A stretch of DNA of 64,000 nucleotides. It comes from Mariprofundus sp. (GTDB taxonomy: Bacteria; Pseudomonadota; Zetaproteobacteria; Mariprofundales; Mariprofundaceae). Shown piece by piece: positions 1 through 64,000 of this stretch. Every line of letters begins with the position of its first letter. The stretch's first letter is position 1. Below the pieces are notes generated by a model. The model did not search any database. It saw only the letters and a list, made by a program, of their open reading frames with translations, and was not told the origin of the DNA. The position numbers and the translations under genes are program-made. The stretch lies in the NCBI GenBank assembly GCA_021772775.1, contig JAJFLH010000040.1, positions 1-64,000 on the forward strand. Reading direction: 5' to 3'.

Positions 1-2
1 CT

Positions 3-131
3 GATGAGGAGGTTGACTTCATCATGCACAGGCTAAATCATCGACCAAGAAAGACGCTGGGCTACAGAACACCCCACGAAGTGTTCTTCAATACCAAAAC
101 TCAACTCACTGGAGTTGCACTTGGGAATTGA
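3..131 (+). pseudogene. IS30-family transposase, C-terminal remnant
   Basis: The frame is open from the window edge to a stop at 129-131. It reads [20 protein letters not shown] followed by a short tail, which is the characteristic C-terminus of IS30-family DDE transposases. Only about 42 residues lie inside the window, so the rest of the element (if intact) lies to the left. Sequence homologous to a sensor kinase begins at the stop codon. I see no recognisable terminal inverted repeat between the two, so the right end of the element may be missing or very short. The family call is based on the motif alone. Confidence 0.8.
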
Positions 132-792
132 ATCCGCGAAACACTCTGATTTGCAAGGTGACAAGTTTGCCAGGTTGGTGATTAGTGATAACGGAACAGG
201 CATTCCTGAATCACATATGGATAAGGTTTTTGAACCGTTTTTTACGACCAAGGGAGTTGGAGATGGTACCGGTTTGGGCCTGGCCATGGTTTATGGCTCG
301 ATTATAAATCACGGTGGTTTGATCGAAGTAGAAAGTGCTGAGGGTGAAGGTACGACCTTTTCAATCTATCTGCCGTTATGTGCAGAAAGAAGGGGAGTCA
401 AAGAAATAGAAAAGAATGCGATTGTTCAAGGGCAAGGTGAAACAATCCTTCTGGTTGATGATGAAGTGGAGATGCGCAGGACTATCGGAGAGGTGCTGAG
501 AAATATGGGCTATCAGGTGCTGGAGGCTGCGGACGGAGAGCAGGCCATGGAGTGTTTTATGACCAATAACCCTGACCTCATTGTGACTGACGTTGTGATG
601 CCAAACATGGGAGATTTTGAATTGGCTCAATCTATCAGGCAGATAAATGATACTGTTCCAGTCATCTTCTGTACGGGATATGACAACAATGCCTTAGATC
701 ATAATTATCACCTTGAGGGTAGTGAAACCATCAGCAAACCCTTCTCCTTTGATATATTATCTCAGTCAATCAGAGGTCTGCTTGAAGCTTAA
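132..792 (+). pseudogene. Hybrid histidine kinase remnant (HATPase half + receiver), truncated by IS30
   Basis: The frame runs from the IS junction to the stop at 792. It encodes the back half of a HATPase_c domain (DNGTGIP N/G1 box, then FEPFFTTK and [11 protein letters not shown]) and a complete receiver domain with the phospho-acceptor Asp at 589-591 (TDVVMP). The product is clearly paralogous to the end of the kinase at 3500-5632, sharing the GQGETILLVDDE linker. The PAS, dimerisation and His-box regions are absent. A TTG at 115 could start translation inside the transposase tail. The fragment could at most act as a soluble receiver-like protein. Most likely the gene is inactivated. Confidence 0.8.
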
Positions 793-959
793 TGCCATGA
801 TCGAGTTAATCTGAAAGTGAGTGTTCAATATAAGCCAGAATGTAAATAAAGGTGGTTGGCTTCGGTGTGCCCTCGAACTGCCGGGTAAAGGCGTGTGTTT
901 ATTGTGGCCAAAACATCTGAATAGGGGATTCCATCTTGATGTGATTGCTCGGTTCGCGG

Positions 960-2186
960 TTATAATAAATGTAGCAGTTGGGCGAGGACAAATAACAGGC
1001 AGATCAGAAAACCGATAGCGGGAACCCAGGTTGGTACATTGATGCCATCGGCAGGCTTGGTTTCTGGGCGGGTTTTCAGCCGCCAGAGGGCAAGGTTGAT
1101 GGCTCCGAACACAACGAGGGTGATGAAACTGGTTACCTTGGCCAGCGTGAGCAGCGGGAAAGCCAGTGCGATCAACAATATGATGATGGCCACGAAAGCT
1201 GTGGCGATTACGGGTGTCTGCCTGCCAGGATGAATGCGTGCAAACAGCTCTGGTAACATCTGTTGCCTGCTCATGCCATAAAGGATACGCGCCGACTTGA
1301 TGATCTGGACTAGCGCGCCGTCAGCTACTGCGGTGACGCTGACAGCCGCAATAATCAGCCGGAGCGTCTGCTGTTCTTCTCCGATCAGTGCCGCCAGTGG
1401 GGCAGAGTTGCCGGCCAGTTCATCAGTCGGAAGCACCAGAACGGCAGTCAGGGAAACCATTACATAGAGTAGGGTAGTGATGATCAGCGCCAGAATAATG
1501 GCTAGCGGCATGGTGCGTGTCGGGTCTTTCACCTCTTCGGCAATATTGATCATATCTTCAAATCCGATGAATGCATAAAAGGCGATAAAAGCGCCGAAGA
1601 CAATAGCACCCCAGATGGCTGTTTCAGCAGGCGGAATTAACTCGGGTAGACGCTCTGGCAGTGTCGCCAGCTGCTCGGTGTTGAACAGTATCACGACAAT
1701 CAAGCCTGCAATGGTAATGCTGGTGGTGAACACGGCTACGCCCACCGACTCGGATATACCCCAGGCCGCCAATGTGGCAAGCACTGCGATCAGCAGTGTC
1801 ATGATCAGCCATGCAGGCAGGTCGATGAAAATTTGCAAATAACCGACTGATCCGTTCACGATGGTTGCTGCAGAGACAATGCCTGTAGTGACAATGGCAA
1901 AGCCGACAGCAGTGGAGAGCGTTTTAAGGTGAAATACCTCCTGCAGATAGACCGCTTCGCCTGCACATTTCGGGAAACGTGAGGAGAGCTCGGCATATGA
2001 GAAGGCTGTAAATCCTGCGATGATCGAAGCGAGTAGGAAGGTGACGGGGGCATACATGCCGGTGATGCCTGCAACCTCGCCGACCAATACAAAGATACCC
2101 GCGCCAATGATGGTACCCAGTCCGTAGAGGGTAACCATGGGTAGGGAGATAACCCGTTTAAGTGGAGGCGAAGCTTGCATGCTCAA
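960..2186 (-). CDS. APC-superfamily amino-acid permease
   Basis: The 408-residue polytopic membrane protein starts with a short cytoplasmic segment and the first-helix signature GLGTIIGAGIFVLVG. This is the unwound substrate-binding TM1 motif of the amino acid-polyamine-organocation (APC) superfamily. About 11-12 hydrophobic segments follow, with the loop motif FIGFEDMINIAEEVKDPTRT (TM6/loop region, including the conserved acidic-EEVKxP sequence) around residues 205-225. The product probably imports an amino acid or cationic compound with H+ or Na+. The substrate cannot be told from sequence. It stands alone, and its start is about 340 bp from the divergent BASS transporter. Confidence 0.85.
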   Translation of the reverse strand: MSMQASPPLKRVISLPMVTLYGLGTIIGAGIFVLVGEVAGITGMYAPVTFLLASIIAGFTAFSYAELSSRFPKCAGEAVYLQEVFHLKTLSTAVGFAIVTTGIVSAATIVNGSVGYLQIFIDLPAWLIMTLLIAVLATLAAWGISESVGVAVFTTSITIAGLIVVILFNTEQLATLPERLPELIPPAETAIWGAIVFGAFIAFYAFIGFEDMINIAEEVKDPTRTMPLAIILALIITTLLYVMVSLTAVLVLPTDELAGNSAPLAALIGEEQQTLRLIIAAVSVTAVADGALVQIIKSARILYGMSRQQMLPELFARIHPGRQTPVIATAFVAIIILLIALAFPLLTLAKVTSFITLVVFGAINLALWRLKTRPETKPADGINVPTWVPAIGFLICLLFVLAQLLHLL

Positions 2187-2530
2187 TGACCTACCTTTTC
2201 CGAAAGATCTTTGCTGTAAGTATAGCGCTGTCCATACTGTTTACAGTGATTAAAGTGACAGCCGTGGGATACAATCCCTTAATCAGGTTCAAAGGAGAAG
2301 CATGTGGTGGAAATGCTTTATAGCGGTGTAAGGCTTTTATATCTTGATATGTGTGTGCTTATGATAATTCAGGGACGTGAAATTTAAGTTTGAAAATACC
2401 GTAGCTATTTAAAAACGGATCGTGGTGAAGCATAGTGAGCAAAAATCCAGTGGCAGGTATTGATGAAGTGAACTGTGATCTACAAAGTGTTCTCCAATCC
2501 TCTCTTGCTGCTTTGGCAAGATAACTCGAT
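2187..2530. other. Intergenic region between divergent transporters
   Basis: This 344-bp spacer separates two divergently transcribed transporter genes, so it should contain both promoters. I see no gene, terminator or RNA fold that I can support. A 29-codon GTG frame near 2434-2523 lacks a good ribosome-binding site, and I did not call it. Confidence 0.5.
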
Positions 2531-3460
2531 ATGAATCGCGATAAGCTGTTTAGTGTGCTGCAGGGCGGTTTCATTCTTTGGGTGGTTTTTGGCAGTTTGT
2601 GGGGGTGGTTCTTTGCCGACAGCGCTGCTGCGGGTAAGGGGATGATTGGCCCGGCGCTGATGTTGATTATGTTGTTGATGGGACTGACATTGCGTTTGGA
2701 CGATATTCGCAAACTGCGCCATGCTGGACGTCCGTTGCTGCTTGGTCTGTTTTTGCAATTTCTTGTGATGCCACTGGCGGCCTGGAGCATTGCTTATATT
2801 TTGTCACTTCCTCCCATGCTGGCATTGGGATTGATTCTGGTCGGTTGTGCACCTGGAGGCACTGCCTCTAACGTTGTGACCTGGCTGGCGCGTGGTGATG
2901 TTGCCCTGTCAGTGGCGATGACCAGTGCTTCAACACTGCTTGCGCCGCTGGTGATGCCTTTATGGATCTGGTTGCTTGCCTCCACATGGCTGGCGATTGA
3001 CCCGGTCGCTATGTTTCTCAGTGTGATTCAGATTGTGTTGCTGCCGGTGATTGTAGGTATTCTCATTCGCCGCTATTGGCAGCCTCCGTCTTTATTGTTG
3101 GAAGGGCTCTTTCCGCTTATTGCGATGCTCACCATCGCCTGGATTGTTGGTGTTGTTGTAGGCCTTAATGTCGTGAACCTGCAGACGGTAGCGCTGAGCA
3201 TGGTTGCAGCGGTGATCCTACTCAATCTCATCGGCCTGTTGCTCGGTAGTGGTTTGATGCGTCGGCTGGGTAATTCACCAGTACAGAGTCGAACGGTTGC
3301 CATTGAAGTTGGTATGCAGAATTCCGGCTTGGCAGTAGCGCTGGCTATTGTCCATTTTTCGCCTGAAGCAGCCCTTGCCGGTGCGATGTTCAGCCTATGG
3401 CATAACCTTTCCGGATCTATGCTGGCTATCTACTGGCGAAACCGCACTAAAAGCTTATAG
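2531..3460 (+). CDS. Bile acid:sodium symporter (BASS) family transporter
   Basis: The 309-residue protein has about nine or ten hydrophobic segments. It carries the BASS-family signature around residues 107-122 (VGCAPGGTASNVVTWLA) and a second crossover-like segment, EVGMQNSGLAVALA, near residues 258-271. These two unwound helices bind Na+ and substrate in the family. Bacterial members carry bile-acid-like anions, pantoate, pyruvate and other organic anions, so the substrate here is unknown. The gene is transcribed alone, divergent from the permease and convergent with the kinase at 3500. Confidence 0.85.
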   Translation: MNRDKLFSVLQGGFILWVVFGSLWGWFFADSAAAGKGMIGPALMLIMLLMGLTLRLDDIRKLRHAGRPLLLGLFLQFLVMPLAAWSIAYILSLPPMLALGLILVGCAPGGTASNVVTWLARGDVALSVAMTSASTLLAPLVMPLWIWLLASTWLAIDPVAMFLSVIQIVLLPVIVGILIRRYWQPPSLLLEGLFPLIAMLTIAWIVGVVVGLNVVNLQTVALSMVAAVILLNLIGLLLGSGLMRRLGNSPVQSRTVAIEVGMQNSGLAVALAIVHFSPEAALAGAMFSLWHNLSGSMLAIYWRNRTKSL

Positions 3461-3499
3461 CGCACTCGTGAGGTTACTTCTGAATGGGGAATAACTGTT

Positions 3500-5632
3500 T
3501 TAAGTTTCGATCATTCTACGTAATGACTGACTAATATCTGCAACGGAAAAAGGTTTATTCAGGACAATACTTCGATCCAGTTCATCACCGGTTTTTAGTG
3601 TCTTTTTCCTGTCATAGCCTGTTGCAAAGATAATAGGGATAGTGGTATTGATTTTCCGTATATGCCTTGCTGCATCAACGCCGCCCATCCTGGGCATGAC
3701 TACATCCAAAATAGCCAGTTTGATCTCATCTTTGTGTGCCTTGAACAGCTGCAGCGCCTCTTCACCGTCAGCCGCAGTTAAAATATTGTAGCCCAGATGG
3801 ATCAGCACCTCTTTGGTTACTTCACGCATCTCTATCTCATCATCCACCAGCAGTATGGTTTCACCCTGGCCTTCGAGCGTTTGAGCTTCTCCATCTTTCA
3901 ATTTCTTTGCTTTTTCAACTTCCAGGGGTAGATAAATATGAAAGGCAGTGCCTTCTTCAAGTCTGCTTTCCACTTCAATCGCTCCGCCATGGCTCTGTAT
4001 CGCGCCATACACCATAGCCAAGCCTAGTCCGGTGCCTTCACCAACCTCTTTGGTGGTAAAAAACGGCTCGAATATATTGTTCAGGTGATCCTCAGCAATG
4101 CCATGCCCATTATCCTGAACGGTTATAGAGGCAAAACGCCCTTCTTTCAGAGAAGGATGTCGCTTCAGGAATGCAGCATCGGAGATAAAAGCCGTTAGGC
4201 TGCAATCAATGCAGGGTTGGGCACGATCGGCGACAGCATGACTGGCATTGTTCAACAAGTTCATTAGCACCTGTTGAAGCTGGGTGGCGCTACCATCAAT
4301 GATGAGCAGTTCATCGCATAGCTTGCAGCTACTTTCGATGTTCTCTGGAATGGCGTTTCTGGATAGTTTGAAAGCTTCCTGCATAAACTCATTCAGGTAA
4401 AGGCGCTCTGTTTCCACGGTATCTTTACGTGCAAAGGTGAGTAGCTGCTGAACCATATCTGCCGCACGCAGGCCAAGGCGCTCTATAGAGGCCAGTTTCT
4501 CGATGGCTTCAGGGTTATTGTTCAGTAGCAGTTTGGTCAGATATACATTGCCTTGAATAGCACCCAGCATGTTATTGAAGTCGTGTGCAATACCGCCGAC
4601 TAGTGTGCCGATGGCTTCCATCTTTTGTGATTGCAAAAGCTGATTTTCCAGTCTTTTGTATGCAGTGATATCCACATGGGTTCCAACCAGTCGAACTGCT
4701 TTGTCATCGGAATCGCTATGTACCAGGTAAGCACGGGAGAGAACAATAACTTCGTAGCCATCTCTATGTTTCATGCGCATTTCCACTTCAAAGGAATCAG
4801 CCCTGCCTTGCAGGTAATCCTGAACCTTTTCAATCACCCAGCCTTTGTCATCAGGGTGAACCAGCGCTGCCCAGCTATCCAGATTAGCATCAAGCTCATG
4901 CTCTTCATATCCCAGCATGCTTTTCCAACGGGGGGAGTAATAGATGTGCCCGGTTTCCAGATCCCAGTCCCACAAACCATCGTTTGCACCACGCATTGCC
5001 AGGGCAAAGCGCTCTTCGCTCTGTTTTACCTCTCTGGTGCGTTTCTCAACCAGACTTTCCAAATTCTCATTGGCGTCTTTCAGGGCTTTTTCGGCCTGTT
5101 TTCGATCGGTAATGTCACGCAGAGTGACAACAAAAAGATCATCTGATCCGCGTTTAAGCGTTGAGATTGTCAATTCCACAGGTAGCTCAGAGCCTTCTCT
5201 GTCAAAAGCTCGAGCTTCCACAGGGCTCTTCATCAGTGTGCCTTCTGCACTGCTGAGATAGTGATCTATAGACTGGGAATATTCGGTGGCCCCCAGGCTG
5301 CCGGTAATAGAGACATTCGACAGAGGTTTGCCGAGAACCTCTACCTCTTTCCAGCCAAACATGAGCTCCGCTTTTGGATTCCAATGTGTAATGTTTCCAT
5401 GGCTATCCATGCCGATAATCGCATCCATGGCTTTCTCAACAAGCAGTCTGGCCCAGTCCTGACTCTGCTTAAGCTTGAGCGCCTCTACCTCGATTCGTTT
5501 TTGATAGGCTTTAAGTTGTTGTTGAAATGGGGATTTACCGCTACCACCTTCAATACGTTGGATACGGCGACTAAGTGCTTCAATGGTCTCTTGGGCTGCT
5601 GCAAGCTCTGCTTTTATCTCTTTGTCACTCAT
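3500..5632 (-). CDS. Hybrid sensor histidine kinase (coiled coil, two PAS, HisKA, HATPase, REC)
   Basis: The 710-residue soluble kinase has these domains in order: an N-terminal coiled coil (about 1-60), PAS 1 (about 65-185, GMDSHGNITHWNP), PAS 2 with a PAC-like C-terminus (about 205-335, NDGLWDWDLETG), HisKA with the phospho-His at 350 (GGIAHDFNNML), HATPase_c ([29 protein letters not shown]) and a receiver with Asp643 (LDVVMPRMGG). The HDFNN box is the class common among soluble kinases that control or cross-talk with other regulators. No membrane segment is visible. The start overlaps the stop of the upstream FIST gene in an ATGA, so the two are translationally coupled. FIST is thus the likely input module. 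Confidence 0.9.
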   Translation of the reverse strand: MSDKEIKAELAAAQETIEALSRRIQRIEGGSGKSPFQQQLKAYQKRIEVEALKLKQSQDWARLLVEKAMDAIIGMDSHGNITHWNPKAELMFGWKEVEVLGKPLSNVSITGSLGATEYSQSIDHYLSSAEGTLMKSPVEARAFDREGSELPVELTISTLKRGSDDLFVVTLRDITDRKQAEKALKDANENLESLVEKRTREVKQSEERFALAMRGANDGLWDWDLETGHIYYSPRWKSMLGYEEHELDANLDSWAALVHPDDKGWVIEKVQDYLQGRADSFEVEMRMKHRDGYEVIVLSRAYLVHSDSDDKAVRLVGTHVDITAYKRLENQLLQSQKMEAIGTLVGGIAHDFNNMLGAIQGNVYLTKLLLNNNPEAIEKLASIERLGLRAADMVQQLLTFARKDTVETERLYLNEFMQEAFKLSRNAIPENIESSCKLCDELLIIDGSATQLQQVLMNLLNNASHAVADRAQPCIDCSLTAFISDAAFLKRHPSLKEGRFASITVQDNGHGIAEDHLNNIFEPFFTTKEVGEGTGLGLAMVYGAIQSHGGAIEVESRLEEGTAFHIYLPLEVEKAKKLKDGEAQTLEGQGETILLVDDEIEMREVTKEVLIHLGYNILTAADGEEALQLFKAHKDEIKLAILDVVMPRMGGVDAARHIRKINTTIPIIFATGYDRKKTLKTGDELDRSIVLNKPFSVADISQSLRRMIET

Positions 5633-6846
5633 TCGCTCCCCAGTGCCAGAGCCACCAGTGTTTGATTGATTTGAAGACCGTTCCAGAGCTCGCCATAGGT
5701 ATCAAAACCAACTACATGGATTGCGGCATCAGTAGCATGTTTGGCCAACTCCTGGCTCTGTTGTTTGCCTTCCGCTTCAAGCCTTCTGAACACACAGTTA
5801 CACATAAATAGTAGCTTGGCTTTTCCTGATTCCTCTAGCAGTGCTGAAATGGAGTGTTGCAGTTCATCAATCATATCCCTGTGTTCACAGAGATTAAGCA
5901 CCATGCCTTCTTCAATAGCGCAGTAAAAAATCAGCGATCCATCTTCACCTACACTATGAATTGAACGCACAAAAGATTCGCCACCATAGCGATAGATCAC
6001 CGGATGATCCGAGAATACCTGAAAGTTCAGGTCTTCAACTTTAATTCCCAGCAGTGCGGCATAGCGTTCAGCAGCAGGTTTGCCATCGAGATGAACCACC
6101 TTGAGTTCCGATTCATCGGCTTTGGTGATTACTACGTTTCTATCTCCCGGCACATAATGCTGATGTTTTATACATGTGAAGGGTTCATCACTCTCTGCCA
6201 TTACAAAGATAGCGCCCCCTGAAATCGCGGCACCATTGGCAATGATATGAGTCTGTTCAAACTTTAGATCATCGCCAGCAACGCCTCCCAGAAATGGCAC
6301 ATTACCCAATTCGTTGGCCATGGCTGCTACCGCCGAACCATCAAGACCGGTCATACCATCAAGTAGACCGATACAAAAATGACGCTTAGGGGTCAGGTCA
6401 CTGCGGTCAATATTCAGTTTATTAAGTAGTGATTTATAGACCGTTTCCGCTGTTCGCTCATTAAATTCAGCCAGTGAATCAACTATTTCGACTGCCCAGC
6501 GCATTTTTGAAGAAGATATTCCGCTTAGCACCAGCGAGTGACTTTGATGATGGCCGGTTCGCCATTCACCAGCTGTTGTGCAACCTGCAATCAACGAGTC
6601 GGGATAACGTTTGGCAAGATTGGATGCGACTTCACTGGGATTTTGATGGGTGGAGTGGAATGCAAAAATGATATCAGGTTTGCATGGGCCCTGATTACTC
6701 CACTCTTGCGTGGCTTCATCAACGGCTTTTTCAGTGTCGTGATGGCTAGAATGGCCTTCAAAAACCAGCATCTGTTTCTCCTGACAAAGCACTCTCCCCA
6801 CTTGAAATTGATGATGTGGGGCAGCTAATCCTTTCCTTGTAAGCAA
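5629..6846 (-). CDS. FIST-domain sensory protein
   Basis: The 405-residue soluble protein has a FIST N-terminal domain (about residues 60-255, including IIFAFHSTHQNP, LIAGCTTAGEW and FLGGVAGDDL) and a FIST C-terminal domain (about 255-385, ending GFDTYGELWNG). FIST proteins are predicted small-ligand (often amino-acid) sensors that feed histidine kinases, cyclases or chemoreceptors. The stop overlaps the start of the hybrid kinase by four bases (ATGA), so the two proteins are probably made in stoichiometric amounts as a ligand-sensing pair. An alternative start about 25 codons downstream (MLVFEGHSSHHDTEKA) is possible. Confidence 0.88.
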   Translation of the reverse strand: MLTRKGLAAPHHQFQVGRVLCQEKQMLVFEGHSSHHDTEKAVDEATQEWSNQGPCKPDIIFAFHSTHQNPSEVASNLAKRYPDSLIAGCTTAGEWRTGHHQSHSLVLSGISSSKMRWAVEIVDSLAEFNERTAETVYKSLLNKLNIDRSDLTPKRHFCIGLLDGMTGLDGSAVAAMANELGNVPFLGGVAGDDLKFEQTHIIANGAAISGGAIFVMAESDEPFTCIKHQHYVPGDRNVVITKADESELKVVHLDGKPAAERYAALLGIKVEDLNFQVFSDHPVIYRYGGESFVRSIHSVGEDGSLIFYCAIEEGMVLNLCEHRDMIDELQHSISALLEESGKAKLLFMCNCVFRRLEAEGKQQSQELAKHATDAAIHVVGFDTYGELWNGLQINQTLVALALGSE

Positions 6847-7037
6847 ATTCCATGCCTGAGGAGTGACATCTTTCGATAGTATGCTTTTAATTAGATTTGG
6901 ATGTAACCCTTGCTAAAGTATGTTTTTTGAGGGACAGAAAGGGTGGATTAGGCTTCCCTATTGATGACTAGGACATCCGGGTGATTCAAAAAAACATAAG
7001 CCACCGTTGAGTCTATATGCTTTTATTGCGTCACATT

Positions 7038-7043
7038 TATAAT
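7038..7043 (+). promoter_or_regulatory. Possible -10 element of the cobalamin operon
   Basis: A perfect TATAAT lies about 57 bases upstream of the riboswitch. No good -35 box is present at 16-18 bp spacing, so this is a weak call. Confidence 0.35.
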
Positions 7044-7099
7044 GTCAGCTTGCCCGTTGATGGACTTCATTTGGTGTGATTGATAACGTTCGCAACGTT

Positions 7100-7284
7100 T
7101 TAGGTGCCTGAAGGTTTTTCAACCAAGGGTGAAACGGGAAGTCCGGTGACGTGAAGATCACGAATTCCGGCGCAGCCCCCGCTACTGTAGGCCTGACAAG
7201 AGTGTTCAAAACCACTGGAGTTTTATTGATCCGGGAAGGAGAACAGTTGAGGATGAAGGCAAGCCAGGAGACCGGCCTAAACAT
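7100..7284 (+). ncRNA. Cobalamin (AdoCbl/B12) riboswitch
   Basis: The conserved core elements occur in order: a P2-side AGGTGCCTG, then AAGGGTGAAACGGGAA, the B12-box-type segment GCAGCCCCCGCTACTGT at 7172-7188 and the 3' part GCCAGGAGACCGGCCT at 7263-7278. These are hallmarks of cobalamin riboswitches, which bind adenosyl- or other cobalamins and repress downstream genes. The element sits directly upstream of btuB and the long corrinoid gene run, so the whole run is presumably switched off when B12 is plentiful. Confidence 0.95.
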
Positions 7285-7300
7285 GGAACCTGCGGGTTCC
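7285..7300 (+). promoter_or_regulatory. Hairpin following the riboswitch aptamer
   Basis: GGAACC-tgcg-GGTTCC forms a 6-bp stem immediately 3' of the aptamer. It may belong to the expression platform. No U-tract follows, so it does not look like an intrinsic terminator. The further 140 bases to the start codon carry no feature I can name. Confidence 0.45.
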
Positions 7301-7439
7301 TGACAGGATAGTCTCGGAGGGAGGCAAGTCGTGTATGGCTTCGCCGCAATCCGGAACCTCTGATATCGGCAAACAACACGTCTATTCTCTTTGATCTGCC
7401 CTGATTATATATATGCACGGCGGGTGCAACTGGAGAACG

Positions 7440-9284
7440 ATGCAACACAATATCAAGAAAAAACATATCATGATGGCCATGGCAACGATGTTATGGATCC
7501 CATCACCACAGGCTGCGGAACAACTGCCTGAGCTGGTGATTACAGCCGAACGTATTGCGCTAGATCAGGCAACGATCAGTGCCGATGTCACCACTATTAC
7601 TCAAACAGAGATCACACAATCACAGGCCACTTCGGTGGCAGAGCTGCTTCGATCACAGGCCGGTATCAATGTTGCTTCAACCGGCGGGCCGGGAAAAACA
7701 ACCTCGGTTTTTCTACGCGGTGGCAACAGTGGACATACGCTGGTGCTGATTGATGGTGTGCGGGTGGGCTCAGCTACAGTCGGCAGCTTTGACTGGAGTG
7801 GCCTCTCTACAGCGGATGTTGAGCGTATAGAGATTGTACGCGGGCCGCAATCCTCCCTCTATGGTGCCGATGCAATGGGTGGTGTGATTCAGATTTTTAC
7901 CCGCAAAGGTGAGAAGGGCAGCAAGCTTCATATCCATAGTGAGGCTGGCTCCTATGGCACTAACTCAGGGCAAATGAGTCTGTCCGGGCAGACCGAGACA
8001 GGCACGGCCTATGCATTGTCGGTGGATGCGTTTCGAACCAGTGGTGTTTCTGCGGCTGCTATTGGTACGGAGCTGGATCCATACAGAAAATTAACCGTTG
8101 CAGGTTCTGTCGGTTTCGATGTGGGGGCTGGTGAACTGGAGCTGATTGGCAGAAATGTAGATGGGAAAACGGGGCTGGATGGCTTTGGCCCGGCTGATGT
8201 ATTGAACTATAACAGCAATACCCGCCAGAGTGTGGGCAGTGCCAAACTGACCTATCCAGTCACCGACATGATTGAGACCACTCTCCAGCTATCACGATCC
8301 ACCGATGAAGTGGTGGGTACGGATCCGGCCGGAGGTTTTAATAATTCGGACTTCCGCACCCGCATGGATCAATTGAGCTGGTTAAACAGTGTTGATCTGG
8401 ATTCCGTTTCAATGCTGGCCGGTGTCGACATCTATCGTAGCAAGGGATACAGCGGCAGTGCGGGACTGGATCGCTCGATTCGCCAAAGTGCCGGTTTTGC
8501 TGTGCTGGCATGGCAAGGCGACTGGATTGATCTGAACGGCTCGGTTCGTTTTGATAAAAATTCAGCCACATCAAATAAAGCCACATATAAAGCGGGTCTT
8601 GCCTTGCATCCATTAGCAGGGCTGAAACTGAGCACCAATTATGGCACGGGCTTTAAAGCGCCATCACTTAATGATCTCTATTTCCCCGCGTCACTGTTTT
8701 CATCTGGTAACCCTAACTTAAAACCGGAAACCAGTCGTGGTTGGGATGCCGGCATCTCTTATGAATGTGATAACGATGCGCTTAAGGCGGGTCTTGGTCT
8801 GGTCTGGTTTGATCAGTCCTATAAAGATCTGATTGTCTGGCAGGGGCCACCACCGACATTCTTTTTCTCGCCTGCCAATATCGGTAAAGCACGCACCAAA
8901 GGTTTGGAGATTTCTGCTAATCTGGCTTATGGGCCTGCATACTTGAATGCCAACTGGACTTATTTGAATGCTAAAGATTCAGTGACAGGTGATCTATTGG
9001 CGCGCAGAGCCAAGGATTCAGGTCATGTGACAGTCGGTGCAACAGTTGCCGGACTGAATGTGGAAGTCGTCTGGCATGTCGTTGGGCCACGTTTTTCATC
9101 GGCAGGCAATGTGAAACCGATGCAGGGTTATCAAAAGACCGATGTTCGGGCAAGCTATGCGATCAATAAGCAGTGGAAACTGACGGCGCGCGTGGATAAT
9201 GCAGGGGACAAAGTATATGAAGAGATATCCGGTTACAGCGTGTTAGGCCGCGCCTGGTACACGGGCGTGAGCGCCACCTTCTAA
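7440..9284 (+). CDS. btuB: TonB-dependent vitamin B12 outer-membrane receptor
   Basis: The 614-residue protein begins with a signal peptide (cleavage probably after Ala26, PSPQAA) and then a TonB box (ELVITA, residues 31-36). A plug domain follows (about 45-155, LLIDG-type motif LVLIDGVRVG and IEIVRGPQSSLYGADAMGGVIQI), then a 22-strand type barrel ending in Phe. I chose ATG 7440 because GGAG precedes it by six bases, it gives a normal signal peptide, and the longer frame from 7413 does not. BtuB binds corrinoids at the surface and imports them with TonB energy. Riboswitch control and the neighbouring btuF, btuC and btuD support cobalamin rather than iron. Confidence 0.92.
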   Translation: MQHNIKKKHIMMAMATMLWIPSPQAAEQLPELVITAERIALDQATISADVTTITQTEITQSQATSVAELLRSQAGINVASTGGPGKTTSVFLRGGNSGHTLVLIDGVRVGSATVGSFDWSGLSTADVERIEIVRGPQSSLYGADAMGGVIQIFTRKGEKGSKLHIHSEAGSYGTNSGQMSLSGQTETGTAYALSVDAFRTSGVSAAAIGTELDPYRKLTVAGSVGFDVGAGELELIGRNVDGKTGLDGFGPADVLNYNSNTRQSVGSAKLTYPVTDMIETTLQLSRSTDEVVGTDPAGGFNNSDFRTRMDQLSWLNSVDLDSVSMLAGVDIYRSKGYSGSAGLDRSIRQSAGFAVLAWQGDWIDLNGSVRFDKNSATSNKATYKAGLALHPLAGLKLSTNYGTGFKAPSLNDLYFPASLFSSGNPNLKPETSRGWDAGISYECDNDALKAGLGLVWFDQSYKDLIVWQGPPPTFFFSPANIGKARTKGLEISANLAYGPAYLNANWTYLNAKDSVTGDLLARRAKDSGHVTVGATVAGLNVEVVWHVVGPRFSSAGNVKPMQGYQKTDVRASYAINKQWKLTARVDNAGDKVYEEISGYSVLGRAWYTGVSATF

Positions 9285-10027
9285 TGATTAAACCGAGGTT
9301 TGTACGACTGGTAGCTGCATTGATTGCGGCTACCAGTCTGCATGCCTTGATATTCACCTTGTTACCCGGCCAGCAGGAGCCAGTACAACCCAATCCCTTT
9401 GGCTCTTTGCAGGTAGAGCTTTTGGCTCAGCAAGCAGTGGTTCAAGAGCTGCAGAGTAAATCGGAAAAGATCATCGCAAAAACAGCAACGCCATCGTTCA
9501 AGCCAGTTCTGGATCAAACCGTTTTGAAAAAACAGACGAAGCAATATGTATCACCTCAAAAAGCTATAGATCAGCCAGCTCCAATCGCAGTTGTGGATAA
9601 CAAGGCTATTACATCTGTAGCGGTTGAAAAAGAGCCGCTGAAAGAGAAGGTTGCTGAAGCAATCGAGTCTGTTGAAGCCGTTGAAGTAGCACGGTTCGAA
9701 CCAGCCTATGAGCCTTTGATTGAAAACGCATCAATAGATAAAGATGTAGAAAAAACAGCCGCGAAAATGAATGTGATGCCACAACATATCCAAGCTGAGA
9801 TTGCCACCAGGGTTCATTACCCGCGTCAGGCCAGACGGCGTGGCTGGCAGGGTGAAGCTCAGTTTTTACTCAATATCAACGAACAAGCGGTACAGACCGT
9901 TACGATGTTGGCATCAACCGGTTATCCGATTCTAGACCGTGCTGCTCAACGTGGACTATCCAGCGTTGGCAATATTCCACTCTCAAATGGCCTCTATCAG
10001 ATGCCTGTCTCTTTTCGCCTGCAATGA
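9284..10027 (+). CDS. TonB-like energy transducer
   Basis: The 247-residue protein has one N-terminal membrane anchor (about residues 8-28), then a Pro/Lys/Glu-rich periplasmic spacer (about 35-160) and a C-terminal TonB domain. The C-terminal domain contains the YPRQARRRGWQGEAQ motif followed by a beta-rich end (ILDRAAQRGL). It would couple the inner-membrane ExbBD proton-driven motor to BtuB. ExbB and ExbD are not in the window. The start overlaps the btuB stop (TAATG), so it looks like a dedicated transducer for this receptor. It is weakly conserved, as is normal for the spacer. Confidence 0.87.
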   Translation: MIKPRFVRLVAALIAATSLHALIFTLLPGQQEPVQPNPFGSLQVELLAQQAVVQELQSKSEKIIAKTATPSFKPVLDQTVLKKQTKQYVSPQKAIDQPAPIAVVDNKAITSVAVEKEPLKEKVAEAIESVEAVEVARFEPAYEPLIENASIDKDVEKTAAKMNVMPQHIQAEIATRVHYPRQARRRGWQGEAQFLLNINEQAVQTVTMLASTGYPILDRAAQRGLSSVGNIPLSNGLYQMPVSFRLQ

Positions 10028-10833
10028 AACGATTACTTCTTTTACTGCTGATCATGTCTGGTACAATGCTGTTTTCCACAGCAGCCATGACCGCACCATT
10101 GCGTATTCTGGCTTTGACACCGCATGCATGTGAAATGCTCTATGCCATTGGGGCAGGCCCCCAGATCGTTGGTGCGGTCTCCTATTGTGATTATCCAGCC
10201 GAAGCCAATAAGGTTCCTCGGGTCGGCAGTTATGTGCGCATCAATGCTGAGTCAGCACTTCGCCTGAAACCTGATGTAGCGATTGTTCGAGAGCATAATG
10301 TGGTTGGCATCGAAGTTTTGAAAAAGATGGGTGTCAAAATCATCGTATCTAATCCCGTTAGTTTTGAAACTATCTTTGATGATATTAATCTGTTGGGAGA
10401 AATCTCTGGCCATAAAGCAGAAGCTGAAGTTTTAACGCAGCAGTTGAATGATCGTTTGCAACGGATTCGTGATAAGAAACGCTCCGAGAGCACTGTGTTT
10501 TATGAAGTTTGGCATGACCCTATCATCACAGCCGGTGGTCCGAGTTTTATCAACGATCTCATTGATGAGGCAGGTGGAAAAAATGTATTTTCGGATATCA
10601 ATATCGAGACACCACATGTGAATATTGAATCAGTGGTCAGGGCAAATCCATCCCTGATTGTGATTCCACTGGAAAAGAGAGATATCGAAGAACGTAGGGC
10701 CTTTTGGGAAAAGTGGTTAGGGAAAGGGCGAGTAAGCTTCGTCGCCATCAATCCAGACCTATTGCATCGCCCCGGCCCGCGATTGTTGGATGGCCTAGAG
10801 CTATTGCAGCAGGCGCTGCAGGAGCAGCAATGA
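10024..10833 (+). CDS. btuF: Cobalamin-type periplasmic substrate-binding protein
   Basis: The 269-residue protein has a signal peptide (about residues 1-23, ending TAAMTA). It then has the class III (BtuF/FhuD) fold with ILALTPHACEMLYAIGA, VSYCDYPAEA and VWHDPIITAGGPSFINDLI, which resemble BtuF motifs. It would pass corrinoids from the periplasm to the BtuC-BtuD permease encoded about 8 kb downstream in the same gene run. Its start overlaps tonB by four bases (ATGA). Some family members bind heme or siderophores. Context argues for corrinoids. Confidence 0.88.
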   Translation: MKRLLLLLLIMSGTMLFSTAAMTAPLRILALTPHACEMLYAIGAGPQIVGAVSYCDYPAEANKVPRVGSYVRINAESALRLKPDVAIVREHNVVGIEVLKKMGVKIIVSNPVSFETIFDDINLLGEISGHKAEAEVLTQQLNDRLQRIRDKKRSESTVFYEVWHDPIITAGGPSFINDLIDEAGGKNVFSDINIETPHVNIESVVRANPSLIVIPLEKRDIEERRAFWEKWLGKGRVSFVAINPDLLHRPGPRLLDGLELLQQALQEQQ

Positions 10834-11504
10834 ATAATCAAATCGAGCAGCCGAGCTTCTCTGAAGAAGAGCGTGATATCCTTTATAAGGTCGTGTATGC
10901 GCGTCGGGATATGCGTCACTTTACTCAGGGCAGTGTGGATAAGGTTGTATTGTCACGTATTTTGGCAGCAGGGCATGCCGCTCCATCGGTCGGTTTTATG
11001 CAGCCATGGCGTTTTATCCGCATCACTAAAACCGAACTCAGAGAGCAGCTCATCACACTGGTTGAAGCAGAAAAACAGCGCACATCGGATCAGATGGATG
11101 AGCGCAAAGCCGAATTCATGCGTCTCAAAGTTGAAGGGCTGCGTGATTGTGCCGAACTAATCGCTGTTGTATTGGCTCCTGATGATGGCACAGTGTTTGG
11201 TCGCCGTACCATGCCTGAAGAGATGGCGCTCTGCTCCACTTCATGTGCGATTCAAAATATGTGGTTGGCGGCACGCTCTGAAAACTTAGGCATGGGTTGG
11301 GTCTCATTTTTTGAGCCAGCTGATGTGGCATCGTTATTGAGCTGCCCCGAAGGCAGTAAACCGATTGCACTGCTCTGTCTCGGGCCAGTAAAAGTATTTT
11401 ATGATAAACCCATGCTCGAATCAGAAGGCTGGCGCGAGCGCGAAGCGATGGGTTCGATTTTAGCAGAAGATCAATATCCTTTAGCCACAGATACACGGGG
11501 ATAA
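10830..11504 (+). CDS. bluB: 5,6-dimethylbenzimidazole synthase
   Basis: The 224-residue flavodestructase has the nitroreductase fold and converts reduced FMN and O2 to 5,6-dimethylbenzimidazole, the lower ligand of B12. RRDMRHF (about residues 28-34), SVGFMQPWRFI, MALCSTSCAIQNMWLAAR and GMGWVSFF are family motifs. The start at 10830 overlaps the btuF stop (ATGA); a longer frame from 10704 only shadows btuF. The last residues, ATDTRG and the stop, are encoded by the left inverted repeat of the inserted GxxExxY element. The native C-terminus has therefore been replaced, probably without loss of function. Confidence 0.92.
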   Translation: MNNQIEQPSFSEEERDILYKVVYARRDMRHFTQGSVDKVVLSRILAAGHAAPSVGFMQPWRFIRITKTELREQLITLVEAEKQRTSDQMDERKAEFMRLKVEGLRDCAELIAVVLAPDDGTVFGRRTMPEEMALCSTSCAIQNMWLAARSENLGMGWVSFFEPADVASLLSCPEGSKPIALLCLGPVKVFYDKPMLESEGWREREAMGSILAEDQYPLATDTRG

Positions 11505-11513
11505 ACACAGATG
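11483..11513 (+). repeat. Left inverted repeat of GxxExxY element
   Basis: AGCCACAGATACACGGGGAT followed by AAACACAGATG is the near-perfect reverse complement of 12078-12106. It overlaps the 3' end of bluB. Repeats of this AACACAGAT/CACGGATAA type are known to bracket GxxExxY genes in many genomes. Confidence 0.85.
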
Positions 11514-11595
11514 AAGTCAAAATCTATTATAAATGTCGGATTAATGGTGAAAATGCTGCTTGTGTCCTTACCTGTTGGTTACAGAGCTTGCGCCT

Positions 11596-11964
11596 GTGAA
11601 TATTGATGAAATGACTGAAAAAACTATTGGGTGTACTTGCACGGTAAGTAATGAATTGGGAGCAGGGTTCCTTGAAAAAGTGCATGAGAATGTTTTAGTC
11701 ATTGAGCTGATGAAGCAGGGGCTACACGTTGAGCAACAAAAGCCTGTATTGGTGACTTACAGTGGCGAAATCGTTGGAGAACATGCTGTAGATCTGTTTG
11801 TTGAGGATTGTGTTATTATCGAATTGAAAGCAGTCCAAGCATTGGACAATACTCATCAGGCCCAGTTATTGAATTACTTGAAAGCTATGGGAGTCCAAAC
11901 AGGCCTGTTACTAAACTTTGAAACCTCTAAAGTGGCTATAAAACGCACGGCTTTTGGGAATTAG
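11596..11964 (+). CDS. GxxExxY-family PD-(D/E)xK-like protein
   Basis: The roughly 122-residue protein has the N-terminal VNIDEMTEKTIGCTCTV pattern, the signature region GAGFLEKVHENVL, and a nuclease-like core, AVDLFVEDCVIIELKAV (Asp then ExK). It matches the small GxxExxY family (PDDEXK_3). The namesake Tyr is His here (GFLEKVH). The GTG at 11596 is preferred because family members begin with (M)NIDE. An upstream TTG at 11560 would add residues without a match, and the ribosome site is weak in both cases. The gene lies alone between two inverted repeats within the corrinoid run. Its function is unknown. A selfish or transposed element is an inference. Confidence 0.75.
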   Translation: MNIDEMTEKTIGCTCTVSNELGAGFLEKVHENVLVIELMKQGLHVEQQKPVLVTYSGEIVGEHAVDLFVEDCVIIELKAVQALDNTHQAQLLNYLKAMGVQTGLLLNFETSKVAIKRTAFGN

Positions 11965-12074
11965 CACAGATGATACCCCAAGGTACCCTCACTTTTGTAA
12001 ATACAATTCACTTCGATGCAGATATTTTGAATCCTTTGAGGATGAGGTAACTATGTTGATTTTTCCCTTCCAGA

Positions 12075-12106
12075 TTTATCTGTGTTTATCCGTGTCCATC
12101 TGTGGC
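12075..12106 (-). repeat. Right inverted repeat of GxxExxY element
   Basis: ATCTGTGTTTATCCGTGTCC followed by ATCTGTGGCT is the inverted copy of 11483-11513. Together the two arms delimit an element of about 620 bp ending just before cobQ. The 110 bases between the gene and this arm hold nothing else that I can identify. Confidence 0.85.
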
Positions 12107-12126
12107 TATAAAAGGTTTGTCTATTC

Positions 12127-13560
12127 ATGAAAGCATTAATGATTCAAGGAACCGCCTCTGGTGTTGGTAAGTCAGTGCTGGTGGCGGGGCTGTGTCGTCT
12201 GTTGGCTAGAAACGGTGTCTCCGTAGCTCCATTTAAACCACAGAATATGAGCAATAATGCGGCGGTTACGATAGATGGCGGTGAGATTGGCCGCGCACAG
12301 GCTTTGCAGGCGCTGGCCTGTGGTATTGAGCCGACTGTCCATATGAATCCGGTGCTAATTAAACCTGAAGCAGATGAAAAGGCGCAGCTGGTTGTTCAGG
12401 GCAGGGTGGTTGGACAATTGCATGCCAAACGCTTTCGTGAAGATCGAATTGGCTGGATGGATACCGTACTGGAATCTTTTGCACAGCTGCAGTCAGAGTA
12501 TGATGTGGTCATCATCGAAGGGGCCGGTTCCCCATCGGAACCGAATCTGCGCGAGGGTGATATCGCCAATATGGGTTTTGCCGAAGCAGCCGATGTGCCG
12601 GTCTGGCTGGTCGGTGATATTGATTGTGGTGGTGTGTTTGCAGCCCTCAAAGGCTCTCTCGATATTCTCTCTCTATCGGAGCAGGCCAGAGTTGAAGCGC
12701 TGTTAATCAATAGATTCCGCGGTAATTTAACCCTGCTTGATGATGCACTGGCCTGGTTAGAAGAGACAACGCATAAAACCGTTGCTGGTGTCATTCCTTA
12801 TCTCGCTCTTGAACTGCCTGAAGAGGATAGTCCATTTCGCCATATCTCTGATAATACGCATAACAAGACCCAACTCAATATTGCAGTCATCGCTTATCCG
12901 CGTCTCTCCAACCATGATGATATCGACCCACTAGCATCTGAAGCAGGGATCAACCTGCGCTTTGTTCGCGCAGCCGATCAGTTGCAGCCAGCTGACCTTA
13001 TCATTCTACCTGGCTCCAAGCATGTGGCTTCAGACCTGCATTGGTTACGAGAGAATGGTTTCGTCACTGTTTTAGAAAAACATCTGCGTTATGGCGGCAA
13101 GCTACTCGGCATCTGTGGCGGTATGCAGATGCTAGGGGCTGCAATTGAAGATGATGGTATTGAAGGTGGCAGTGCAAAGGGACTGGGCTGGTTATCGCTC
13201 TCCACCACGATGCTATCTGAGAAAACCTTAAGACAAGTCGATCAGCCGGCCCCAAGGTTCGGCGGCCAGCGCGTAACAGGCTATGAAATTCATCATGGTC
13301 AATCTGATAGCGAAAACAGAGACCTATTTCCATTTGCTGCTTGCTCAGATGATCGACAGGTCTGGGGCACTTATCTGCATGGCCTGTTTGAGCAGGGTGA
13401 GTTTCGCCAAGCTTGGCTAAAAGAGATTGGTTTCAGCAATAGCGATGGCAAAGATCAACATCAACGCACCATGGCATCACTGAATCTTCTAGCTGATGCC
13501 TTGGAAGTAGCTATAACCCCTGAGCTACTGGCACCGCTGTTGCGGCACAAGTTGAAATGA
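12127..13560 (+). CDS. cobQ: Cobyric acid synthase
   Basis: The 477-residue glutamine-dependent amidotransferase amidates four side chains of adenosylcobyrinic a,c-diamide. The N-terminal ATPase domain (about 1-230) has IQGTASGVGKSVLVAGLCRL, PFKPQNMSNN and EGAGSPSEPNL. The C-terminal class I glutaminase-like domain (about 250-440) has the nucleophile motif LGICGGMQMLG and GTYLHGLF. The length is normal for CobQ (about 480). It opens the anabolic block, and its stop overlaps cbiB by four bases. Confidence 0.95.
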   Translation: MKALMIQGTASGVGKSVLVAGLCRLLARNGVSVAPFKPQNMSNNAAVTIDGGEIGRAQALQALACGIEPTVHMNPVLIKPEADEKAQLVVQGRVVGQLHAKRFREDRIGWMDTVLESFAQLQSEYDVVIIEGAGSPSEPNLREGDIANMGFAEAADVPVWLVGDIDCGGVFAALKGSLDILSLSEQARVEALLINRFRGNLTLLDDALAWLEETTHKTVAGVIPYLALELPEEDSPFRHISDNTHNKTQLNIAVIAYPRLSNHDDIDPLASEAGINLRFVRAADQLQPADLIILPGSKHVASDLHWLRENGFVTVLEKHLRYGGKLLGICGGMQMLGAAIEDDGIEGGSAKGLGWLSLSTTMLSEKTLRQVDQPAPRFGGQRVTGYEIHHGQSDSENRDLFPFAACSDDRQVWGTYLHGLFEQGEFRQAWLKEIGFSNSDGKDQHQRTMASLNLLADALEVAITPELLAPLLRHKLK

Positions 13561-14438
13561 CTCTGATATTACTGTTGGCACTGTTGTTAGAGTGGGGCAT
13601 TGGCGATCCGAGATCGCACTACCATCCAGTGGCACTGTTTGGGCGTTGGGCGGCGTGGTGTGAATCCTTTTTGTATGCCAGTGAAAGAAGCAGAGGTGTG
13701 ATCACATGGCTGTTTGTGATCATTGTTCCTTTGTCATTGCTTTATTTAGGGCATCATCTATTGGCTTGGCCATTTGATGTGCTGCTGGTGTGGGCCTCTA
13801 TTGGTTGGAAGTCGTTGTTTGAACATGTGCAGGTAGTGCTCGATAGCGAATCTGTCTCAGAAGCGCGTGATGCCATCTCAAAAATTGTTAGTCGTGATAC
13901 CGCAGAAATGAGTCAAGAAGATGCCAGGCGTGCAGCTCTGGAATCATTGGCTGAAAATGCGTCGGATGCAGTGATCGCGCCGCTATTCTGGTTTATTCTG
14001 TTGGGGCCAATGGGTGCAGTCGCCTATCGCATGGTAAATACACTCGATGCGATGTGGGGCTATCGCAATGAGCGTTATCTGGAGTTCGGTTTTTGTACGG
14101 CAAAAGTGGACGATGCGGCCAACTGGCTGCCAGCAAGGATCACAGCGCGATTGATGTTGTTGATCGGTAGATCAACCGATTGGGAAACGGTTCGGGAACA
14201 GGCTTCAACGCATGCCTCCCCGAATGCAGGCTGGCCTGAGGTTGCACTGGCTTATGCTGCTGATGTGAAGCTAGGTGGCCCGGTGCAACGGGGTGGAGAG
14301 ATTGATGAACGTCCATTCTATGGTGAGGACGGTGCCAGAAATGTGAATGCAGCGGCTGCTTTTGATGCGATGCTGATCGTGCGTAATAGTTTATTGGCAG
14401 CAGCAGCTGCAACAATGGTGATTAGCCTTGTCTACTAA
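13557..14438 (+). CDS. cbiB: Adenosylcobinamide-phosphate synthase
   Basis: The 293-residue inner-membrane protein attaches aminopropanol (phosphate) to adenosylcobyric acid. It begins EWGIGDPRSHYHPVALFGRW, close to the CbiB N-terminal D-P-x-x-H-P motif. It also contains SRDTAEMSQEDARRAALESL-type and ENASDAVIAPLFWF motifs, and the MVNTLDAMWGYRNERYLEFG region near residues 160-180. Several hydrophobic segments are present. The gene overlaps cobQ and the following cobD. It is named CbiB or CobD depending on organism. Confidence 0.94.
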   Translation: MTLILLLALLLEWGIGDPRSHYHPVALFGRWAAWCESFLYASERSRGVITWLFVIIVPLSLLYLGHHLLAWPFDVLLVWASIGWKSLFEHVQVVLDSESVSEARDAISKIVSRDTAEMSQEDARRAALESLAENASDAVIAPLFWFILLGPMGAVAYRMVNTLDAMWGYRNERYLEFGFCTAKVDDAANWLPARITARLMLLIGRSTDWETVREQASTHASPNAGWPEVALAYAADVKLGGPVQRGGEIDERPFYGEDGARNVNAAAAFDAMLIVRNSLLAAAAATMVISLVY

Positions 14439-15438
14439 TGTGATAAAACTCAATCAAGTGGATGCTCATGCAGAGCTTCCCAAAGTCTATCCACATGGTG
14501 GCGGGGTAGAAGCAGCTGCGAAGAGGTGGGGGTGCGCCATTGATGAGGTGCTCGATCTCTCTACTGGCCTGCATCCTGATGGTGCTCCTCTCTGGTTGGG
14601 TGAGTGGTTAAAGGATCATGTTTCATTGGTGGCTCATTATCCTGACAGCCATGGTGAGCCAGCTCGTTCTGCATTGGCCAATGCACTGAATGTCAGTCCA
14701 GATAATGTATTGATCTGTGCGGGTGCTCAGGCGGTGATCGAAGTCGTATTTCAGGCTATGAGTTGGAGCTCGATGGCTATTCGTATTCCCTGTTATAATG
14801 AGCCGATTCGTTGTGCTGAACGGGCAGGCTGTGAGATTCGTGCATTTGAGGTGGATAAGCTTATACCCGAGGCCGATCTGTTATGGTTAACCAGCCCGTC
14901 GAATCCATTTGGTGATGAAGTGTATGATGCGATGACGGTTTCTGAAAACGGTTCCATTGTATTGGATGAATCGTATATGCCTTTTGCACAACGTCGTGAG
15001 TTGGGTTTAAATGAGAACGTAATACGCATAGGTTCGCTGACCAAAAGCCTCTGTATTCCGGGGCTGCGTTTGGGTTATGTGATTGCTGAGAGGGAAACTA
15101 TTCAAGCACTGAATCACTGGTTGCCCCCTTGGCCATGTTCAACACTGGCCCTGCATCTCTTGCCTGAATTGATCAAAGAAGCCGATCAGCGTGATGGAAA
15201 GATTATTGAGGCCCGTGAACGCTTAACGACACTATTAAAAATCAACGGTTGGACGGTGCTGCCATCACATGCCAGTTTTGTATTGGCTCGTCCGGGAAAG
15301 GGGATACCTGATTTTAACCGGTTTCGTATCATGGTGCGTCAGTTCCCTGAATGGCCACAACTTTCCAACTGGATACGTTTCGGTATGCCGGGGAAAGAGA
15401 GCGAATGGAAGCAGTTAGAGGAGGCCTTATGTCAGTGA
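14428..15438 (+). CDS. cobD: Threonine-phosphate decarboxylase-like aminotransferase
   Basis: The 336-residue class I/II PLP enzyme has HGGGVEAAAKRWG near the start and LDLSTGLHPDG. SPSNPFGDEVYD lies around 153-164, LDESYMPF has the PLP-binding Asp, and SLTKSLCIPGLRLGY carries the Schiff-base Lys. In this setting it makes (R)-1-aminopropan-2-ol phosphate from threonine phosphate for the CbiB reaction. The TTG at 14428 overlaps cbiB, and a GTG at 14440 is an alternative; neither has a strong ribosome site. Homologues are also called CobC in the Pseudomonas nomenclature. Confidence 0.88.
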   Translation: MSTNVIKLNQVDAHAELPKVYPHGGGVEAAAKRWGCAIDEVLDLSTGLHPDGAPLWLGEWLKDHVSLVAHYPDSHGEPARSALANALNVSPDNVLICAGAQAVIEVVFQAMSWSSMAIRIPCYNEPIRCAERAGCEIRAFEVDKLIPEADLLWLTSPSNPFGDEVYDAMTVSENGSIVLDESYMPFAQRRELGLNENVIRIGSLTKSLCIPGLRLGYVIAERETIQALNHWLPPWPCSTLALHLLPELIKEADQRDGKIIEARERLTTLLKINGWTVLPSHASFVLARPGKGIPDFNRFRIMVRQFPEWPQLSNWIRFGMPGKESEWKQLEEALCQ

Positions 15439-15959
15439 CCCTTGTTTTAGGTGGTGCCCGAAGCGGTAAAAGTTCTCGTGCTGAAGCTATTGCTAAATCG
15501 TTGCATGAAAAACCAGTCTATGTCGCAACTGCGCCATTGATTGATCATGACCATGAGTGGCTGGCGCGTATTGAACGGCATCGTCACGAACGCGATGATC
15601 TCTGGCACCTGGTGGAAGAGGAGTTAGATCTGAGCTCTGTATTGCAAAAGCATGCGATTGCCGGGCAGGTCGTATTGGTGGATTGCATGACCTTATGGCT
15701 CTCTAATCTGCTTTATACAGAGCGGGATATTGATCATGAGGTGGCGCAATTCTCTGAACTACTGCCTCAGTTGGCAGGAGATGTAATTATGGTCGCCAAT
15801 GAAGTAGGCATGGGGCTGGTACCTGATAATGAAGAGGGCCGTACATTCAGGGATGCTCAGGGGCGATTGAATCAGAAGCTTGCAGCGCTGGCTGATCATG
15901 TAGAGTTCGTTGCAGCAGGTCTACCGATCTGTATGAAAGGAGACAAAATTGTCTGTTAA
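15429..15959 (+). CDS. cobU: Adenosylcobinamide kinase / GTP:cobinamide-phosphate guanylyltransferase
   Basis: The 176-residue bifunctional enzyme phosphorylates adenosylcobinamide and transfers GMP to it, activating it for nucleotide-loop attachment. The P-loop GGARSGKSSRAE lies at about residues 8-19. The ERHRHERDDLWHLVEE region contains the guanylylated His. VLVDCMTLWLSNLL and NEVGMGLVPDNEEGRTFRDA complete the signature. ATG 15429 overlaps the cobD stop. The longer frame from 15351 is only overlap with cobD. Confidence 0.94.
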   Translation: MSVTLVLGGARSGKSSRAEAIAKSLHEKPVYVATAPLIDHDHEWLARIERHRHERDDLWHLVEEELDLSSVLQKHAIAGQVVLVDCMTLWLSNLLYTERDIDHEVAQFSELLPQLAGDVIMVANEVGMGLVPDNEEGRTFRDAQGRLNQKLAALADHVEFVAAGLPICMKGDKIVC

Positions 15960-16977
15960 ACCTGTAGATATGAATATCGAAAAAGAGGCGCGTAAGCATC
16001 AGGATATGCTGACCAAACCACGTGGTGCACTCGGCCGTTTGGAAGGTGTGGCCTGCTGGTTTGCTGCGCGTCAGGGCAAAGTATTGCCTGATCAACTTAC
16101 TCCACACATCGCAGTATTTGCTGGTGACCATGGCGTGACTGAAGAGGGTATATCGGCATTCCCCAGTGTCGTGACTGGTGAGATGGTGAAGAACTTTGCT
16201 CGGGGTGGTGCAGCGATTAATGTGTTAGCAAAGCAGTGTCAGGCAACACTATCTGTGGTTGATGTGGGGGTGCTGAGTGACCTCTCCGAGATTGAGGGTA
16301 TTCATCATCAAAATATAAAACATGGAACAGCGAATCTGCTACATGAAGCGGCGATGAGTGCGGCAGAATGTGAAGCTGCCATCAATGTTGGCCGAGAAGA
16401 GGCTAAAGCTGCTATTCGTGCAGGAGCCAATCTGCTCATTGCCGGTGATATGGGCATCGGTAATACCACTGCATCGGCATGTTTGATTTGCAGGTTTACC
16501 GGCGCTACGGCTGAACAGGTGGTCGGTTTTGGTACCGGCGTTGATGAAGCAGGTCGCCAACTCAAAATTGATGTGGTGAATCGTGCGCTGCTTCGCATTA
16601 AAGATTATTCAAATGAGGAAGTCCTGCAGCAGGTGGGTGGTTTAGAGATTGCCGCCATGGCGGGTTACTGTCTGCAGGCCGCTGAATTGGGTGTGCCGAT
16701 TGTGATCGATGGGTTTATCGCTTCAGCTGCTGCATTGGCTGCAAAAACAATTGAATCGTCGGTGAATGACTGGATGCTGGCCAGCCATGTGTCGCATGAA
16801 AATGGTCATGCCCTGGCACTCGAAGCATTGGGTCTCTCTGCGCTGATTAACTTTGAGATGCGTCTGGGTGAAGGTTCAGGCGCAGCATTGATCGTACCAC
16901 TACTGCAGTCTGCAATTGCGCTGCACAATGAGATGGCAACGCTTGAAAGTGCGGGTGTGACGGACAAAGATGACTGA
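15949..16977 (+). CDS. cobT: Nicotinate-nucleotide-dimethylbenzimidazole phosphoribosyltransferase
   Basis: The 342-residue enzyme activates the dimethylbenzimidazole made by BluB to alpha-ribazole phosphate. Motifs include KPRGALGRLE, FAGDHGVTEEGISAFPS, AGDMGIGNTTASAC (phosphate binding) and MRLGEGSGAALIVP (catalytic Glu region). The start is a TTG at 15949. It is supported by an AGGAG six bases upstream and by overlap with the cobU stop. An ATG exists seven codons later. The pairing of BluB and CobT indicates true B12 with a DMB lower ligand. Confidence 0.95.
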   Translation: MSVKPVDMNIEKEARKHQDMLTKPRGALGRLEGVACWFAARQGKVLPDQLTPHIAVFAGDHGVTEEGISAFPSVVTGEMVKNFARGGAAINVLAKQCQATLSVVDVGVLSDLSEIEGIHHQNIKHGTANLLHEAAMSAAECEAAINVGREEAKAAIRAGANLLIAGDMGIGNTTASACLICRFTGATAEQVVGFGTGVDEAGRQLKIDVVNRALLRIKDYSNEEVLQQVGGLEIAAMAGYCLQAAELGVPIVIDGFIASAAALAAKTIESSVNDWMLASHVSHENGHALALEALGLSALINFEMRLGEGSGAALIVPLLQSAIALHNEMATLESAGVTDKDD

Positions 16978-17596
16978 CCTGGCTAGAGCTGAACCGGTCA
17001 TTGTCGACTTGCTTCGTCATGGTGAGGTGGAGGGAAAGGTCTCCATTGCGCGTGGTCGTGGTACGGATGTGCCGCTGACTGAAAACGGTTGGGGGCAAAT
17101 GAAGGCGGTGACCGATGTATTGGTGCGTGAAGGCAAGCTGACGGCTGCTGCCAGTTCGCCTGTGCCACGTTGCGCCGACTTTGCAGCGCATTTCAGTGAA
17201 CAAAATGAAATATCACTTCAGATAGTGGAAAATATGGCCGAGATTGATTTTGGTGATTGGGAAGGTAAATCGGCAGAAGAGATAAGGGATAAAGAGCTGT
17301 TATCCCGTTTTATGGAGAATCCAGACGGTGTTGGAATTCCCGGTGGAGAATCGTTCAATGAATTTGCTCAGCGCATTATTGATGCATGGGAGTTATGGCT
17401 GGCAGATGCTTCAGGTGAACATCGATTGCTGATCGCTCACGGTCTGGTCATTCGAATTCTGCTTGCGCACCTCACGGGTTTGCCACTCTCTCATGTCTGG
17501 CGTCTAGTTTTGCCGTATGGCTCGTGGAGTAGGGTCACTCTATTAAAAGGTGAACAGCCCAGGCTACTGTTTATGAATCGGGAGCTTAGCCTTTGA
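16970..17596 (+). CDS. cobC: Alpha-ribazole phosphatase-type histidine phosphatase
   Basis: The 208-residue phosphoglycerate-mutase-like phosphatase has the catalytic RHG motif (LLRHGEVE, about residues 15-22), the second Arg in SSPVPRCADFA, Glu in EIDFGDWEGKS and the second His in IAHGLVIRILL. In cobalamin synthesis the family removes the phosphate from alpha-ribazole phosphate or adenosylcobalamin phosphate. The gene overlaps cobT and cobS by 8 and 4 bases. Activity is assigned from context, since the fold alone is not substrate specific. Confidence 0.86.
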   Translation: MTDLARAEPVIVDLLRHGEVEGKVSIARGRGTDVPLTENGWGQMKAVTDVLVREGKLTAAASSPVPRCADFAAHFSEQNEISLQIVENMAEIDFGDWEGKSAEEIRDKELLSRFMENPDGVGIPGGESFNEFAQRIIDAWELWLADASGEHRLLIAHGLVIRILLAHLTGLPLSHVWRLVLPYGSWSRVTLLKGEQPRLLFMNRELSL

Positions 17597-18324
17597 TGCC
17601 ACGTGGCCTAATCCTCGCTTTTGGTTTTTTAACTCGTATACCCATGCCTGTGCTTGACGATTTTAGAGAGCAGGAACTCAGTTCATCTGCGGTATGGTTC
17701 CCGTTGGTGGGTTTGTCGATTGGTCTGCTGCTGTTGCTGGCTGTTTTACTCGGCCTAAATGCCAATCACTGGGTCGCCGCACTGCTAGTTATGCTAGTTT
17801 GGCTTGGTGTCACAGGTGCTCTGCATCTGGATGGTGCTGCCGATATGGCTGATGCGTTAGGGGCAGCTCATCGTGATCCAGAACGCTTACTTGCTGTAAT
17901 GAAAGATCCGCACACCGGTTCATTCGGTGTGGTGGCCATTGTAGCTATTCTGTTGAGTAAACTGGTTACTGTGGCGTGGATAGTTGAGTCATCTGAAGTG
18001 ACGCTTTGGGTGCTGCTGTTGATCCCTGCCTGGGCACGTCTGGGTGCTATATTCTGGTCACATAGTCTGGAACCAATCGCTGCTGGCAGCGGTGAGCGTT
18101 TCAAATGGCAGATTCCTGAACAGACGATCTGGTTATGGGGCATCGGACTTTTTATTGTCACGTTCTTAGCTACCTCATTTCTCTTTGCTGTGACTGCTGT
18201 TGCATCATTACTGCTGTGGCGAGCATATTTGAAATGGCGTTTGGGTGGCATGAGCGGCGATTGTCTCGGTGCCGGTATTGAATATTGCGAGTGCTTTATG
18301 CTGCTCGCGCTGGGCCTGCTCTGA
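17593..18324 (+). CDS. cobS: Adenosylcobinamide-GDP ribazoletransferase (cobalamin synthase)
   Basis: The 243-residue integral membrane enzyme joins GDP-cobinamide with alpha-ribazole or its phosphate. The family hallmarks are FLTRIPMP near the N-terminus and LHLDGAADMADALG followed by MKDPHTGSFGVVA. The latter is the metal/pyrophosphate-binding region around residues 77-120. Several hydrophobic helices follow. Length and motifs are normal. It ends in TGATG overlap with btuC, so synthesis and import genes are interleaved in one transcription unit. Confidence 0.95.
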   Translation: MMPRGLILAFGFLTRIPMPVLDDFREQELSSSAVWFPLVGLSIGLLLLLAVLLGLNANHWVAALLVMLVWLGVTGALHLDGAADMADALGAAHRDPERLLAVMKDPHTGSFGVVAIVAILLSKLVTVAWIVESSEVTLWVLLLIPAWARLGAIFWSHSLEPIAAGSGERFKWQIPEQTIWLWGIGLFIVTFLATSFLFAVTAVASLLLWRAYLKWRLGGMSGDCLGAGIEYCECFMLLALGLL

Positions 18325-19253
18325 TGCTGCGCTGGTCAGCTCTCTTCCTTGTCGTAGTTATCTGCCTGTTTTTTGGATTGGCCGTTGGTGAAGAATGGAT
18401 TAATCCATTTACCGTCAGTGATGGCCTGGAATCGACTATTTTATGGGATTTACGTTTTCCGCGTCTGCTCACTGCTTTTGCGGTAGGCGGGCTACTGGCA
18501 CTGGCCGGAGCCTGGTTTCAGGTGCTACTTGGTAATCCGCTGGCTGAACCGTATGTGTTGGGCGTGGCAGGCTCAGCATCGGCCGGGGCGGTGACGGGGC
18601 TGATGATGATGCCTGACTCGGCCTGGGTGATGAGTCTGGGTGCATTTATCGGCGCCTGGATTGGAATTATGTTTGTGATGTTTTTCTCTCATTTGGGATC
18701 AAACCGTATGTTGCTGGCCGGTGTAGTGTTGGCGGCATTTTGGTCGGCTGTATTGGCACTGCTGTTGGCCCTACTGCCTGAGCAAGGTCTGTTTCGTGCA
18801 TTCTCATGGATGATGGGAGATCTGTCTCATTCCGATATTCCGGTCACAGTGCTGTTGATTGCATGGGCGATTGCGCTGGTTTGCGGTGTGATGTTATCGC
18901 GAGCGCTTGATATGTTGCTGCTTGGTGAACGCCATGCCGAAGCTCTGGGCATTGATGTGAAAAAACTGCGTCAGCGATTGTTGTTGCTTGCTTCAGCCGT
19001 GACTGCATTGGCCGTCACTGCAGCTGGTACGATCGGTTTTGTAGGGCTGGTGATTCCACATCTGATGCGGCTGTTGTTCGGTTCATTGCATCGTGCTGTA
19101 CTGCCCGCCTCAGCGATCGGCGGTGGTCTGCTGCTGGTGCTGGCCGATTCGGCTGCTCGAACTGTGATTGCTCCGGCTGAACTACCTGTGGGCATTTTAA
19201 CCGCCATCATTGGTGTGCCGGTATTCCTGTTTCTACTGTTGAGGCGTCGTTAG
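18324..19253 (+). CDS. btuC: FecCD/BtuC-type ABC transporter permease
   Basis: The 309-residue polytopic protein belongs to the type II importer permease family. It has LRFPRLLTAFAVGGLLALAG, GNPLAEPYVLGVAGSASAGA, LGERHAEALGIDV (coupling helix region) and GTIGFVGLVIPHLMRLL. ATG 18324 overlaps the cobS stop; a longer frame from 18285 merely shadows cobS. With BtuF and the following ATPase it would import corrinoids across the inner membrane. Siderophore importers share this fold, so substrate is assigned by context. Confidence 0.88.
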   Translation: MLRWSALFLVVVICLFFGLAVGEEWINPFTVSDGLESTILWDLRFPRLLTAFAVGGLLALAGAWFQVLLGNPLAEPYVLGVAGSASAGAVTGLMMMPDSAWVMSLGAFIGAWIGIMFVMFFSHLGSNRMLLAGVVLAAFWSAVLALLLALLPEQGLFRAFSWMMGDLSHSDIPVTVLLIAWAIALVCGVMLSRALDMLLLGERHAEALGIDVKKLRQRLLLLASAVTALAVTAAGTIGFVGLVIPHLMRLLFGSLHRAVLPASAIGGGLLLVLADSAARTVIAPAELPVGILTAIIGVPVFLFLLLRRR

Positions 19254-20000
19254 ATGGACCTGCTGAAACTTTCGAATGTTGCTGTAGAACGGGCTGATCG
19301 TAAGCTGTTATCAGATCTCAGTTGTAGTTTTAAGAGTGGTGAGGTGGTTGTCGTACTCGGTCCAAATGGGGCGGGGAAATCGAGCCTGCTATTGGCACTG
19401 GCCGGTTTAATTCCATTCAGTGGTGAGGTCATACTCAGTGGTAGAGATTTGAATGGTTATAGTCGGCATGAGTTATCAAGAGAGGTTGCCTGGCAGGGTG
19501 AATTGCCACCGACAGAATTTGGATTGACGGTGAAACAGCGTCTCAATCTTGCAATCGAAGATGAGAGTGAGGCAATTGAACATGTGGCAAAGAGCATGGA
19601 TATTCAAACGCTGCTGCAGCGCCCCTTGGGTGAACTATCCAGTGGTGAGCGTCAGCGTACTGAGCTTGCAGCCTTGATGCTGCGCGATGCTCCGATCTGG
19701 TTGCTGGATGAGCCAACTGCGCATCTGGATCTCAAACATCAGATTCAATGCATTCAGATGATGAAAAAACAGTGTGAGAATGGACGGGCCATCATTACGG
19801 TTTTGCACGATATTCAACAGGCCATGGCAGTTGCGGATCATCTGATTCTGATTGATGGCAAAGGCGGCACTGAAAGTGGTGAAGTTAAACAGATTTTTAC
19901 AAGTGAGCGACTGAGCAGGTTATATGATGCGCCAGTTGTAGCTCAGGGTGCAGTTCTTGTACCAAACTATGGAGATAGCAAATATGAAATCACGCGATAA
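19254..20000 (+). CDS. btuD: ABC transporter ATP-binding protein of the corrinoid importer
   Basis: The 248-residue ATPase has Walker A GPNGAGKSSLLLALAG (about residues 35-50), the signature LSSGERQRTELAAL, Walker B IWLLDEPTAHLDLKH and the switch His in VLHDIQQA. The ATG follows the btuC stop with no spacer. The 3' end overlaps btuR by 17 bases. It energises BtuC, and together with btuB, tonB and btuF this completes an uptake route. Confidence 0.9.
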   Translation: MDLLKLSNVAVERADRKLLSDLSCSFKSGEVVVVLGPNGAGKSSLLLALAGLIPFSGEVILSGRDLNGYSRHELSREVAWQGELPPTEFGLTVKQRLNLAIEDESEAIEHVAKSMDIQTLLQRPLGELSSGERQRTELAALMLRDAPIWLLDEPTAHLDLKHQIQCIQMMKKQCENGRAIITVLHDIQQAMAVADHLILIDGKGGTESGEVKQIFTSERLSRLYDAPVVAQGAVLVPNYGDSKYEITR

Positions 20001-20520
20001 ACGACAGGGCATTGTACTTGTGCATACAGGTGAGGGAAAAGGAAAGTCATCATCGGCTTTTGGTGTGGCTTTTCGTGCTGCCGGTTGGGATATGAAAGTC
20101 TGTGTGATCCAGTTCATCAAAGGTAAATGGAAAACCGGTGAAGAACGGGCTGCCCGAAAGTTTGATAATATCGAATGGCATGCGCTCGGTGATGGTTTTA
20201 CATGGGATACTAAAAACCCCGAACAGGATATCAAAACCAGCCGAGAAATCTGGGACCTTTGCAAAGAGAAGGTGCGCTCCCATGAATTCGATATGGTGGT
20301 CTTCGATGAGATCAATTACTGCACCGGTTACGGCTGGATTTCAGGCGAAGAGATTGCCCAGTTTATCCGAGAAGAGAAACCAAAGTGGATGCATCTGATT
20401 CTCACTGGTCGTAATGCTGCCGATGAAGTGATTGAAGTTGCAGATACCGTCACCGAGATGAAAATGATCAAACACGCCTATCAAAATGATATTAAAGCTA
20501 CTCAGGGCATTGAGTTTTGA
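19984..20520 (+). CDS. btuR: Cob(I)alamin adenosyltransferase (CobA/BtuR type)
   Basis: The 178-residue enzyme transfers the 5'-deoxyadenosyl group from ATP to cob(I)alamin or cobinamide. Its P-loop HTGEGKGKSSSAFG lies at about residues 14-27. VIQFIKGKW, FDEINYCTGYGW and LILTGRNA are characteristic of the BtuR family. The start at 19984 has GGAG nine bases upstream and overlaps btuD. The longer frame from 19948 has no ribosome site. The product provides adenosylated corrinoids to the CbiB/CobS steps. Confidence 0.95.
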   Translation: MKSRDKRQGIVLVHTGEGKGKSSSAFGVAFRAAGWDMKVCVIQFIKGKWKTGEERAARKFDNIEWHALGDGFTWDTKNPEQDIKTSREIWDLCKEKVRSHEFDMVVFDEINYCTGYGWISGEEIAQFIREEKPKWMHLILTGRNAADEVIEVADTVTEMKMIKHAYQNDIKATQGIEF

Positions 20521-20571
20521 ATTAATCATACGCGCTGATATGCTGGCTTCAGTGGCGGAGAGTGAATTTTT

Positions 20572-21567
20572 ATGAGCAGTAAAAATGATAGCGAAATTCT
20601 AATTTATCAGACTGATGATGGATCAGTAGTCACTGAAGTTCGGCTTGAACAGGAAACAGTGTGGCTTTCTCAATCGAAGTTAGCGGAACTATTCGGACGG
20701 GAAAGATCAGTTATCACCAAACATATCAATAATGTTTTTAAAGAGGGTGAACTTGAGAGGGAGACAGTATGTGCAAAATTTGCACATACTGCAGAAGACG
20801 GGAAAATCTACTCTGTCCAACATTTCAATCTCGATGTCATCATCTCAGTTGGCTATCGCATTAAATCTCTTCGTGGTACGCAATTTCGCATCTGGGCCAA
20901 CCGGATACTGAAAGAGTATCTTACTCGTGGCTACGCACTCAACGAAAAGCAGTTGCAGGAGCAGAATCAGAAGCTGGGTGATCTGCGCAATACGGTTGAC
21001 CTATTAGAGAAGACGCTGGCACATCAGGCTGTTGGGGAAGATGAAGCTAAGGGGCTGCTTAAGGTTATTGCCGATTATGCCTATGCGCTGACGACACTGG
21101 ATCGCTTTGATCATGAAACTCTGGAGATTGAAAGAACTTCCGGAGCAAACACTGACTTTCTGCTCGACTATAATCAGGCCATTCAGATTGTACAATCCAT
21201 GAAAGGCGAATTTAATGGTCTGTTCGGGCTGGAAAAGGATCAGGGGTTCAAGAGTGCGCTAGGATCAATCTATCAGACATTCGACAATAAAGAGGTCTAT
21301 CCAAGTATAGAGGAAAAGGCCGCGCACCTGCTCTACTTTATTGTTAAGAATCACGCCTTCAGCGACGGCAATAAACGTATCGCTGCCGCTATTTTTCTCT
21401 GCTTTATGGCTGGTCACGGTATTCTTTATCGCCCCGATGGCGGCAAGCGTATTCCTGACAATGCACTGGTAGCTCTGACGTTGCTGATTGCCGAGAGCAA
21501 ACCGTCAGAAAAAGAAACTATCGTTAAAGTGATTATCAACCTGATCAATCGCAACAATCAGGGGTAA
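20572..21567 (+). CDS. RhuM-Fic fusion protein
   Basis: The 331-residue protein has an N-terminal RhuM-like (virulence-protein/DUF) domain of about 130 residues: VTEVRLEQETVWLSQSKLAELF, ITKHINN and LRGTQFRIWANRILKEYL. A coiled linker follows, then a Fic/Doc domain with the motif HAFSDGNKRIAAAIFL beginning at His261. That motif matches HxFx(D/E)GNxRxxxxxxL, so AMPylase or Doc-kinase type activity is possible. Such genes are usually accessory and linked to islands or toxin-like systems. Its place inside the corrinoid run, between btuR and the chelatase-like gene, suggests later insertion. A 27-bp palindrome lies inside it. No antitoxin is seen nearby. Confidence 0.85.
   Translation: MSSKNDSEILIYQTDDGSVVTEVRLEQETVWLSQSKLAELFGRERSVITKHINNVFKEGELERETVCAKFAHTAEDGKIYSVQHFNLDVIISVGYRIKSLRGTQFRIWANRILKEYLTRGYALNEKQLQEQNQKLGDLRNTVDLLEKTLAHQAVGEDEAKGLLKVIADYAYALTTLDRFDHETLEIERTSGANTDFLLDYNQAIQIVQSMKGEFNGLFGLEKDQGFKSALGSIYQTFDNKEVYPSIEEKAAHLLYFIVKNHAFSDGNKRIAAAIFLCFMAGHGILYRPDGGKRIPDNALVALTLLIAESKPSEKETIVKVIINLINRNNQG
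20765..20791. repeat. 27-bp perfect palindrome within the RhuM domain
   Basis: Arms CAGTATGTGCAAA and TTTGCACATACTG flank a single central A at 20778. The palindrome lies in codons for the conserved VCAKFAHTA stretch. It could be an operator, a site of single-strand DNA binding, or coincidental to the peptide. Confidence 0.9.
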
Positions 21568-21636
21568 TCAATTGACTTTGAATACAACAGAGCTCACTTG
21601 TTTCTGTTCAACTTCCGCAATGCAGGAGACACTATT

Positions 21637-22260
21637 TTGACGAATATATTACTGGCACATGGCTCATCCAATGCGAGTCACACTGAACAGGTAGAGGTAT
21701 TCGCGACAAAGGTATCTGAGTTGCTGGGTGAAGAGGTGGGCGTGGCATACCTCAATGATCAGATCCTGCCGTCAGGAGCAAGGGTGTTGCCGCTGTTTAT
21801 GGGTGAGGGGAAACATGTTCGAGAAGATGTCCCTCAGCTGGTAGCAGCATCTAGCTGTGAACTGCTGCCATCACTGGTTGATAAAAGTGACGCGATTGCC
21901 GATATGGCGCTTGATCTGATTATCCGCGATACAAGACGCATCAATGCATTGTTTGTGTTGTACCGGTTTCGTGGTTTCGAGAAACTGGCAACGGCTCTAT
22001 ATGGTAAAATAAAAATTTGCTCCAAACATGCGCTTGCTTCATTGCACTCTGAACCCTCAGTGTCTGCTCTGTTGCAGCACTGGGAAGATGAGGATGTTAA
22101 AGCGATATCCGTACAACCCCTATTGCTGTTTAAAGGCGCCAGCCTTGTCAGACTTGAGGGCATGATGAAAGATTCTAATCTGCAAATTAATCAGAGGTCG
22201 GTATTGAGTGAACACGAATCATTTGCCCAGTTGATCGCCGATTGTTTCAGGGAGAAATGA
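21637..22260 (+). CDS. CbiX/SirB-like sirohydrochlorin chelatase family protein
   Basis: The roughly 207-residue protein starts TNILLAHGSSNASHTEQ, which is the chelatase-type LLAHGS motif with the metal-binding His. It has a second conserved stretch, ARVLPLFMGEGKHVREDVPQL. These resemble CbiX/CbiK-like cobalt or iron chelatases acting on sirohydrochlorin. The TTG at 21637 is preferred because CAGGAG lies eight bases upstream and the peptide aligns from there. The C-terminal half is divergent. The stop overlaps the SUMT gene (ATGA). It would insert metal into precorrin-2-derived rings for siroheme or cobalamin. Confidence 0.72.
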   Translation: MTNILLAHGSSNASHTEQVEVFATKVSELLGEEVGVAYLNDQILPSGARVLPLFMGEGKHVREDVPQLVAASSCELLPSLVDKSDAIADMALDLIIRDTRRINALFVLYRFRGFEKLATALYGKIKICSKHALASLHSEPSVSALLQHWEDEDVKAISVQPLLLFKGASLVRLEGMMKDSNLQINQRSVLSEHESFAQLIADCFREK

Positions 22261-23006
22261 TGAAGTTAGATGATCCTCTGTTGGCCGCTGAAGTTGCACT
22301 CGTTGGAGCTGGCCCCGGCGATGCATCGTTGTTGACGCTGGCCGCTGCCAGGCTGATTGGCGATTGTGATGTAATTGTTTATGATGCTTTGGTATCTGAC
22401 GACGTGCTAAATATGGCTGCTGTTGGTGCTGAGCTTATTCTTGCAGGTAAACGTGGTGGTAGAGCTTCAACCTCCCAAGATGATATTTGTGATCGATTGA
22501 TTGAATTGGCATCTGAGAATAAGCGGGTGGTACGCCTGAAGGGTGGTGACCCTTTTGTCTTCGGACGTGGTGGTGAGGAGATGCATGCACTGGCTGCAGC
22601 AGGTATCCGATTCAGAATCATTCCGGGTATTACATCCGGTGTGGCAGCTCCTGCTATGGCTGGCATTCCGGTGACTGATCGTTCTGTAAATGCCACGCTG
22701 GCTTTTCTGACCGGACACGAGGCAAGTGAAAAGAGCCGAATGGATTGGCAGGCCCTGGTTGAGGCATTTCCAGTGCTGGTGTTTTATATGGGCGCTAGGA
22801 ATCTGGCAAAGATCGCTCAGTGCCTGCTTGAAACAGGCCTTGCAGATCAAACACCATTAGCGATTATTCATGCTGCTACAACAGTAGATGAAGAGACGAC
22901 AACGGCTACGCTAGTTGAAGCCGCCAATGGTCAAATCACTGCCCGCTCACCATCCATTTTAATTATCGGTGATGTAGTGAATAAACGAATTAGCTGGAGA
23001 GATTAA
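22257..23006 (+). CDS. cobA: Uroporphyrinogen-III C-methyltransferase
   Basis: The 249-residue SUMT has VGAGPGDASLLTLAAARLI (about residues 15-33), VIVYDALVS, VVRLKGGDPFVFGRGGEE (about 94-111) and IPGITSGVAAPA. All are standard precorrin-2-forming methyltransferase motifs. It makes precorrin-2 from uroporphyrinogen III with two SAM. ATG 22257 overlaps the stop of the chelatase-like gene and has GGGAG just upstream. No other corrin-ring methyltransferase is present in this window, so this gene may serve siroheme as well. Confidence 0.94.
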   Translation: MMKLDDPLLAAEVALVGAGPGDASLLTLAAARLIGDCDVIVYDALVSDDVLNMAAVGAELILAGKRGGRASTSQDDICDRLIELASENKRVVRLKGGDPFVFGRGGEEMHALAAAGIRFRIIPGITSGVAAPAMAGIPVTDRSVNATLAFLTGHEASEKSRMDWQALVEAFPVLVFYMGARNLAKIAQCLLETGLADQTPLAIIHAATTVDEETTTATLVEAANGQITARSPSILIIGDVVNKRISWRD

Positions 23007-23007
23007 G

Positions 23008-23328
23008 ATGCCTAAACCAACAATGATGCCTTATAAAACTCACGCCATTATGTGCTGTGGTAAGAGCTGTGGTGAAAACCTACCCTTGCTTAATTATATG
23101 AAACAACAAGTCATCAAGGCAGGCCTGATTGTAGGTGATCCCAATGCTGTGCGTGTAAACCGTGCGGGTTGTCTTGGTGTCTGTGCCGAAGGCCCGATCA
23201 TGGTCGTGTATCCTGAGGGGGTATGGTACTGCAATCTGAATGAAGCGGCGATTGATCGTATTATCGAAGAGCACTTCAAAGCTAGTAATATCGTTGACGA
23301 ATTCTGTTTCCATGGCCCGTTGAAGTAA
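23008..23328 (+). CDS. Thioredoxin-fold [2Fe-2S] ferredoxin
   Basis: The 106-residue protein has Cys spacing CCGKSC near residues 16-21 and GCLGVCAEGP near residues 51-60. This is typical of thioredoxin-like 2Fe-2S ferredoxins (the NuoE-like class). The start is one base beyond the cobA stop, so it is the last gene of the run. Similar ferredoxins accompany CbiX-type and cobalamin genes in other bacteria and may reduce cobalt or service a chelatase. The exact partner is unknown. Confidence 0.85.
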   Translation: MPKPTMMPYKTHAIMCCGKSCGENLPLLNYMKQQVIKAGLIVGDPNAVRVNRAGCLGVCAEGPIMVVYPEGVWYCNLNEAAIDRIIEEHFKASNIVDEFCFHGPLK

Positions 23329-23344
23329 TGGTACGATGAATTGT

Positions 23345-23421
23345 ATTCCGGGCATCCATGTCCTCCACCCCTTCGGGGCCGCCAGGTTGTAGTGTTCAAT
23401 CCAGCTATCGTGCTGGATTGT
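23345..23421 (+). repeat. Structured repeat family, copy A
   Basis: This is the first of two tandem units that share the opening ATTCCGGGCATCCATG. It contains an ACCCC-TTCG-GGGC mini-hairpin and ends in the hairpin CAATCCAGC-tatcgt-GCTGGATTG at 23397-23420. The unit is 77 bp, lies in the spacer between the ferredoxin and slt, and is non-coding. Confidence 0.85.
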
Positions 23422-23495
23422 ATTCCGGGCATCCATGCCCTTTACCCCTCGGGCCACTGTTCGCAGTGTTCAAACCGATTATCCTGTTGGTTTGT
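23422..23495 (+). repeat. Structured repeat family, copy B
   Basis: This second tandem unit (74 bp) directly follows copy A. It has the same opening, ACCCCTCGGGCC in the middle, and the end hairpin CAAACCGA-ttatcctg-TTGGTTTG at 23471-23494. The stem sequence differs from copies A and C but pairing is kept. Confidence 0.85.
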
Positions 23496-23582
23496 GATGC
23501 AGCTCACAATAGGCGCTAGCAAACGGTAAATTATTAGCTACACTGTGATGCATATGGGTTGGGTTCTCAATCGAGGTCGTTC

Positions 23583-25592
23583 ATGCGAATTATAGTGTTC
23601 ATGATTACCGTTTTATTGCTTGCTACTCCTGCATTGCAGGCTGCAACCATTGAGCAGCAGAGGGACTGGTTTCAACAAGCCCGTAGCGCTTTGGATAACC
23701 ATAATCTCAAACAATTTAATAGACTCAAAGATAAGTTGGAGGACTATCCTCTGACGCCCTATCTTGATATATGGCGTGCCAGTAGAGTGCTAAAACAGGG
23801 TGATGACAGGTTGGTTGAAGCCACTCTTATGGCTTATGCGGATGTTCCGGAAACAATCAATCTGCGCCGTTCCTGGCTGAAATATTTGGCAAAAAAGAAA
23901 AGGTGGGAAGCTGCTCAGGCTTTGATTGAAAAATCGCCAAAACTTGCATCCAGGTTTCCTGAAATTGCGATGGTAACCAGCTGGAACATGTCGATTGATG
24001 TGGACACTGCTGCAGATAAGAAGGCGACTTATGCAAACAATGCCATACGACAATTTTCCGAGCGTTGGAAACAAGGGAAAGCAACAACATCTCTTTCAAA
24101 ATCATTGCATCGGGCATGGGTGAAACAGGGTCATCCTACTGATATTGAACGTTGGTATCGCATCGGTACGTTTGCAGAAAAGGGCAAGTGGAAGAAGACG
24201 CGTGTGCTGGCGCGTTCACTTTCCAAACAACAGAAAGAGTGGTTGAAGTATTGGAAAGCGATCCAAAAGAGTCCTGAGAAAGCTTTGAAAGCATGGCCTG
24301 AATCGCTATCTGAACTAGATGGGGTTGTACCTGCTGCATTGATGCTGGATGATGGCATCAAGCGTCTGTCTCGAATTGATCAAGTCAAAGCATGGGCTGC
24401 TCTACAACAACTTAAAGTCAGTCAGCAACAGATTGCACCGGAATTTTTTGCGAAGTTGGAACGTGCTGTTGCTTTAAGAGCGGCCAGACAACACAAACAG
24501 CTGGCAAGTGAGTGGTTAGCACAACTGCCATTATCATCTCAGAATGAGGATACCCGTGGTTGGCAGGTGAGGCTTGCCGTTATAGATAAAGATTGGTCTA
24601 AAACGTTGTCTGTGATCAGTTCGATGCCTGCTGAAGAGAGGCGGCAGGATCGCTGGATCTATTGGCAGGCACGAGCACTGGAGGCTGGTGGGCACGATGT
24701 GTCGGCAAATTACCAGTTTGCTAAACTTGCCGCAGGCAGGGGGTATTATAATTTTTTAAGTGCGGAGAGAATTGGTAAACCCTTTCAAATTGAGTCATCC
24801 GATATTGTTGTTTCTGATGAGTTAATAGCCAAAGTTGAGAATATGTTAGCCATACGCAGGGTGTCAGAGTGGCTGTTTTTAAATAAGCGTAGTAAGGCTA
24901 TTCGAGAGTGGCATTTTGCATTGGCCGATACCGATCAATTACATTGGAAAGCGGCGACAGTGCTTGCTTCAAGGTGGGGGTGGCATGATCAAGTCATCCG
25001 AGCTGCTTTCAAAGCGGATGAAATGGGCGCTTTGCTGGATCGGTTCCCTTTGAGCTATGAAAAGATTGTTATGAAGGAAGCTAAAAAAACCGGGCTGAAA
25101 CCTGCAGCTATTTGGAGTGTTATCCGGCAGGAGTCCGCCTTTAATCAGCATGCCGTATCGTATGTTGGTGCAAAAGGTTTGATGCAATTGATGCCCGCGA
25201 CAGCTCGACAGGTTGCGCGAAAGCTTAAAATGGGGAAAGGCACGCCACGTTTGTTTTCAGCTGCTACCAATATCCGTTTGGGTTCAACTTATCTGGCCGG
25301 TATAAAAGAACGATTTGGTAATTTGGCTCTGGCCGCAGCAGGTTATAATGCAGGCCCTCATCGTGTTTCTACATGGCTTGAACGCGTACCCTTTGATTCA
25401 CCTGAAGCGTGGGTGGAAGCGATTCCTTTCAATGAAACCCGTAATTATGTGAAGCAGGTGATGGCTTTTGTAACGGTTTACGAATGGCGACAGCATCAGA
25501 AACCATCGAGCATGCATGCGCGTTTGCATGAACGGGTGCAGGAAGTAAGTTTTAATCAGACAATTTTAGTTCATGATGCTGTGTTGGAGTAA
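23583..25592 (+). CDS. slt: Soluble lytic murein transglycosylase
   Basis: The 669-residue periplasmic enzyme has a signal peptide (about residues 1-21, LLATPALQA), a long alpha-helical superhelix (U- and L-like, about 25-480) and a C-terminal SLT domain. The catalytic Glu is in SVIRQESAFN, followed by GAKGLMQLMPATARQVA and AAAGYNAGPHRVSTWL. It cleaves peptidoglycan with formation of 1,6-anhydro-muramyl ends. ATG 23583 has GAGGT just upstream. The longer frame from 23559 weakens the signal peptide. The length is normal for Slt70-type enzymes. Confidence 0.92.
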   Translation: MRIIVFMITVLLLATPALQAATIEQQRDWFQQARSALDNHNLKQFNRLKDKLEDYPLTPYLDIWRASRVLKQGDDRLVEATLMAYADVPETINLRRSWLKYLAKKKRWEAAQALIEKSPKLASRFPEIAMVTSWNMSIDVDTAADKKATYANNAIRQFSERWKQGKATTSLSKSLHRAWVKQGHPTDIERWYRIGTFAEKGKWKKTRVLARSLSKQQKEWLKYWKAIQKSPEKALKAWPESLSELDGVVPAALMLDDGIKRLSRIDQVKAWAALQQLKVSQQQIAPEFFAKLERAVALRAARQHKQLASEWLAQLPLSSQNEDTRGWQVRLAVIDKDWSKTLSVISSMPAEERRQDRWIYWQARALEAGGHDVSANYQFAKLAAGRGYYNFLSAERIGKPFQIESSDIVVSDELIAKVENMLAIRRVSEWLFLNKRSKAIREWHFALADTDQLHWKAATVLASRWGWHDQVIRAAFKADEMGALLDRFPLSYEKIVMKEAKKTGLKPAAIWSVIRQESAFNQHAVSYVGAKGLMQLMPATARQVARKLKMGKGTPRLFSAATNIRLGSTYLAGIKERFGNLALAAAGYNAGPHRVSTWLERVPFDSPEAWVEAIPFNETRNYVKQVMAFVTVYEWRQHQKPSSMHARLHERVQEVSFNQTILVHDAVLE

Positions 25593-25683
25593 TCAAACTG
25601 TGCTCTATGGCTTGATCTACTCTGTTGGCAGAGTGTAATGAAAAAAATATGTATCCAGTTATTTATATAATATAGGTGTAAAC

Positions 25684-26430
25684 ATGACGAATAATTTTTT
25701 AACCAGTAATCAAGTTGTGCTTCGAATCGTTACCATTATTTCGGTGGTGGAGTTTACGATTATGGACGCGTTTATCTTCATAAATGCCGATATAAGTCCA
25801 TTTGCCGAAGCGCTGCTTGATATCATTTTGCTGGTCATATTTGCGACGCCTCTTATTTATGCCTGGGTCATTATTCCATATATAAAATCACGCGATGAAG
25901 CATTTGCAGATATGGAGAAGCTGATACATAAAGATCTGTTAACAGAGTTATCAAATCGCTATGACATCTATTCTCACCTTGAAAAAGCCCTGTCGGCTTC
26001 GGTTCGACATGACTTTGATGGCGCTGTTGTATTGCTGGACTTGGGTGGACTGAAAGATATAAATGATATGTTTGGGCATGCAGCAGGTGACGAAGTGCTG
26101 ATAGAAACAGCCAATCGTTTGCGCTCCAGATTAAGAATTGAAGATACCCCCGGCCGTTTGGATGGTGATGAGTTTATTATTATCATTAACCATGTTAACT
26201 CCGATCAGGAAAAAACGCGGGACTATGTGATGGCACTGGCAGAGAAGCTCATTAAGGCTGTTTCTCAGCCTGTTCAATTTGAGGACAAGGAGATAAATGT
26301 TAGCGTCACCATTGGCATTAAACTGTTTAATGGTGAAATGGAGCCAGATAGCGCAATGCATGATGCTAATGTTGCTCTGAGTCGCGCTAAAGAGATAGGT
26401 AAAGACAGTGCAGTAATCTTCGACGATTAA
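25684..26430 (+). CDS. GGDEF-domain (diguanylate cyclase-type) protein
   Basis: The 248-residue protein has two N-terminal membrane segments (about residues 13-30 and 40-62) and one GGDEF domain (about 78-245). The domain starts DLLTELSNRYDIYSHLEKAL and has VLLDLGGLKDINDMFGHAAGDEVL. The active-site loop reads RLDGDEF, so the first Gly of GGDEF is Asp. DGDEF variants exist in both active and inactive members, so activity is uncertain. It has no sensory domain beyond the membrane part. A 7-bp hairpin overlaps the stop codon (26419-26439) without a T tract. Confidence 0.87.
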   Translation: MTNNFLTSNQVVLRIVTIISVVEFTIMDAFIFINADISPFAEALLDIILLVIFATPLIYAWVIIPYIKSRDEAFADMEKLIHKDLLTELSNRYDIYSHLEKALSASVRHDFDGAVVLLDLGGLKDINDMFGHAAGDEVLIETANRLRSRLRIEDTPGRLDGDEFIIIINHVNSDQEKTRDYVMALAEKLIKAVSQPVQFEDKEINVSVTIGIKLFNGEMEPDSAMHDANVALSRAKEIGKDSAVIFDD

Positions 26431-26626
26431 AGTCGAAGGAAAGAAACAGTCTCATTTAGTAGATGGTTTCACTAAGGCGTTGGTAGGAGCGATGGTGGCT
26501 ATTTTTAGTCATCTGTAGGGGTAGTTTCAATATCTCTATTGTATTACTTTTGTTGGGCCGAAGCAGGATAAACGGCAGCTCTTTTTTACGAGTTCGCTAA
26601 ACAACTGAAAAACTATGGTTTGCCCC

Positions 26627-26655
26627 TTGCTCCTAACATCTTCGCCGCCTATAGT
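26627..26655 (+). promoter_or_regulatory. Candidate sigma70 promoter of rpsP operon
   Basis: TTGCTC at 26627-26632 and TATAGT at 26650-26655 are separated by 17 bases, about 30 bases ahead of rpsP. The remainder of the spacer after 26430 holds no gene that I can support. Confidence 0.65.
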
Positions 26656-26685
26656 GCGCGCCTGTTTTTCGGAGGTTTTATTTAA

Positions 26686-26928
26686 ATGGCAACTATTATT
26701 CGTTTGAGCCGTGGTGGACGCAAGAAGCGCCCTTTTTATTCTGTAGTCGTAATGGACGAGCGTAAGCGTCGTGATGGAGCTTTCATCGAGAAGTTGGGTT
26801 ACTTCGATCCTTGCACACAGCCAGAAATCATTAAATTGGATTTGGATCGTGTTAAAGCATGGACTGATCAGGGCGCACAAGTCTCTGACCGTGTTGCCAG
26901 CATCATTCGCAAGGCATCTGAAGCCTAA
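26686..26928 (+). CDS. rpsP: Small ribosomal subunit protein bS16
   Basis: The 80-residue protein reads MATIIRLSRGGRKKRPFYSV and DGAFIEKLGYFDP, the conserved core of S16, needed for 30S assembly. GGAGG sits upstream of the ATG. It heads the typical rpsP-rimM-trmD operon. Confidence 0.97.
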   Translation: MATIIRLSRGGRKKRPFYSVVVMDERKRRDGAFIEKLGYFDPCTQPEIIKLDLDRVKAWTDQGAQVSDRVASIIRKASEA

Positions 26929-26965
26929 TTGACTGTCGATTCATCCAAGGCTGTGAGGCTCTTCG

Positions 26966-27514
26966 ATGGCTCGTAATTCATATCTTCATGTTGGTGATCT
27001 TGTCGGGGCGCATGGCCTCAAAGGTACACTGATACTGTTTTCACATACCCGGCCCGCCTCTGCGGTCGCCGGGTATTCTTGTTGGTGGATTGGTAAGAGT
27101 AGTGAGTCGGCGACAGCTTATCCGGTTAAACGTTGCTGGCAGCATGGTAAACGTATGCTGGCAGAGCTTGAAGGTGTTACGGATTGCAACAGAGCTGAAT
27201 CATTGAAAGGTCTGAAGGTTTGGATTCCTGAATCAGAAGTCGAGACCGACGACGATGAATATCTGTGGGAAGATCTGATCGACTGTGCCGTGATACGGCA
27301 AGCAGATGAACAGCTTCTTGGCACGGTAACCGCACTGGAAGAGTACGGTGCGCAGGACAATCTTCTTGTGCAGACTACTGAAGATGCTGCCGTACAAGGA
27401 GAGTGGTTGATTCCGTTTACTGAGCAAATTGTTGTGGGTGTAGATCTGGATGAAGGCATCATCGTCGTCGATATGCCGGAAGGAATGGAAGTATGTTTCA
27501 CACCCAAGTTCTAA
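26966..27514 (+). CDS. rimM: Ribosome maturation factor
   Basis: The 182-residue two-domain protein has an N-terminal RimM domain (YLHVGDLVGAHGLKGTLILFS, about residues 6-26; GLKVWIPESE) and a PRC-barrel-like C-terminal domain (about 98-175, YLWEDLIDC, IPFTEQIVVGVDL, GIIVVDMPEGM). It binds S19 and assists 16S 3'-domain maturation. The 3' end overlaps trmD by 22 bases, which suggests coupled translation. Confidence 0.93.
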   Translation: MARNSYLHVGDLVGAHGLKGTLILFSHTRPASAVAGYSCWWIGKSSESATAYPVKRCWQHGKRMLAELEGVTDCNRAESLKGLKVWIPESEVETDDDEYLWEDLIDCAVIRQADEQLLGTVTALEEYGAQDNLLVQTTEDAAVQGEWLIPFTEQIVVGVDLDEGIIVVDMPEGMEVCFTPKF

Positions 27515-28158
27515 CTCTGTTTCCGGAGTTCTTTGATTCTCCCCTCTCCTGTTCTATTCCAAAACGCGCTATTGAAGCAGGTCATCTCACGGCCGAAATG
27601 ATCCAAATTCGCGACTTCGCTACCGATAAACATCGTACAGTTGATGATTCACCCTATGGCGGTGGTCCCGGCATGCTGATGAAACCCGGCCCTGTTGTGG
27701 ATTCGATTCGCGCCGCGCGCGAGAAACAACCCGATACCCATGTGGTGATGCTTACCCCTTCAGGTATGCCTTTCACTCAGGCCAAAGCATTAGAGTTTAC
27801 CAAGAAACCCGGCATCACGCTGCTATGCGGTCGTTACGAAGGTTTTGATGAACGTATCTGTGATTATGTCGATGAAGAGATCTCGCTGGGCGATTATGTA
27901 CTCTCAGGTGGTGAGCCCGCAGCCCTATCTGTGCTTGATGCGGTGATTCGTCTATTGCCCGGCGTGCTGGGCAGTCCAGAATCTGCCGTACTCGATTCAT
28001 TCACCGAAGATGGCATTCTCGATTGGCCCCATTATACCCGCCCTGTAGAATTTGAAGGCAAGGCTGTGCCCAAAGTTTTGCTCTCTGGTAACCATGCAAA
28101 AATCGATGTCTGGCGTAAAGAAAAGGCTTTGGAACGCAGCAACAAACGTAAGGATTGA
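27493..28158 (+). CDS. trmD: tRNA (guanine-37-N1)-methyltransferase
   Basis: The 221-residue SPOUT methyltransferase makes m1G37. It has VLTLFPEFFDSPL at the start, DDSPYGGGPGMLMKPGP (about residues 49-65), LLCGRYEGFDERI and the trefoil-knot segment EISLGDYVLSGGEPAALSVLDA. It is somewhat short at the C-terminus compared with E. coli TrmD (255). The usual next gene, rplS (bL19), is not found downstream. Confidence 0.95.
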   Translation: MFHTQVLTLFPEFFDSPLSCSIPKRAIEAGHLTAEMIQIRDFATDKHRTVDDSPYGGGPGMLMKPGPVVDSIRAAREKQPDTHVVMLTPSGMPFTQAKALEFTKKPGITLLCGRYEGFDERICDYVDEEISLGDYVLSGGEPAALSVLDAVIRLLPGVLGSPESAVLDSFTEDGILDWPHYTRPVEFEGKAVPKVLLSGNHAKIDVWRKEKALERSNKRKD

Positions 28159-28568
28159 ATCGTCCTTATTTGACCAGAAGCATCGTGCCTTTTTGTGCGC
28201 AGCAAAATTACGAAAGATAAATCGGTAGGATAGCTAGTTTGAACGTCTAAAAAGGCGGGAGATGAATCCCTAAAGGCTGGGATGGCCCGGATCAAAGCCG
28301 TCCCCAATCAATTTATATAAGGCCTATTGCACGGTGGTGGGGTAGTACTATTTTCCGCTCACGGTTTTCGTCGCTCTTATTCGTCTAGAAATAACTAAGA
28401 TTAGCATCCTGCTAGCGGGGAAAGGTACGTTTTTATGATCCCTTCCCAAGCTTATCAAGCTTGAGTGAGGCAGGGGGATGAGAGTGGATAGAGAGCCTCT
28501 AATTAACCTTTTTATTGTTTTAATAATATGCTTTCGGATATGCATGCCACATAATGATAGCATGACGA
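28159..28568. other. Intergenic region after trmD with several hairpins, no gene
   Basis: This 410-bp stretch has no convincing ORF, and rplS is absent. It contains GGGATGGC pairing with GCCGTCCC (8 bp, one G-U) around 28280-28306. It also has a short GGGA/TCCC stem and CAAGCTT-atc-AAGCTTG near 28447-28463. None has a T tract, so I do not call a terminator. An untranslated leader or small RNA is possible but unproven. Confidence 0.4.
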
Positions 28569-29237
28569 ATGAGTATAAATGTTAAAATGCAGTTACCGGG
28601 TTTGGGTGTAGACTCCAGTGGTTTAGGCCTGATGTCTGTGCAGCGGCAAGGGTTAGAGGCGAGGCATCGTGAAAGCCTTGCACGTTTTGGTTATTCACCG
28701 GAAGCACTTTTCTGGAGTACGCGTGGAGTGCAGAAGGCGCGTTTCAAAGCGCTTACCGGGATCGGCGTTGCCAGAGGCGATTCGCTGTTGGATGTGGGTT
28801 GTGGTTTCGGTGATCTGGATAGCTGGTTATCCAGTCGCAAAAAAACTGTTCAATATACAGGCATTGATATTTCTCCCGATATTTTGATGCGTGCTGGCGA
28901 GATGATGCCGGCTCGCAATCTGCATTGTGGTGAGTTATTTGATTTTCAATGGCCGGAGAGCTCTTTTGATTGGGTACTTCTCTCAGGCACGCTTAACTGG
29001 AACCTTTATGATAAAGGTGACTATGCTAGACGTAGCATTGCCCGCATGTTTGAACTGGCTCGCAAAGGAGTCGCTTTTAATCTGCTCGATGAACGTTATA
29101 TAAACCCGCTCTACCTTGATGGTCTTGTGGCATATGATGTGCAAACCATGCTGGCCTTTTGTAGAACAATTACCACGAAATGTGAGCTGGTCGAGGGTTA
29201 TCTCGATAATGATTTCACCATTTTTATGAAGAAATGA
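28569..29237 (+). CDS. Class I SAM-dependent methyltransferase
   Basis: The 222-residue Rossmann-type methyltransferase has motif I LLDVGCGFGDLDSWL (about residues 75-89), the acidic end of strand 2 in YTGIDISPDIL, and the post-motif FDWVLLSGTLNWNLYD. ARHRESLARFGYSPEALFWSTRG precedes it, in a helical cap. The substrate is unknown. It is a clear paralogue of the protein encoded at 49740-50339 next to the integrase, with the same cap and the same end (NDFTIFMKK versus NDFTIYMRR). The surrounding genes give no pathway. Confidence 0.83.
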   Translation: MSINVKMQLPGLGVDSSGLGLMSVQRQGLEARHRESLARFGYSPEALFWSTRGVQKARFKALTGIGVARGDSLLDVGCGFGDLDSWLSSRKKTVQYTGIDISPDILMRAGEMMPARNLHCGELFDFQWPESSFDWVLLSGTLNWNLYDKGDYARRSIARMFELARKGVAFNLLDERYINPLYLDGLVAYDVQTMLAFCRTITTKCELVEGYLDNDFTIFMKK

Positions 29238-29283
29238 AAGGTGGCAGTCTACTAATCCAACTCTTCCGACTTTCATTGATGAT

Positions 29284-30810
29284 TTAAAGGTGTCTCATCT
29301 GGCGTTTGTTGTGGCCGGTGGCTCCGATCTGTTTGAGTTCGGGATTGCCGTGGGCGAAAGGTTTGAGAAAGTTCGGCATTTTACGGCCACCCAGTTTCAT
29401 TATGTCGTGGATCAAGACCCCAGCCGTGGTTTGCTCATCGTAGCTTAACTTTGTCGTTAGATAGTTAAATAGCAGCTGTGCCAATCTCTCCAGAGAAATT
29501 TTCCAGGTGCTTTGGGTCTCAGCATATACCCATAGCGAAAAGGCATGGAACTGTTCGAATATATCACCATTCGGCCAGAGTAGGGTGACACCCTGTTTGA
29601 AGTTGCCACTGTTGTAATAGAGGTTCCAGAAACGGGCAAAGCGTTTCATCTGCTGAATATCGTTAAAACTGAGTTGATTGTTTTTGAGAATATCGTAGGG
29701 CGGTTTATCGGAATAGACCATGCCGAATTCTGTATCGTGTCGATGTAGGCTGGTGCCAGATAGCTTTTTCAGGATACCGATCTGAATTTCCGATGCTGAC
29801 ATGGCATAGAGCTTGTTCAGGTTTTCGCTGAAGCTTGTCAGTGACTCGCCGGGCAGGCCGACAATCAGATCCAGATGCATATGGGCTGAAGTTTCTTCCT
29901 CCAGAAAACGGATGTTCTGTTTAATCTTTTCCATTTTTAGATTGCGGTGGATTCGGTCTGCGACCTCCATGTTCAGGGTCTGAATACCGATCTCCAGTTG
30001 CAGCGATGCAGCTGGGAACTGCTTGATACGCTCTTTCAGGGCATCGGGGAAATGATCCGGAATCACCTCGAAATGTACAAAGTAGGGTGGTTCTTTGGCC
30101 AGAAAGAAATCGAGCAGCAGGGAAGCAATCTTCACATTGAGATTGAAGGTGCGATCGATGAATTTAAAACTGCGTACACCGCGATCCCACAGTTTTTCCA
30201 TGGCACTCAGCAGCACTGCTGTATCGATATTACGCACCTTCTTATCAATGGATGATAGACAGAATTCACATAGAAAGGGGCAACCGCGCGACGCTTCGAT
30301 ATAGATATAGCGGTTGGCCACATCTTCATCGCTGTAATGATCATAAGGCAGTTTGATGCTATCAAGGTCAGCCATAGGAGCCTGAATCACGCGTTGTGTT
30401 GGGGGAAGAGCATTGAGCAGTGCTTTACTCAGATTATAGAAGGCCGTGTCGCCTTCACCCTGAACGATGTAATCAGCCGCATCAAAGTTCAACCGAACCG
30501 GGTTGTGGCTAACTTCAGGGCCACCCAGAACGATGATGGTGTCGGCTGCAACCTTTTTGATCAGACTAACCAGTTCCATGCACTGTTCTGCATTCCAGAT
30601 ATAGACACCGATACCGATGATAGCCGGCTTTTCACTGAGTAGCTTCTCGGCGATATCCGGGATATTGTCATTGATGGTGAATTCTCGGATTGCTGTTGTA
30701 CTTTGTAACTCGCCCATATTGGCAAAGAGGTAACGCAGGCCAATCGCGCTATGCGTATAACGCGCATTGAGTGTGGTCAGCAGGATGGTGTGCTCTGAGG
30801 TTTTGGACAT
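29284..30810 (-). CDS. B12-binding-domain radical SAM protein
   Basis: The roughly 508-residue protein has an N-terminal cobalamin-binding-like domain (TTLNARYTHSAIGLRYL, IIGIGVYIWN and LGGPEVSHNP, about residues 10-130). A radical SAM domain follows with the cluster motif SRGCPFLCEFCLSS (CxxxCxxC, about 175-188), then a C-terminal domain of the DUF4080 type. Family members may methylate or modify unknown substrates. The start MSKTSEHTILL at 30810 matches the family better than the longer frame to 30867. It is one candidate user of the corrinoids made or imported by the cob/btu genes, but that is inference. Confidence 0.85.
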   Translation of the reverse strand: MSKTSEHTILLTTLNARYTHSAIGLRYLFANMGELQSTTAIREFTINDNIPDIAEKLLSEKPAIIGIGVYIWNAEQCMELVSLIKKVAADTIIVLGGPEVSHNPVRLNFDAADYIVQGEGDTAFYNLSKALLNALPPTQRVIQAPMADLDSIKLPYDHYSDEDVANRYIYIEASRGCPFLCEFCLSSIDKKVRNIDTAVLLSAMEKLWDRGVRSFKFIDRTFNLNVKIASLLLDFFLAKEPPYFVHFEVIPDHFPDALKERIKQFPAASLQLEIGIQTLNMEVADRIHRNLKMEKIKQNIRFLEEETSAHMHLDLIVGLPGESLTSFSENLNKLYAMSASEIQIGILKKLSGTSLHRHDTEFGMVYSDKPPYDILKNNQLSFNDIQQMKRFARFWNLYYNSGNFKQGVTLLWPNGDIFEQFHAFSLWVYAETQSTWKISLERLAQLLFNYLTTKLSYDEQTTAGVLIHDIMKLGGRKMPNFLKPFAHGNPELKQIGATGHNKRQMRHL

Positions 30811-30884
30811 GATGTGCTGCACTATACGCAGATCATGCCAGTTGGCACAAAAATAACGATACCTCAATGAGAAAAATAAGGGAC

Positions 30885-31068
30885 TTCACCGCAGAGTTAC
30901 GCAAAGTAAAGTCATATGTTTAATGATTGTTTGTAACGGAAACTCAGTCATGTTATATCTGTATATGATCTTTTGAGCCATTGATTGTGAGAAGCAAGAT
31001 TGAGTTGAATAGCTTCTTCTTTCCTTGTCCATGCCTTCCTCAGCGTAACTTTCGTACTCTGCGGTAAA
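30885..31068. repeat. CCGCAGAGT inverted-repeat locus 1
   Basis: TTCACCGCAGAGTTACGCAA at the left (about 30887-30906) and the reverse-oriented TACTCTGCGGTAAAT at about 31055-31069 bracket some 150 bases with no gene. The right arm also keeps a GCGTAACTTTCG segment related to the left arm. The same repeat type recurs at 52167-52290. In many genomes such arms flank GxxExxY genes, so this may be a gene-less remnant. Confidence 0.65.
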
Positions 31069-31151
31069 TGCTTTTGAATGGCTGTTTTGTAGAAAGACTT
31101 TTTGGGTGAATGTATGCAGTTTTGACCTATGAGGAATGGGGGCTTAACAAT

Positions 31152-31907
31152 ATGCAGTTGATCGATAGCCACTGTCATCTTGATGATGAGCGCTTTGATG
31201 CAGATCGGGACGCTGTGATTGAACGTGCTGCGATGGTTGGTATTGATGAGTTTGTTGTCCCAGCTGTTACTGCTTCTGGCTGGCCTCATTTGCGCGAGCT
31301 GGTCGAACGTTATCCGAGCATTCACTCTGCTTATGGTCTGCATCCCTGGTTTTGCAAACTGCATAGGGCTGAAGATCTAAGTTTGTCGGCCCAATATCTG
31401 GAAAGCGCTGTAGCAGTAGGAGAGTGCGGGCTGGACGCCATGCATAAGAATACGAGTCTGGATGAACAACTCTTTTGGTTCCGCGCTCAGTTGAAACTGG
31501 CTGCTGATTTTGATTTGCCTGTGATTATGCATGCCGTAAAGTCGGTAGATCTGGTGCTAAAAGAACTGAAGGCATTTGATGGATTAAAGGGAGTAGTGCA
31601 TAGTTTTTATGGTAGTCAGCAGCAAGCTGAAGCTGTGATCAAACAAGAGTTTTATCTAGGTATAGGTTCTGCTGTCACGCATGCGAAGAATAGTTGCTTT
31701 CAAGAGGTGGTAGCCAGACTGCCGCTTGAGATGCTGATGCTTGAGACGGATTCACCCGATCAGCCAGGAGCATCGCATCGGGGGAAACGTAACGAGCCTG
31801 CTTTTCTGCTTGAAACTCTACATTCAGTTGCCAATCTTCACGCTATAGAGGCAGAAGAGGTAGCAGCCATCTGCAATGCGAATGCACGGGAGTTATTCAG
31901 TTTATGA
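31152..31907 (+). CDS. TatD-family metal-dependent deoxyribonuclease
   Basis: The 251-residue TIM-barrel hydrolase starts MQLIDSHCHLDDERFDADRD, with the HxH metal motif. It has YGLHPWF, VGECGLDAMHKN (metal Glu), VIMHAVKS and LLETDSPDQP. These are standard for TatD/YcfH/YjjV proteins, which have 3'-5' DNase or D-aminoacyl-related activities. ATG 31152 is preferred because the motif begins there. The stop overlaps tcdA by four bases. Confidence 0.9.
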   Translation: MQLIDSHCHLDDERFDADRDAVIERAAMVGIDEFVVPAVTASGWPHLRELVERYPSIHSAYGLHPWFCKLHRAEDLSLSAQYLESAVAVGECGLDAMHKNTSLDEQLFWFRAQLKLAADFDLPVIMHAVKSVDLVLKELKAFDGLKGVVHSFYGSQQQAEAVIKQEFYLGIGSAVTHAKNSCFQEVVARLPLEMLMLETDSPDQPGASHRGKRNEPAFLLETLHSVANLHAIEAEEVAAICNANARELFSL

Positions 31908-32650
31908 GTCATGCACAGGAACGCACAGAAATTCTAATTGGAGAGGATGGATTAGAGCATTTGACCAACCTTCATCTCTTGGTTGTAGGCCTTGGGGGAG
32001 TCGGTGGTGCGGTATGCGAGGCTTTGGTCAGGGCTGGTATCGGTCGTATTACGCTTGTAGATCATGACAAGGTAGGTCTCTCCAATATGAATCGTCAGCT
32101 GGTCTGTACCCATTCGAATATTGGAAAAGATAAATCTACTGCCATGGGTGAGCGCTTGATGGATATCAATCCAGAGCTCCAGCTCAATGCTCATGTTGGT
32201 TTTCTTTCATACGAAAATATGGACTCATTTCTTGTTGAGGGGTGTTTTGACTATGTGCTGGACTGCATCGATTCGGTGGCCTGCAAAGCTGTATTGATAA
32301 CAAGCTGCCAGCATTTAGATATTCCAGTTGCTTCAAGCCTCGGTGCTGGCGGCAGGTTGGATGTAACAAAGGCTGAGATCACCAGGCTCGATAAAACCTA
32401 CAATTGCGGCCTGGCTACCAATCTTCGTCGCAAGCTCAGGCGTGCTGGTGCATCACTGGATTATCCAGTGGTCTTTTCCGGAGAGTACCCGATCAAACCA
32501 TTGCCTCAGGAGGTGCTTGATAATAATCCGACCGCTCTACCGCGCGCGGTAAACGGCACAATTTCCTATATGCCCAACCTGTTCGGCTTTATGTTAGCAG
32601 GTTATGTGATTCAGCATTTGCTGCAATCAAGAGGCACTAAAGATGGGTGA
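31904..32650 (+). CDS. tcdA: tRNA threonylcarbamoyladenosine dehydratase-like (E1/ThiF fold)
   Basis: The 248-residue E1-like ATPase has VVGLGGVGGAVCEALVRAGIG (about residues 27-47), LVDHDKVGLSNMNRQL and DCIDSVACKAVL. It aligns with TcdA/CsdL, which cyclises t6A37 in tRNA. Its start overlaps tatD by four bases, and its end is eight bases from the convergent recQ. The catalytic zinc cysteines of MoeB are absent, which fits TcdA. Confidence 0.88.
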   Translation: MSHAQERTEILIGEDGLEHLTNLHLLVVGLGGVGGAVCEALVRAGIGRITLVDHDKVGLSNMNRQLVCTHSNIGKDKSTAMGERLMDINPELQLNAHVGFLSYENMDSFLVEGCFDYVLDCIDSVACKAVLITSCQHLDIPVASSLGAGGRLDVTKAEITRLDKTYNCGLATNLRRKLRRAGASLDYPVVFSGEYPIKPLPQEVLDNNPTALPRAVNGTISYMPNLFGFMLAGYVIQHLLQSRGTKDG

Positions 32651-32658
32651 TCTGTAAG

Positions 32659-34494
32659 CTATTGATGCTGTTTGAGTTCGGTTAAGAAGGATTCGCCATA
32701 GCGTTTGAATTTGACGGCACCAATGCCTGAGATTGCCAGCATTTGTTCTTCATTACTCGGTTTGTTCATAGCCATTTCCACCAGTGTTTTATCCGGGAAT
32801 ATGACATAAGGTGGCACATTCTGATCCTTGGCTAATTCACTGCGCAGTTGGCGCAGTTGTTCGAACAGATCCTGGTCATGTGTTGAAAGATGCTGGTTTG
32901 TTCTACGCGTCGCGGTGCTGACTCGCTTTTTCTTCTCTTTCGATGCTTTTTTGAGTTTCCTTAGCATCACTGTTTGTGGCGTTTCACTGCGTTTGAGTAG
33001 AGGCCATGCTTTTGGTGTTAGTTTCAGAACACCATAACCTTCTGTGTCGGTAGCCAAAAAACCGTGTGCGACCAGTTGGCGGAAAATGCCGCGCCACTCC
33101 GGGCCGCTGTGTTCATGACCGATGTTAAATGTAGTCAGTTGATCATGTGAGTTAGCTTTGATGCGCTCATCATCTTTACCGAGCAGAATATCGATAATGT
33201 ATTGGGTGCCGAAGCGCTCATCGGTACGGTAGATACAGGATAATATCTTCTGCGTGGCAATGGTTGCATCCCATGTTTCGGGCGGATTGATGCAGTTGTC
33301 GCAGTTGCCGCATGGCTCATCCAACGTTTCACCAAAATAGTTCAGCACTGCCTGCCGCCTGCAACTGGTCAGCTCACATAGGCCTAACATTGCATCGGTT
33401 TTTTGCAGCATCATGCGTTTAAACAGTTCATCTGCATCACTGTTTTGTGTGAACAAGCGTAGATTGATCACATCTTTCAGACCATAGTTCATCCATGCGT
33501 TTGACGGCAGACCATCACGACCCGCGCGACCGGTCTCCTGATAATAGGACTCGATGTTTTTGGGTAGATTCATGTGGGCAACAAAACGCACATCGGGTTT
33601 GTCGATGCCCATGCCAAAGGCGATGGTGGCGACAATAATCAGACCATCATCACGCAGGAATCTCTGTTGATTCTTCTGGCGGAAATCCTGAGGTAGCCCT
33701 GCATGATAGGGCAGGGCGGTGCGCCCTTTTTTGTTTAACCACTCGGCTGTTGCTTCAACACTTTTACGACTCAAACAGTAAACGATACCGGCATCTTCTG
33801 GATGGTTATGTTCGATAAACTGCCATAAGGCATCACGACCATTGCCAAGGTCGTTGATGGCGTAATGGATATTAGGCCGGTCAAAGCTGTTGATGAACAC
33901 ATGTGCCTGTTGCAAAGCCAGTTGCTCAATAATTTCATTGCGGGTGCGTTGATCGGCTGTGGCTGTGAGTGCGATACGTGGCACATTGGGATAACACTCA
34001 TGTAGCATGGATAGCTGTTGGTACTCTTTGCGGAAATCATGACCCCATTGCGCCACACAGTGGGCTTCATCGATGGCAAACAGAGATATTTCACATCGGT
34101 CAATAATACTCAGGGTATATTCATTCAGCAGTCGCTCTGGCGCTAAATAGAGCAGGTCATATGAACCGGCTAAAAAACCTTTTTCAATCAAACGCTGTTC
34201 GACGGCTTTCAGAGTGGAGTTGAGAAAAGCGGCTTTGATGCCGAGCTGTTGCAGTGCATCGACCTGATCCTGCATGAGTGCAATAAGCGGAGAGACAACA
34301 ATAGCTGTGCCTGGGCGAATGAGAGCGGGCAGTTGGTAACAGATTGATTTGCCGCCACCGGTCGGCATTAGTGTTAAAACATCCTGACCATGGATAATCG
34401 ATTCAATAATATCGGTCTGGTGATGACGGAAATTATCATAACCAAAGGTCGATTTTAGAATGTGACGGGCTTGACTCATGCTCTGTTCCATCAA
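32659..34494 (-). CDS. recQ: ATP-dependent DNA helicase RecQ
   Basis: The 611-residue 3'-5' helicase has [17 protein letters not shown] (Walker A), [17 protein letters not shown] (DEAH), [16 protein letters not shown] and the ETGRAGRDG motif VI. A zinc-binding RQC region ([16 protein letters not shown]), a winged helix and a C-terminal HRDC domain (about residues 530-605, [12 protein letters not shown]) complete it. The length is normal. Start may be M1 or M6 (MSQARHILK). It acts in recombination and fork repair. Confidence 0.95.
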
Positions 34495-34564
34495 GCGAGT
34501 ATCTATGAACAGCGAACAACTGTCACTTGGAGAGAAGGCTGTTGATTAGAGTTCTAGAGCTTGA

Positions 34565-34598
34565 AAATAAAAATGGCCATCTGCATGAGCAGATGACC
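34565..34598 (-). terminator. Intrinsic terminator of the outer-membrane protein gene
   Basis: On the minus strand GGTCATCTGC-tcat-GCAGATGGCC forms a 10-bp stem, with one G-U pair, followed by ATTTTTATTTTC. It lies 30 bases after the stop of the gene ending at 34629. Confidence 0.75.
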
Positions 34599-34628
34599 GA
34601 TGATTGTCAGCAAGAAGTTGCGGAACTG

Positions 34629-35198
34629 TTAAAAATGATATGCGATAGTCGTGGTAAAGCCATTCACATCCAGGCCTTTAAATATGGTTGTGTTTTTAGT
34701 CGCCGCTTCAGCATTGGTAGCATAACGTATCCACTCCATTCCAACACTTAATTTACTGTTATAGTGGTATATTCCCCCCAGACCAAAGCTTACCCCTGTT
34801 TTGGTTACTGAACGTTGAGCAAAAGAGTTAGCTGGTGTGATGCTTGTACTCATGGTGGTAAGACCAAGCAGGCCATAGAGTTCGACACCATCGGCAATTT
34901 CGACTTTAGGTTTTCCCAATAGAGAAAAAAACCAGTTCATTTTAAATGATTCGACGAGAGGGCCCAATTCTTCGCGCTCTTGTGGGCTGGCAAAACCGAC
35001 ACGGAATTCTGTGGCAAACAACTCATGTAGATCGAGACCTGCAAAACCGAAACCACCGAATTTGGCTTTTTTACTTGCACCTGGATCAAGTTCAAAAACG
35101 CCAAGTCCAATGCCGGCATAGGGTTTGATGTCTGCCGCTTGCGCAGCATTGGCTTGTAAAAAAAGCAGAGTAGCAGTCATCAATAACAGTTTTTTCAT
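34629..35198 (-). CDS. Outer-membrane beta-barrel protein, small porin-like
   Basis: The 189-residue protein starts MKKLLLMTATLLFLQANAAQ, a Sec signal peptide with cleavage near AQAA. The rest alternates in short amphipathic strands (YAGIGLGVFEL, GFGFAGLDLHEL, FATEFRVGFA, VELYGLLGLTTM, GVSFGLGGIYHY, LSVGMEWIRY) and ends in aromatic Tyr-His-Phe, as expected of an eight-stranded OmpA/OmpW-like barrel. GGAGG lies upstream of ATG 35198. The function is unknown. Confidence 0.8.
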   Translation of the reverse strand: MKKLLLMTATLLFLQANAAQAADIKPYAGIGLGVFELDPGASKKAKFGGFGFAGLDLHELFATEFRVGFASPQEREELGPLVESFKMNWFFSLLGKPKVEIADGVELYGLLGLTTMSTSITPANSFAQRSVTKTGVSFGLGGIYHYNSKLSVGMEWIRYATNAEAATKNTTIFKGLDVNGFTTTIAYHF

Positions 35199-35268
35199 GG
35201 AGGCCTCCAAGTTTTCCAGCATTATCTATATATTATTAATCACAGCAAATGTAATTTTTTGATGGGTG

Positions 35269-36501
35269 TTATAAGTTTTTATTGGCACTTTGAGATGATC
35301 GAAGCGATAACTTTAAGGAGGGTGTTTGCTGGTCAATATAAAAATCGAAATGTTTCAAAATATTCATGCCCAACAGGCCTTGTGCATGGGGCGCGACGGA
35401 TTGGGTGATAAGGGCTATTTTGATTTTATTGAGCTGAAAAGAGCCTAGTTTCACATGATCAGCCAGTTTTAGTGGCGCATCAATTTTTCCACTGACTGTT
35501 TGTAAACTGATTTGAGGCAATGCATGACTGGTATCAATTTCAGTCTGATCAACCTGCATGAGGGTTAGTGATGCGCCGGTATCCAACAATAAAAAAACAG
35601 GGGGATTTCCATTGATGGAGAGTGGCACCAGAAAATGTTCGCCAGCCCGTTGCAGTGGGATAGTGACCTGATAGTCAATCGAATGTATTTGCTCTATTTT
35701 TTGCAATAGCGCGCTTGCTCTGTTGCCAACTTCAGGGTCGTAAACCAGAGGTTGCAGAATCGTTGTCGCTTGTTTTGTGTGTCCCATCTCAATTAGTGCG
35801 ATGGCCTGCATCAATTGATAATCTGTGTTGGCTCCATCCATATTACTGAGTCGACGATAAAACGTAAGAATATGATTAAATTCTTCGGCTTGGATGAGAT
35901 GCTCTTTTTGAGCCTGAACCGCTTTGTATCGTTGATGATTGATACGCGAAATCAGCTCGGGGTTGGCGGTTTGCTTTAACAGATCAATGAGCAGAAAAGC
36001 TTCCAGGTCGAACTGTTCCTGCTCATGCAATGTTTTTGCCTGCAGTAGGCCTGCTGCAACATCATCAGGAAAATGGTTGCGATATTGCTTGAGCAGTAAT
36101 AACGCGGTTTCGCTCATGCCTTGTTGGATATAGGTGTTGCTGAGCATAATAATCTGATTGCGTGCCTGCTCAGAGCTCTGTTGAGGCCAGGCGGAAAATG
36201 CGGCTGAAAAACTCTCCTGCATCAATAGTGTGGTGAATGTTTGCAGTGGGTCGAGCGGTATGCTGGCTGTTTGTGGAAGCGGGGCAGGCATTGGAACTAC
36301 ACCTGCCTTGCTGATAATAGTCGGAATGACTGAAGCTGTTTCAGTCAGCGGGCGTTGAGGCGAGGGGTTCAGCGTTTCTCCTTTAAGGTTAGGATATTGC
36401 TCTTCGAGGGGCTTTGTTGCCATGAGGTCATGGGAATACCAACCCATCACCCAACCGATAGCCAATATGAAGGCGATATGTTTCATCCGACTCAATTGCA
36501 T
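35269..36501 (-). CDS. Membrane-anchored protein with helical repeats and retropepsin-like protease
   Basis: The 410-residue protein has one N-terminal membrane helix (about residues 8-26), a Pro-rich linker (about 45-85) and an alpha-helical region with TPR-like repeats (about 95-265, for example GMSETALLLLKQYRNHFPDD). A C-terminal retroviral-type aspartyl protease domain (about 275-400) carries the active-site FLLLDTGASLTLM and GLLGMNIL flap-side motifs. One Asp-Thr-Gly per chain implies a homodimeric enzyme. Its substrate is unknown. It probably faces the periplasm. Confidence 0.82.
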   Translation of the reverse strand: MQLSRMKHIAFILAIGWVMGWYSHDLMATKPLEEQYPNLKGETLNPSPQRPLTETASVIPTIISKAGVVPMPAPLPQTASIPLDPLQTFTTLLMQESFSAAFSAWPQQSSEQARNQIIMLSNTYIQQGMSETALLLLKQYRNHFPDDVAAGLLQAKTLHEQEQFDLEAFLLIDLLKQTANPELISRINHQRYKAVQAQKEHLIQAEEFNHILTFYRRLSNMDGANTDYQLMQAIALIEMGHTKQATTILQPLVYDPEVGNRASALLQKIEQIHSIDYQVTIPLQRAGEHFLVPLSINGNPPVFLLLDTGASLTLMQVDQTEIDTSHALPQISLQTVSGKIDAPLKLADHVKLGSFQLNKIKIALITQSVAPHAQGLLGMNILKHFDFYIDQQTPSLKLSLRSSQSANKNL

Positions 36502-36547
36502 GAAGTAAACGACTTACGTTGATCGTGTACTTTTACAGCGAGCAAGG

Positions 36548-37231
36548 TTATCGAGTGCCGACCCAGATTGTATGTTTACTTCCCACCTGACTTTTGTGAG
36601 CGCGTACGAGGTACTCTTTCACATCAAAACCGACTTTTCTCATGCGCTGCGTAAAGCTTGAATCTGGAAAACCAGACCAGACAGTCAGCACACCACCGGG
36701 TTTGAGTGCATCAAAGGCACTGTTAAGGCCGCGCACACTATAGAGGGAATCATTGTCCTCAATGGTGAAAGCATCCGGTCCATTATCAACATCCAGCATG
36801 ATGGCATCGAAACTGTTTCTATTGTTTTTCATCACTTTGCCAACATCGCCTTCTATAATATGGACACGTTCATCTTCGATAGGGCACCCAGCCAAAATAC
36901 CGAGATGTTCGTAATTCCAGCGCACAACAGCAGGCATCAATTCAGCGACTGTGACTTTTGCACAGCGGCCAGTATGTGAGAGGGCTTCGGCAAGTGTAAA
37001 TCCCATGCCGAGACCACCGACCAGTACATGCGCATTTTTACGTTTGGCGATGGGCTTACACGCCAGTTCTGCCAGAACATCTTCAGAGTTGTGCATGCGG
37101 CTGTTCATCAGGTCACCGGCCTTATCTACGCGGATAGAGAACTCCATGCCACGTTGATAAAGTCGTAGTGTTGCGCCGTGTTCTGTCGCTGTGTCGAGTA
37201 GTCTGAAAGGGATCATAAAGGCATTGTCCAT
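36548..37231 (-). CDS. Spermidine synthase-like SAM-fold protein
   Basis: The 227-residue Rossmann protein has HVLVGGLGMGFTLAEALSHT (motif I, about residues 68-87), VTVAELMPAVVRWN, VHIIEGDV, FDAIMLDVDNGPDAF and LKPGGVLTVWSG. It resembles polyamine aminopropyltransferases but lacks the usual N-terminal beta domain. Several active-site Asp residues are not obvious. It may be another methyltransferase-like enzyme; the substrate is unknown. Confidence 0.78.
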   Translation of the reverse strand: MDNAFMIPFRLLDTATEHGATLRLYQRGMEFSIRVDKAGDLMNSRMHNSEDVLAELACKPIAKRKNAHVLVGGLGMGFTLAEALSHTGRCAKVTVAELMPAVVRWNYEHLGILAGCPIEDERVHIIEGDVGKVMKNNRNSFDAIMLDVDNGPDAFTIEDNDSLYSVRGLNSAFDALKPGGVLTVWSGFPDSSFTQRMRKVGFDVKEYLVRAHKSQVGSKHTIWVGTR

Positions 37232-37339
37232 GCGTATGTGAACTACGCAAGTTTGCTGATGCTCTTATAGCTTTAGACGATGGTGAAGTTGTCGCATCTG
37301 AGCATTGTGGTTATGCTTTAAATTCGATCAGGAGGATAC

Positions 37340-37783
37340 ATGTTAGAGTCGTTAGGTCTGGAAGTGTGGCATGCGTGGTTATTGATTGCCTGCGTAATTG
37401 CAGCTGTCGAACTGCTGTTGGTAGGTTCCTATTATCTGTTGGCTGTGGCTGCCGGGGCTATGGTTGTCGGTTCGATTCATTCAATGATGGCGTTGTCGGT
37501 GGCTGCGCAGTGGTTTGTGTTTACATTAGCGACGGCAGTGGCCGCACTGTTGATGGGCCTGGTTCGTCCAAAAGATGGCAAACATGATGTTGATGATATC
37601 TCATATATGGTGGGCAAACAGGTGAAAGTTGTTGAAAAAGTGTCGCCGCGTGGCCGCGTGGTTTATAAAAGCGTGACATGGGAAGCCGAATCCGAAGACA
37701 GACTTGAAGAAGGTGTGACAGTAGTGATTATCGGAGTAAATGGCAGCACCCTGTTTGTAGCGAAACTTGAGGAGAATAGCTAA
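37340..37783 (+). CDS. NfeD-like membrane protein
   Basis: The 147-residue protein has three hydrophobic helices in the first 80 residues and a C-terminal OB-fold NfeD domain. The domain contains GKQVKVVEKVSPRGRVVYKS, WEAESEDRLEEGVTVVIIGV and STLFVAKL. GGAGG precedes the ATG. Its TAATG overlap with the SPFH gene reflects the widespread NfeD-stomatin pairing, thought to work in membrane microdomain or quality-control complexes. Confidence 0.9.
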   Translation: MLESLGLEVWHAWLLIACVIAAVELLLVGSYYLLAVAAGAMVVGSIHSMMALSVAAQWFVFTLATAVAALLMGLVRPKDGKHDVDDISYMVGKQVKVVEKVSPRGRVVYKSVTWEAESEDRLEEGVTVVIIGVNGSTLFVAKLEENS

Positions 37784-38748
37784 TGGATATGGTGATGATG
37801 GCGGTCGCATTGATGATCGTGATAGTTGTTTATAAAGGGGTTGTGGTCATTCGGAATTCTGAGCGCATGGTGATTGAGCGCTTGGGTAATTATAGCCGAA
37901 CCTTGATGCCGGGCATTAATTTTATCGTACCATTTCTGGACCAACCGCGTGAATTTATCTGGAAAGCTGCACCAAGCAGTGGAGCCTTGGGGCGCTTGCT
38001 GGGAGAAACCAGTGGTTCAGCTTATTCAAGCTTGCAGAGTATGGAGCGCATCGATATCCGTGAAACGGTATTGGACTTTCCATCGCAGACAGTGATCACA
38101 CGTGATAATGTCAGTATTCAGATCAATGCACTGCTCTATATCGAGATTACCAATCCGCATGATGCAGTCTATCGTATTGCTAATCTACCCAACTCAATTG
38201 AGAAGCTTGGGCAAACCACATTGCGTAGTCTGGTGGGTGAAATGGAATTGGATAAAACTTTGTCTTCACGTGAAGATATCAATGCGCGTTTGCAGATTAC
38301 TCTCGATCAGGCTGCTGATGATTGGGGGGCTAAGGTGAAACGTGTGGAAGTGCAGGATTTGAATGTACCGGATGAAGTACAGGCTGCGATGGAAAAACAG
38401 ATGAGGGCAGAGCGTGATAAACGTGCTTCGATTCTGGAAGCAGAAGGTTCAAGGCAATCAGATATTTTAAAAGCTGAAGGCGAGAGGCAGGCGGCGATTT
38501 TGGTTGCTGAAGGTAACCGGGAAGCGCGTATCTTGGAGGCAGATGGTGAAAGACTTGCATTGGCAAAGCTCAAAGAGGCTTTGGGTGATGAAGGTTTCAG
38601 CCAGTACCTGATTGCTATTCGTTATCTGGATACGTTGAAAATGATAGGTGCAGCCGGAGAAGGGGATAAGACCGTATTTATGCCGGTCGATGCGACGGCT
38701 ACGCTAGGTGCTATTGGTGGCATTAAAGAGCTGTTCGGTACGAAATAA
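37783..38748 (+). CDS. SPFH/stomatin-family (paraslipin, QmcA-like) protein
   Basis: The 321-residue protein has one N-terminal membrane segment (about residues 1-20) followed by an SPFH domain: VVIRNSERMVIERLGNYSRT, MERIDIRETVLDFPSQTV and LRSLVGEMELDKTLSSREDIN. A coiled-coil arm with repeated KAEGERQA-type heptads lies around 205-255, and the family end is YLIAIRYLDTLKMI. It probably forms oligomeric membrane scaffolds with NfeD. The stop is 32 bases before the distal attC of the integron. Confidence 0.92.
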   Translation: MDMVMMAVALMIVIVVYKGVVVIRNSERMVIERLGNYSRTLMPGINFIVPFLDQPREFIWKAAPSSGALGRLLGETSGSAYSSLQSMERIDIRETVLDFPSQTVITRDNVSIQINALLYIEITNPHDAVYRIANLPNSIEKLGQTTLRSLVGEMELDKTLSSREDINARLQITLDQAADDWGAKVKRVEVQDLNVPDEVQAAMEKQMRAERDKRASILEAEGSRQSDILKAEGERQAAILVAEGNREARILEADGERLALAKLKEALGDEGFSQYLIAIRYLDTLKMIGAAGEGDKTVFMPVDATATLGAIGGIKELFGTK

Positions 38749-38780
38749 ACTGGTTCTTTAATCCGTTCCTAAACATGAAT

Positions 38781-38868
38781 AGCTAACGCGGTAAACCACC
38801 GGAGGCAAAAAGCAGAACGACGGCGAAGTAGTGCTTATTATCGTCTGAGTACATTTACCTTGTTAGCC
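38781..38868 (-). repeat. attC site 6 (distal end of array)
   Basis: The site begins AGCTAAC (38781-38787), which on the minus strand is the R' box GTTAGCT. It ends GTTAGCC (38862-38868). The inner arms GCGGTAAA and ATTTACC pair. The core GCAAAAAGCAGAACGACG matches the sites at 39699 and 47675. Length is 88 bp. Confidence 0.82.
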
Positions 38869-39213
38869 TTACTGCGGTACACACTTACCATAAGAGTCAC
38901 GATCCATATCTATTATTTCTACAGTGATGACTGAAGCAGGAATCTGCAATGCAGGTAAGCCTGATAAGATCACTTTTCCAAGACGCTTTTTGTTATCAGC
39001 ATCCCGCCCCGATTTAATCCGAGCCTGAATATGGATATAAGGACTACTTCCACCTGCATTGGTAAAAGCTCGGAACGGATAGGCGCGCGTTTTAATTTGA
39101 TCAGCTTTAAACAGACCGCTATCTGAAATGGATTGATGTATTGTCCTCAAGAGAAGGTCAACTTCGGCTTCATCAGCCATTTTTTCCTGATATTCAACAA
39201 TAATATGTGGCAC
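38869..39213 (-). CDS. CHMI-like tautomerase in an integron cassette
   Basis: The 114-residue protein begins PHIIVEYQEKMADEAEVDLL and continues VRAYP-like TRAYPFRAFT and HIQARIKSGRDADNKKRLG. It resembles 5-carboxymethyl-2-hydroxymuconate delta-isomerase, a tautomerase fold whose N-terminal Pro is catalytic. It starts with GTG, with AGGAG seven bases upstream, twelve bases from the stop of the lipoprotein gene. The two genes therefore form a two-gene cassette. attC site 6 abuts its stop. The natural substrate is unknown; no aromatic pathway genes are nearby. Confidence 0.8.
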   Translation of the reverse strand: MPHIIVEYQEKMADEAEVDLLLRTIHQSISDSGLFKADQIKTRAYPFRAFTNAGGSSPYIHIQARIKSGRDADNKKRLGKVILSGLPALQIPASVITVEIIDMDRDSYGKCVPQ

Positions 39214-39224
39214 TGATATCTCCT

Positions 39225-39680
39225 TTATTCATTGTCCATTGCTTTAAATTCAGTTCGAATCTGTTCAATTCGTTTTCGGTTTACACCAAGATCTGAATGG
39301 CCAATTCTGGACGCTGATCGAACATGTATGATCCCTTGCTCTGATCCTGTGTCTGGAAAATAAAATTCTACATCATCAACAAAACGGAACACGCTGGAAG
39401 TAAACTCAGCTCTTAAATAATTATCCTCAACTATTTTGATCTTTGATGACTTAAGCTCTTTGAGGATATTCAAAATATGTTTTTTTGCCTCTAATGGCGT
39501 GCCTGTGATATGGATAGGTTCGATAAAGTGCTCTTTATCTATTGCCTGACTGTGAACACAATTTGGTGTTGTTGGACACTCCATCAGTTGACCATTTTCA
39601 ATTCCCAATTTAGGCATCGTTCCTGCACATCCTGTTAAAAGTATTAAACTTGTTAGAATAATCTGAATTTGTCTATTCAT
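39225..39680 (-). CDS. DUF1499-family lipoprotein in an integron cassette
   Basis: The 151-residue protein has a lipoprotein signal (LTSLILLTGC, lipobox LTGC). It then has the DUF1499 pattern ECPTTPNCVHSQA, VDDVEFYFPD and IIHVRSASRIGHSDLGVNR. AGGGA lies upstream of the ATG, which starts 18 bases from the attC R' box, so the cassette carries its own ribosome site. The function is unknown. Confidence 0.85.
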   Translation of the reverse strand: MNRQIQIILTSLILLTGCAGTMPKLGIENGQLMECPTTPNCVHSQAIDKEHFIEPIHITGTPLEAKKHILNILKELKSSKIKIVEDNYLRAEFTSSVFRFVDDVEFYFPDTGSEQGIIHVRSASRIGHSDLGVNRKRIEQIRTEFKAMDNE

Positions 39681-39698
39681 TGTTTATATTCCCTGAGG

Positions 39699-39785
39699 TT
39701 ATAACGTTGCAAATCATCGGTGGAAAAAAGCAGAGTGACAAATGAATTTTTCTTTTTCCGTCCGAGTGTATTTGCCTTATTATAC
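39699..39785 (-). repeat. attC site 5
   Basis: R' side TTATAAC at 39699-39705 and R'' side ATTATAC at 39779-39785 bracket an imperfect palindrome. The arms TTGCAAAT and ATTTGCC pair. The core GGAAAAAAGCAGAGTGAC and the TCCGAGTGTATTTGCCTT stretch are nearly identical to site 1. Length is 87 bp. Confidence 0.87.
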
Positions 39786-39786
39786 A

Positions 39787-40683
39787 TTATTCACTAAGAA
39801 CTTTTCTTAAATAGCGAATACGCTTATCGACAGGCATATACGGCCCATGGTAATTAAAAAACTTTGTAACCGGCCCACTGTCTATTAGGTCGCTACTTTT
39901 GAGTGCTGTTTCAGCTCCTGCGGGATCATATCCAGCGCGAACCATCAAGCGGACTCCAAGTGCATCCGCATCTTTTTCCATGATATTGCGCATTTTGTAG
40001 TTAGCCAGTTCTTTGCCCCTTTCAGGTAAGGTATGTCCCAAAAGGATATGTGCCAATTCATGAGAAATAAAGAATGCGAGTTCGTCATCACGTTTAAGCA
40101 GTTTTGCTGCTCCAAAATCCACAATGATTTCGCTGTTGCGGGCCATTGCCTTGTGTTCATTTGTATCACTCAAGATAAAACTATAATCGCATGCCATATC
40201 TGCAGTGAGGTCCAATGTTAGTTTCTTTTGGTCTCGTAGTATGCCAAGTCGCAGATGTGATGATTGCTGCGCCTCACCTAAGAGCTTTGTAAATTCATCT
40301 GGTGACTTAGTATCAGACCAGCGATTGTCGTTTGCAGAAATAATGACATCGCCCACACGCAGGCCCGCTTTATCCGCAGCACGCTTGGGATCTACATAAG
40401 TAACTATAGGCTGTTTTTTTAGATGAAAAGCCTTGATTACAAGTTTTTTTTGCTCTTCGTTACCTTGCTCTTTCAGAGACATAGGTATGAAGCCATAATA
40501 TGTTTTGAGTTTTGAGCAAATTGGGCTGTTTGCCACAAGAATATTGTGTGTGATTGCTGAAACTCTGTTGAGCTGTGTATATAAGCTGCGTAATCCTTCA
40601 ACTGTCTGAGGAGGAGTATACGTTTTGCTCGATGCACAGCCTGCAATGAACATAATGGCAATAAGGGTCACTGTTTTTAGCAA
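39787..40683 (-). CDS. M48-family lipoprotein metalloprotease with PDZ domain
   Basis: The roughly 298-residue protein has a lipoprotein signal (VTLIAIMFIAGC). A PDZ-like domain (about residues 85-150, YVDPKRAADKAGLRVGDVII) follows, then an M48 peptidase domain with the zinc motif HELAH (FFISHELAHILLGH) and a downstream Glu/Asp region EKDADALGVRLMVRAGYDP. TTG 40683 has AAGGA seven bases upstream and gives a clean lipoprotein signal. The longer frame to 40719 starts inside the attC site. It is probably a BepA/LoiP-like envelope quality-control protease carried as a cassette. Confidence 0.85.
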   Translation of the reverse strand: MLKTVTLIAIMFIAGCASSKTYTPPQTVEGLRSLYTQLNRVSAITHNILVANSPICSKLKTYYGFIPMSLKEQGNEEQKKLVIKAFHLKKQPIVTYVDPKRAADKAGLRVGDVIISANDNRWSDTKSPDEFTKLLGEAQQSSHLRLGILRDQKKLTLDLTADMACDYSFILSDTNEHKAMARNSEIIVDFGAAKLLKRDDELAFFISHELAHILLGHTLPERGKELANYKMRNIMEKDADALGVRLMVRAGYDPAGAETALKSSDLIDSGPVTKFFNYHGPYMPVDKRIRYLRKVLSE

Positions 40684-40707
40684 TATGTTTTCCTTAACTC
40701 GTATTGT

Positions 40708-40767
40708 GTATAACGCCAAACATCAGGGGCAAAGCGAAGCGATATCTCTTGAATGTGTTGCTTATGT
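40708..40767 (-). repeat. attC site 4 (short, degenerate)
   Basis: GTATAACGCCAAACATCAGG at 40708-40727 is a clean minus-strand L'-R' half (GGCGTTATAC). The other half, TTGAATGTGTTGCTTATG at 40750-40767, pairs only partly. About 60 bp long. I call it attC-like because it sits exactly at the 5' boundary of the M48 cassette. Confidence 0.6.
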
Positions 40768-40957
40768 GGAAGACCTTTACCTTGTAGTTTTTAACGAAGT
40801 CTGAGATTTCAAGCTTTGAATCGTGCATGTTATCTCCAGACCTAGCTCAACAGCGTGAGAGATTACTACTGCGAAATAGCCTGTCATCATCAATATTGAT
40901 GATAAAACGTATTTGTTTTGGATATGTTTATTTTTCTTTGAGATAGCGCTGGTGAAT

Positions 40958-41905
40958 TCAGCTTACCCCTTGCTTATATGAGAACTTTACAGGAGTAGAT
41001 AATTTCAAGACTATTTTTCTGGACTCTTCATCAATCAATGTATCACTGACGTAATTCTCAAGAATCCTATTGATCTCTTTCAGATGAGGTATTAAAAGAT
41101 CTTTCTCTTTTGCTTTCATATTATAGTGGTTTATCGATCTTAGTAATTCTATCGAAGCACTGTTTAAACTACTGTTTTCTCTTGGGGTCGGATTATCGTG
41201 GGGCGTTGCTAGCCCTAGTCTCTTCATGACTGCTTGAACCACATCACCTTCGTACTTAAATACAAAAATGCTGTTTTTACCAAACAGTGTTTGGCATTCA
41301 CTGACAAACCCTTGATAGTTTAAATGTTGAGAAAACCACTCAATATTTAACATTTCAGCAAAGGAGAGGTCTTTACCATAACAGGGGTTATTTTCAATTT
41401 GTGGGTTGCGAATACATTGTTTGTAATAGCTTTCAATAAATCCGAGTGGTTCACGAAACCATACCCAGACTTCAATATCGAAGAGTTTACTCAACTCAGA
41501 TAAAATACCTTTTGATTCGTCAGGAAAATCCCACCAATGATTATAAATACCTTCAGATGAGAGGATAATGGTGTGGGTATCTTCTTTAACTTGCGCGATG
41601 ATATTCTTAAAGTTTTGCAGGAAACTTTCCACGTTTGTTGTGACTAAATTCTTCTCAAACCATTGGTGTTTTGGTGCGTTAGGATTTTGTATATTTTCAA
41701 GATTATGCGGGTAAAGAATCCCTTTTCCTCTGAGCTTGCGTTGTTTTTTATGCAGGTAGGTTTGTAAGCTTGTTGTGCCAGTTTTTGGTGTGCCAGCATG
41801 GATGATTAGCTTTATTTTTTGTACGGTTCGTTGCTCTAGTGATTGCTCAAGTGATTTTAATAGCTCAGCCAATGGGTTAGCAAATTGAACATTTGATTTT
41901 TCCAT
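40958..41905 (-). CDS. Sulfotransferase-family protein
   Basis: The 315-residue protein has the 5'-phosphosulfate loop IIHAGTPKTGTTSLQTYLHK (about residues 34-53) and the 3'-phosphate-binding stretch VWVWFREPLGFIESYYKQ (about 151-168). SPEGIYNHWW-like SSEGIYNHWW is also present. These place it in the PAPS-dependent sulfotransferase superfamily. The acceptor is unknown; bacterial members often modify surface glycans. It lies in the array block that lacks clear internal attC sites. attC 4 lies 190 bases beyond its stop, so it may be the gene of that cassette. The 190-base 3' region holds nothing recognisable. Confidence 0.75.
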   Translation of the reverse strand: MEKSNVQFANPLAELLKSLEQSLEQRTVQKIKLIIHAGTPKTGTTSLQTYLHKKQRKLRGKGILYPHNLENIQNPNAPKHQWFEKNLVTTNVESFLQNFKNIIAQVKEDTHTIILSSEGIYNHWWDFPDESKGILSELSKLFDIEVWVWFREPLGFIESYYKQCIRNPQIENNPCYGKDLSFAEMLNIEWFSQHLNYQGFVSECQTLFGKNSIFVFKYEGDVVQAVMKRLGLATPHDNPTPRENSSLNSASIELLRSINHYNMKAKEKDLLIPHLKEINRILENYVSDTLIDEESRKIVLKLSTPVKFSYKQGVS

Positions 41906-42080
41906 GTCGGTATATAAAAACCTCTAAAGTAGGGGGCAAAGAATGGTTACTCTGATCTGAGATTAATGACTAATCCAGACTAAATTGCTCTGACCCGAAA
42001 GGGGTAGTTTTTGTTTGCCTTGTAAGAGGGATTATTTTTGTCATGGGCAAACTCTCTTTTCTATTCTCAACTGAGACTTG

Positions 42081-42156
42081 AATGATCGTTCATGAATGAG
42101 TGTTGGTATATTAACAATGAGTCGTATTGCATAAAAAATATGGACAATCGTTCATA
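42081..42156 (+). promoter_or_regulatory. Repeated ATCGTTCAT motifs upstream of the HTH gene
   Basis: GATCGTTCATGA near 42082 and CAATCGTTCATAT near 42146 are direct copies of a nine-base motif, 65 bases apart. The second lies just before the ribosome site (AGGTGG) of the XRE-like gene. They are candidate operators for autoregulation. The rest of 41906-42164 has an inverted repeat GTTTGCC/GGGCAAAC and no gene. Confidence 0.45.
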
Positions 42157-42164
42157 TTAGGTGG

Positions 42165-42386
42165 ATGGATATGACAAGAACATTAGAAATGAATGATGAG
42201 AACTGGATCAATAATCCATTTGTTCTAGGGCAGCATGTGCGGGCTAAACGGAAGGCTCAAGATTTGACGGAGAAGTCTGGTGTTACCAGTCGTCATATCA
42301 GTGACATAGAAAATGGACTAAAGAATGTTGGTGCTTATACGCTATTTAAAGTGCTGAACAGTCTTGATGTTGCGCTATATATATAG
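42165..42386 (+). CDS. Small XRE/HipB-like helix-turn-helix protein with shortened HTH
   Basis: The 73-residue protein reads GQHVRAKRKAQDLTEKSGVT, then SRHISDIENGLKNVGAYTLF. This matches the XRE/HipB-type DNA-binding fold, but between LT and EKSGV about five residues normally present (of the QxxLA kind) are missing. That would remove much of helix 2, so it may be a damaged antitoxin-like repressor. It is transcribed opposite to the cassette genes. No HipA or other toxin gene is next to it. Confidence 0.65.
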   Translation: MDMTRTLEMNDENWINNPFVLGQHVRAKRKAQDLTEKSGVTSRHISDIENGLKNVGAYTLFKVLNSLDVALYI

Positions 42387-42412
42387 GGTCATATATATAG
42401 TATCTGACCCCT
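42387..42412. terminator. Possible bidirectional terminator hairpin
   Basis: GGGTCA and TGACCC pair around an AT-rich loop immediately after the HTH stop, between two convergent genes. The downstream run is CTGTTGCCTTT. The T tract is poor, so confidence is low. Confidence 0.4.
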
Positions 42413-42431
42413 GTTGCCTTTAGGCATATAA

Positions 42432-43496
42432 TCAGGTTGACTCCTCATCTTTGGACAGAGTAACCCCCATTGCCTGCGCTCGCTTTTTCCACATGCGTCG
42501 AGCATATTGTTGCATGTCGGCTGTCTTGTCGCTTTCATCCATTATCTCTAAGCCAAGCAGAGTTTCCAGAATATCTTCCATGGTGATAATACCCTCCATG
42601 CCTCCATATTCGTCGATGATTACCATGATGTGCGCACGCTGGTTCAGCACTTCGTCAAATGCGTCAGATAATGAGGTTTTGTCTGATAATGTATACAGAT
42701 CGCGTCGATAGGTTTTCAGGGTTTTGTCCGTATTGTCGCGCGCCTGCGCCAGCAATAGATCATCCTTGAGAACAAAGCCGGTGAATTGTTCGTCGTTTTC
42801 CACATAAACCGGAATTCGTGAGAAACGTGAGTCATAGTGTTTCTCGAAATACTTATATACCGTCAGCGATTCGGGTAATGAAAATACTACCGGACGCGGT
42901 GTCATCACGTCGGTGACTACTGTTTCGTGCAGCAGAAACATGTTTTTCAGGATGCGTGATTCTCGCTCCTCTAGCTGCCCTTCCTTCTCGCCGAGGTCAG
43001 CCATGGCGGCAAACTCCTTGCGGCTGAAGCCTTCAATCTTCATGTCTCGTGAGAATCCACGCACCAGTAACTCAGACAGCATTACAAACGGGTATAGTAC
43101 ACGTATCAGGAATTTTAGCCCGTGTGCGGTCACGCCTGCCAGCGCACGCCAGTAAGTTGCCCCCAATGTTTTAGGAATAATCTCTGAAAATACTAGGATC
43201 ATCAACGTCAGTAGTGCAGATACCAACCCGACCCAGGCGTGCCCAAATACCACGGTCGCCTGTGCACCGGCACCAACGGCACCCACAGTGTGAGCTATGG
43301 TATTAAGCGTCAGAATCGCAGCCAGCGGTTTGTTGATATCACTTCTTAGCTCACGCAATAGTGAGCCCGAACTTTTCCCCTCCAGTTCTAGTGCGCTGAT
43401 ATGAGCCGTAGTTACACTTAGCAGCACTGCTTCTGCAATAGAGCACAAAAAGGAAAAGAGCAAGGCGATAGTCACATATGCAATGAGTAAGGTCAT
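42432..43496 (-). CDS. CNNM/CorC-type membrane protein with CBS pair
   Basis: The 354-residue protein has an N-terminal CNNM (DUF21) domain of about 180 residues with several membrane helices (FLCSIAEAVLLSVT, LVFSEIIPKTLGATYW). A pair of CBS domains follows (MTPRPVVFSLPESLTVYKYF, VIIDEYGGMEGIITMEDILE). The usual C-terminal CorC/HlyC transporter-associated domain is lacking. The family is linked to Mg2+ export or resistance. It starts about 55 bases after the mutated attC 3. It is either a cassette passenger or ordinary chromosome caught between array parts. Confidence 0.85.
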   Translation of the reverse strand: MTLLIAYVTIALLFSFLCSIAEAVLLSVTTAHISALELEGKSSGSLLRELRSDINKPLAAILTLNTIAHTVGAVGAGAQATVVFGHAWVGLVSALLTLMILVFSEIIPKTLGATYWRALAGVTAHGLKFLIRVLYPFVMLSELLVRGFSRDMKIEGFSRKEFAAMADLGEKEGQLEERESRILKNMFLLHETVVTDVMTPRPVVFSLPESLTVYKYFEKHYDSRFSRIPVYVENDEQFTGFVLKDDLLLAQARDNTDKTLKTYRRDLYTLSDKTSLSDAFDEVLNQRAHIMVIIDEYGGMEGIITMEDILETLLGLEIMDESDKTADMQQYARRMWKKRAQAMGVTLSKDEEST

Positions 43497-43548
43497 GTTG
43501 GCATAATAATTAGCATAAAAGGAAATGACTCATTCAATAGTGCTGGTT

Positions 43549-43606
43549 GCCTATCGCTCCCATCAACCGCCGCAGAATGCGGTCGCTTGGATGGGCTTGT
43601 TATAAG
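43549..43606 (-). repeat. attC site 3 with mutated R' box
   Basis: Minus-strand R'' is TTATAAC. The arms GCCCATCC and TTGATGGG pair, as do GACCGC and GCGGCGG around ATTCT. The R' box reads GATAGGC where GTTAGGC is expected. Length is 58 bp. It follows the stop of the OLD-like gene closely, as a cassette attC should. Confidence 0.72.
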
Positions 43607-43611
43607 CCGGT

Positions 43612-45393
43612 CTATTTTACAATCACATCAATAATTTCTTGAAGGTCAGTCACTCCTTCAGAAACAGTGAAGCCAGCCTCTAACCATTCGGATTCAGTCA
43701 TTTCGCCAAATACTTCCATATTATTTTTAGCCTTGAAGTTCATTTGTTTTACAGCAAGAATCTTTGATTTGATCTCTTCTTTCATATCAGAGTAATTATC
43801 AATAATGAAATCATCCGTCAGAGTAAATTCGTCTCCAAGTACTCTTTGTATTGCATCCCTATGGTAATAATTTTCGATTTCTCTTTTTCTTAGAACTAGG
43901 AACTCACCTCCCATCTCTTCAATATCACTTTTAAGTTGAACTTTGTTTTCTAACTTTGATTCATAGTCAGTTGCACCCTTGTCACTATCTAGGATGAATA
44001 TGAAGTTTCTGTTTATTTTTGAACACAATCTAGCATTGACAAAAAATTCAACTTGATCACCACCACATGGCACAAATAAAATGTCATCGATATTGGTTGT
44101 TGATAACTTGTTTATGGCGCATTGCCAAAAAAGACAATCACCTTTACCTTCTACAAAAATTATTTTTCTATAGTTATCATTAAGTAAGTTGTAATTTGGT
44201 CTAATACCAAGTTCCTGAATAACAACATCCAATATGTAATTTTCATTTTCATAGTTGAAATATTTAGATAACCCATCTTGTTTTTTAACAACAACTATAT
44301 TGGTGCTTTCTGTTGCTCCAGCAAAAACTGGAGAATGTGTAGTTATTAAAAACTGGCTATCATCAGCAAGATTTAGGATTGATTCGAGAAGTTCATATTG
44401 CAATTCAGGATGTAAGAAAGTTTCAGGCTCTTCGATTCCGAATATAGTATTACCGTTAGAGTTTTTTTGAGCTAAATATTCAAAATATGCAACCATTAAA
44501 AGTCTTTTGAAACCTGTACCTTTGTGTGATATTGGTATATCAAATGACTCAGATTGAAATTTTAAACCTATATCGAATTTTACTAGGTTTTTCCAGTTAC
44601 AGTTTACTTGAGGCTTGATTTCTTCTAAGTCTGGAACATTCTTTTTCATCAAGTTAGCAATGATAGTAAACTCAGTGTCCAGATCACTTTGTACATTGCT
44701 TTCAATTTGGTCAGTTAAAGCTCTATTATCTTCCAGTGATTTTGTGGCTATTGGTTTAAATTGATTTTGAAATTCTGTGGCTCCAACGTTTAAATCCTGC
44801 TCGGCATCGAATAGAAAATAATCAGGGATCTTAATGTCTGGATATTGTTTAGATATATTTTTTAAATATTCATCTGCAAGATATGTGTTTAACGATTTTT
44901 GATAACCCTCAGTATTTTCTTGGATTTTAATTATTTTTGATAGATTTGTAACGCCTCTTCCTGACCTTGAGTAATCAACTTCTAAAGTGTCTAGATACCC
45001 GTTTATTTCAGCTTCTTTTACCCCCCAACAATTCTGTATGTTTTCTTGTACGAAGTCATTGCACGTATAGAGTGCTTCTTTTTTGAGCTTTCCTGCAGGA
45101 GTGAATGAATATTGTTTTGTGATACAAATAAAGCCCTCATTGTCTAGAGCAAGTGGGCTAATACCTTCACTGGGAATAAATCTAATTTTGATTGATGTTT
45201 TAGCTTCGTCTGGGATTCCTTTGTAAACATCATGTGTCGTGAACTTGTCATTAAAGAATGCATCAAGCGATTTGAGAATTGTAGATTTCCCGTTATCATT
45301 CTTCCCTACAAATGTGTTCACACTACCAAACTTTAAATTTTCTAAATGTTCTATTCCTCGATAATAAGAAATAGAAATATCATATATTTTCAT
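43612..45393 (-). CDS. OLD-like AAA ATPase with TOPRIM nuclease domain (cassette 3)
   Basis: The 593-residue protein has an ABC/SMC-type ATPase with Walker A FVGKNDNGKSTILKSLDAF (about residues 28-46), signature-like ISHKGTGFKRLLMVAYFEYL and Walker B FGIEEPETFLHPELQ. A TOPRIM domain (about 405-500) has IFVEGKGDCLFW and FIFILDSDKGA (the Glu and DxD metal motifs). This is the overcoming-lysogenization-defect (OLD) nuclease layout, shared by anti-phage proteins such as the Gabija A subunit. No GajB/UvrD-like helicase is encoded beside it, so single-gene (class 1) OLD action is more likely. Function in defence is inferred. Confidence 0.82.
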   Translation of the reverse strand: MKIYDISISYYRGIEHLENLKFGSVNTFVGKNDNGKSTILKSLDAFFNDKFTTHDVYKGIPDEAKTSIKIRFIPSEGISPLALDNEGFICITKQYSFTPAGKLKKEALYTCNDFVQENIQNCWGVKEAEINGYLDTLEVDYSRSGRGVTNLSKIIKIQENTEGYQKSLNTYLADEYLKNISKQYPDIKIPDYFLFDAEQDLNVGATEFQNQFKPIATKSLEDNRALTDQIESNVQSDLDTEFTIIANLMKKNVPDLEEIKPQVNCNWKNLVKFDIGLKFQSESFDIPISHKGTGFKRLLMVAYFEYLAQKNSNGNTIFGIEEPETFLHPELQYELLESILNLADDSQFLITTHSPVFAGATESTNIVVVKKQDGLSKYFNYENENYILDVVIQELGIRPNYNLLNDNYRKIIFVEGKGDCLFWQCAINKLSTTNIDDILFVPCGGDQVEFFVNARLCSKINRNFIFILDSDKGATDYESKLENKVQLKSDIEEMGGEFLVLRKREIENYYHRDAIQRVLGDEFTLTDDFIIDNYSDMKEEIKSKILAVKQMNFKAKNNMEVFGEMTESEWLEAGFTVSEGVTDLQEIIDVIVK

Positions 45394-45425
45394 TAAACAT
45401 CCTATCTATATGATTTGCACTGAGG

Positions 45426-45523
45426 CTTATAACGCCTTGCTCAGCGGCAATTTAAAGTGGCACGTTTTTGCGAAAGCAAAAAAAGTGACGCTTTAAATTG
45501 TCCGCTGGAGCTATTTGTTATAT
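45426..45523 (-). repeat. attC site 2
   Basis: R' side CTTATAACGCC and R'' side TTGTTATATC enclose long arms, CAGCGGCAATTTAAAG and CTTTAAATTGTCCGCTG. The arms pair with one extrahelical T, as in bona fide attC sites. The hairpin tip contains TTTTTGC-gaaa-GCAAAAA. Length is 98 bp. It is the clearest attC by structure in this window. Confidence 0.92.
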
Positions 45524-45526
45524 CTT

Positions 45527-46327
45527 TTATTCCTCATTCTCCGACATTAATCGAATTTCATCGTCGGTAATTCCATCTCTTCCAACTAACTTATAATGTC
45601 GTTCGTCAACAACTGATAAATGAAAAACATCATTGCTTTCCTCTACGGCTAGCTCAAGGATTGCAACATCATTTTCAGACAAAAACTGTAATGCAATTGG
45701 TTTACAAATAGCATTTGGGTATCGTGCCTTGCAAAACTCAATATCTTGCATAACTTGAACGATTCCAAATCTATCTCCAGGTGATTTAGCTTGGCAAGGT
45801 ATTACAAAATGAGTGCCTTTTTTATTTATGCCAAGGTATACCTCATCAATTTCAATCTGACCAACATTTTGAATTGTAGTTCTAAGGTGGTTTTGAATTG
45901 AATAACAGGTTAAGCCTGAAAAAAGATCTACAAGGCGGTTATATCTAACTTTGGTAAGTAGTGCCTGTTCATCGGTTCCAGGAGCATAGCGTTTTACAAT
46001 TTCAGGAGTTGAATCAGGCACTTTAATTCTTTGCCTGTTATTTGTAGGTTCAATTTTTCCGGGTGCGGCTAACCTGAATTCATAGGAGCCAATTCCTGTT
46101 CCTGTAATTATCCATTCAGAATCAACAGGACACTTTTCCTTAATATTATTTGGTAACTCTTTACGAAACCTATATGAATAAGGTACATCACCTAGATTTT
46201 TAATACGAGCAATGCCAAGGTCATCACATGCTTCAGATAATTCATCTCTATCAAAAGAAACCTTAATTGCTCCTTCACTGTAATTTCTGAAGAAAACTCT
46301 TACAATTACATCGTCATACTTACTCAT
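45527..46327 (-). CDS. Probable type II restriction endonuclease (cassette 2)
   Basis: The 266-residue protein overlaps the stop of the C5 methyltransferase gene by four bases (ATGA). It contains a PD-(D/E)xK-like core: QIEIDEVYLGINKKGTHFVI followed by PCQAK (about residues 160-183). The Asp/Glu and QxK residues could coordinate metal. I do not recognise a named enzyme or recognition site. Because it is paired with a methyltransferase in one cassette, a restriction enzyme is the simplest reading. Confidence 0.72.
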   Translation of the reverse strand: MSKYDDVIVRVFFRNYSEGAIKVSFDRDELSEACDDLGIARIKNLGDVPYSYRFRKELPNNIKEKCPVDSEWIITGTGIGSYEFRLAAPGKIEPTNNRQRIKVPDSTPEIVKRYAPGTDEQALLTKVRYNRLVDLFSGLTCYSIQNHLRTTIQNVGQIEIDEVYLGINKKGTHFVIPCQAKSPGDRFGIVQVMQDIEFCKARYPNAICKPIALQFLSENDVAILELAVEESNDVFHLSVVDERHYKLVGRDGITDDEIRLMSENEE

Positions 46328-47631
46328 GCTGCTTCCTTGTTTAATCTTTTTCTTTTAGGGATCACATCATCAGGAATATCCCAGTATTTTGAAGCTTGAC
46401 CCATATTATAATTTAATAGCTCTTCCTTTTGCGGGTTCAGAATGTAGGTTTCAAACTTATTCGGGTTAAGGTTCATGGCTTTAATAATTTGACATCCTAA
46501 AGATTTTGAAAGAAAAGGTATCACTGCGTTTCCAATTTCTCTGAATCCATGCCAAATTGTATTGTGAAAACGAAACCAATCAGGAAAAGAATGCAACCTA
46601 GCTGCCTCTCGAACTGTTATACACCTAGGAACTGAATAGTGTATTGGTCTAGGCGCAGTAAATGCACCTTTATCACTAGCAGTTCCAGCTCTCAATGTAT
46701 TGCACTGTCCGTTGTCTGCTAGTTTAAAGAATCTACTTATTTTTTCAACAGTTCCAGTAGGAGTGTTTTCAAACCTATTTATAGATTTTTCAGTATGTTT
46801 TGAACCAATATGGCCGTAAACAATATTCGAAACTTGTCTGGTGTGTGTAAGTGAAAACTCACCACTAGGCTTTAAAGAAAAACTATTTCTTAAGCCTGAA
46901 TAATCAAGTTGCAATGAATCTATACCTTGATCGCCCTCTGTATAAGCTTCATGAGCACCAAGATCACTTATGGCTTCGCTACAAGTTGATAGTTGCTTCA
47001 ATCCAATATCAAACAACGAAGGCTCATTTGATTCAAGTTGGCTATGTGTTTGTGAAGGATAAGTTGCTTGTTTTACATCTAACCTCGAACCAATAATAAT
47101 AAGCCTTTTTCTCTTTTGTGGCGCTCCAAAAAGTGATGCGTCGAGAATTGAAATAGGTTTCTCTATGGAATAACCCATATTTTCAAACTCTACGATCAAC
47201 TCTTCTAAAAACTTTATATGCTTTCCAGATGCTATCCCTGGAACATTTTCAAATAAGAAATATTTAGGCTTAATTTTTTTAATCATACGTACATATTCAA
47301 ATACCAATGAATTTCTAGGATCATCAAGCTGTCTTTTTCCTATATGAGAAAACCCTTGGCATGGTGGGCCACCTGCTACTAAATCTATATCACGAGAAAA
47401 CCCTTTAGCTTCTACAGCCTGAAGAAGTTCTTCAGAGGTTAACTTTGAAATATCTTTGCAAATACTCGCGCTGTAGGGGAAATTAAAGTGGTGAACTAAT
47501 GTATGTATAGCATCAAATTCTACAGCTGCGGCAATGTCAAACCCAGCCGCTTCTAAGCCAAGAGACATTCCACCACAGCCAGAAAAAAGATCAATTGCGA
47601 CAGGTCGTTTCATTTTTTTACCCAAATTCAT
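46324..47631 (-). CDS. DNA (cytosine-5-)-methyltransferase (cassette 2)
   Basis: The 435-residue enzyme has motif I AIDLFSGCGGMSLGLEAAGF (about residues 12-31) and motif IV GGPPCQGF with catalytic Cys91. It also has motif VI FLFENVPGI, motif VIII GAPQKRKRLIIIGSR, and motifs IX-X ITVREAARLHSFPDWF and REIGNAVIPFLSKSLG. The target-recognition region lies between VIII and IX (about 200-310) and its site cannot be predicted. It is cotranscribed with the probable nuclease, protecting host DNA. The start could be M1 or M7 (MKRPVAIDL). Confidence 0.92.
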   Translation of the reverse strand: MNLGKKMKRPVAIDLFSGCGGMSLGLEAAGFDIAAAVEFDAIHTLVHHFNFPYSASICKDISKLTSEELLQAVEAKGFSRDIDLVAGGPPCQGFSHIGKRQLDDPRNSLVFEYVRMIKKIKPKYFLFENVPGIASGKHIKFLEELIVEFENMGYSIEKPISILDASLFGAPQKRKRLIIIGSRLDVKQATYPSQTHSQLESNEPSLFDIGLKQLSTCSEAISDLGAHEAYTEGDQGIDSLQLDYSGLRNSFSLKPSGEFSLTHTRQVSNIVYGHIGSKHTEKSINRFENTPTGTVEKISRFFKLADNGQCNTLRAGTASDKGAFTAPRPIHYSVPRCITVREAARLHSFPDWFRFHNTIWHGFREIGNAVIPFLSKSLGCQIIKAMNLNPNKFETYILNPQKEELLNYNMGQASKYWDIPDDVIPKRKRLNKEAA

Positions 47632-47674
47632 TCATTGTACTAAATTCTCGATAATAGCTGGTGTTTTTCTTTTG

Positions 47675-47762
47675 ATATAACGTCGCAAATCACCGGCGGA
47701 AAAAAGCAGAGCGACGAAGGAGCGGCGCTTTTTGCCGTCCGAGTGTATTTGCCTTGTTATAC
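47675..47762 (-). repeat. attC site 1
   Basis: The R' side ATATAAC lies at 47675-47681, and the R'' side GTTATAC at 47756-47762. The arms GTCGCAAAT and ATTTGCC pair, and CCGGCGG-AAAAAAGC faces GCGCTTTTTGCCG. It is nearly identical to site 5 over most of its length. Length is 88 bp. It abuts the stop of the GIY-YIG gene. Confidence 0.92.
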
Positions 47763-47767
47763 CTTGT

Positions 47768-48592
47768 TTAGTTTTTGTTGTAGCCAAATTTACCTCTCGA
47801 AAGAAATACCTCTTTCCAGTAGCTTTCTCTTTCAATTATTACTTTGTCATCTGCTTTCATAGGACGATACTCAAGTAACGATAACCTGAAATTATTTTTT
47901 GCATAATCAAAGCCCTCTGTTTTGATTAGTTTGGTAAGTTCATCATTCCAGCCATGCCCTGTACCAATATAGCAACTCCACCTAGACCAAATACCGGAGT
48001 CACCGTAAGCAGAGCCAATATACTTTTTACCATTTAATTTGTCTGTGATTACATAAACACCTTTCACATTTTTTAATGCCGCCTTCCAGTCTGCATTTTC
48101 ATTTTTAAATATTGGTGTCAATATATTGAAATCATGATTTATGTTTTCATATCCAGGAAACACTTCTCCCGAATAAGGCTGCCTCAGTATTTCTGAGACT
48201 TTCATTTTATCTAAATGGTGTTCCAAGTAAAAAGCTCTTCCTCTGGATGGCTTTTCTAATTTTATTTTCAGTCTTCCAATATAGTCAGAATATTCTATTA
48301 ATTCCTTTATTTCATAGCTGTGGCTATTAGGAACATTATTTCTCTTAATGACTTCATAGATACCCCCAAACAACCACATGTTATTTTCAGGGTAAAAGTC
48401 TATCAATGAAAATATATATTTACGGGAAAATTCATTTTTACTATTCCTCCAAGTATTCCAACCAAACCATTCCTTTTTGTCTCTTACATAAACATCAAGG
48501 GGCTGGTCACCACCATTCCAACGGGCAGCATGAAATTTGTATTTATTTGGTTCTTCAATACTGATGATTTTGGTGATTGGAATATGGCTCAT
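47768..48592 (-). CDS. GIY-YIG nuclease-domain protein (cassette 1)
   Basis: The 274-residue protein has a C-terminal GIY-YIG domain (about residues 168-265). It contains GVYVITDKLNGKKYIGSAYG (the GVY...YIG pair), then SRWSCYIGTGHG and a catalytic Glu candidate in IIERESYWK. The N-terminal 165 residues form a separate domain that I do not recognise (YKFHAARWNGGDQPLDVYV). AAGGA precedes the ATG, which starts about 20 bases from the attI junction. As the first cassette it should be the best expressed. It is a likely restriction or defence nuclease, but the target is unknown. Confidence 0.82.
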   Translation of the reverse strand: MSHIPITKIISIEEPNKYKFHAARWNGGDQPLDVYVRDKKEWFGWNTWRNSKNEFSRKYIFSLIDFYPENNMWLFGGIYEVIKRNNVPNSHSYEIKELIEYSDYIGRLKIKLEKPSRGRAFYLEHHLDKMKVSEILRQPYSGEVFPGYENINHDFNILTPIFKNENADWKAALKNVKGVYVITDKLNGKKYIGSAYGDSGIWSRWSCYIGTGHGWNDELTKLIKTEGFDYAKNNFRLSLLEYRPMKADDKVIIERESYWKEVFLSRGKFGYNKN

Positions 48593-48608
48593 TCATGCTT
48601 CCTTTTGG

Positions 48609-48679
48609 GTATAACAAGCTGAATAGGAGTAATCAAAGTTCCTCATTATTAACTCCTATAGGTGGACATTATTTCCACC
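48609..48679. repeat. attI-side recombination junction of the integron
   Basis: GTATAAC at 48609-48615 reads GTTATAC on the minus strand, identical to the R boxes of the attC sites. It marks the boundary between the first cassette and the attI region. Between it and intI lie a repeated AATAGGAG (48621-48628, 48708-48715), its inverted form ACTCCTAT (48651-48658) and an inverted repeat GGTGGA/TCCACC. Integrase-binding repeats are expected here, but I cannot define them exactly. Confidence 0.7.
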
Positions 48680-48691
48680 ATATTGCATATT
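48661..48691 (+). promoter_or_regulatory. Candidate intI promoter with overlapping operator-like repeat
   Basis: TGGACA (48663-48668) and CATATT (48686-48691) are 17 bases apart. The inverted repeat GGTGGA-cattatt-TCCACC (48661-48679) covers the -35 box and spacer. A repressor bound there would block intI. It does not match the Gram-negative CTGT-N8-ACAG LexA box. Confidence 0.5.
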
Positions 48692-48719
48692 GAGGTTTTA
48701 AAATGGAATAGGAGATACG

Positions 48720-49736
48720 ATGCCTACATATCCATCCAAGGTCAAGCCAGAACATACCTTTCGGCCTCATGCTGCTCGTCTGATGGATCAGGTGAGTGAA
48801 GTTATGCGCTATTATCATTATGGGCGGCGTACTGAAGAGGCCTATTCGTACTGGATTAAAGATTTTATACTTTTTCATCACAAGCGGCATCCTAAAGATA
48901 TGGGGAAATTGGAAGTAGAGTCTTATTTGAGCCATTTGGCGGTGAATAGGAAGGTGGCATCATCAACGCAAAATCAGGCATTTAATGCACTCCTTTTTTT
49001 GTACAATAGTGTTCTTCATCTACCTTTTTCTGATGATGTTGATGCAATCCGTTCGAAAAGAGCGCCGCGCCTGCCTGTTGTTTTAAGTCAAAAGGAAGTG
49101 AACCGCCTTTTCCATGCAATGAAAGGGGAGACGTTATTGATGGCGCGTATCATGTATAGCGGTGGCTTGCGCTTGAATGAACTGCTTCATCTGCGGGTTC
49201 AAGACATTGATTTTGATTATGGATTTTTAACGATTCATGCAGGTAAGGGAGATAAAGATCGTAGCACCTTGCTAGCGACTTCTTTGTATGACGACTTAAA
49301 AGCACATTTAGATGCAGTTCGAACTCTGTTTAATCTTGATGTTGAACAAGGTGTTGTAAATGTCTGGCTGCCAGGAGCTTTGGCAAGGAAGTATCCGAAT
49401 GCTTCAAAGTCATGGGAGTGGCAGTTTGTCTTTCCATCCAAAGTGCTATCAAAAGACCCTGAAAATGGAGAGCTGCGCCGTCATCATGTGAATCAATCCA
49501 ATTTACAAAAAGCAATAAAGAGGGCGAAAGAAAAAGCAGATATTAATAAACGCGTAACATCACATACTCTGCGCCACTCTTTTGCCACACACTTGCTTGA
49601 ATCAGGTACTAATATTCGTGTGGTGCAAAAGTTGCTTGGCCATGCCGATGTAAAAACTACGGAGATTTACACACATGTGCTGCAACAGAATCTTGGCGCA
49701 GTTATAAGTCCACTTGATTGTTTAGAGGAGTCCTGA
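48720..49736 (+). CDS. intI: Integron integrase (IntI-type tyrosine recombinase)
   Basis: The 338-residue tyrosine recombinase catalyses attI x attC and attC x attC recombination. The catalytic residues are R151 (SGGLRLNELL), H282 and R285 (HTLRHSF), H308 (LLGHADVKTTEIYTH) and the nucleophile Y317. The integron-specific extra segment ARKYPNASKSWEWQFVFPS lies around residues 223-241 and separates IntI from XerCD. The N-terminal half has the core-binding domain (MRYYHYGRRTEEAYSYWIKDF). AATAGGAG precedes the ATG. The stop is 3 bases before a methyltransferase gene, and cassettes run the other way from attI. Confidence 0.95.
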   Translation: MPTYPSKVKPEHTFRPHAARLMDQVSEVMRYYHYGRRTEEAYSYWIKDFILFHHKRHPKDMGKLEVESYLSHLAVNRKVASSTQNQAFNALLFLYNSVLHLPFSDDVDAIRSKRAPRLPVVLSQKEVNRLFHAMKGETLLMARIMYSGGLRLNELLHLRVQDIDFDYGFLTIHAGKGDKDRSTLLATSLYDDLKAHLDAVRTLFNLDVEQGVVNVWLPGALARKYPNASKSWEWQFVFPSKVLSKDPENGELRRHHVNQSNLQKAIKRAKEKADINKRVTSHTLRHSFATHLLESGTNIRVVQKLLGHADVKTTEIYTHVLQQNLGAVISPLDCLEES

Positions 49737-49739
49737 GGG

Positions 49740-50339
49740 ATGAAAAAAGAACAACGAAAACGTATTGTAGATAGGCATCGCGATAGCCTTACGCGCCATG
49801 GTCATCATCCCAATGCGCTCTATTGGAGCAGCAAAAAGATTCAGGATATTCGTTTTCGGGTACTCTCAGAGATTGGCCTTGAGGCGGGGGATTCTGTACT
49901 TGATGTTGGTTGCGGTTTTGCTGATTTTAAATGCTGGATTGAAGAAGAGGGCAAGGCCGTAGAATTTACCGGTATTGATCTATCGCCTGATCTGATCCGG
50001 GTGGCTGAAGAGAAACATCCTGATGCTAAATTGCTCTGTGGTGAGCTGTTTGACTTTGAGTTGGAATCTCAATCATTTGATTGGGTGACCCTCTCCGGAG
50101 CCATGAATGAGCAGCTGCATGATGAAGGTGTTTACGCCCGTAAAATGATTGCTGCAATGTTTGCCCTGTGTAGAAAGGGCTTGGCATTTAATATGCTGGA
50201 TGCACGAACGCTTAAAGCGCATGACCTACAAAGTGTGGAGCCTCAAGAGATGCTCGATTATTGCCAGAGTTTATGTGCCGATGTGCAGATGCGGGATGAT
50301 TATCTACCCAATGATTTTACCATCTACATGCGCCGATGA
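49740..50339 (+). CDS. SAM methyltransferase coupled to intI, paralogue of 28569-29237
   Basis: The 199-residue Rossmann methyltransferase has motif I VLDVGCGFADFKCWIEEEG (about residues 53-71), FTGIDLSPDLI, and FDWVTLSGAMNEQLHDEGVYA. The N-terminal cap is RDSLTRHGHHPNALYWSSKK. It is homologous over nearly its whole length to the protein at 28569-29237. The ATG lies three bases after the intI stop, and AGAGGAG sits inside the 3' end of intI, so the two are probably cotranscribed and translationally coupled. Substrate and any link to recombination are unknown. Confidence 0.82.
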   Translation: MKKEQRKRIVDRHRDSLTRHGHHPNALYWSSKKIQDIRFRVLSEIGLEAGDSVLDVGCGFADFKCWIEEEGKAVEFTGIDLSPDLIRVAEEKHPDAKLLCGELFDFELESQSFDWVTLSGAMNEQLHDEGVYARKMIAAMFALCRKGLAFNMLDARTLKAHDLQSVEPQEMLDYCQSLCADVQMRDDYLPNDFTIYMRR

Positions 50340-50481
50340 AGGGCTATTATTAGACAGCGATTAAACCCAATATCTTTCCTTGGTGTTCTAAGTACGGGTT
50401 GTATGAAAGCTGTAGAGTGAGTCAGTGATTTAAGTTTCAAGTATCTCTTCCGATAAAGGTTAAATATCTCAAGGAGAGTAG

Positions 50482-50796
50482 ATGCAAGTTAAGGCAAATA
50501 TTAGCGCAATCAGTAATGCCATGAAGTCACAAGAGGTGACTGCGCATAATATTGCCAATGTTAATACGAATGGTTTTACTGCCAGTAGGGCAGTGCAAAG
50601 CGGGGATAAGTTAAATATCAGCCAGGAAGCGCGTGCCGCTATGCAAAACACAGCCGGCCAATCGATGTCTACGACCGACCCAGCCAAGGACATGGTCCAG
50701 ATGAGTGTCAATCAAAGAGCGCTTGAAGCCAATGTAAAAGCCATTCAAACTCAGGATGAGATGAACAAAGCACTCATGGATCTCAATAAAGGCTAA
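50482..50796 (+). CDS. Orphan short flagellar rod/hook-like protein
   Basis: The 104-residue protein has both signature ends of flagellar axial proteins. The N-terminus is ISNAMKSQEVTAHNIANVNT, and the C-terminus is VQMSVNQRALEANVKAIQTQ followed by DEMNKALMDL, with a short Ser/Gln-rich middle. It is shorter than FlgC (about 135). It stands alone, with AAGGAGAG at the start codon and no flagellar gene nearby. It could be a stray rod-like component, a repurposed filament protein or a paralogue of FlgC/FlgB. Confidence 0.75.
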   Translation: MQVKANISAISNAMKSQEVTAHNIANVNTNGFTASRAVQSGDKLNISQEARAAMQNTAGQSMSTTDPAKDMVQMSVNQRALEANVKAIQTQDEMNKALMDLNKG

Positions 50797-51216
50797 CGAG
50801 AGTATTAGACATGCCGCGACTGTTTGTGCTGTGCTGAAGGCTAAATGGTATAGGCAAATGCTATTCATTTCTTTCCCAAAAAAGAAACGAAGAAATTGCC
50901 TGACAATATGCTTCATTCTGCATATTTATAGCTGAATGGGGCGAAAACTTTTTCCGCTTTTTCCCATTCATCAATAAATATACAGGCGCATCTCGGAGCG
51001 GGGGGAAAGACTCAAGCTATCCGGATTCATTTGATATAGCAGGTCTGAAAGGGCAATAAAATCAAAACAAAGCTTTTTAATCCCTCGCTAGCAGCCTGCC
51101 AATCTCGGTTATTTATAGACGGATGAGAGCGGCGGAGCCGTGACCGGCTATACACACTAAGATTCGGAACCCGATAGGGCGGCTGGTTTCGGGCTTACCT
51201 TCTTTGGTATTTTCTT

Positions 51217-51289
51217 GATTCAAAACATCCATCTCTTTCACCCTTCGGGCGCGTTGCAGGCGTCCAATTCGATTATCCTGTCGAATTGT
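51217..51289 (+). repeat. Structured repeat family, copy C
   Basis: This unit of about 73 bp runs from GATTCAAAACATCCATCTC to the end hairpin CAATTCGA-ttatcctg-TCGAATTG (51265-51288). The loop is identical to that of copy B, and the stem is different yet fully paired. CACCCTTCGGGCG forms the middle mini-hairpin. Confidence 0.8.
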
Positions 51290-51368
51290 GGGAAGGCAAG
51301 AAAGTAGGAGTTTACGATCACCAACATAAGCACTCACTGCAACCGTTCAGCCACGCAGGGCATTAAAT

Positions 51369-51395
51369 AAGAACCAATAAGCCCTAGTGGTTCTT
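51369..51395 (-). terminator. Candidate terminator of the murA-his operon
   Basis: On the minus strand AAGAACCA and TGGTTCTT pair around an 11-base loop, and ATTTAAT follows. It starts nine bases after the hisF stop. Confidence 0.6.
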
Positions 51396-51403
51396 GTTAT
51401 GAG

Positions 51404-52159
51404 TTAAAGGCGAACAGGAATCCCTTTTTTAGCTAGATATTCTTTGCTTTCGGCAATGGTGAAAGTACCAAAATGGAAGATCGAAGCGGCCAGTACAGCA
51501 TCGGCTTTGCCTTCGGTTAATCCGTCGGCCAGATGTTCCAGTGTGCCAACACCGCCAGAGGCGATCACATTAGCAGTGACAGCGTCAGATACCGCACGTG
51601 TAAGCGGGATGTCGTAACCATTTTTGGTGCCATCGGCATCCATACTTGTTAACAGGATTTCACCGGCGCCATAATCAGACATGCGTTTGGCCCAATCGAC
51701 TGCATTGATGCCAGTTGGTTTACGACCACCGTGGGTGAAACACTCCCAATGGTTATCAACAGACTTGGCATCTACAGCCACTACAATAGTGGATGAACCG
51801 AAACGTTCAGCGGCCTCTTTGACCAGTTCAGGTGTAAAGATGGCAGCGGTATTGATGGAGACTTTATCAGCACCGGCATGCAACAGGTTTTCGATGTCAG
51901 TTAGTGCTTTCACACCACCACCAACGGTAAGGGGCATAAACACATGCTCGGCTACTTCGGTGACCATATGATAGAGGGTGTCGCGGCTTTCATGGCTGGC
52001 ACGAATATCCAAGAAGGTGAGTTCATCTGCACCTTGTTCATCATACTTGATCGCAGCTTCAACCGGATCACCGGCATCAATGATGTCGACGAATTGCACA
52101 CCTTTGACCACGCGGCCATGGGCAACATCAAGGCAGGGGATAATACGTTTACTTAACAT
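51404..52159 (-). CDS. hisF: Imidazole glycerol phosphate synthase cyclase subunit
   Basis: The 251-residue TIM barrel begins [20 protein letters not shown] (catalytic Asp near residue 11). It also has [52 protein letters not shown] (second catalytic Asp) and [13 protein letters not shown]. With HisH it makes IGP and AICAR. It is the last his gene. A repeat-bounded 130-base insert separates it from hisA. Confidence 0.96.
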
Positions 52160-52166
52160 TATTCTT

Positions 52167-52290
52167 TCACCGCAGAGTAACGCAAAGGAAAAACAGTCAA
52201 TATAATTGCAGAGAAACCGGAAAGTTTTTCAACTTCAATCCAGGCCAGAATATTATTTTGCATATACTCTGCGAAACTCTGCGGTAAGAT
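52167..52290. repeat. CCGCAGAGT inverted-repeat locus 2, between hisA and hisF
   Basis: TTCACCGCAGAGTAACGCAA (about 52167-52186) and ATACTCTGCGAAACTCTGCGG (inverted, about 52264-52283) bracket roughly 80 bases without a gene. The arms share ACCGCAGAGT followed by CGCA-AG. They form the same family as the locus at 30885-31068. Its placement interrupts the otherwise tightly packed his operon. Confidence 0.75.
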
Positions 52291-52295
52291 TGTTT

Positions 52296-53048
52296 TCATT
52301 TCAGGATCCTCATGGCTTCGGCAAAGTCGATGCTATTTTCATAGATAGCCCGGCCAGTGATCGCACCACAAATGCCATCGTCTACATGCGTAGCGCAGGC
52401 ATTGACATCATCCATCTTGGCCACACCACCAGATACAATAACAGGAATAGATATGGCTTTAGCCAGATTGACGGTCTCAGGAATGTTGGGGCCAGTCATC
52501 ATGCCGTCACGGGCAATATCGGTATAGATAATCGATGCAACACCGGCATCTTCAAATTTCAACGCCAGATCAACTGCACTCACATCAGTGACATCATCCC
52601 AGCCGTGTACTGCAACCATGCCGCCTTTGGCATCGATACCGACACAGATCTGACCGGGAAATGCTTTGCATGCTTCTTCCACCAGAGCGGGGTTAGAAAC
52701 AGCAATAGAACCGAGAATTACACGTTGAATGCCAAGATTCAGCGTGGCTTCAATCATAGAGAGATCACGCAGGCCACCACCAAGTTGCACAGGGATAGTC
52801 ATTTCAGCACAAATGGCGCGAATAGCAGCTTGATTGGCAGGTTTGCCAGCAAAGGCACCATCCAGATCAACCACGTGCAAACGCTTGGCTCCAAGTGATT
52901 GCCAGTGTGCAGCCATAGCGGCCGGGTTATCACCGTAATCGGTGGCATCATCCATGCGTCCCTGTTTCAGGCGCACACAGTGGCCACCTTTCAGGTCGAT
53001 AGCGGGAATGAGTTCAAATGCAGGTTTGTTGATGTTTATGGATTCCAT
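52296..53048 (-). CDS. hisA: Phosphoribosylformimino-AICAR ribotide isomerase
   Basis: The 250-residue TIM barrel has [20 protein letters not shown] (catalytic Asp), [60 protein letters not shown] and [11 protein letters not shown]. The length is normal. It overlaps hisH by 13 bases. Confidence 0.96.
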
Positions 53049-53665
53049 TGCAGGAATGCCTCCAATAACGCGAGACCGGCTCGCTGACTTTTTTCGGGAT
53101 GGAACTGTACAGCTACAATATTGTCACGACCGATTGCAGCAGCAAAAGGGTGATGCCCATAGGAGCAGGCGGCTAGCAGATGATCACTGTTTTGCGGCAT
53201 GCAGCAGTAGGAGTGCACATAATAGACCTGTTGATCTGTCAAAGGAGCAAGTACCGGGTGAACATCTTTTTCCGATGAGAAAATGACATCATTCCAACCC
53301 ATATGCGGGATTTTGAAGCCGCGTTCGGGATGATCTTCTGGGAAGTGTTTAACATTGCCAGGTATTAAGCCAAGGCCGGGGTATCGGCCAAATTCATATG
53401 ATACATCCATCAATACCTGCATGCCGAGGCAGATGCCAAGAAAGGGCGTGCCACTAGCCAGTGACTCTTTTAGAGCTGCATCCATACCTGTATCTTTAAG
53501 TGCTCCAGTACAATCACGGAAGGCTCCCACACCGGGCAGTACAATACGGTCATAGTTCTTCAGTGCATCAGCATCACTGACCAATTCAACCGCGCCGCCA
53601 GCTTTTTCCAGTGCTTTGGCAACCGAATGCAGGTTGCCCATTCCATAGTTAATGAGTCCAATCAT
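53036..53665 (-). CDS. hisH: Imidazole glycerol phosphate synthase glutaminase subunit
   Basis: The 209-residue class I glutamine amidotransferase has [29 protein letters not shown], the nucleophile [21 protein letters not shown] and the His-Glu pair in [15 protein letters not shown]. It supplies ammonia to HisF. An 88-base spacer of short CTCACTCC-like runs separates it from hisB. Confidence 0.96.
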
Positions 53666-53753
53666 GATGGGGGTCGTGAGGGGTTAGGTGTTAGAAGTGG
53701 TGGGAGGGCGGAGTAAATTCTCACTCCTGACTCCAGACCTTCTTACTCCCGAC

Positions 53754-54341
53754 TCACAATGCTCCTTTTGTCGATGGAATGCCCGACTGGCGGGGATCGT
53801 TTTCTACTGCCATGCGCAGGGCACGGCCAAATGCTTTGAATACCGTTTCGATGATGTGGTGATTATTCTTGCCACGTAAAGAGTCGATGTGCAGGCTAAT
53901 TCTGGCGTGATTCGCAACAGCCTGAAAAAACTCTTTAAACAGATCAACATCAAATGTGCCCACCATCTCTTTAGGGAACGAGACGTGATATTCCAGATCT
54001 GGACGACCGGAGAAGTCGAGTACAACACGCGATAGTGCCTCATCCAGTGGTACATAAGCGTGGCCATAACGAACAATACCTGCTTTATCGCCAATGGCTT
54101 CACGCAAGACTTCACCCAGGCAGATACCAATATCTTCAACAGTGTGGTGCGCATCAATTTCAAGGTCACCTTTAGCATAGACGTTTAAGTCAACCAGACC
54201 GTGACGGGCAATCTGTTCGAGCATGTGATCGAGGAAAGGGATGCCGGAATTTAATTCAGATGTGCCAGTGCCATCGAGATTGATGGATAGTCGGATATCT
54301 GTTTCTCTGGTTGTGCGTTCAATGTTTGCTTGTCGATTCAT
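53754..54341 (-). CDS. hisB: Imidazoleglycerol-phosphate dehydratase
   Basis: The 195-residue monofunctional HisB has [47 protein letters not shown] (Mn-binding HHxxE), [15 protein letters not shown] and the C-terminal [18 protein letters not shown]. There is no fused histidinol phosphatase. Its start overlaps the hisC stop by four bases (ATGA). Confidence 0.96.
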
Positions 54342-55384
54342 GCAGGAACCCCTTTGATAATCTCATCCATTGCAGTCAGAAGTGCATTGTTCTCTTCCGG
54401 GTTACCAATGGTGATGCGTAGACAGTTGACCAACAAGCCACCAGCGCGATGCATATTTTTGATTAGGATACCATGGCTTTTGAGTTGTTCGAAGACAGCA
54501 TTGGCATCTTTGACCCGAATCAAAATAAAGTTTGCCTGGGATGGGAATGTTTTAACACCATTCAAAGACTCTAATGCATCCATCATGCGTTCACGTTCAG
54601 CTTTGATGTCAGCTACCTGCTGCTCAAAAGTATCGAAATGATCCAGCAGAAAAGATGCGGCGGCCTGCGTGAATACATTGATATTGTATGGCATACGCAC
54701 TTTATTCAATTGAGCGATGCTGTCGGCTTCACCGATCAAATAACCCAGGCGTAAACCAGCCCAGCCTACTTTGGAGAATGTGCGTAGTATCAGTACATTG
54801 GAGGCAAGCAGGTGCGTGTGTGTGCGCTCAGAAAATGATCCATAAGCTTCATCAATGACCAATAGGCCATCGAAACCTTTGGCTATTTTGGTGATGGTCT
54901 CTTTCGACCATAGGTTGCCGGTTGGATTGTTCGGGCAGGCAAGGAATACAACTTCTGCTTTTTCGCGTCCACATACCTGCAAAAACTGATTGGCATTTAG
55001 ACTAAAATCTTTAGCCAGTGGCACGGTGGCCACCGGACGCTTAAACCAGCGCGATATCAGGTCGTACATGACAAATGTTGGTGCAGGTACCACACAGGTA
55101 CCAGGATCAATGGCCATGGAAATCATCTGGATGATTTCATCCGAACCATTGCCAAGTAATATCTGATTGGCTTCAACACCGGCATGTTTCGCAATCTTTT
55201 CACGTAACTCAGCCATTTCGGCATCCGGATAGCGGTTAATATCGACTGAAGTCAGGCATTCGCTCCACTTCTTCGATAAGCTTTCAGGCATTGGGAAAGG
55301 ATTTTCCATGGCATCAAGTTTGATCAGGCCGGAACTGTCCGGTACGTGGTAAGCTGATAGGGCTTTAATATCGCCTCTGATCAT
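54338..55384 (-). CDS. hisC: Histidinol-phosphate aminotransferase
   Basis: The 348-residue class I/II PLP enzyme has [54 protein letters not shown] and [19 protein letters not shown] with the Schiff-base Lys. It converts imidazole acetol phosphate to histidinol phosphate. The gene is separated from hisD by 64 bases. It is distantly related to the cobD-type enzyme at 14428. Confidence 0.95.
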
Positions 55385-55448
55385 ATGTATATACGCCCCC
55401 TATTTGTGGGTGATGAGATTACTACTGTTTTACTTGATCGACCGCGTT

Positions 55449-56750
55449 TCATGAAGACTCTTTTAAACGCAATTCGAGTGTTAATGCATGTGCTTGCAGA
55501 CCTTCGCGATGGGCCAGATGAGCAGCGGCAGGGCCAATTTTTTGAACTGCTTCACGTGTGGCGCGAATCACGCTGCTGCGTTTCTGAAAATCGTAAACGC
55601 CCAATGGAGAAGAGAAGCGGGCAGTACGGTTGGTCGGTAAAACATGATTCGGGCCAGCAAGGTAATCACCGAGTGCTTCTGGTACAAAGTGACCGATGAA
55701 AATTGCGCCGGCATGTTTGATGGCAGGTAGCATGGCATCGGGATCTTCTAAAGCCAATTCCAGATGTTCCGGTGCAATGATATTCACAACATCGGCGGCT
55801 TCGTCCCAATTCTGCACATGGATCAAAGCACCATGGGTTTCTACAGATGCACGGGCAATGGCTGCGCGAGGCAGTACTGTCAAATGTGCTTCAATGGAAG
55901 CTGCGACTTGAGTTAGCAGATGTTTATCGGTGGAGATCAAAATACTCTGGGCTGCTTCATCATGCTCTGCTTGGGAGAGGAAGTCTGCTGCAATCCATGC
56001 CGGATTGCCGCCATCAGATACGATGACGATTTCAGATGGGCCGGCAATCATATCAATGCCACAGGTACCAAAGACCTGTCGTTTGGCGGCTGCTACATAT
56101 TTATTACCGGGGCCAACGATTTTATCAACTGCAGGAATGGTTTCTGTGCCATAGGCCAGAGCCGCAACAGCTTGGGCTCCACCGACAGCAAAACCACGCT
56201 GTACACCGGAGATGTAGGCAGCAGCCAAAACCAACTCATTAATTTCACCACCTGGCGTTGGTACCACCATGATAACTTCTTCAACACCGGCGACTTCTGC
56301 TGGTATCGCATTCATTAGAACAGAAGAGGGGTAGGCGGCTTTGCCACCGGGTACATAGAGGCCAACACGATCAAGCGGTGTTACCTTTTGACCCAGTGTC
56401 ATGCCAATCTCATCAGTGTATTCCCAATCATCCTGCTGCTGATGCTGGTGGTAATCACGAATGCGGTTAGAAGCTAACTGAAGTGATTCGCGATCCATGT
56501 CGGATACTGCATTCCATGCCTGTTGCATGCGTTCACGCGTGATTTCAATACTATCGCCATCGCAGGCCCAGCCATCAAAGCGTTCGGTAAAATCACATAG
56601 AGCATCGTTACCGCGTTTTTTAACATCAGCAAGAATGCCAGCCACTAAACCTTGTACATCATCACCGGTATCGGCTTCACGGCAAAGCAGTGCATCCAAC
56701 TGCTGTGTGAAGTTTGGGTCTTGTGAGTCCAGTCTGAGAATTTTACTCAT
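55449..56750 (-). CDS. hisD: Histidinol dehydrogenase
   Basis: The 433-residue enzyme has PLDRVGLYVPGGKAAYPSSV, VVPTPGGEINELVLAAAYIS, GGAQAVAALAYGTETIPAVD, VDKIVGPGNKYVAAAKRQVFG, ISVIGPSE-like DMIAGPSEIVIVSD and the zinc/acid-base region AEHDEAAQSILI. It performs the last two oxidation steps. The length is standard (about 430). Confidence 0.97.
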   Translation of the reverse strand: MSKILRLDSQDPNFTQQLDALLCREADTGDDVQGLVAGILADVKKRGNDALCDFTERFDGWACDGDSIEITRERMQQAWNAVSDMDRESLQLASNRIRDYHQHQQQDDWEYTDEIGMTLGQKVTPLDRVGLYVPGGKAAYPSSVLMNAIPAEVAGVEEVIMVVPTPGGEINELVLAAAYISGVQRGFAVGGAQAVAALAYGTETIPAVDKIVGPGNKYVAAAKRQVFGTCGIDMIAGPSEIVIVSDGGNPAWIAADFLSQAEHDEAAQSILISTDKHLLTQVAASIEAHLTVLPRAAIARASVETHGALIHVQNWDEAADVVNIIAPEHLELALEDPDAMLPAIKHAGAIFIGHFVPEALGDYLAGPNHVLPTNRTARFSSPLGVYDFQKRSSVIRATREAVQKIGPAAAHLAHREGLQAHALTLELRLKESS

Positions 56751-56768
56751 ATCTTATTACCTTGTTCC

Positions 56769-57437
56769 TTAGCTGTTCCCAGACTGCTCTACAGCCTGAC
56801 GTAGTGATTCAATGATCGACTGAATGCTATCTTTGCGGGTTGCAAAACTGGCCGGGTTGACAATCAGGCGACTGGAAATGTCACACATTGTTGTCTCCTC
56901 AATTAAACCATTGGCTTTCAGAGTGCCGCCTGTTTCAACCAGATCGACGATGCGTTCTGCCATGCCGACCAGAGGTGCCAGTTCCATCGAACCATAAAGA
57001 TGAATAATCTCTGCTTGTACACCTTGTGCAAGAAAATGTTCTGAAGCCAGCTTGTCATATTTGGTGGCGACACGAATGCGGCTGCCGCGTTCAGGTGTGC
57101 CTGCTTCAACCAGATCTTTCGGGCCACATACACAGAGTCGGCAACGGCCAATCTTGAGATCCAGGGGTTCATAGACATGGGGACGGTATTCAAGCAACGA
57201 ATCGCGGCCTGCAATACCAAGGTCAGCAGCTCCCTGCTCAACATAGGTACATACATCCGCAGCTCGTATAATTAGGAAACGAACCTTCTTGCCATGGCAA
57301 TCACCATCGACCATGAGTTTGCGCGTGGTTTGCACATTTTCGGCTGGATTCAGGCCGGCTGCCTGCAGTAAGGGCAGGGTTTGTTCCAGAATACGACCTT
57401 TCGATAAGGCTATAGTTAAAGGTCTTGAATCAGACAT
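56769..57437 (-). CDS. hisG: ATP phosphoribosyltransferase, short form
   Basis: The 222-residue catalytic subunit of the first step has TIALSKGRILEQTLPLL, IRAADVCTYVEQGAADLGIAG, RIRVATKYDKLA and GSMELAPLVGMAERIVDLVETG. The regulatory C-terminal domain of long HisG is missing, so a HisZ partner is expected elsewhere; none is in this window. The start overlaps the murA stop by eight bases. Confidence 0.95.
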   Translation of the reverse strand: MSDSRPLTIALSKGRILEQTLPLLQAAGLNPAENVQTTRKLMVDGDCHGKKVRFLIIRAADVCTYVEQGAADLGIAGRDSLLEYRPHVYEPLDLKIGRCRLCVCGPKDLVEAGTPERGSRIRVATKYDKLASEHFLAQGVQAEIIHLYGSMELAPLVGMAERIVDLVETGGTLKANGLIEETTMCDISSRLIVNPASFATRKDSIQSIIESLRQAVEQSGNS

Positions 57438-58725
57438 CCAGTTGTACTCCCTTCATCCAGTTTTCACTGGCGCTGTGACGTTCAATGCGTGCACCAAGTT
57501 TAGTTAATTTTTCTTCGATTCGTTCATAACCACGGTCTATATGATAAACGCGAGAGATAACAGTTTCACCTTCAGCTGCAAGTCCTGCTAATACCAATGA
57601 GGCCGAAGCGCGTAGATCCGTTGCCATGACAGGGGCTGCAGAAAGGCGTTCGATGCCTTCTACCAGTGCTGTGTTACCATCGAGTCGAATATCAGCTCCC
57701 ATGCGTGCAAGCTCCTGCACATGCATGAAACGATTTTCGAAGATGGTCTCTTTGATCACACTGGTGCCATCAGCCAGAGTCATCAAAGCCATGAACTGAG
57801 CTTGTAAATCAGTTGGAAAACCGGGATGGGCGAGGGTGTGAATATCAACGGACTTTAAACGCCCCTGTGCTTTGCAACGGATGAAACCATCGCCGCTCTC
57901 TACCAGACATCCGGCTTCTTGAACGCGTGCCAGAAATGCCTCCAACAGGTTTGGGTTGATGCCCGTTACAGTAACATCACCACCGGTAATCAGGCCGGCT
58001 GCGAGATAGGTGGCGGCTTCAATGCGGTCAGCAATGGTGGTCATTTCACCACCTTCAAGCCGATCAACGCCTTCAATAATAATACGGTTATTGCCTTCAC
58101 CCTCGATATTGGCACCAAGCGCACGTAGGGATTCTGCCAAATTAACGATCTCAGGTTCGCGGGCGGCGTTATCCAATATGGTCACACCATCTGCCAATAC
58201 TGCGGCCATCATCAGGTTTTCGGTGCCGGTTACAGTGACTTGGTCGAAGACAATATGAGCACCATGTAAACGACCATCAACGGCCGCGATGATATCACCT
58301 TGTTCAACTTCAATCGTCGCCCCCATGGCTTCAAGACCTTTCAAATGCATATCAATAGGTCGGGCTCCAATGGCGCAGCCGCCGGGCAGACTAACTTTTG
58401 CATGCCCAAAACGCGCCAGTAGTGGACCCAGAACCAGCGATGATGCACGCATGGTTTTAACCAGTTCGTAAGGTGCTTCGGACTTGTTGGCAGATCGTGT
58501 GTCGACAGTCAGGCAGTGTTTGTCATCATAAGATACATCAGCGCCCTGCCAGGCCAGTAGGGTCATCATGGTAGAGATATCGCGCAGATGCGGGATGCGG
58601 TGATAGATGACGGGTCCATCAACCAGAATTGCAGCGGCAAGCAACGGAAGAGCCGCATTCTTTGCGCCACTGGCTTTAATAGTGCCGGATAGCGCCGCAC
58701 CGCCTTGAATGATGATTTTGTCCAT
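57430..58725 (-). CDS. murA: UDP-N-acetylglucosamine 1-carboxyvinyltransferase
   Basis: The 431-residue enzyme of peptidoglycan precursor synthesis has IIQGGAALSGTIKASGAKNA, LPGGCAIGARPIDMHLKGLEAMGA with the PEP-adduct Cys, AATYLAAGLITGGDVTV, HPGFPTDLQAQFMAL and ENRFMHVQELARMGADI. The start MDKIIIQGG at 58725 is preferred over the longer frame to 58779, which adds an unrelated 18-residue head. It leads the his genes in an overlapping unit, an arrangement seen in several proteobacteria. Confidence 0.96.
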   Translation of the reverse strand: MDKIIIQGGAALSGTIKASGAKNAALPLLAAAILVDGPVIYHRIPHLRDISTMMTLLAWQGADVSYDDKHCLTVDTRSANKSEAPYELVKTMRASSLVLGPLLARFGHAKVSLPGGCAIGARPIDMHLKGLEAMGATIEVEQGDIIAAVDGRLHGAHIVFDQVTVTGTENLMMAAVLADGVTILDNAAREPEIVNLAESLRALGANIEGEGNNRIIIEGVDRLEGGEMTTIADRIEAATYLAAGLITGGDVTVTGINPNLLEAFLARVQEAGCLVESGDGFIRCKAQGRLKSVDIHTLAHPGFPTDLQAQFMALMTLADGTSVIKETIFENRFMHVQELARMGADIRLDGNTALVEGIERLSAAPVMATDLRASASLVLAGLAAEGETVISRVYHIDRGYERIEEKLTKLGARIERHSASENWMKGVQLDV

Positions 58726-58811
58726 GAGTACCTGCCACTTAATTAAGAATACGAATGCTAACGGCTGAAAGCTGGCCAAACAATGCCTGTAAAACAGCTG
58801 TTAATATAATG

Positions 58812-58840
58812 TTGACACAGCTTGCCTTGGCTATTAGAAA
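58812..58840 (+). promoter_or_regulatory. Candidate sigma70 promoter of rho
   Basis: TTGACA (58812-58817) and TAGAAA (58835-58840) are 17 bases apart and would give a leader of about 145 bases before rho. A long leader would allow Rho-dependent autoregulation as in E. coli, but this is not shown. Confidence 0.6.
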
Positions 58841-58990
58841 TGCATCCGTTGCCGAGCTCATCATCGGCTCTCCGGTTCCTTCTGAGGGATTTATATCGTC
58901 AAGTTATTGTCAGCACAACAATATTAGTTATCACATACACAACGTCATTGAAATTATCATGGCATCGTCATAAGCATTTGGAGTGTTTTT

Positions 58991-61027
58991 ATGTCTCAAA
59001 CTATTGAACCAGCACAGGAAGTGGTGGCAGCTACAGCAGTAGCTGATACTGTAGCAGAGGTAAAGCCACGTCGTCGTGGTCGTCCGCCTAAGTCTGCCTC
59101 TAAGCCTGCAAGCGTGCCTGAAGAGAGCAAAGCCGTAGAAGAAAAAAATGTGAAAAAAACAGTTTCGGCTGATAAGCCTGCGCTAAAAGAAAAGACCACT
59201 GTAAGAAAACGGGCAGTAAAAAAACCAGTTAAAGATCCAGAACAAAAGCCTGAGGCTGTGAAAGCAGCGCCTGTGAGAAAGGCTAAGTCTGTGAAAGTTG
59301 CGTCTGAAAAAAAGGTTGAGGCTGTGAAAGCAGCGCCTGTGAAAAAGGCTGAGGCTGTGAAAGTTGCAGCTGAGAAACAGGCTGAGAGTGTGAAGGTTGC
59401 ACCTGAAAAAAAGGTTGAACCTGTGAAAGTGGCGGTAGCTACTGAGGGTAAAGTCGACTCTGGAGAAAAACCACTCAGCGAAGAGAAACCACGTCGCCGT
59501 GCTCGACCTAAGAAGCCTGCTGCGAAGAGTGACGCAGTGAACGATGGACAGGGTAATGTTGCTGAAAAAACAACGGCATCTGCGGAACACAAAGATAAGG
59601 CTGAAGCTACTTCGAAAGATGAACATCAGAATGCTGGCTCTGAACAAGGGCGTCGTAACCGCTGGAAGAAGGGTGATCGCAACAATAACAACAGTAACAA
59701 TCACAATAATAAACGTGGTCGCCGTGATGATCAGGATGAGAAAGTATCTGATGAAATGCAGGGTGTCTCTCTACATCTGAAAGAGATATCGGCCAAAACA
59801 CCGACCGAATTGGTGGAGCTGGCAGACTCTTATGGTCTTGAGAATGTGGCCGGCCTACGTAAGCAGGAGCAGGTTGCAGCTATTCTCAGAGCCCATGGTC
59901 TGCGCTGTGGCACGATTTATAGTGAAGGCGTGTTGGAAATTTTACCGGATGGCTTTGGTTTCTTGCGTTCAGCTGATGATAATTATCTATCTGGACAAGA
60001 TGATGTGTATGTCTCATCACACCAGATTCGCCGCTATTTCCTGCGTAAGGGTGATACTGTTTCCGGTGAAATCAGACCTCCGCGTAGGGGTGAAAAATAT
60101 TTTGCACTGAAGAGTGTTGAGACTACCAATGGCGAATCGCCAGAAGTATCACGTACTAAAGTGTTGTTTGATAATCTCACACCATTGTATCCGGATGAAC
60201 GTTTGCATATGGAAATTGAAAACCCAACACGAAAAGATATCACGGGTCGAATAATTGATATCGTATCACCGATAGGGAAGGGGCAGCGTGCGCTGTTGGT
60301 GGCACCGCCGCGTACGGGTAAAACCGTGATGATGCAGTCAATTGCACATTCAATTGAAGCCAATCACCCTGAAGCAGTATTGATGGTGTTACTGATTGAT
60401 GAACGCCCTGAAGAAGTGACTGATATGAAACGTTCTGTGAAGGGAGAGGTGGTTTCATCTACCTTTGACGAGCCTGCACAGCGTCATGTGCAGGTATCTG
60501 AAATGGTTATCGAGAAGGCCAAACGACTGGTTGAGCATGGCAAGGATGTGATTATTCTGCTTGATTCGATTACGCGGTTGGCACGTGCTTATAACACTGT
60601 GGTTCCATCTTCAGGCAAAATCTTGACCGGTGGTGTGGATGCTAATGCATTGCATAGGCCTAAACGTTTCTTTGGTGCAGCCCGTAATATTGAAGGTGGT
60701 GGTTCATTGACCATTATTGCGACGGCTCTGGTTGAAACCGGTTCGAAGATGGATGAAGTGATCTTCGAAGAGTTTAAAGGTACTGGTAATATGGAGATCA
60801 AGCTGGATCGTAAACTCACTGATAAACGTGTCTTTCCGTCGATCGATATTGCGCCATCGGGTACACGTAAGGAAGAGCTGCTTACTCCTCGTGATGATCT
60901 GCAGAAGGTCTGGATCTTACGAAAAATTCTTTCGCCGATGCACGCTGTTGATGCGATGGAGTTTTTGATCGATAAATTGAGTCCAACCAAAAACAATGCC
61001 GAATTTTTTGATCGCATGAATCAGTAA
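58991..61027 (+). CDS. rho: Transcription termination factor Rho with long N-terminal extension
   Basis: The 678-residue protein has a core from about residue 261 to the end (418 residues) that matches ordinary Rho. It has a Rho N-terminal helical domain, an RNA-binding CSD ([16 protein letters not shown]), a P-loop APPRTGKT at 438-445, and [12 protein letters not shown] and [12 protein letters not shown]. The preceding 260 residues are unusual. They contain AT-hook-like RRRGRPPK at 27-34 and RRRARPKK at 168-175, about six 11-residue Val-Lys-Ala/Glu-Lys repeats at 89-149, and an Asn-rich run at 231-240 flanked by basic residues. Such disordered extensions are known in some phyla and tune RNA binding or phase behaviour. 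Confidence 0.95.
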
Positions 61028-61075
61028 GGGTAGGGCAGTAGGGGGCATAGTCAGTTTCACTCCTCACTCTCTAAC

Positions 61076-61696
61076 TTATAACGCCTCAGGTAGATGGTGA
61101 AATGTCGGGATGTGATAGTCCCATTGGCCACCGGGTTCATGGGTGATCCATACGGTTTTACAGCCTAGTTGTTTGGCTATTTCCAGGTTGTCTGCCATAT
61201 CATCAACAACCAATGTTCGCTTCGGATCATAACCTTCCTGTTTAATCAGCATGGCTAAGGTTTGTTGGCATGGTTTGGGCAGGTATTGATTAAAGCGAAT
61301 GTCATAGATGGCTTCAAAATGGTGGCGAATACCCAGGGCCCCAAGGATACGTTCAGCATGTTCCTTGATCCCATTGGTATGAATAACTTTGCGCCCGGGC
61401 AAGCGAGCGAGGGCTGCATCCAGTTCCGCATCCTTTCTCAGTATCTCATGCGCATTGATATCATGTACATCATGCAGAAACGGTTCTGCCTCCATGCCGT
61501 GATGTAACATCATGCCTCTGAGTGTAGTGCCGTACTCCTTCCAGTATTTCACACGCAGCCGATCAGCCTCTGCAAGATCGACGCCCAACTCTTGCGCTAC
61601 AAATGCAGTCATGCGTTTGTCCATGCGTGCAAATACTCCGCTGTCGGCGGCATAGAGTGTGTTGTCGAGGTCAATTACAGCTAAATCAAAAGGCAT
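61076..61696 (-). CDS. HAD-family phosphatase (pyrimidine 5'-nucleotidase-like)
   Basis: The 206-residue HAD hydrolase has motif I LAVIDLDNTLYAADSGVF (nucleophile Asp, general-acid Asp), motif II RKVIHTNGIKEHAERIL, the Lys of motif III in FNQYLPKPCQQ, and motif IV LVVDDMADNLEIAKQLG. A helical cap lies between. Such proteins resemble yeast Sdt1/Phm8-type pyrimidine nucleotidases. The substrate is inferred only from family resemblance. Confidence 0.87.
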   Translation of the reverse strand: MPFDLAVIDLDNTLYAADSGVFARMDKRMTAFVAQELGVDLAEADRLRVKYWKEYGTTLRGMMLHHGMEAEPFLHDVHDINAHEILRKDAELDAALARLPGRKVIHTNGIKEHAERILGALGIRHHFEAIYDIRFNQYLPKPCQQTLAMLIKQEGYDPKRTLVVDDMADNLEIAKQLGCKTVWITHEPGGQWDYHIPTFHHLPEAL

Positions 61697-61794
61697 GCAG
61701 GCATACTACTAAGAATAGAGCTATTCAGTACACTTTATAACGTATAGAAAACTTTCATGGCAATTCAATGAATGGTCAGTTGAGTATGAATAAA

Positions 61795-61822
61795 ACAAGG
61801 GCCGGACAAGTCCGGCCCTTGT
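61795..61822 (-). terminator. Intrinsic terminator of the 61841-63634 gene
   Basis: ACAAGGGCCGGAC and GTCCGGCCCTTGT form a perfect 13-bp GC-rich stem. On the minus strand it is followed by TTTTATTC. It lies 19 bases after the stop. Confidence 0.88.
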
Positions 61823-61840
61823 GATCTCGAAGTTATTCGA

Positions 61841-63634
61841 TCAGTTGATACTTGGTTGTTGTTGTGAAAGAACCATAGCTCGTTTTTGCAGTGTGGTGAG
61901 AGCAACCGTGCCATCTGTTGTTCCACCGAGTGCGGCAGCAATAGCAGCTAGGTTTGTTTTGAAGGCAGCCTGGGCAGCTTGCCTTTGTAGACCAGTAGGA
62001 TTGCCCGCGGTTGTGCCATTGCCCGGATTGTAGATATCAAAGCGCAAAAACTCTGCAATCATGACATCTTCTTGCATGCCAAGCAGGGCTTCAAAACTGG
62101 CATTTCCAGTGCCGAAGTTAGTTGTTCGCAAACCGGTATTGCTATTTAACCAGGTCATATTGGCAGGTACTGGCACGGTGCTGCGTGTATAAGTAAGCGC
62201 GCCTCCTGCAATGACGTTGGTTGCAACGAAATTAACCGAGCCGGTTTGTGGGATGGGCCAGTTGACAGTAGCTCCACTAAAGTTTTGGTAGCTGCCAACA
62301 TTACCAAGGCCAGCAACGAGGCTTAAATTACCAGCGATCGCTGTTGAAATATTATTACGCATGGCAGTGATTTCAGCCCCAGTAGAGGCAATCGAAGTTG
62401 AGAATGTAATAAAGGATGCGTTAAATGAGTAGTCGACCGCATTACGTACTCTGCTTAAAGCTGGGTTGAGCCCCTGTTGAATATTAGTCCAGGCAGGGCT
62501 GCCAGCGCCAGTCCATTGTGCAATACCTGCGGCAATTGGGCCTACAGTTTTATCCAGCCTTCCAGCTACATGAGCGACATCAATCGTTTCATTCATATCA
62601 TGAGTCGCTGGATTTTCGAAGTAGTTGGCAAATAGAGTTTCATTAGCAGACATGCTTGTACCCAGTGCGGTTACGGCTGTATTAAACCGGGTAAGTTCGG
62701 CACCGGTTACACCTAAAGCTGTGAGGGCGGCTGTATAACGTTGTTGCACCTTTTTCACAGAGAGTCGGGTGCGGAAAGAGTTTACACCTTGTGTTAAGCT
62801 TGCTTGTACAGAGGCAGTAATGGCTGCCAAAGCAGTTGCACCCGCGCCTGTATTTACTCTATCTCCGGCTGAATCAAAGCCTGCAAGAATGGTGTCCAGG
62901 TCAATGCTGCTAGCTGCTGCTGCATCGATGAATGCATCGCCAATCACACCGGCGGCTCTTGCCATATCAGCTGAAGCCTGAGCTGGCGTATCTACAGCAC
63001 TCTTGAATAGAGATGTGAAATTACTCAAGTCTGTGTTGGGCTGATTGCATACCAAATTATCTTTAAATGTGGTCATCTGAGCTGCCGTGACACCATTGGC
63101 CAGCATATATGCTTCCATACCATTCTGGATGCCTTCACGCCCGAGAATCGCGATATTGCTAATATCCGAAGCGGTGAGTTGATCGGTTCGTGTAAACAGT
63201 AAACCAAATGCAACAACCATTGGATTGTCAGAGCCGATCAGTGCTCCTGCGGCTACAATACCCTCGGCCTGTTTGGTTGAGATACCATTCGCCCCCAGCG
63301 TGTTGGTGCTACCAGCTGGCGGTGCAGGTGAGAAGGAACGACGCACAACAGTTGCCGGATCGGCTGTTGTGGTAATCTTAATAGATAAGAAGTTTGTTGT
63401 AGGGCAGTTGGGTACACTGGCGAAGCTGAAAGCAATTCTTGCATTGGCATCTGCTACAGCTGTTGTTGTTGCCACTGCACTGCTTGTGCCATCACTCAGC
63501 ATCTTTTCCAGAGTAATCGTATACTCCGTTCCGACTACGAGAGGTGCAGCTATCAGGTTGCTAGGGTTGCCTATAAATATTGATGTAATCATCATGCAAA
63601 AAGCAGGCATGAGACGTGATAAATTCGAATGCAT
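61841..63634 (-). CDS. Unrecognised exported protein, 597 residues
   Basis: I do not recognise this family. It has a signal-peptide-like start (MPAFCMMITSIFIG... ending near AAPL at about residue 31). The mature part is rich in Ala, Thr, Asn, Ser and Gly, with short alpha-helical stretches and few Cys. A beta-like domain at about 32-100 (YTITLEKMLSDG, FLSIKITTTADP) is followed by a long helical region without obvious repeats. AAAGGAG lies upstream of the ATG. The 43-residue lipoprotein gene is just upstream on the same strand, so the two are probably an operon. A role at the cell surface is inference. Confidence 0.75.
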   Translation of the reverse strand: MHSNLSRLMPAFCMMITSIFIGNPSNLIAAPLVVGTEYTITLEKMLSDGTSSAVATTTAVADANARIAFSFASVPNCPTTNFLSIKITTTADPATVVRRSFSPAPPAGSTNTLGANGISTKQAEGIVAAGALIGSDNPMVVAFGLLFTRTDQLTASDISNIAILGREGIQNGMEAYMLANGVTAAQMTTFKDNLVCNQPNTDLSNFTSLFKSAVDTPAQASADMARAAGVIGDAFIDAAAASSIDLDTILAGFDSAGDRVNTGAGATALAAITASVQASLTQGVNSFRTRLSVKKVQQRYTAALTALGVTGAELTRFNTAVTALGTSMSANETLFANYFENPATHDMNETIDVAHVAGRLDKTVGPIAAGIAQWTGAGSPAWTNIQQGLNPALSRVRNAVDYSFNASFITFSTSIASTGAEITAMRNNISTAIAGNLSLVAGLGNVGSYQNFSGATVNWPIPQTGSVNFVATNVIAGGALTYTRSTVPVPANMTWLNSNTGLRTTNFGTGNASFEALLGMQEDVMIAEFLRFDIYNPGNGTTAGNPTGLQRQAAQAAFKTNLAAIAAALGGTTDGTVALTTLQKRAMVLSQQQPSIN

Positions 63635-63694
63635 ATTTTCTCCTTTTATGAATTAATGAATCGAGAGTGTGATTAGAAAAGAGTTGTAGGCTGC

Positions 63695-63826
63695 TTAAGC
63701 GCCACTGCCTGTAACTGTGCCACTACCAGCTGGAGTAGCTGCTGTGCCACTACCTCCACAGGAGGCCAAGCCTAAAGTTAGTGATAACACTACTAATACC
63801 CCTGCAAGTAATTTAATGATTTTCAT
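63695..63826 (-). CDS. Small lipoprotein, 43 residues
   Basis: ATG 63826 has AGGAGG seven bases upstream. The product reads MKIIKLLAGVLVVLSLTLGL, then a lipobox ASCGG, then a short Gly/Ser/Ala/Thr-rich tail (GSGTAATPAGSGTVTGSGA). The signal and lipobox (LASC) are convincing, and the mature part is only about 20 residues. It precedes the exported 597-residue protein by about 60 bases on the same strand. The function is unknown. Confidence 0.82.
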   Translation of the reverse strand: MKIIKLLAGVLVVLSLTLGLASCGGSGTAATPAGSGTVTGSGA

Positions 63827-64000
63827 ATTGAAACCTCCTGAGGTTGTTATTTTATGGAGCTCATTCTGGTGAGTCGCTGAACCAAGTCACTATAGGGGAA
63901 GTATAAATAAAATGCATCCTCTTTTTTGTTTTGGAAAGGGAGGAGATAAGTTTCTGTGAGACCATGATGATAGTATTATGCATGCTATGTCGCTGCGGTT

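Follow-up and report, generated by a model that had tools for sequence, protein, structure and literature searches.

The small GxxExxY gene that lies between bluB and cobQ in the window (the whole 64,000-nucleotide stretch of Mariprofundus sp. DNA that was analysed) is bracketed by inverted arrays of a short unit, and gene and arrays together are probably a minimal homing-like mobile element, in which one RecB/Cas4-fold nuclease recognises its own arms. The element is inserted at a site that is empty in relatives, elements of this kind arrive horizontally, their arms and protein have co-evolved, and gene-less copies of the matching arm class are dispersed through genomes. The protein would bind and cut DNA, and the cut would drive the movement. 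The whole element is about 0.6 kb long and encodes a single protein of about 120-135 amino acids.

The features of the element and its neighbours are collected in Table 1. The earlier note had reported inverted arms of about 30 bp around the gene; the pair found is 34 nt long and 85% complementary, with 559 nt between the arms. The pair scores 21.5; 1000 dinucleotide shuffles of the flanks on both sides gave at most 15.0, and a chance inverted repeat was thereby ruled out. Each arm itself consists of about three ~10-bp units in tandem. These unit arrays had been missed in the earlier note, as had their covariation with the protein and the occurrence of the element across phyla. A model of this arm class (R1, described below) matched the left arm at 11481-11513 (33.5 bits) and the right arm at 12077-12108 (36.1 bits). 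The assembly is a draft of 40 contigs, which would leave some room for an artefact, but with the shuffles as they are and the same architecture in independent genomes, an artefact or chance inverted repeat is hardly credible. The longest frame of the gene, 11560-11964, begins with TTG; GTG at 11596 or ATG at 11611 is the likelier start. The right arm is separated from the cobQ ATG by 18 nt (TATAAAAGG...), much like the spacer of the insert that a relative, G007, carries here, and the AAAAGG stretch in this spacer could be a ribosome-binding site for cobQ. Elsewhere in the window two gene-less pairs of AG-class arms face inward (30885-31068 and 52166-52286), both weak and decayed.

Table 1. Features of the element and its neighbours (window positions)
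Feature	Position	Strand	Evidence or content
bluB (5,6-dimethylbenzimidazole synthase)	10830..11504	+	TIGR02476, 228.5 bits (cut-off 150)
Left arm, GAT class	11482..11515	+	three units: CACAGAT, CACGGGGAT, CACAGAT
GxxExxY / PDDEXK_3 nuclease-fold gene	11596..11964	+	profile scores, predicted structure
Predicted active-site residues	11674..11877	+	E39 (11674), D78 (11791), E88 (11821)
Predicted active-site residues, continued		+	K90 (11827), Q102 (11863), Y106 (11875)
Right arm, GAT class, inverted	12075..12108	-	inward reading: TAGCCACAGATG GACACGGATAA ACACAGATAAA
Right spacer with AAAAGG stretch	12109..12126	+	direct reading
cobQ (cobyric acid synthase), intact, downstream	12127..13560	+	NF001989, 588.8 bits

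The comparison of bluB-cobQ with relatives that the earlier note had proposed was made on 61 genomes; bluB was present in 28 of them, in 29 places, and 25 junctions were read. Seven are empty, two hold a GxxExxY element (the window and G007), six have arms or half-arms without the gene and ten have a different gene order. In the empty junctions the bluB stop and the cobQ ATG overlap as ATGA; bluB there ends YPL, YPA or YPQ (in one case GYGA), with its TGA overlapping the ATG. In the window it ends ...YPL-ATDTRG-TAA, with the arm contributing ATDTRG and TAA; the left arm does supply exactly what the earlier note had ascribed to it, the final six codons of bluB and its stop. The seven empty junctions among the 25 also support the idea of a transposed unit in a packed corrinoid operon. 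Arms at the same place in all relatives and across genera had been named as evidence against such a transposition: empty relatives exist, and the junction is nevertheless shared by two further bluB-cobQ elements in other genera (G258 and G230).

The nearest relative of the window at this junction has no insert. In the bluB tree the window pairs with the empty G009 (99), as it does in the cobQ tree (95; 14 of 16 loci, L045 being too short and L041 giving no match), and since both flanks pair with an empty relative, the window insert is best read, from these trees, as a gain in the window lineage. The four GxxExxY proteins found at bluB-cobQ form one clade (99/92) in a tree of 43 rows. A single clade forced on their four bluB genes was rejected (dlnL 148, p 2e-62), as was one forced on the four cobQ genes (dlnL 84, p 9e-5); a clade of the bluB of the window and G007 alone cost 83 log units (p 7e-10), and the corresponding cobQ pair was not rejected (p 0.088). 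The discordance between the protein and bluB trees is so strong that it speaks for more than one arrival of the element at the bluB-cobQ junction and against long residence there.

At one locus (L212) the start of cobQ occurs a second time, as a diverged stretch of about 35 nt between two right arms to the right of the GxxExxY gene; in this one case it is as if donor flank had been carried in by an earlier insertion. The locus downstream of bluB in G013 (L041) consists of arms only, the left arm having about five or six consecutive CACAGATGAA/CGCAGATGAA units, and the gene downstream is apparently other than cobQ.

A second junction, trpD-trpC, was read in 30 relatives: 15 have the element, one an arm pair alone, two short remnants and 12 a stop/start overlap. 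The TrpC proteins of G006 and G011 are 95% identical and their GxxExxY proteins 59%, that of G011 being closer to those of G019 and G016. G033 and G108 belong to two genera; their GxxExxY genes are about 92% identical (88-96% in stretches of 50 nt), against about 68% for the trp flanks. At trpD-trpC too there is repeated arrival, including replacement and transfer between genera. A Methanosarcinales archaeon and a Brocadiaceae bacterium have genes with 70-82% nucleotide identity between flanks that are unrelated. The trpD-trpC element has TGA in front and ATGA behind, a pattern that gene-sparing selection alone would yield, and no clean target-site duplication was found other than the doubling of the ATGA overlap, which every gene-sparing insertion requires. 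Relatives of the window protein are rare on plasmids (8 of 72,556 records) and were found in none of 50,697 phage records, which rules out phage or plasmid as the usual vehicle.

Two further observations concern the trp junction. An AG-class GxxExxY element in another phylum (L168, Verrucomicrobia) lies just upstream of a trpC homologue, which makes the trp junction a possible target outside the family too. At the trpD-trpC loci of G022 (L079) and G007 (L298) the inverted repeat reaches about 27 nt past the arms into the end of trpD and is mirrored in the spacer ahead of trpC, as if the end of the element resembled its target.

Alternatively, the gene might be an old, vertically inherited operon gene with a host function, its patchiness being due to loss and the conflict between trees to recombination of the flanks. 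The same junctions are occupied across genera, and the gene is under strong purifying selection (pN/pS 0.03-0.31 in 12 pairs), both of which would fit. This is very unlikely, since the flanks in the window go with the empty G009 and the protein with elements of other species and genera, similarity is confined to the gene where flanks have diverged, and close relatives hold different element lineages at one junction.

By profile score the window protein is a clear member of TIGR04256 (135.9 bits, cut-off 35) and of PF13366 PDDEXK_3 (132.5 bits, cut-off 22). Membership follows from these scores and not from residue 42, where, as the earlier note had seen, the tyrosine of the family name is histidine (codon 11683); it is Tyr in 99 of 100 aligned proteins and His in the window protein only, which retains G36 and E39. 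The family assignment itself only names the protein. The E, D, ExK and QxxxY residues are conserved in the GxxExxY family, and all of the predicted catalytic residues (E39, D78, E88-x-K90 and Q102xxxY106) are present in the window protein; the D, ExK and QxxxY among them we take to be the motifs of RecB/Cas4-type PD-(D/E)XK nucleases, to whose fold they would correspond. An AlphaFold model built from 100 family sequences had a pLDDT of 93.7, and its best Foldseek match was 4ic1 (the Cas4 SSO0001; E 2.8e-4, TMq 0.57), followed by lambda exonuclease, LHK-exonuclease and MGME1, with tRNA-splicing endonucleases lower. The profile searched by sequence against the PDB gave a weak match, again to 4ic1 (E 0.93). 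The window protein is thus predicted to be a small RecB/Cas4-fold PD-(D/E)XK nuclease.

Arms of this kind accompany the gene well beyond the window. The named loci are the best 80 of 547 confirmed in a scan of species genomes, one of which (L136) was too short for the arm test. An arm pair scoring at least 14 surrounds the gene at 63 of the remaining 79, compared with 26 of 1282 control windows of matching geometry from the same loci, which rules out that the arms are generic DNA found around any gene; in further loci arms were visible by eye in 17 of 19. A typical arm has three copies of a short unit, and the elements are found in archaea as well as in many bacterial phyla. Arms and unit classes were set by alignment and custom regular expressions. 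The GAT class, to which the window belongs, has CRCNGAT three times with a 10-bp period, about one turn of DNA (27 arms aligned); the AG class has CRCNRAG at a spacing of about 8-10 bp, and rarer units end in GAAT, GGAA or GAAA. Classes could be given to 85 of 95 clear-arm loci (AG 41, GAT 33, GAAT 5, GGAA 4, GAAA 2). The GAT and AG lineages each extend over many phyla, with the archaea within GAT. The GxxExxY start codon is often within the left arm.

The upstream stop is often no more than 10 nt from the arm, and both neighbours of the element run in its direction at 62 of 95 loci and both against it at one, in a rough scan of 90-codon open frames rather than annotated genes. The elements therefore lie in line within operon gaps; ordinary operon genes would often score in the same way. 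A long RNA stem around a gene is found in rRNA intervening sequences, and the arms could likewise form a transcript stem, with a protein that processes or regulates the RNA and relocation by ordinary recombination. The direction of the elements and the complementary arms close after the upstream stop are consistent with such a stem. The complementarity is, however, given automatically by inverted arrays of one unit, and the nearest folds are those of DNA exonucleases and nucleases (Cas4, lambda exonuclease), with tRNA-splicing endonucleases ranking lower. By itself an RNA role also leaves the co-evolution of protein and unit and the transfer into one and the same junction unexplained, and we regard it as quite unlikely. 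None of 12 loci tested had an Rfam match, which ruled out a known RNA family.

The relation between arms and protein was examined on a set of loci from which L158 (stops in the matched stretch), L068 (the same as L123), L087 (in-frame stop), L003 (a fragment), L203 (contig end) and L089 (below cut-off) were omitted. This left 120 loci, of which the 95 with an arm score of at least 14 were used, class being assigned to 85; before the comparison nine arm pairs were turned over so as to read on their purine-rich strand. For the protein tree each matched stretch was shortened by its first 12 residues, because these can overlap arm DNA. On this tree the unit classes require 8 changes, against a mean of 35.4 when shuffled (0 of 200 shuffles as low), so that the unit sequence follows the lineage of the protein and not that of the host. 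Arm similarity is correlated with protein identity over the 95 loci (Mantel r 0.449, 0 of 2000 permutations as high), over the 62 named loci (r=0.33, or 0.333; 0/2000) and among pairs of the named set below 55% identity (r 0.214, 0/2000). DNA just outside the arms or within the right arm has little or no correlation with the protein, with the exception of the outer left flank of the named loci (r 0.046, 21 of 500 permutations as high), and shared DNA ancestry was thus ruled out as the source of the link. A correlation that is present in the arms and little or not at all in adjoining DNA gives the strongest hint of a protein that reads the units. The window's own genome has three GxxExxY classes with one gene each (GAT in the window, GAAT on contig C26 and an AG fragment on C40), all with matching arms.

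Arm copies without a gene were sought with two class models, R1 built from 27 of 42 GAT arms and R2 from 34 of the 46 AG arms examined (62 in all), irregular or near-duplicate arms being excluded by eye. The genome-wide search that the earlier note had suggested returned dozens of copies in the window's own genome: 40 and 50 matches to the two models, forming 29 inward pairs, no outward pairs and one same-strand pair, nearly all of them gene-less. The two arms are of a single class in 28 of the 29 inward pairs, and the pairs are 75-215 bp long; a single longer one, of 393 bp, encloses the C40 gene fragment. The sole mixed pair is gene-less and combines a GAT arm with an AG arm (L014, G000:C16:33232-33356). 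Among the 61 relatives, up to 66 GAT arms and at least 115 AG arms were counted in a genome.

The number of arms in a genome is related to the class of its gene; genome class labels in these tests were set by hand. Within the genus (23 genomes), GAT arms are commoner with a GAT gene or remnant (P=0.0017) and AG arms with an AG gene (P=0.0048), kinship being ignored, and the cross-class tests gave P 0.14 and 0.23. In the family and order (41 genomes) the matching classes gave P 9e-5 and 6e-5, again with kinship ignored, and the cross-class tests were weakly positive (P 0.016 and 0.040). Among 24 genomes of other groups, those with a GAT gene have a median of 50.5 GAT arms and those with an AG gene one of 4.5 (P=0.003); these comprise 12 GAT-gene genomes (an archaeon among them with 50 GAT arms) and 12 AG-gene genomes, two of which have 36 and 100, G418 having 100 GAT arms despite its AG gene. 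The GxxExxY gene was not found in G040 (75 AG arms) or G003 (16 AG arms), and G022 has 46 GAT arms with no recognised GAT gene, one of its genes lying at a contig end.

In G022 (L305-L324) gene-less AG arm pairs, nearly identical to one another, are embedded in a larger dispersed repeat of about 200 bp, which also carries a second palindrome (CTTGTACATTTTGCACAAG) and beyond which the flanks are unique. The arm pair alone is therefore not always the spreading unit. In many copies the conserved repeat continues about 40 nt to the left and 60 nt to the right past the arms, and because it exceeds the arms these copies are unusable for defining element ends or target duplications.

Such copies raise the question of whether the arm pairs are REP/MITE-like repeats that other machinery, slippage or recombination moves, with the GxxExxY gene as cargo. 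Gene copies are far fewer than gene-less pairs, the pairs of G022 sit within composite repeats, and arms occur in genomes where no gene was found. Moreover, relatives have solo genes of the four-helix-bundle family TIGR02436 (L093-L107, L112-L114) between inverted arms of short tandem units of quite different types (GTGAGAT, GGGGTGA, GCAGTAG and GATGAAG); 12 of these 18 loci score at least 14, against none of 18 control windows, and GxxExxY-type units were found in none of the 18. Repeat arms around solo genes are thus not peculiar to the GxxExxY nuclease, and the TIGR02436 genes appear to belong to a parallel family of elements whose protein is unrelated. A cargo gene would, however, predict neither that the unit class tracks the protein tree at divergences at which the neighbouring DNA is random nor that arm numbers are linked to the gene class of a genome, and this account is unlikely.

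Among known systems REPIN/RAYT (PMC3116915) and homing genes come closest, the first of which fails on the enzyme. RAYT is an HUH (Y1) transposase, whereas the window nuclease is of the PD-(D/E)XK type, with PDDEXK_3 as its sole Pfam match. The likeness lies in a small gene with palindromic repeats, many gene-less intergenic copies and a matching repeat class. Dispersed gene-less palindromic copies are shared, as the 29 inward and 0 outward pairs of the window's genome illustrate; unlike that system, the arms here are three-unit arrays, the unit class is tied to the protein lineage across phyla and GxxExxY elements arrive repeatedly at the same operon junctions.

Homing endonuclease genes are patchy and are acquired horizontally at one exact site, and PD-(D/E)XK homing enzymes exist. 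Presence and absence at the same site and horizontal arrival are likewise found for GxxExxY. In contrast to homing genes, the element lies outside any intron or intein, has its own inverted arms and is accompanied by gene-less copies genome-wide. The ends of Tn7-like elements and fold-back transposons consist of several inverted tandem protein-binding repeats, and GxxExxY element ends are also inverted tandem arrays, but the window element has no DDE transposase, is only ~0.6 kb and encodes its single protein. By its enzyme it is not a classical IS either: no DDE transposase lies between the window arms, where the sole family match is PDDEXK_3. The 23S rRNA intervening sequences have complementary ends and, as small elements with one gene, are a further likeness. 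That with the S23 gene is described as a small selfish one-gene element (PMC4990558). It lies in rRNA genes with S23, whereas the window element lies at bluB-cobQ with PDDEXK_3, and the arms of the TIGR02436 genes here are made of other units.

A link to reverse transcriptases was dropped; in the passage concerned, GxxExxY serves only as the label of a gene beside a CRISPR-type reverse transcriptase. Arms, gene-less copies or mobility of GxxExxY were not found in the literature searched, in which subscription journals were thinly covered; the element would be new, and earlier notice elsewhere is possible.

The element ends in inverted arrays of about three short iteron-like units each, and in the mechanism that we favour its one gene would give a small RecB/Cas4-fold PD-(D/E)XK nuclease. 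The protein would bind the arrayed units of its own arms and nick or cut the arms or the junction DNA, and host recombination or repair would then copy the element, or a gene-less arm pair of its class, into a new or formerly occupied junction. The same tight operon junctions (bluB-cobQ and trpD-trpC) would in this way be entered again and again, as in homing, and the arms-only alleles (at bluB-cobQ, and in G030 at trp) may be sites that are re-filled.

More broadly, we consider the chances about even that these elements constitute an undescribed class, spread over many bacterial phyla and archaea, in which a Cas4/RecB-fold nuclease is combined with iteron-like inverted arms, the nuclease evolves together with the code of its arms, so that a given lineage would mobilise no arms but those of its class, homing into arms and operon junctions re-fills the same sites across species, and tens to more than 100 gene-less copies accumulate per genome. 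If this is true, a common unexplained small gene and many intergenic repeats would be the two halves of one system, and a transposase-free route of DNA mobility that depends on a single nuclease would be added to those known. Nature would also provide many nucleases together with their matching target arrays, so that a recognition code might be read from them and tested directly, and the repeat hot spots at operon junctions would have a concrete cause.

What the first reader, a model, noticed from the sequence alone, without database searches (positions are those of the whole stretch)
43555..48614. The three integrase-proximal cassettes all encode putative anti-DNA systems
In order from attI: a GIY-YIG nuclease, a C5 methyltransferase with a PD-(D/E)xK-like partner, and an OLD-like ATPase-TOPRIM protein. 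Proximal cassettes are the newest and best expressed. An array that gathers DNA-targeting enzymes would be a compact, reshufflable defence island. Recent work shows integrons can carry phage-defence cassettes; this set looks like an environmental example.
Basis: partly seen in the sequence, partly recalled or inferred. Interest (0 to 1): 0.88.

Follow-up and report, generated by a model that had tools for sequence, protein, structure and literature searches.

The report
Integron carrying three adjacent phage-defence cassettes
A gene-capturing element (integron) in a Mariprofundus-type marine bacterium carries, right next to its integrase, three gene cassettes that each match a known kind of anti-virus defence, and relatives of the first cassette sit beside other defence genes in integrons of unrelated bacteria, so such arrays look like small swappable defence islands.

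Summary
An intact integron integrase (48720-49736 +) adjoins attI. Three cassettes follow on the minus strand, with crossover points at 48615|48614, 47681|47680, 45433|45432 and 43555|43554.

Cassette 1 is a GIY-YIG protein matching UzuA of the Uzume system (PADLOC E 3e-50). Cassette 2 is a Type II restriction-modification pair (E 3e-154 and 3e-98). Cassette 3 is an ATPase-TOPRIM protein of the OLD superfamily, between Class 1 OLD and fused PARIS, so its target may be tRNA rather than DNA.

The genus is Mariprofundus. A congener has the empty chromosomal site, so 38749-49739 is one inserted integron. The UzuA cassette recurs (90% DNA identity), attC-flanked, in M. ferrooxydans PV-1 in an array with PD-T7-4 and Abi_alpha cassettes. 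Elsewhere, attC-linked UzuA relatives neighbour Thoeris ThsB (Fimbriimonadaceae), CBASS (Elusimicrobia) and OLD (Chromohalobacter).

Integrons as defence stores are already known in Vibrio, so the kind is not new. The host group and the recurrence of UzuA cassettes near other defence genes appear new in what I could search. Expression and antiviral activity are untested.

The parts
48720..49736 (+). intI, integron integrase, 338 aa, intact
   Evidence: TIGR02249 438 bits, cut-off 265
48600..48719 (-). attI region with crossover CAGCTTG|TTATACC at 48615|48614
   Evidence: sequence; partly alignable with the attI region of congener G011
47681..48614 (-). cassette 1 (934 bp), ends set by G|TT crossovers
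   Evidence: sequence; same cassette in PV-1, 90% DNA identity over 944 bp
47768..48592 (-). UzuA (Uzume), GIY-YIG nuclease, 274 aa
   Evidence: PADLOC PDLC03973 E 2.9e-50; catalytic residues Y180, Y191, R204, E256 invariant in 25 relatives
47675..47762 (-). attC1
   Evidence: bottom-strand hairpin -22.1 kcal/mol, z -4.2
45433..47680 (-). cassette 2 (2248 bp)
   Evidence: G|TT crossovers in attC1 and attC2
46324..47631 (-). C5 cytosine DNA methyltransferase, Type II R-M, 435 aa
   Evidence: PF00145 E 4e-66; PDLC03326 E 3.2e-154
45527..46327 (-). Type II restriction endonuclease, 266 aa, overlaps the methyltransferase by ATGA
   Evidence: PDLC03404 E 2.7e-98; invariant E159, D161, Q179, K181
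45427..45523 (-). attC2
   Evidence: bottom-strand hairpin -30.3 kcal/mol, z -8.2
43555..45432 (-). cassette 3 (1878 bp)
   Evidence: crossovers G|TT at attC2 and G|AT at attC3
43612..45393 (-). ABC ATPase-TOPRIM protein, OLD superfamily / AriAB-like, 593 aa
   Evidence: PDLC02979 AriA E 2.7e-33, PDLC02358 Old E 1.1e-23; nearest solved structure 6p74 Class 1 OLD E 2.2e-15
43549..43605 (-). attC3, degenerate (R' GATAGGC)
   Evidence: sequence; weak fold
39699..39791 (-). distal attC after an M48/PDZ peptidase gene (39787-40719)
   Evidence: repeat of attC1; pattern match
38781..38868 (-). distal attC after DUF1499 and CHMI-like genes (38869-39680), last before the SPFH gene
38749..49739 (.). 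whole integron island between the SPFH gene and a methyltransferase-like gene
   Evidence: these two genes are adjacent in congener G014 and flank another intI in G011

Best explanation
This is a small chromosomal integron of a Mariprofundus species whose three integrase-proximal cassettes form a compact, exchangeable antiviral set. Cassette 1 is an Uzume (UzuA) GIY-YIG nuclease; most likely its N-terminal domain recognises a feature of invading DNA and its C-terminal domain cuts it. Cassette 2 is a complete Type II restriction-modification pair: the methyltransferase marks host cytosines and the endonuclease cuts unmarked DNA. Cassette 3 is a stand-alone ATPase-TOPRIM nuclease: the ATPase senses infection and the TOPRIM domain cuts nucleic acid, phage DNA as in OLD or tRNA as in PARIS. 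IntI adds cassettes at attI and can excise and reinsert them, so the set can be reshuffled; cassette 3 is probably less mobile because its attC is mutated. Shown here: the integron anatomy, family membership by profile, conserved catalytic residues, presence of the same UzuA cassette in two different arrays, and defence neighbours in other arrays. Inferred: antiviral activity, expression, what each nuclease recognises, and recent acquisition.
For: Integrase over the curated cut-off; two strong attC sites with exact crossovers; empty site in a congener; low G+C of cassettes, 33-36% against 47-48% in the flanks; PADLOC matches for all three cassettes; invariant catalytic residues; the UzuA cassette with its attC in PV-1 beside PD-T7-4 and Abi_alpha cassettes; UzuA relatives followed by attC in 7-9 of 27 loci against 7-9 of 159 other gene ends in the same loci and 0.4-1.2% of shuffles; ThsB, CBASS and OLD genes next to attC-linked UzuA relatives elsewhere.
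Against: No activity or expression data. No promoter stands out from shuffles. The downstream attC of cassette 3 is degenerate. The restriction enzyme fold could not be confirmed. The array of congener G011 has few defence matches. The other arrays were found by searching with UzuA, so they are not an unbiased sample.
Confidence: 0.77

Rival explanations
1. The third cassette is a single-polypeptide PARIS (AriA-AriB fusion): the ATPase senses a phage protein and activates a TOPRIM tRNase that stops translation. The set is then defensive but not purely DNA-targeting.
For: Best PADLOC match is AriA over the whole ATPase (E 2.7e-33); the isolated TOPRIM half matches AriB (E 1.2e-6) and DUF4435 (E 1.8e-5) better than the OLD TOPRIM (E 5.5e-4). 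Fused PARIS proteins are known (PMC12409363; PMC10568477).
Against: Nearest solved structure by sequence is a Class 1 OLD, and a profile of its relatives also scores OLD and GajA far above AriA. Neither DUF4435 nor the OLD TOPRIM model reaches its gathering score.
Confidence: 0.4
2. The three-in-a-row grouping is a coincidence: integrons sample mobile genes, mobile genes are rich in nucleases, and this array simply happened to collect three.
For: Distal genes of the same array match no defence family strongly, and congener G011's array has only weak matches.
Against: Published base rates make three in a row unlikely (PMC12444791, PMC12409362); PV-1 shows a second, different defence-rich array sharing the UzuA cassette, and further arrays with UzuA hold other defence genes.
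Confidence: 0.25
3. Cassette 1 is a selfish GIY-YIG endonuclease of the homing type rather than a defence nuclease.
For: Its catalytic domain resembles that of I-TevI in sequence and predicted fold, and TIGR01453 (group I intron endonuclease) matches weakly.
Against: UzuA profiles score 169 bits over the whole protein against 22 bits for homing endonucleases; a conserved N-terminal domain absent from I-TevI is shared by all 25 relatives; no intron is present, and the gene sits in a cassette.
Confidence: 0.08

Closest known systems
Sedentary chromosomal integrons of Vibrio as stores of antiphage systems (Darracq 2025, Getz 2025; read through the review PMC12409362)
   Same: Integrase, attI, attC-bounded cassettes, several of them antiphage; defence systems of one or two genes.
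   Different: Small array in a Zetaproteobacterium rather than a very large Vibrio array; the three proximal cassettes all match named systems, and two are larger than usual for cassettes (1.9 and 2.2 kb); activity not tested here.
Uzume (UzuA), a defence system of unknown mechanism (PMC12926258)
   Same: Full-length profile match, GIY-YIG active site.
   Different: Here and in several relatives it is an integron cassette; elsewhere it is often on plasmids.
Type II restriction-modification systems of the PDLC03326/PDLC03404 kind on plasmids and in viral contigs
   Same: Methyltransferase then endonuclease, overlapping genes.
   Different: Carried as one cassette between attC sites; recognition site unknown.
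Class 1 OLD (T. scotoductus OLD, 6p74) and PARIS AriA/AriB
   Same: ABC ATPase with TOPRIM; single gene.
   Different: Sequence lies between the two; cassette-borne. Class 1 OLD genes were described as not being near other defence genes (PMC10568477), unlike here.
GIY-YIG cassette (orf6) of an Aeromonas class 4-like integron (PMC10609294)
   Same: A GIY-YIG nuclease carried as an integron cassette.
   Different: Interpreted there as repair or recombination; whether it is a UzuA protein was not checked.

Membership tests
Integron | Integrase of the IntI family | tested here: met
   TIGR02249 438 bits, cut-off 265
Integron | attC sites with conserved boxes and a bottom-strand hairpin bounding the cassettes | tested here: met
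   attC1 and attC2 z -4.2 and -8.2; attC3 degenerate
Integron | attI next to intI as entry point | tested here: inconclusive
   crossover CAGCTTG|TTATACC in place; recombination not testable here
Integron | Cassettes vary at a fixed chromosomal site | tested here: met
   empty site in G014, other cassettes in G011
Uzume | Single UzuA protein, full-length profile match | tested here: met
   E 2.9e-50, residues 15-274 on model positions 14-278 of 278
Uzume | Antiphage activity | not testable with these tools
   needs phage challenge
Type II restriction-modification | DNA methyltransferase next to a restriction endonuclease | tested here: met
   PDLC03326 E 3.2e-154 and PDLC03404 E 2.7e-98, overlapping genes
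Type II restriction-modification | PD-(D/E)xK or other known nuclease fold | tested here: inconclusive
   invariant E/D...QxK motif; model poor, hits not significant
Type II restriction-modification | Both enzymes act on the same site | not testable with these tools
   needs methylome and cleavage assay
Class 1 OLD | ABC ATPase and TOPRIM in one protein with intact Walker A and TOPRIM E, DxD residues | tested here: met
   G30, K36, S37, E415, D469, D471 invariant in eight sequences
Class 1 OLD | OLD-type TOPRIM domain | tested here: inconclusive
   OLD-like TOPRIM below gathering score; DUF4435/AriB scores better on the isolated half
PARIS | AriA ATPase plus AriB (DUF4435) TOPRIM, separate or fused | tested here: inconclusive
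   AriA E 2.7e-33, AriB E 1.2e-6 and DUF4435 E 1.8e-5 but below gathering score
Gabija | GajB helicase next to GajA | tested here: not met
   no helicase gene in the array

The most novel reading that the evidence does not exclude
Integrons in several phyla, outside Vibrio and clinical bacteria, act as dedicated defence islands, with UzuA-type GIY-YIG cassettes as a recurrent member: beside R-M and OLD here, PD-T7-4 and Abi_alpha in PV-1, ThsB in Fimbriimonadaceae, CBASS in Elusimicrobia and OLD in Chromohalobacter. UzuA would be a defence family spread by integrons as well as plasmids, with an exchangeable N-terminal recognition domain.
Probability: 0.35. Interest if true: 0.72.

Novelty: new member of a known kind. 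Interest (0 to 1): 0.6.

Why it matters
It extends the integron-as-defence-store idea from Vibrio to an iron-oxidising marine lineage, with named, testable systems in the first three positions rather than small unknown proteins. It gives an orphan system (Uzume, mechanism unknown) a way of spreading and a panel of natural variants. It also offers a test of whether integrons can deliver a whole restriction-modification pair safely, and whether one array gives layered protection.

Tried and rejected
Gabija for cassette 3: rejected, no helicase partner. Homing endonuclease for cassette 1: disfavoured by profile scores. Naming the restriction specificity: not possible; no PDB relative, plasmid relatives annotated only 'endonuclease'. 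Structure of the restriction enzyme: model too poor, hits not significant. A PUA-like recognition domain in the UzuA N-terminus: only very weak hits to Lon N-terminal domains; the Elusimicrobia relative has a different N-terminus that looks EVE-like by eye but has no Pfam or PDB support; kept as a lead only. Close relatives of cassette 3: none in viral contigs or at E 1e-30 in 397 other genomes of the phylum. My first attC detectors were too strict and were replaced. Papers: no paper in the library joins Uzume with GIY-YIG; the original Vibrio and mobile-integron papers are not held and were read only through reviews.

Full report
The integron. The window belongs to a genome (G000, contig 34) of genus Mariprofundus: the tool places G003 in the same genus, and G003's UzuA contig has the same length and coordinates as NZ_DS022294.1 of M. 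ferrooxydans PV-1. The gene at 48720-49736 (+) is an integron integrase well over the curated cut-off. On the minus strand follow attI and a row of genes separated by attC sites. attC1 (47675-47762) and attC2 (45427-45523) fold into imperfect hairpins far more stable than shuffles, the bottom strand better than the top. attC3 (43549-43605) has a mutated R' box, GATAGGC, and its bottom strand folds less well. Two further attC sites, repeats of attC1, close distal cassettes at 39.7 and 38.8 kb.

The insertion. In congener G014 the SPFH gene and the methyltransferase-like gene that flank the interval here are adjacent. In G011 the same genes flank another intI with other cassettes, including a HigBA-like pair. 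So 38749-49739 is one integron island at a fixed chromosomal site. Cassettes 1-3 are 33-36% G+C against 47-48% in the flanks, foreign by composition.

Cassette 1. The 274-aa protein matches PADLOC UzuA (E 2.9e-50) over its whole length; homing-endonuclease profiles score far lower. In 25 sequences from many phyla the GIY-YIG catalytic residues Y180, Y191, R204 and E256 are invariant. The predicted structure (pLDDT 83) matches the I-TevI catalytic domain and, weakly, PD-T4-3, a 5hmC-specific restriction enzyme. The N-terminal 165 residues have no confident match. Uzume is listed as a defence system of unknown mechanism (PMC12926258).

Cassette 2. A C5 methyltransferase and a Type II restriction endonuclease overlap by ATGA. 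Relatives keep the same order on Paracoccus and E. coli plasmids and in other genomes; the endonuclease also occurs in viral contigs. The endonuclease has an invariant E/D...QxK motif, but its fold could not be confirmed and its site is unknown.

Cassette 3. The 593-aa protein has an ABC ATPase and a TOPRIM domain with the key residues conserved. Its nearest solved structure by sequence is the Class 1 OLD of Thermus scotoductus, but the ATPase scores best with AriA and the isolated TOPRIM half with AriB. The literature notes that fused AriAB and Class 1 OLD are not clearly separate (PMC10568477). AriB cuts tRNA (PMC12409363), so 'anti-DNA' is not secured for this cassette.

The wider pattern. 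PV-1 has no integron integrase over the cut-off but holds a row of attC-flanked cassettes at another locus: a PD-T7-4 protein (E 2.4e-74), a 175-aa protein, the same UzuA cassette (90% DNA identity over 944 bp including the attC) and an Abi_alpha protein. Of 27 UzuA relatives found in named genomes, 7 to 9 have an attC directly after the gene, against 7 to 9 of 159 other gene ends in the same loci (some of these are themselves cassette genes) and 0.4-1.2% of shuffles. Neighbours in such arrays include ThsB of Thoeris next to intI in a Fimbriimonadaceae genome, a CBASS phospholipase and cyclase in an Elusimicrobia genome, an OLD protein in Chromohalobacter marismortui, and a DUF3223 (HamC-like) protein in a Methylococcaceae genome. 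Five of ten of the genomes checked hold an integron integrase over the cut-off. This is a handful of arrays selected for UzuA, several of them metagenome bins, not a survey.

Novelty. Integrons as defence stores are established in Vibrio and in mobile integrons (PMC12409362, PMC12444791), so this is a new member of a known kind. The searches I ran in the library turned up no paper linking UzuA with integrons, and only two papers mention both Mariprofundus and integrons, each naming Mariprofundus once. The key subscription papers could not be read. All statements about activity, expression and recognition are inference.

Noticed in passing
40761-43548: Between attC3 and the next recognisable attC lie a CNNM/CBS transporter gene (48% G+C, like the chromosome, but only 28-30% identical to its best relatives in the genus), a small HTH gene on the other strand and a sulfotransferase-like gene without Pfam match; no attC was recognised between them.
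   Followed up: partly
L076:8850-12203: M. ferrooxydans PV-1 has an attC-flanked cassette row without a nearby integrase: PD-T7-4, a 175-aa protein, UzuA, Abi_alpha.
   Followed up: yes
L062:2806-7800: Elusimicrobia genome: attC-separated HNH gene, a GIY-YIG protein with a different N-terminus from other UzuA proteins, and a CBASS phospholipase-cyclase pair followed by an attC.
   Followed up: partly
L056:1362-4810: Fimbriimonadaceae genome: intI, then a Thoeris ThsB gene with a second gene, an attC and a UzuA cassette.
   Followed up: partly
L036:1240-2320: The UzuA relative on a small contig labelled Neomarinimicrobiota lies between two near-identical direct repeats of about 80 bases, without an attC.
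   Followed up: no
L101:1189-3774: The Paracoccus plasmid relative of cassette 2 also carries a very-short-patch-repair endonuclease gene before the methyltransferase; the cassette here has none.
   Followed up: no
59244-59434: Four tandem 33-base repeats in a coding-like stretch.
   Followed up: no
7085-7293: Cobalamin riboswitch (Rfam RF00174, 104 bits), the only Rfam match in the window.
   Followed up: no
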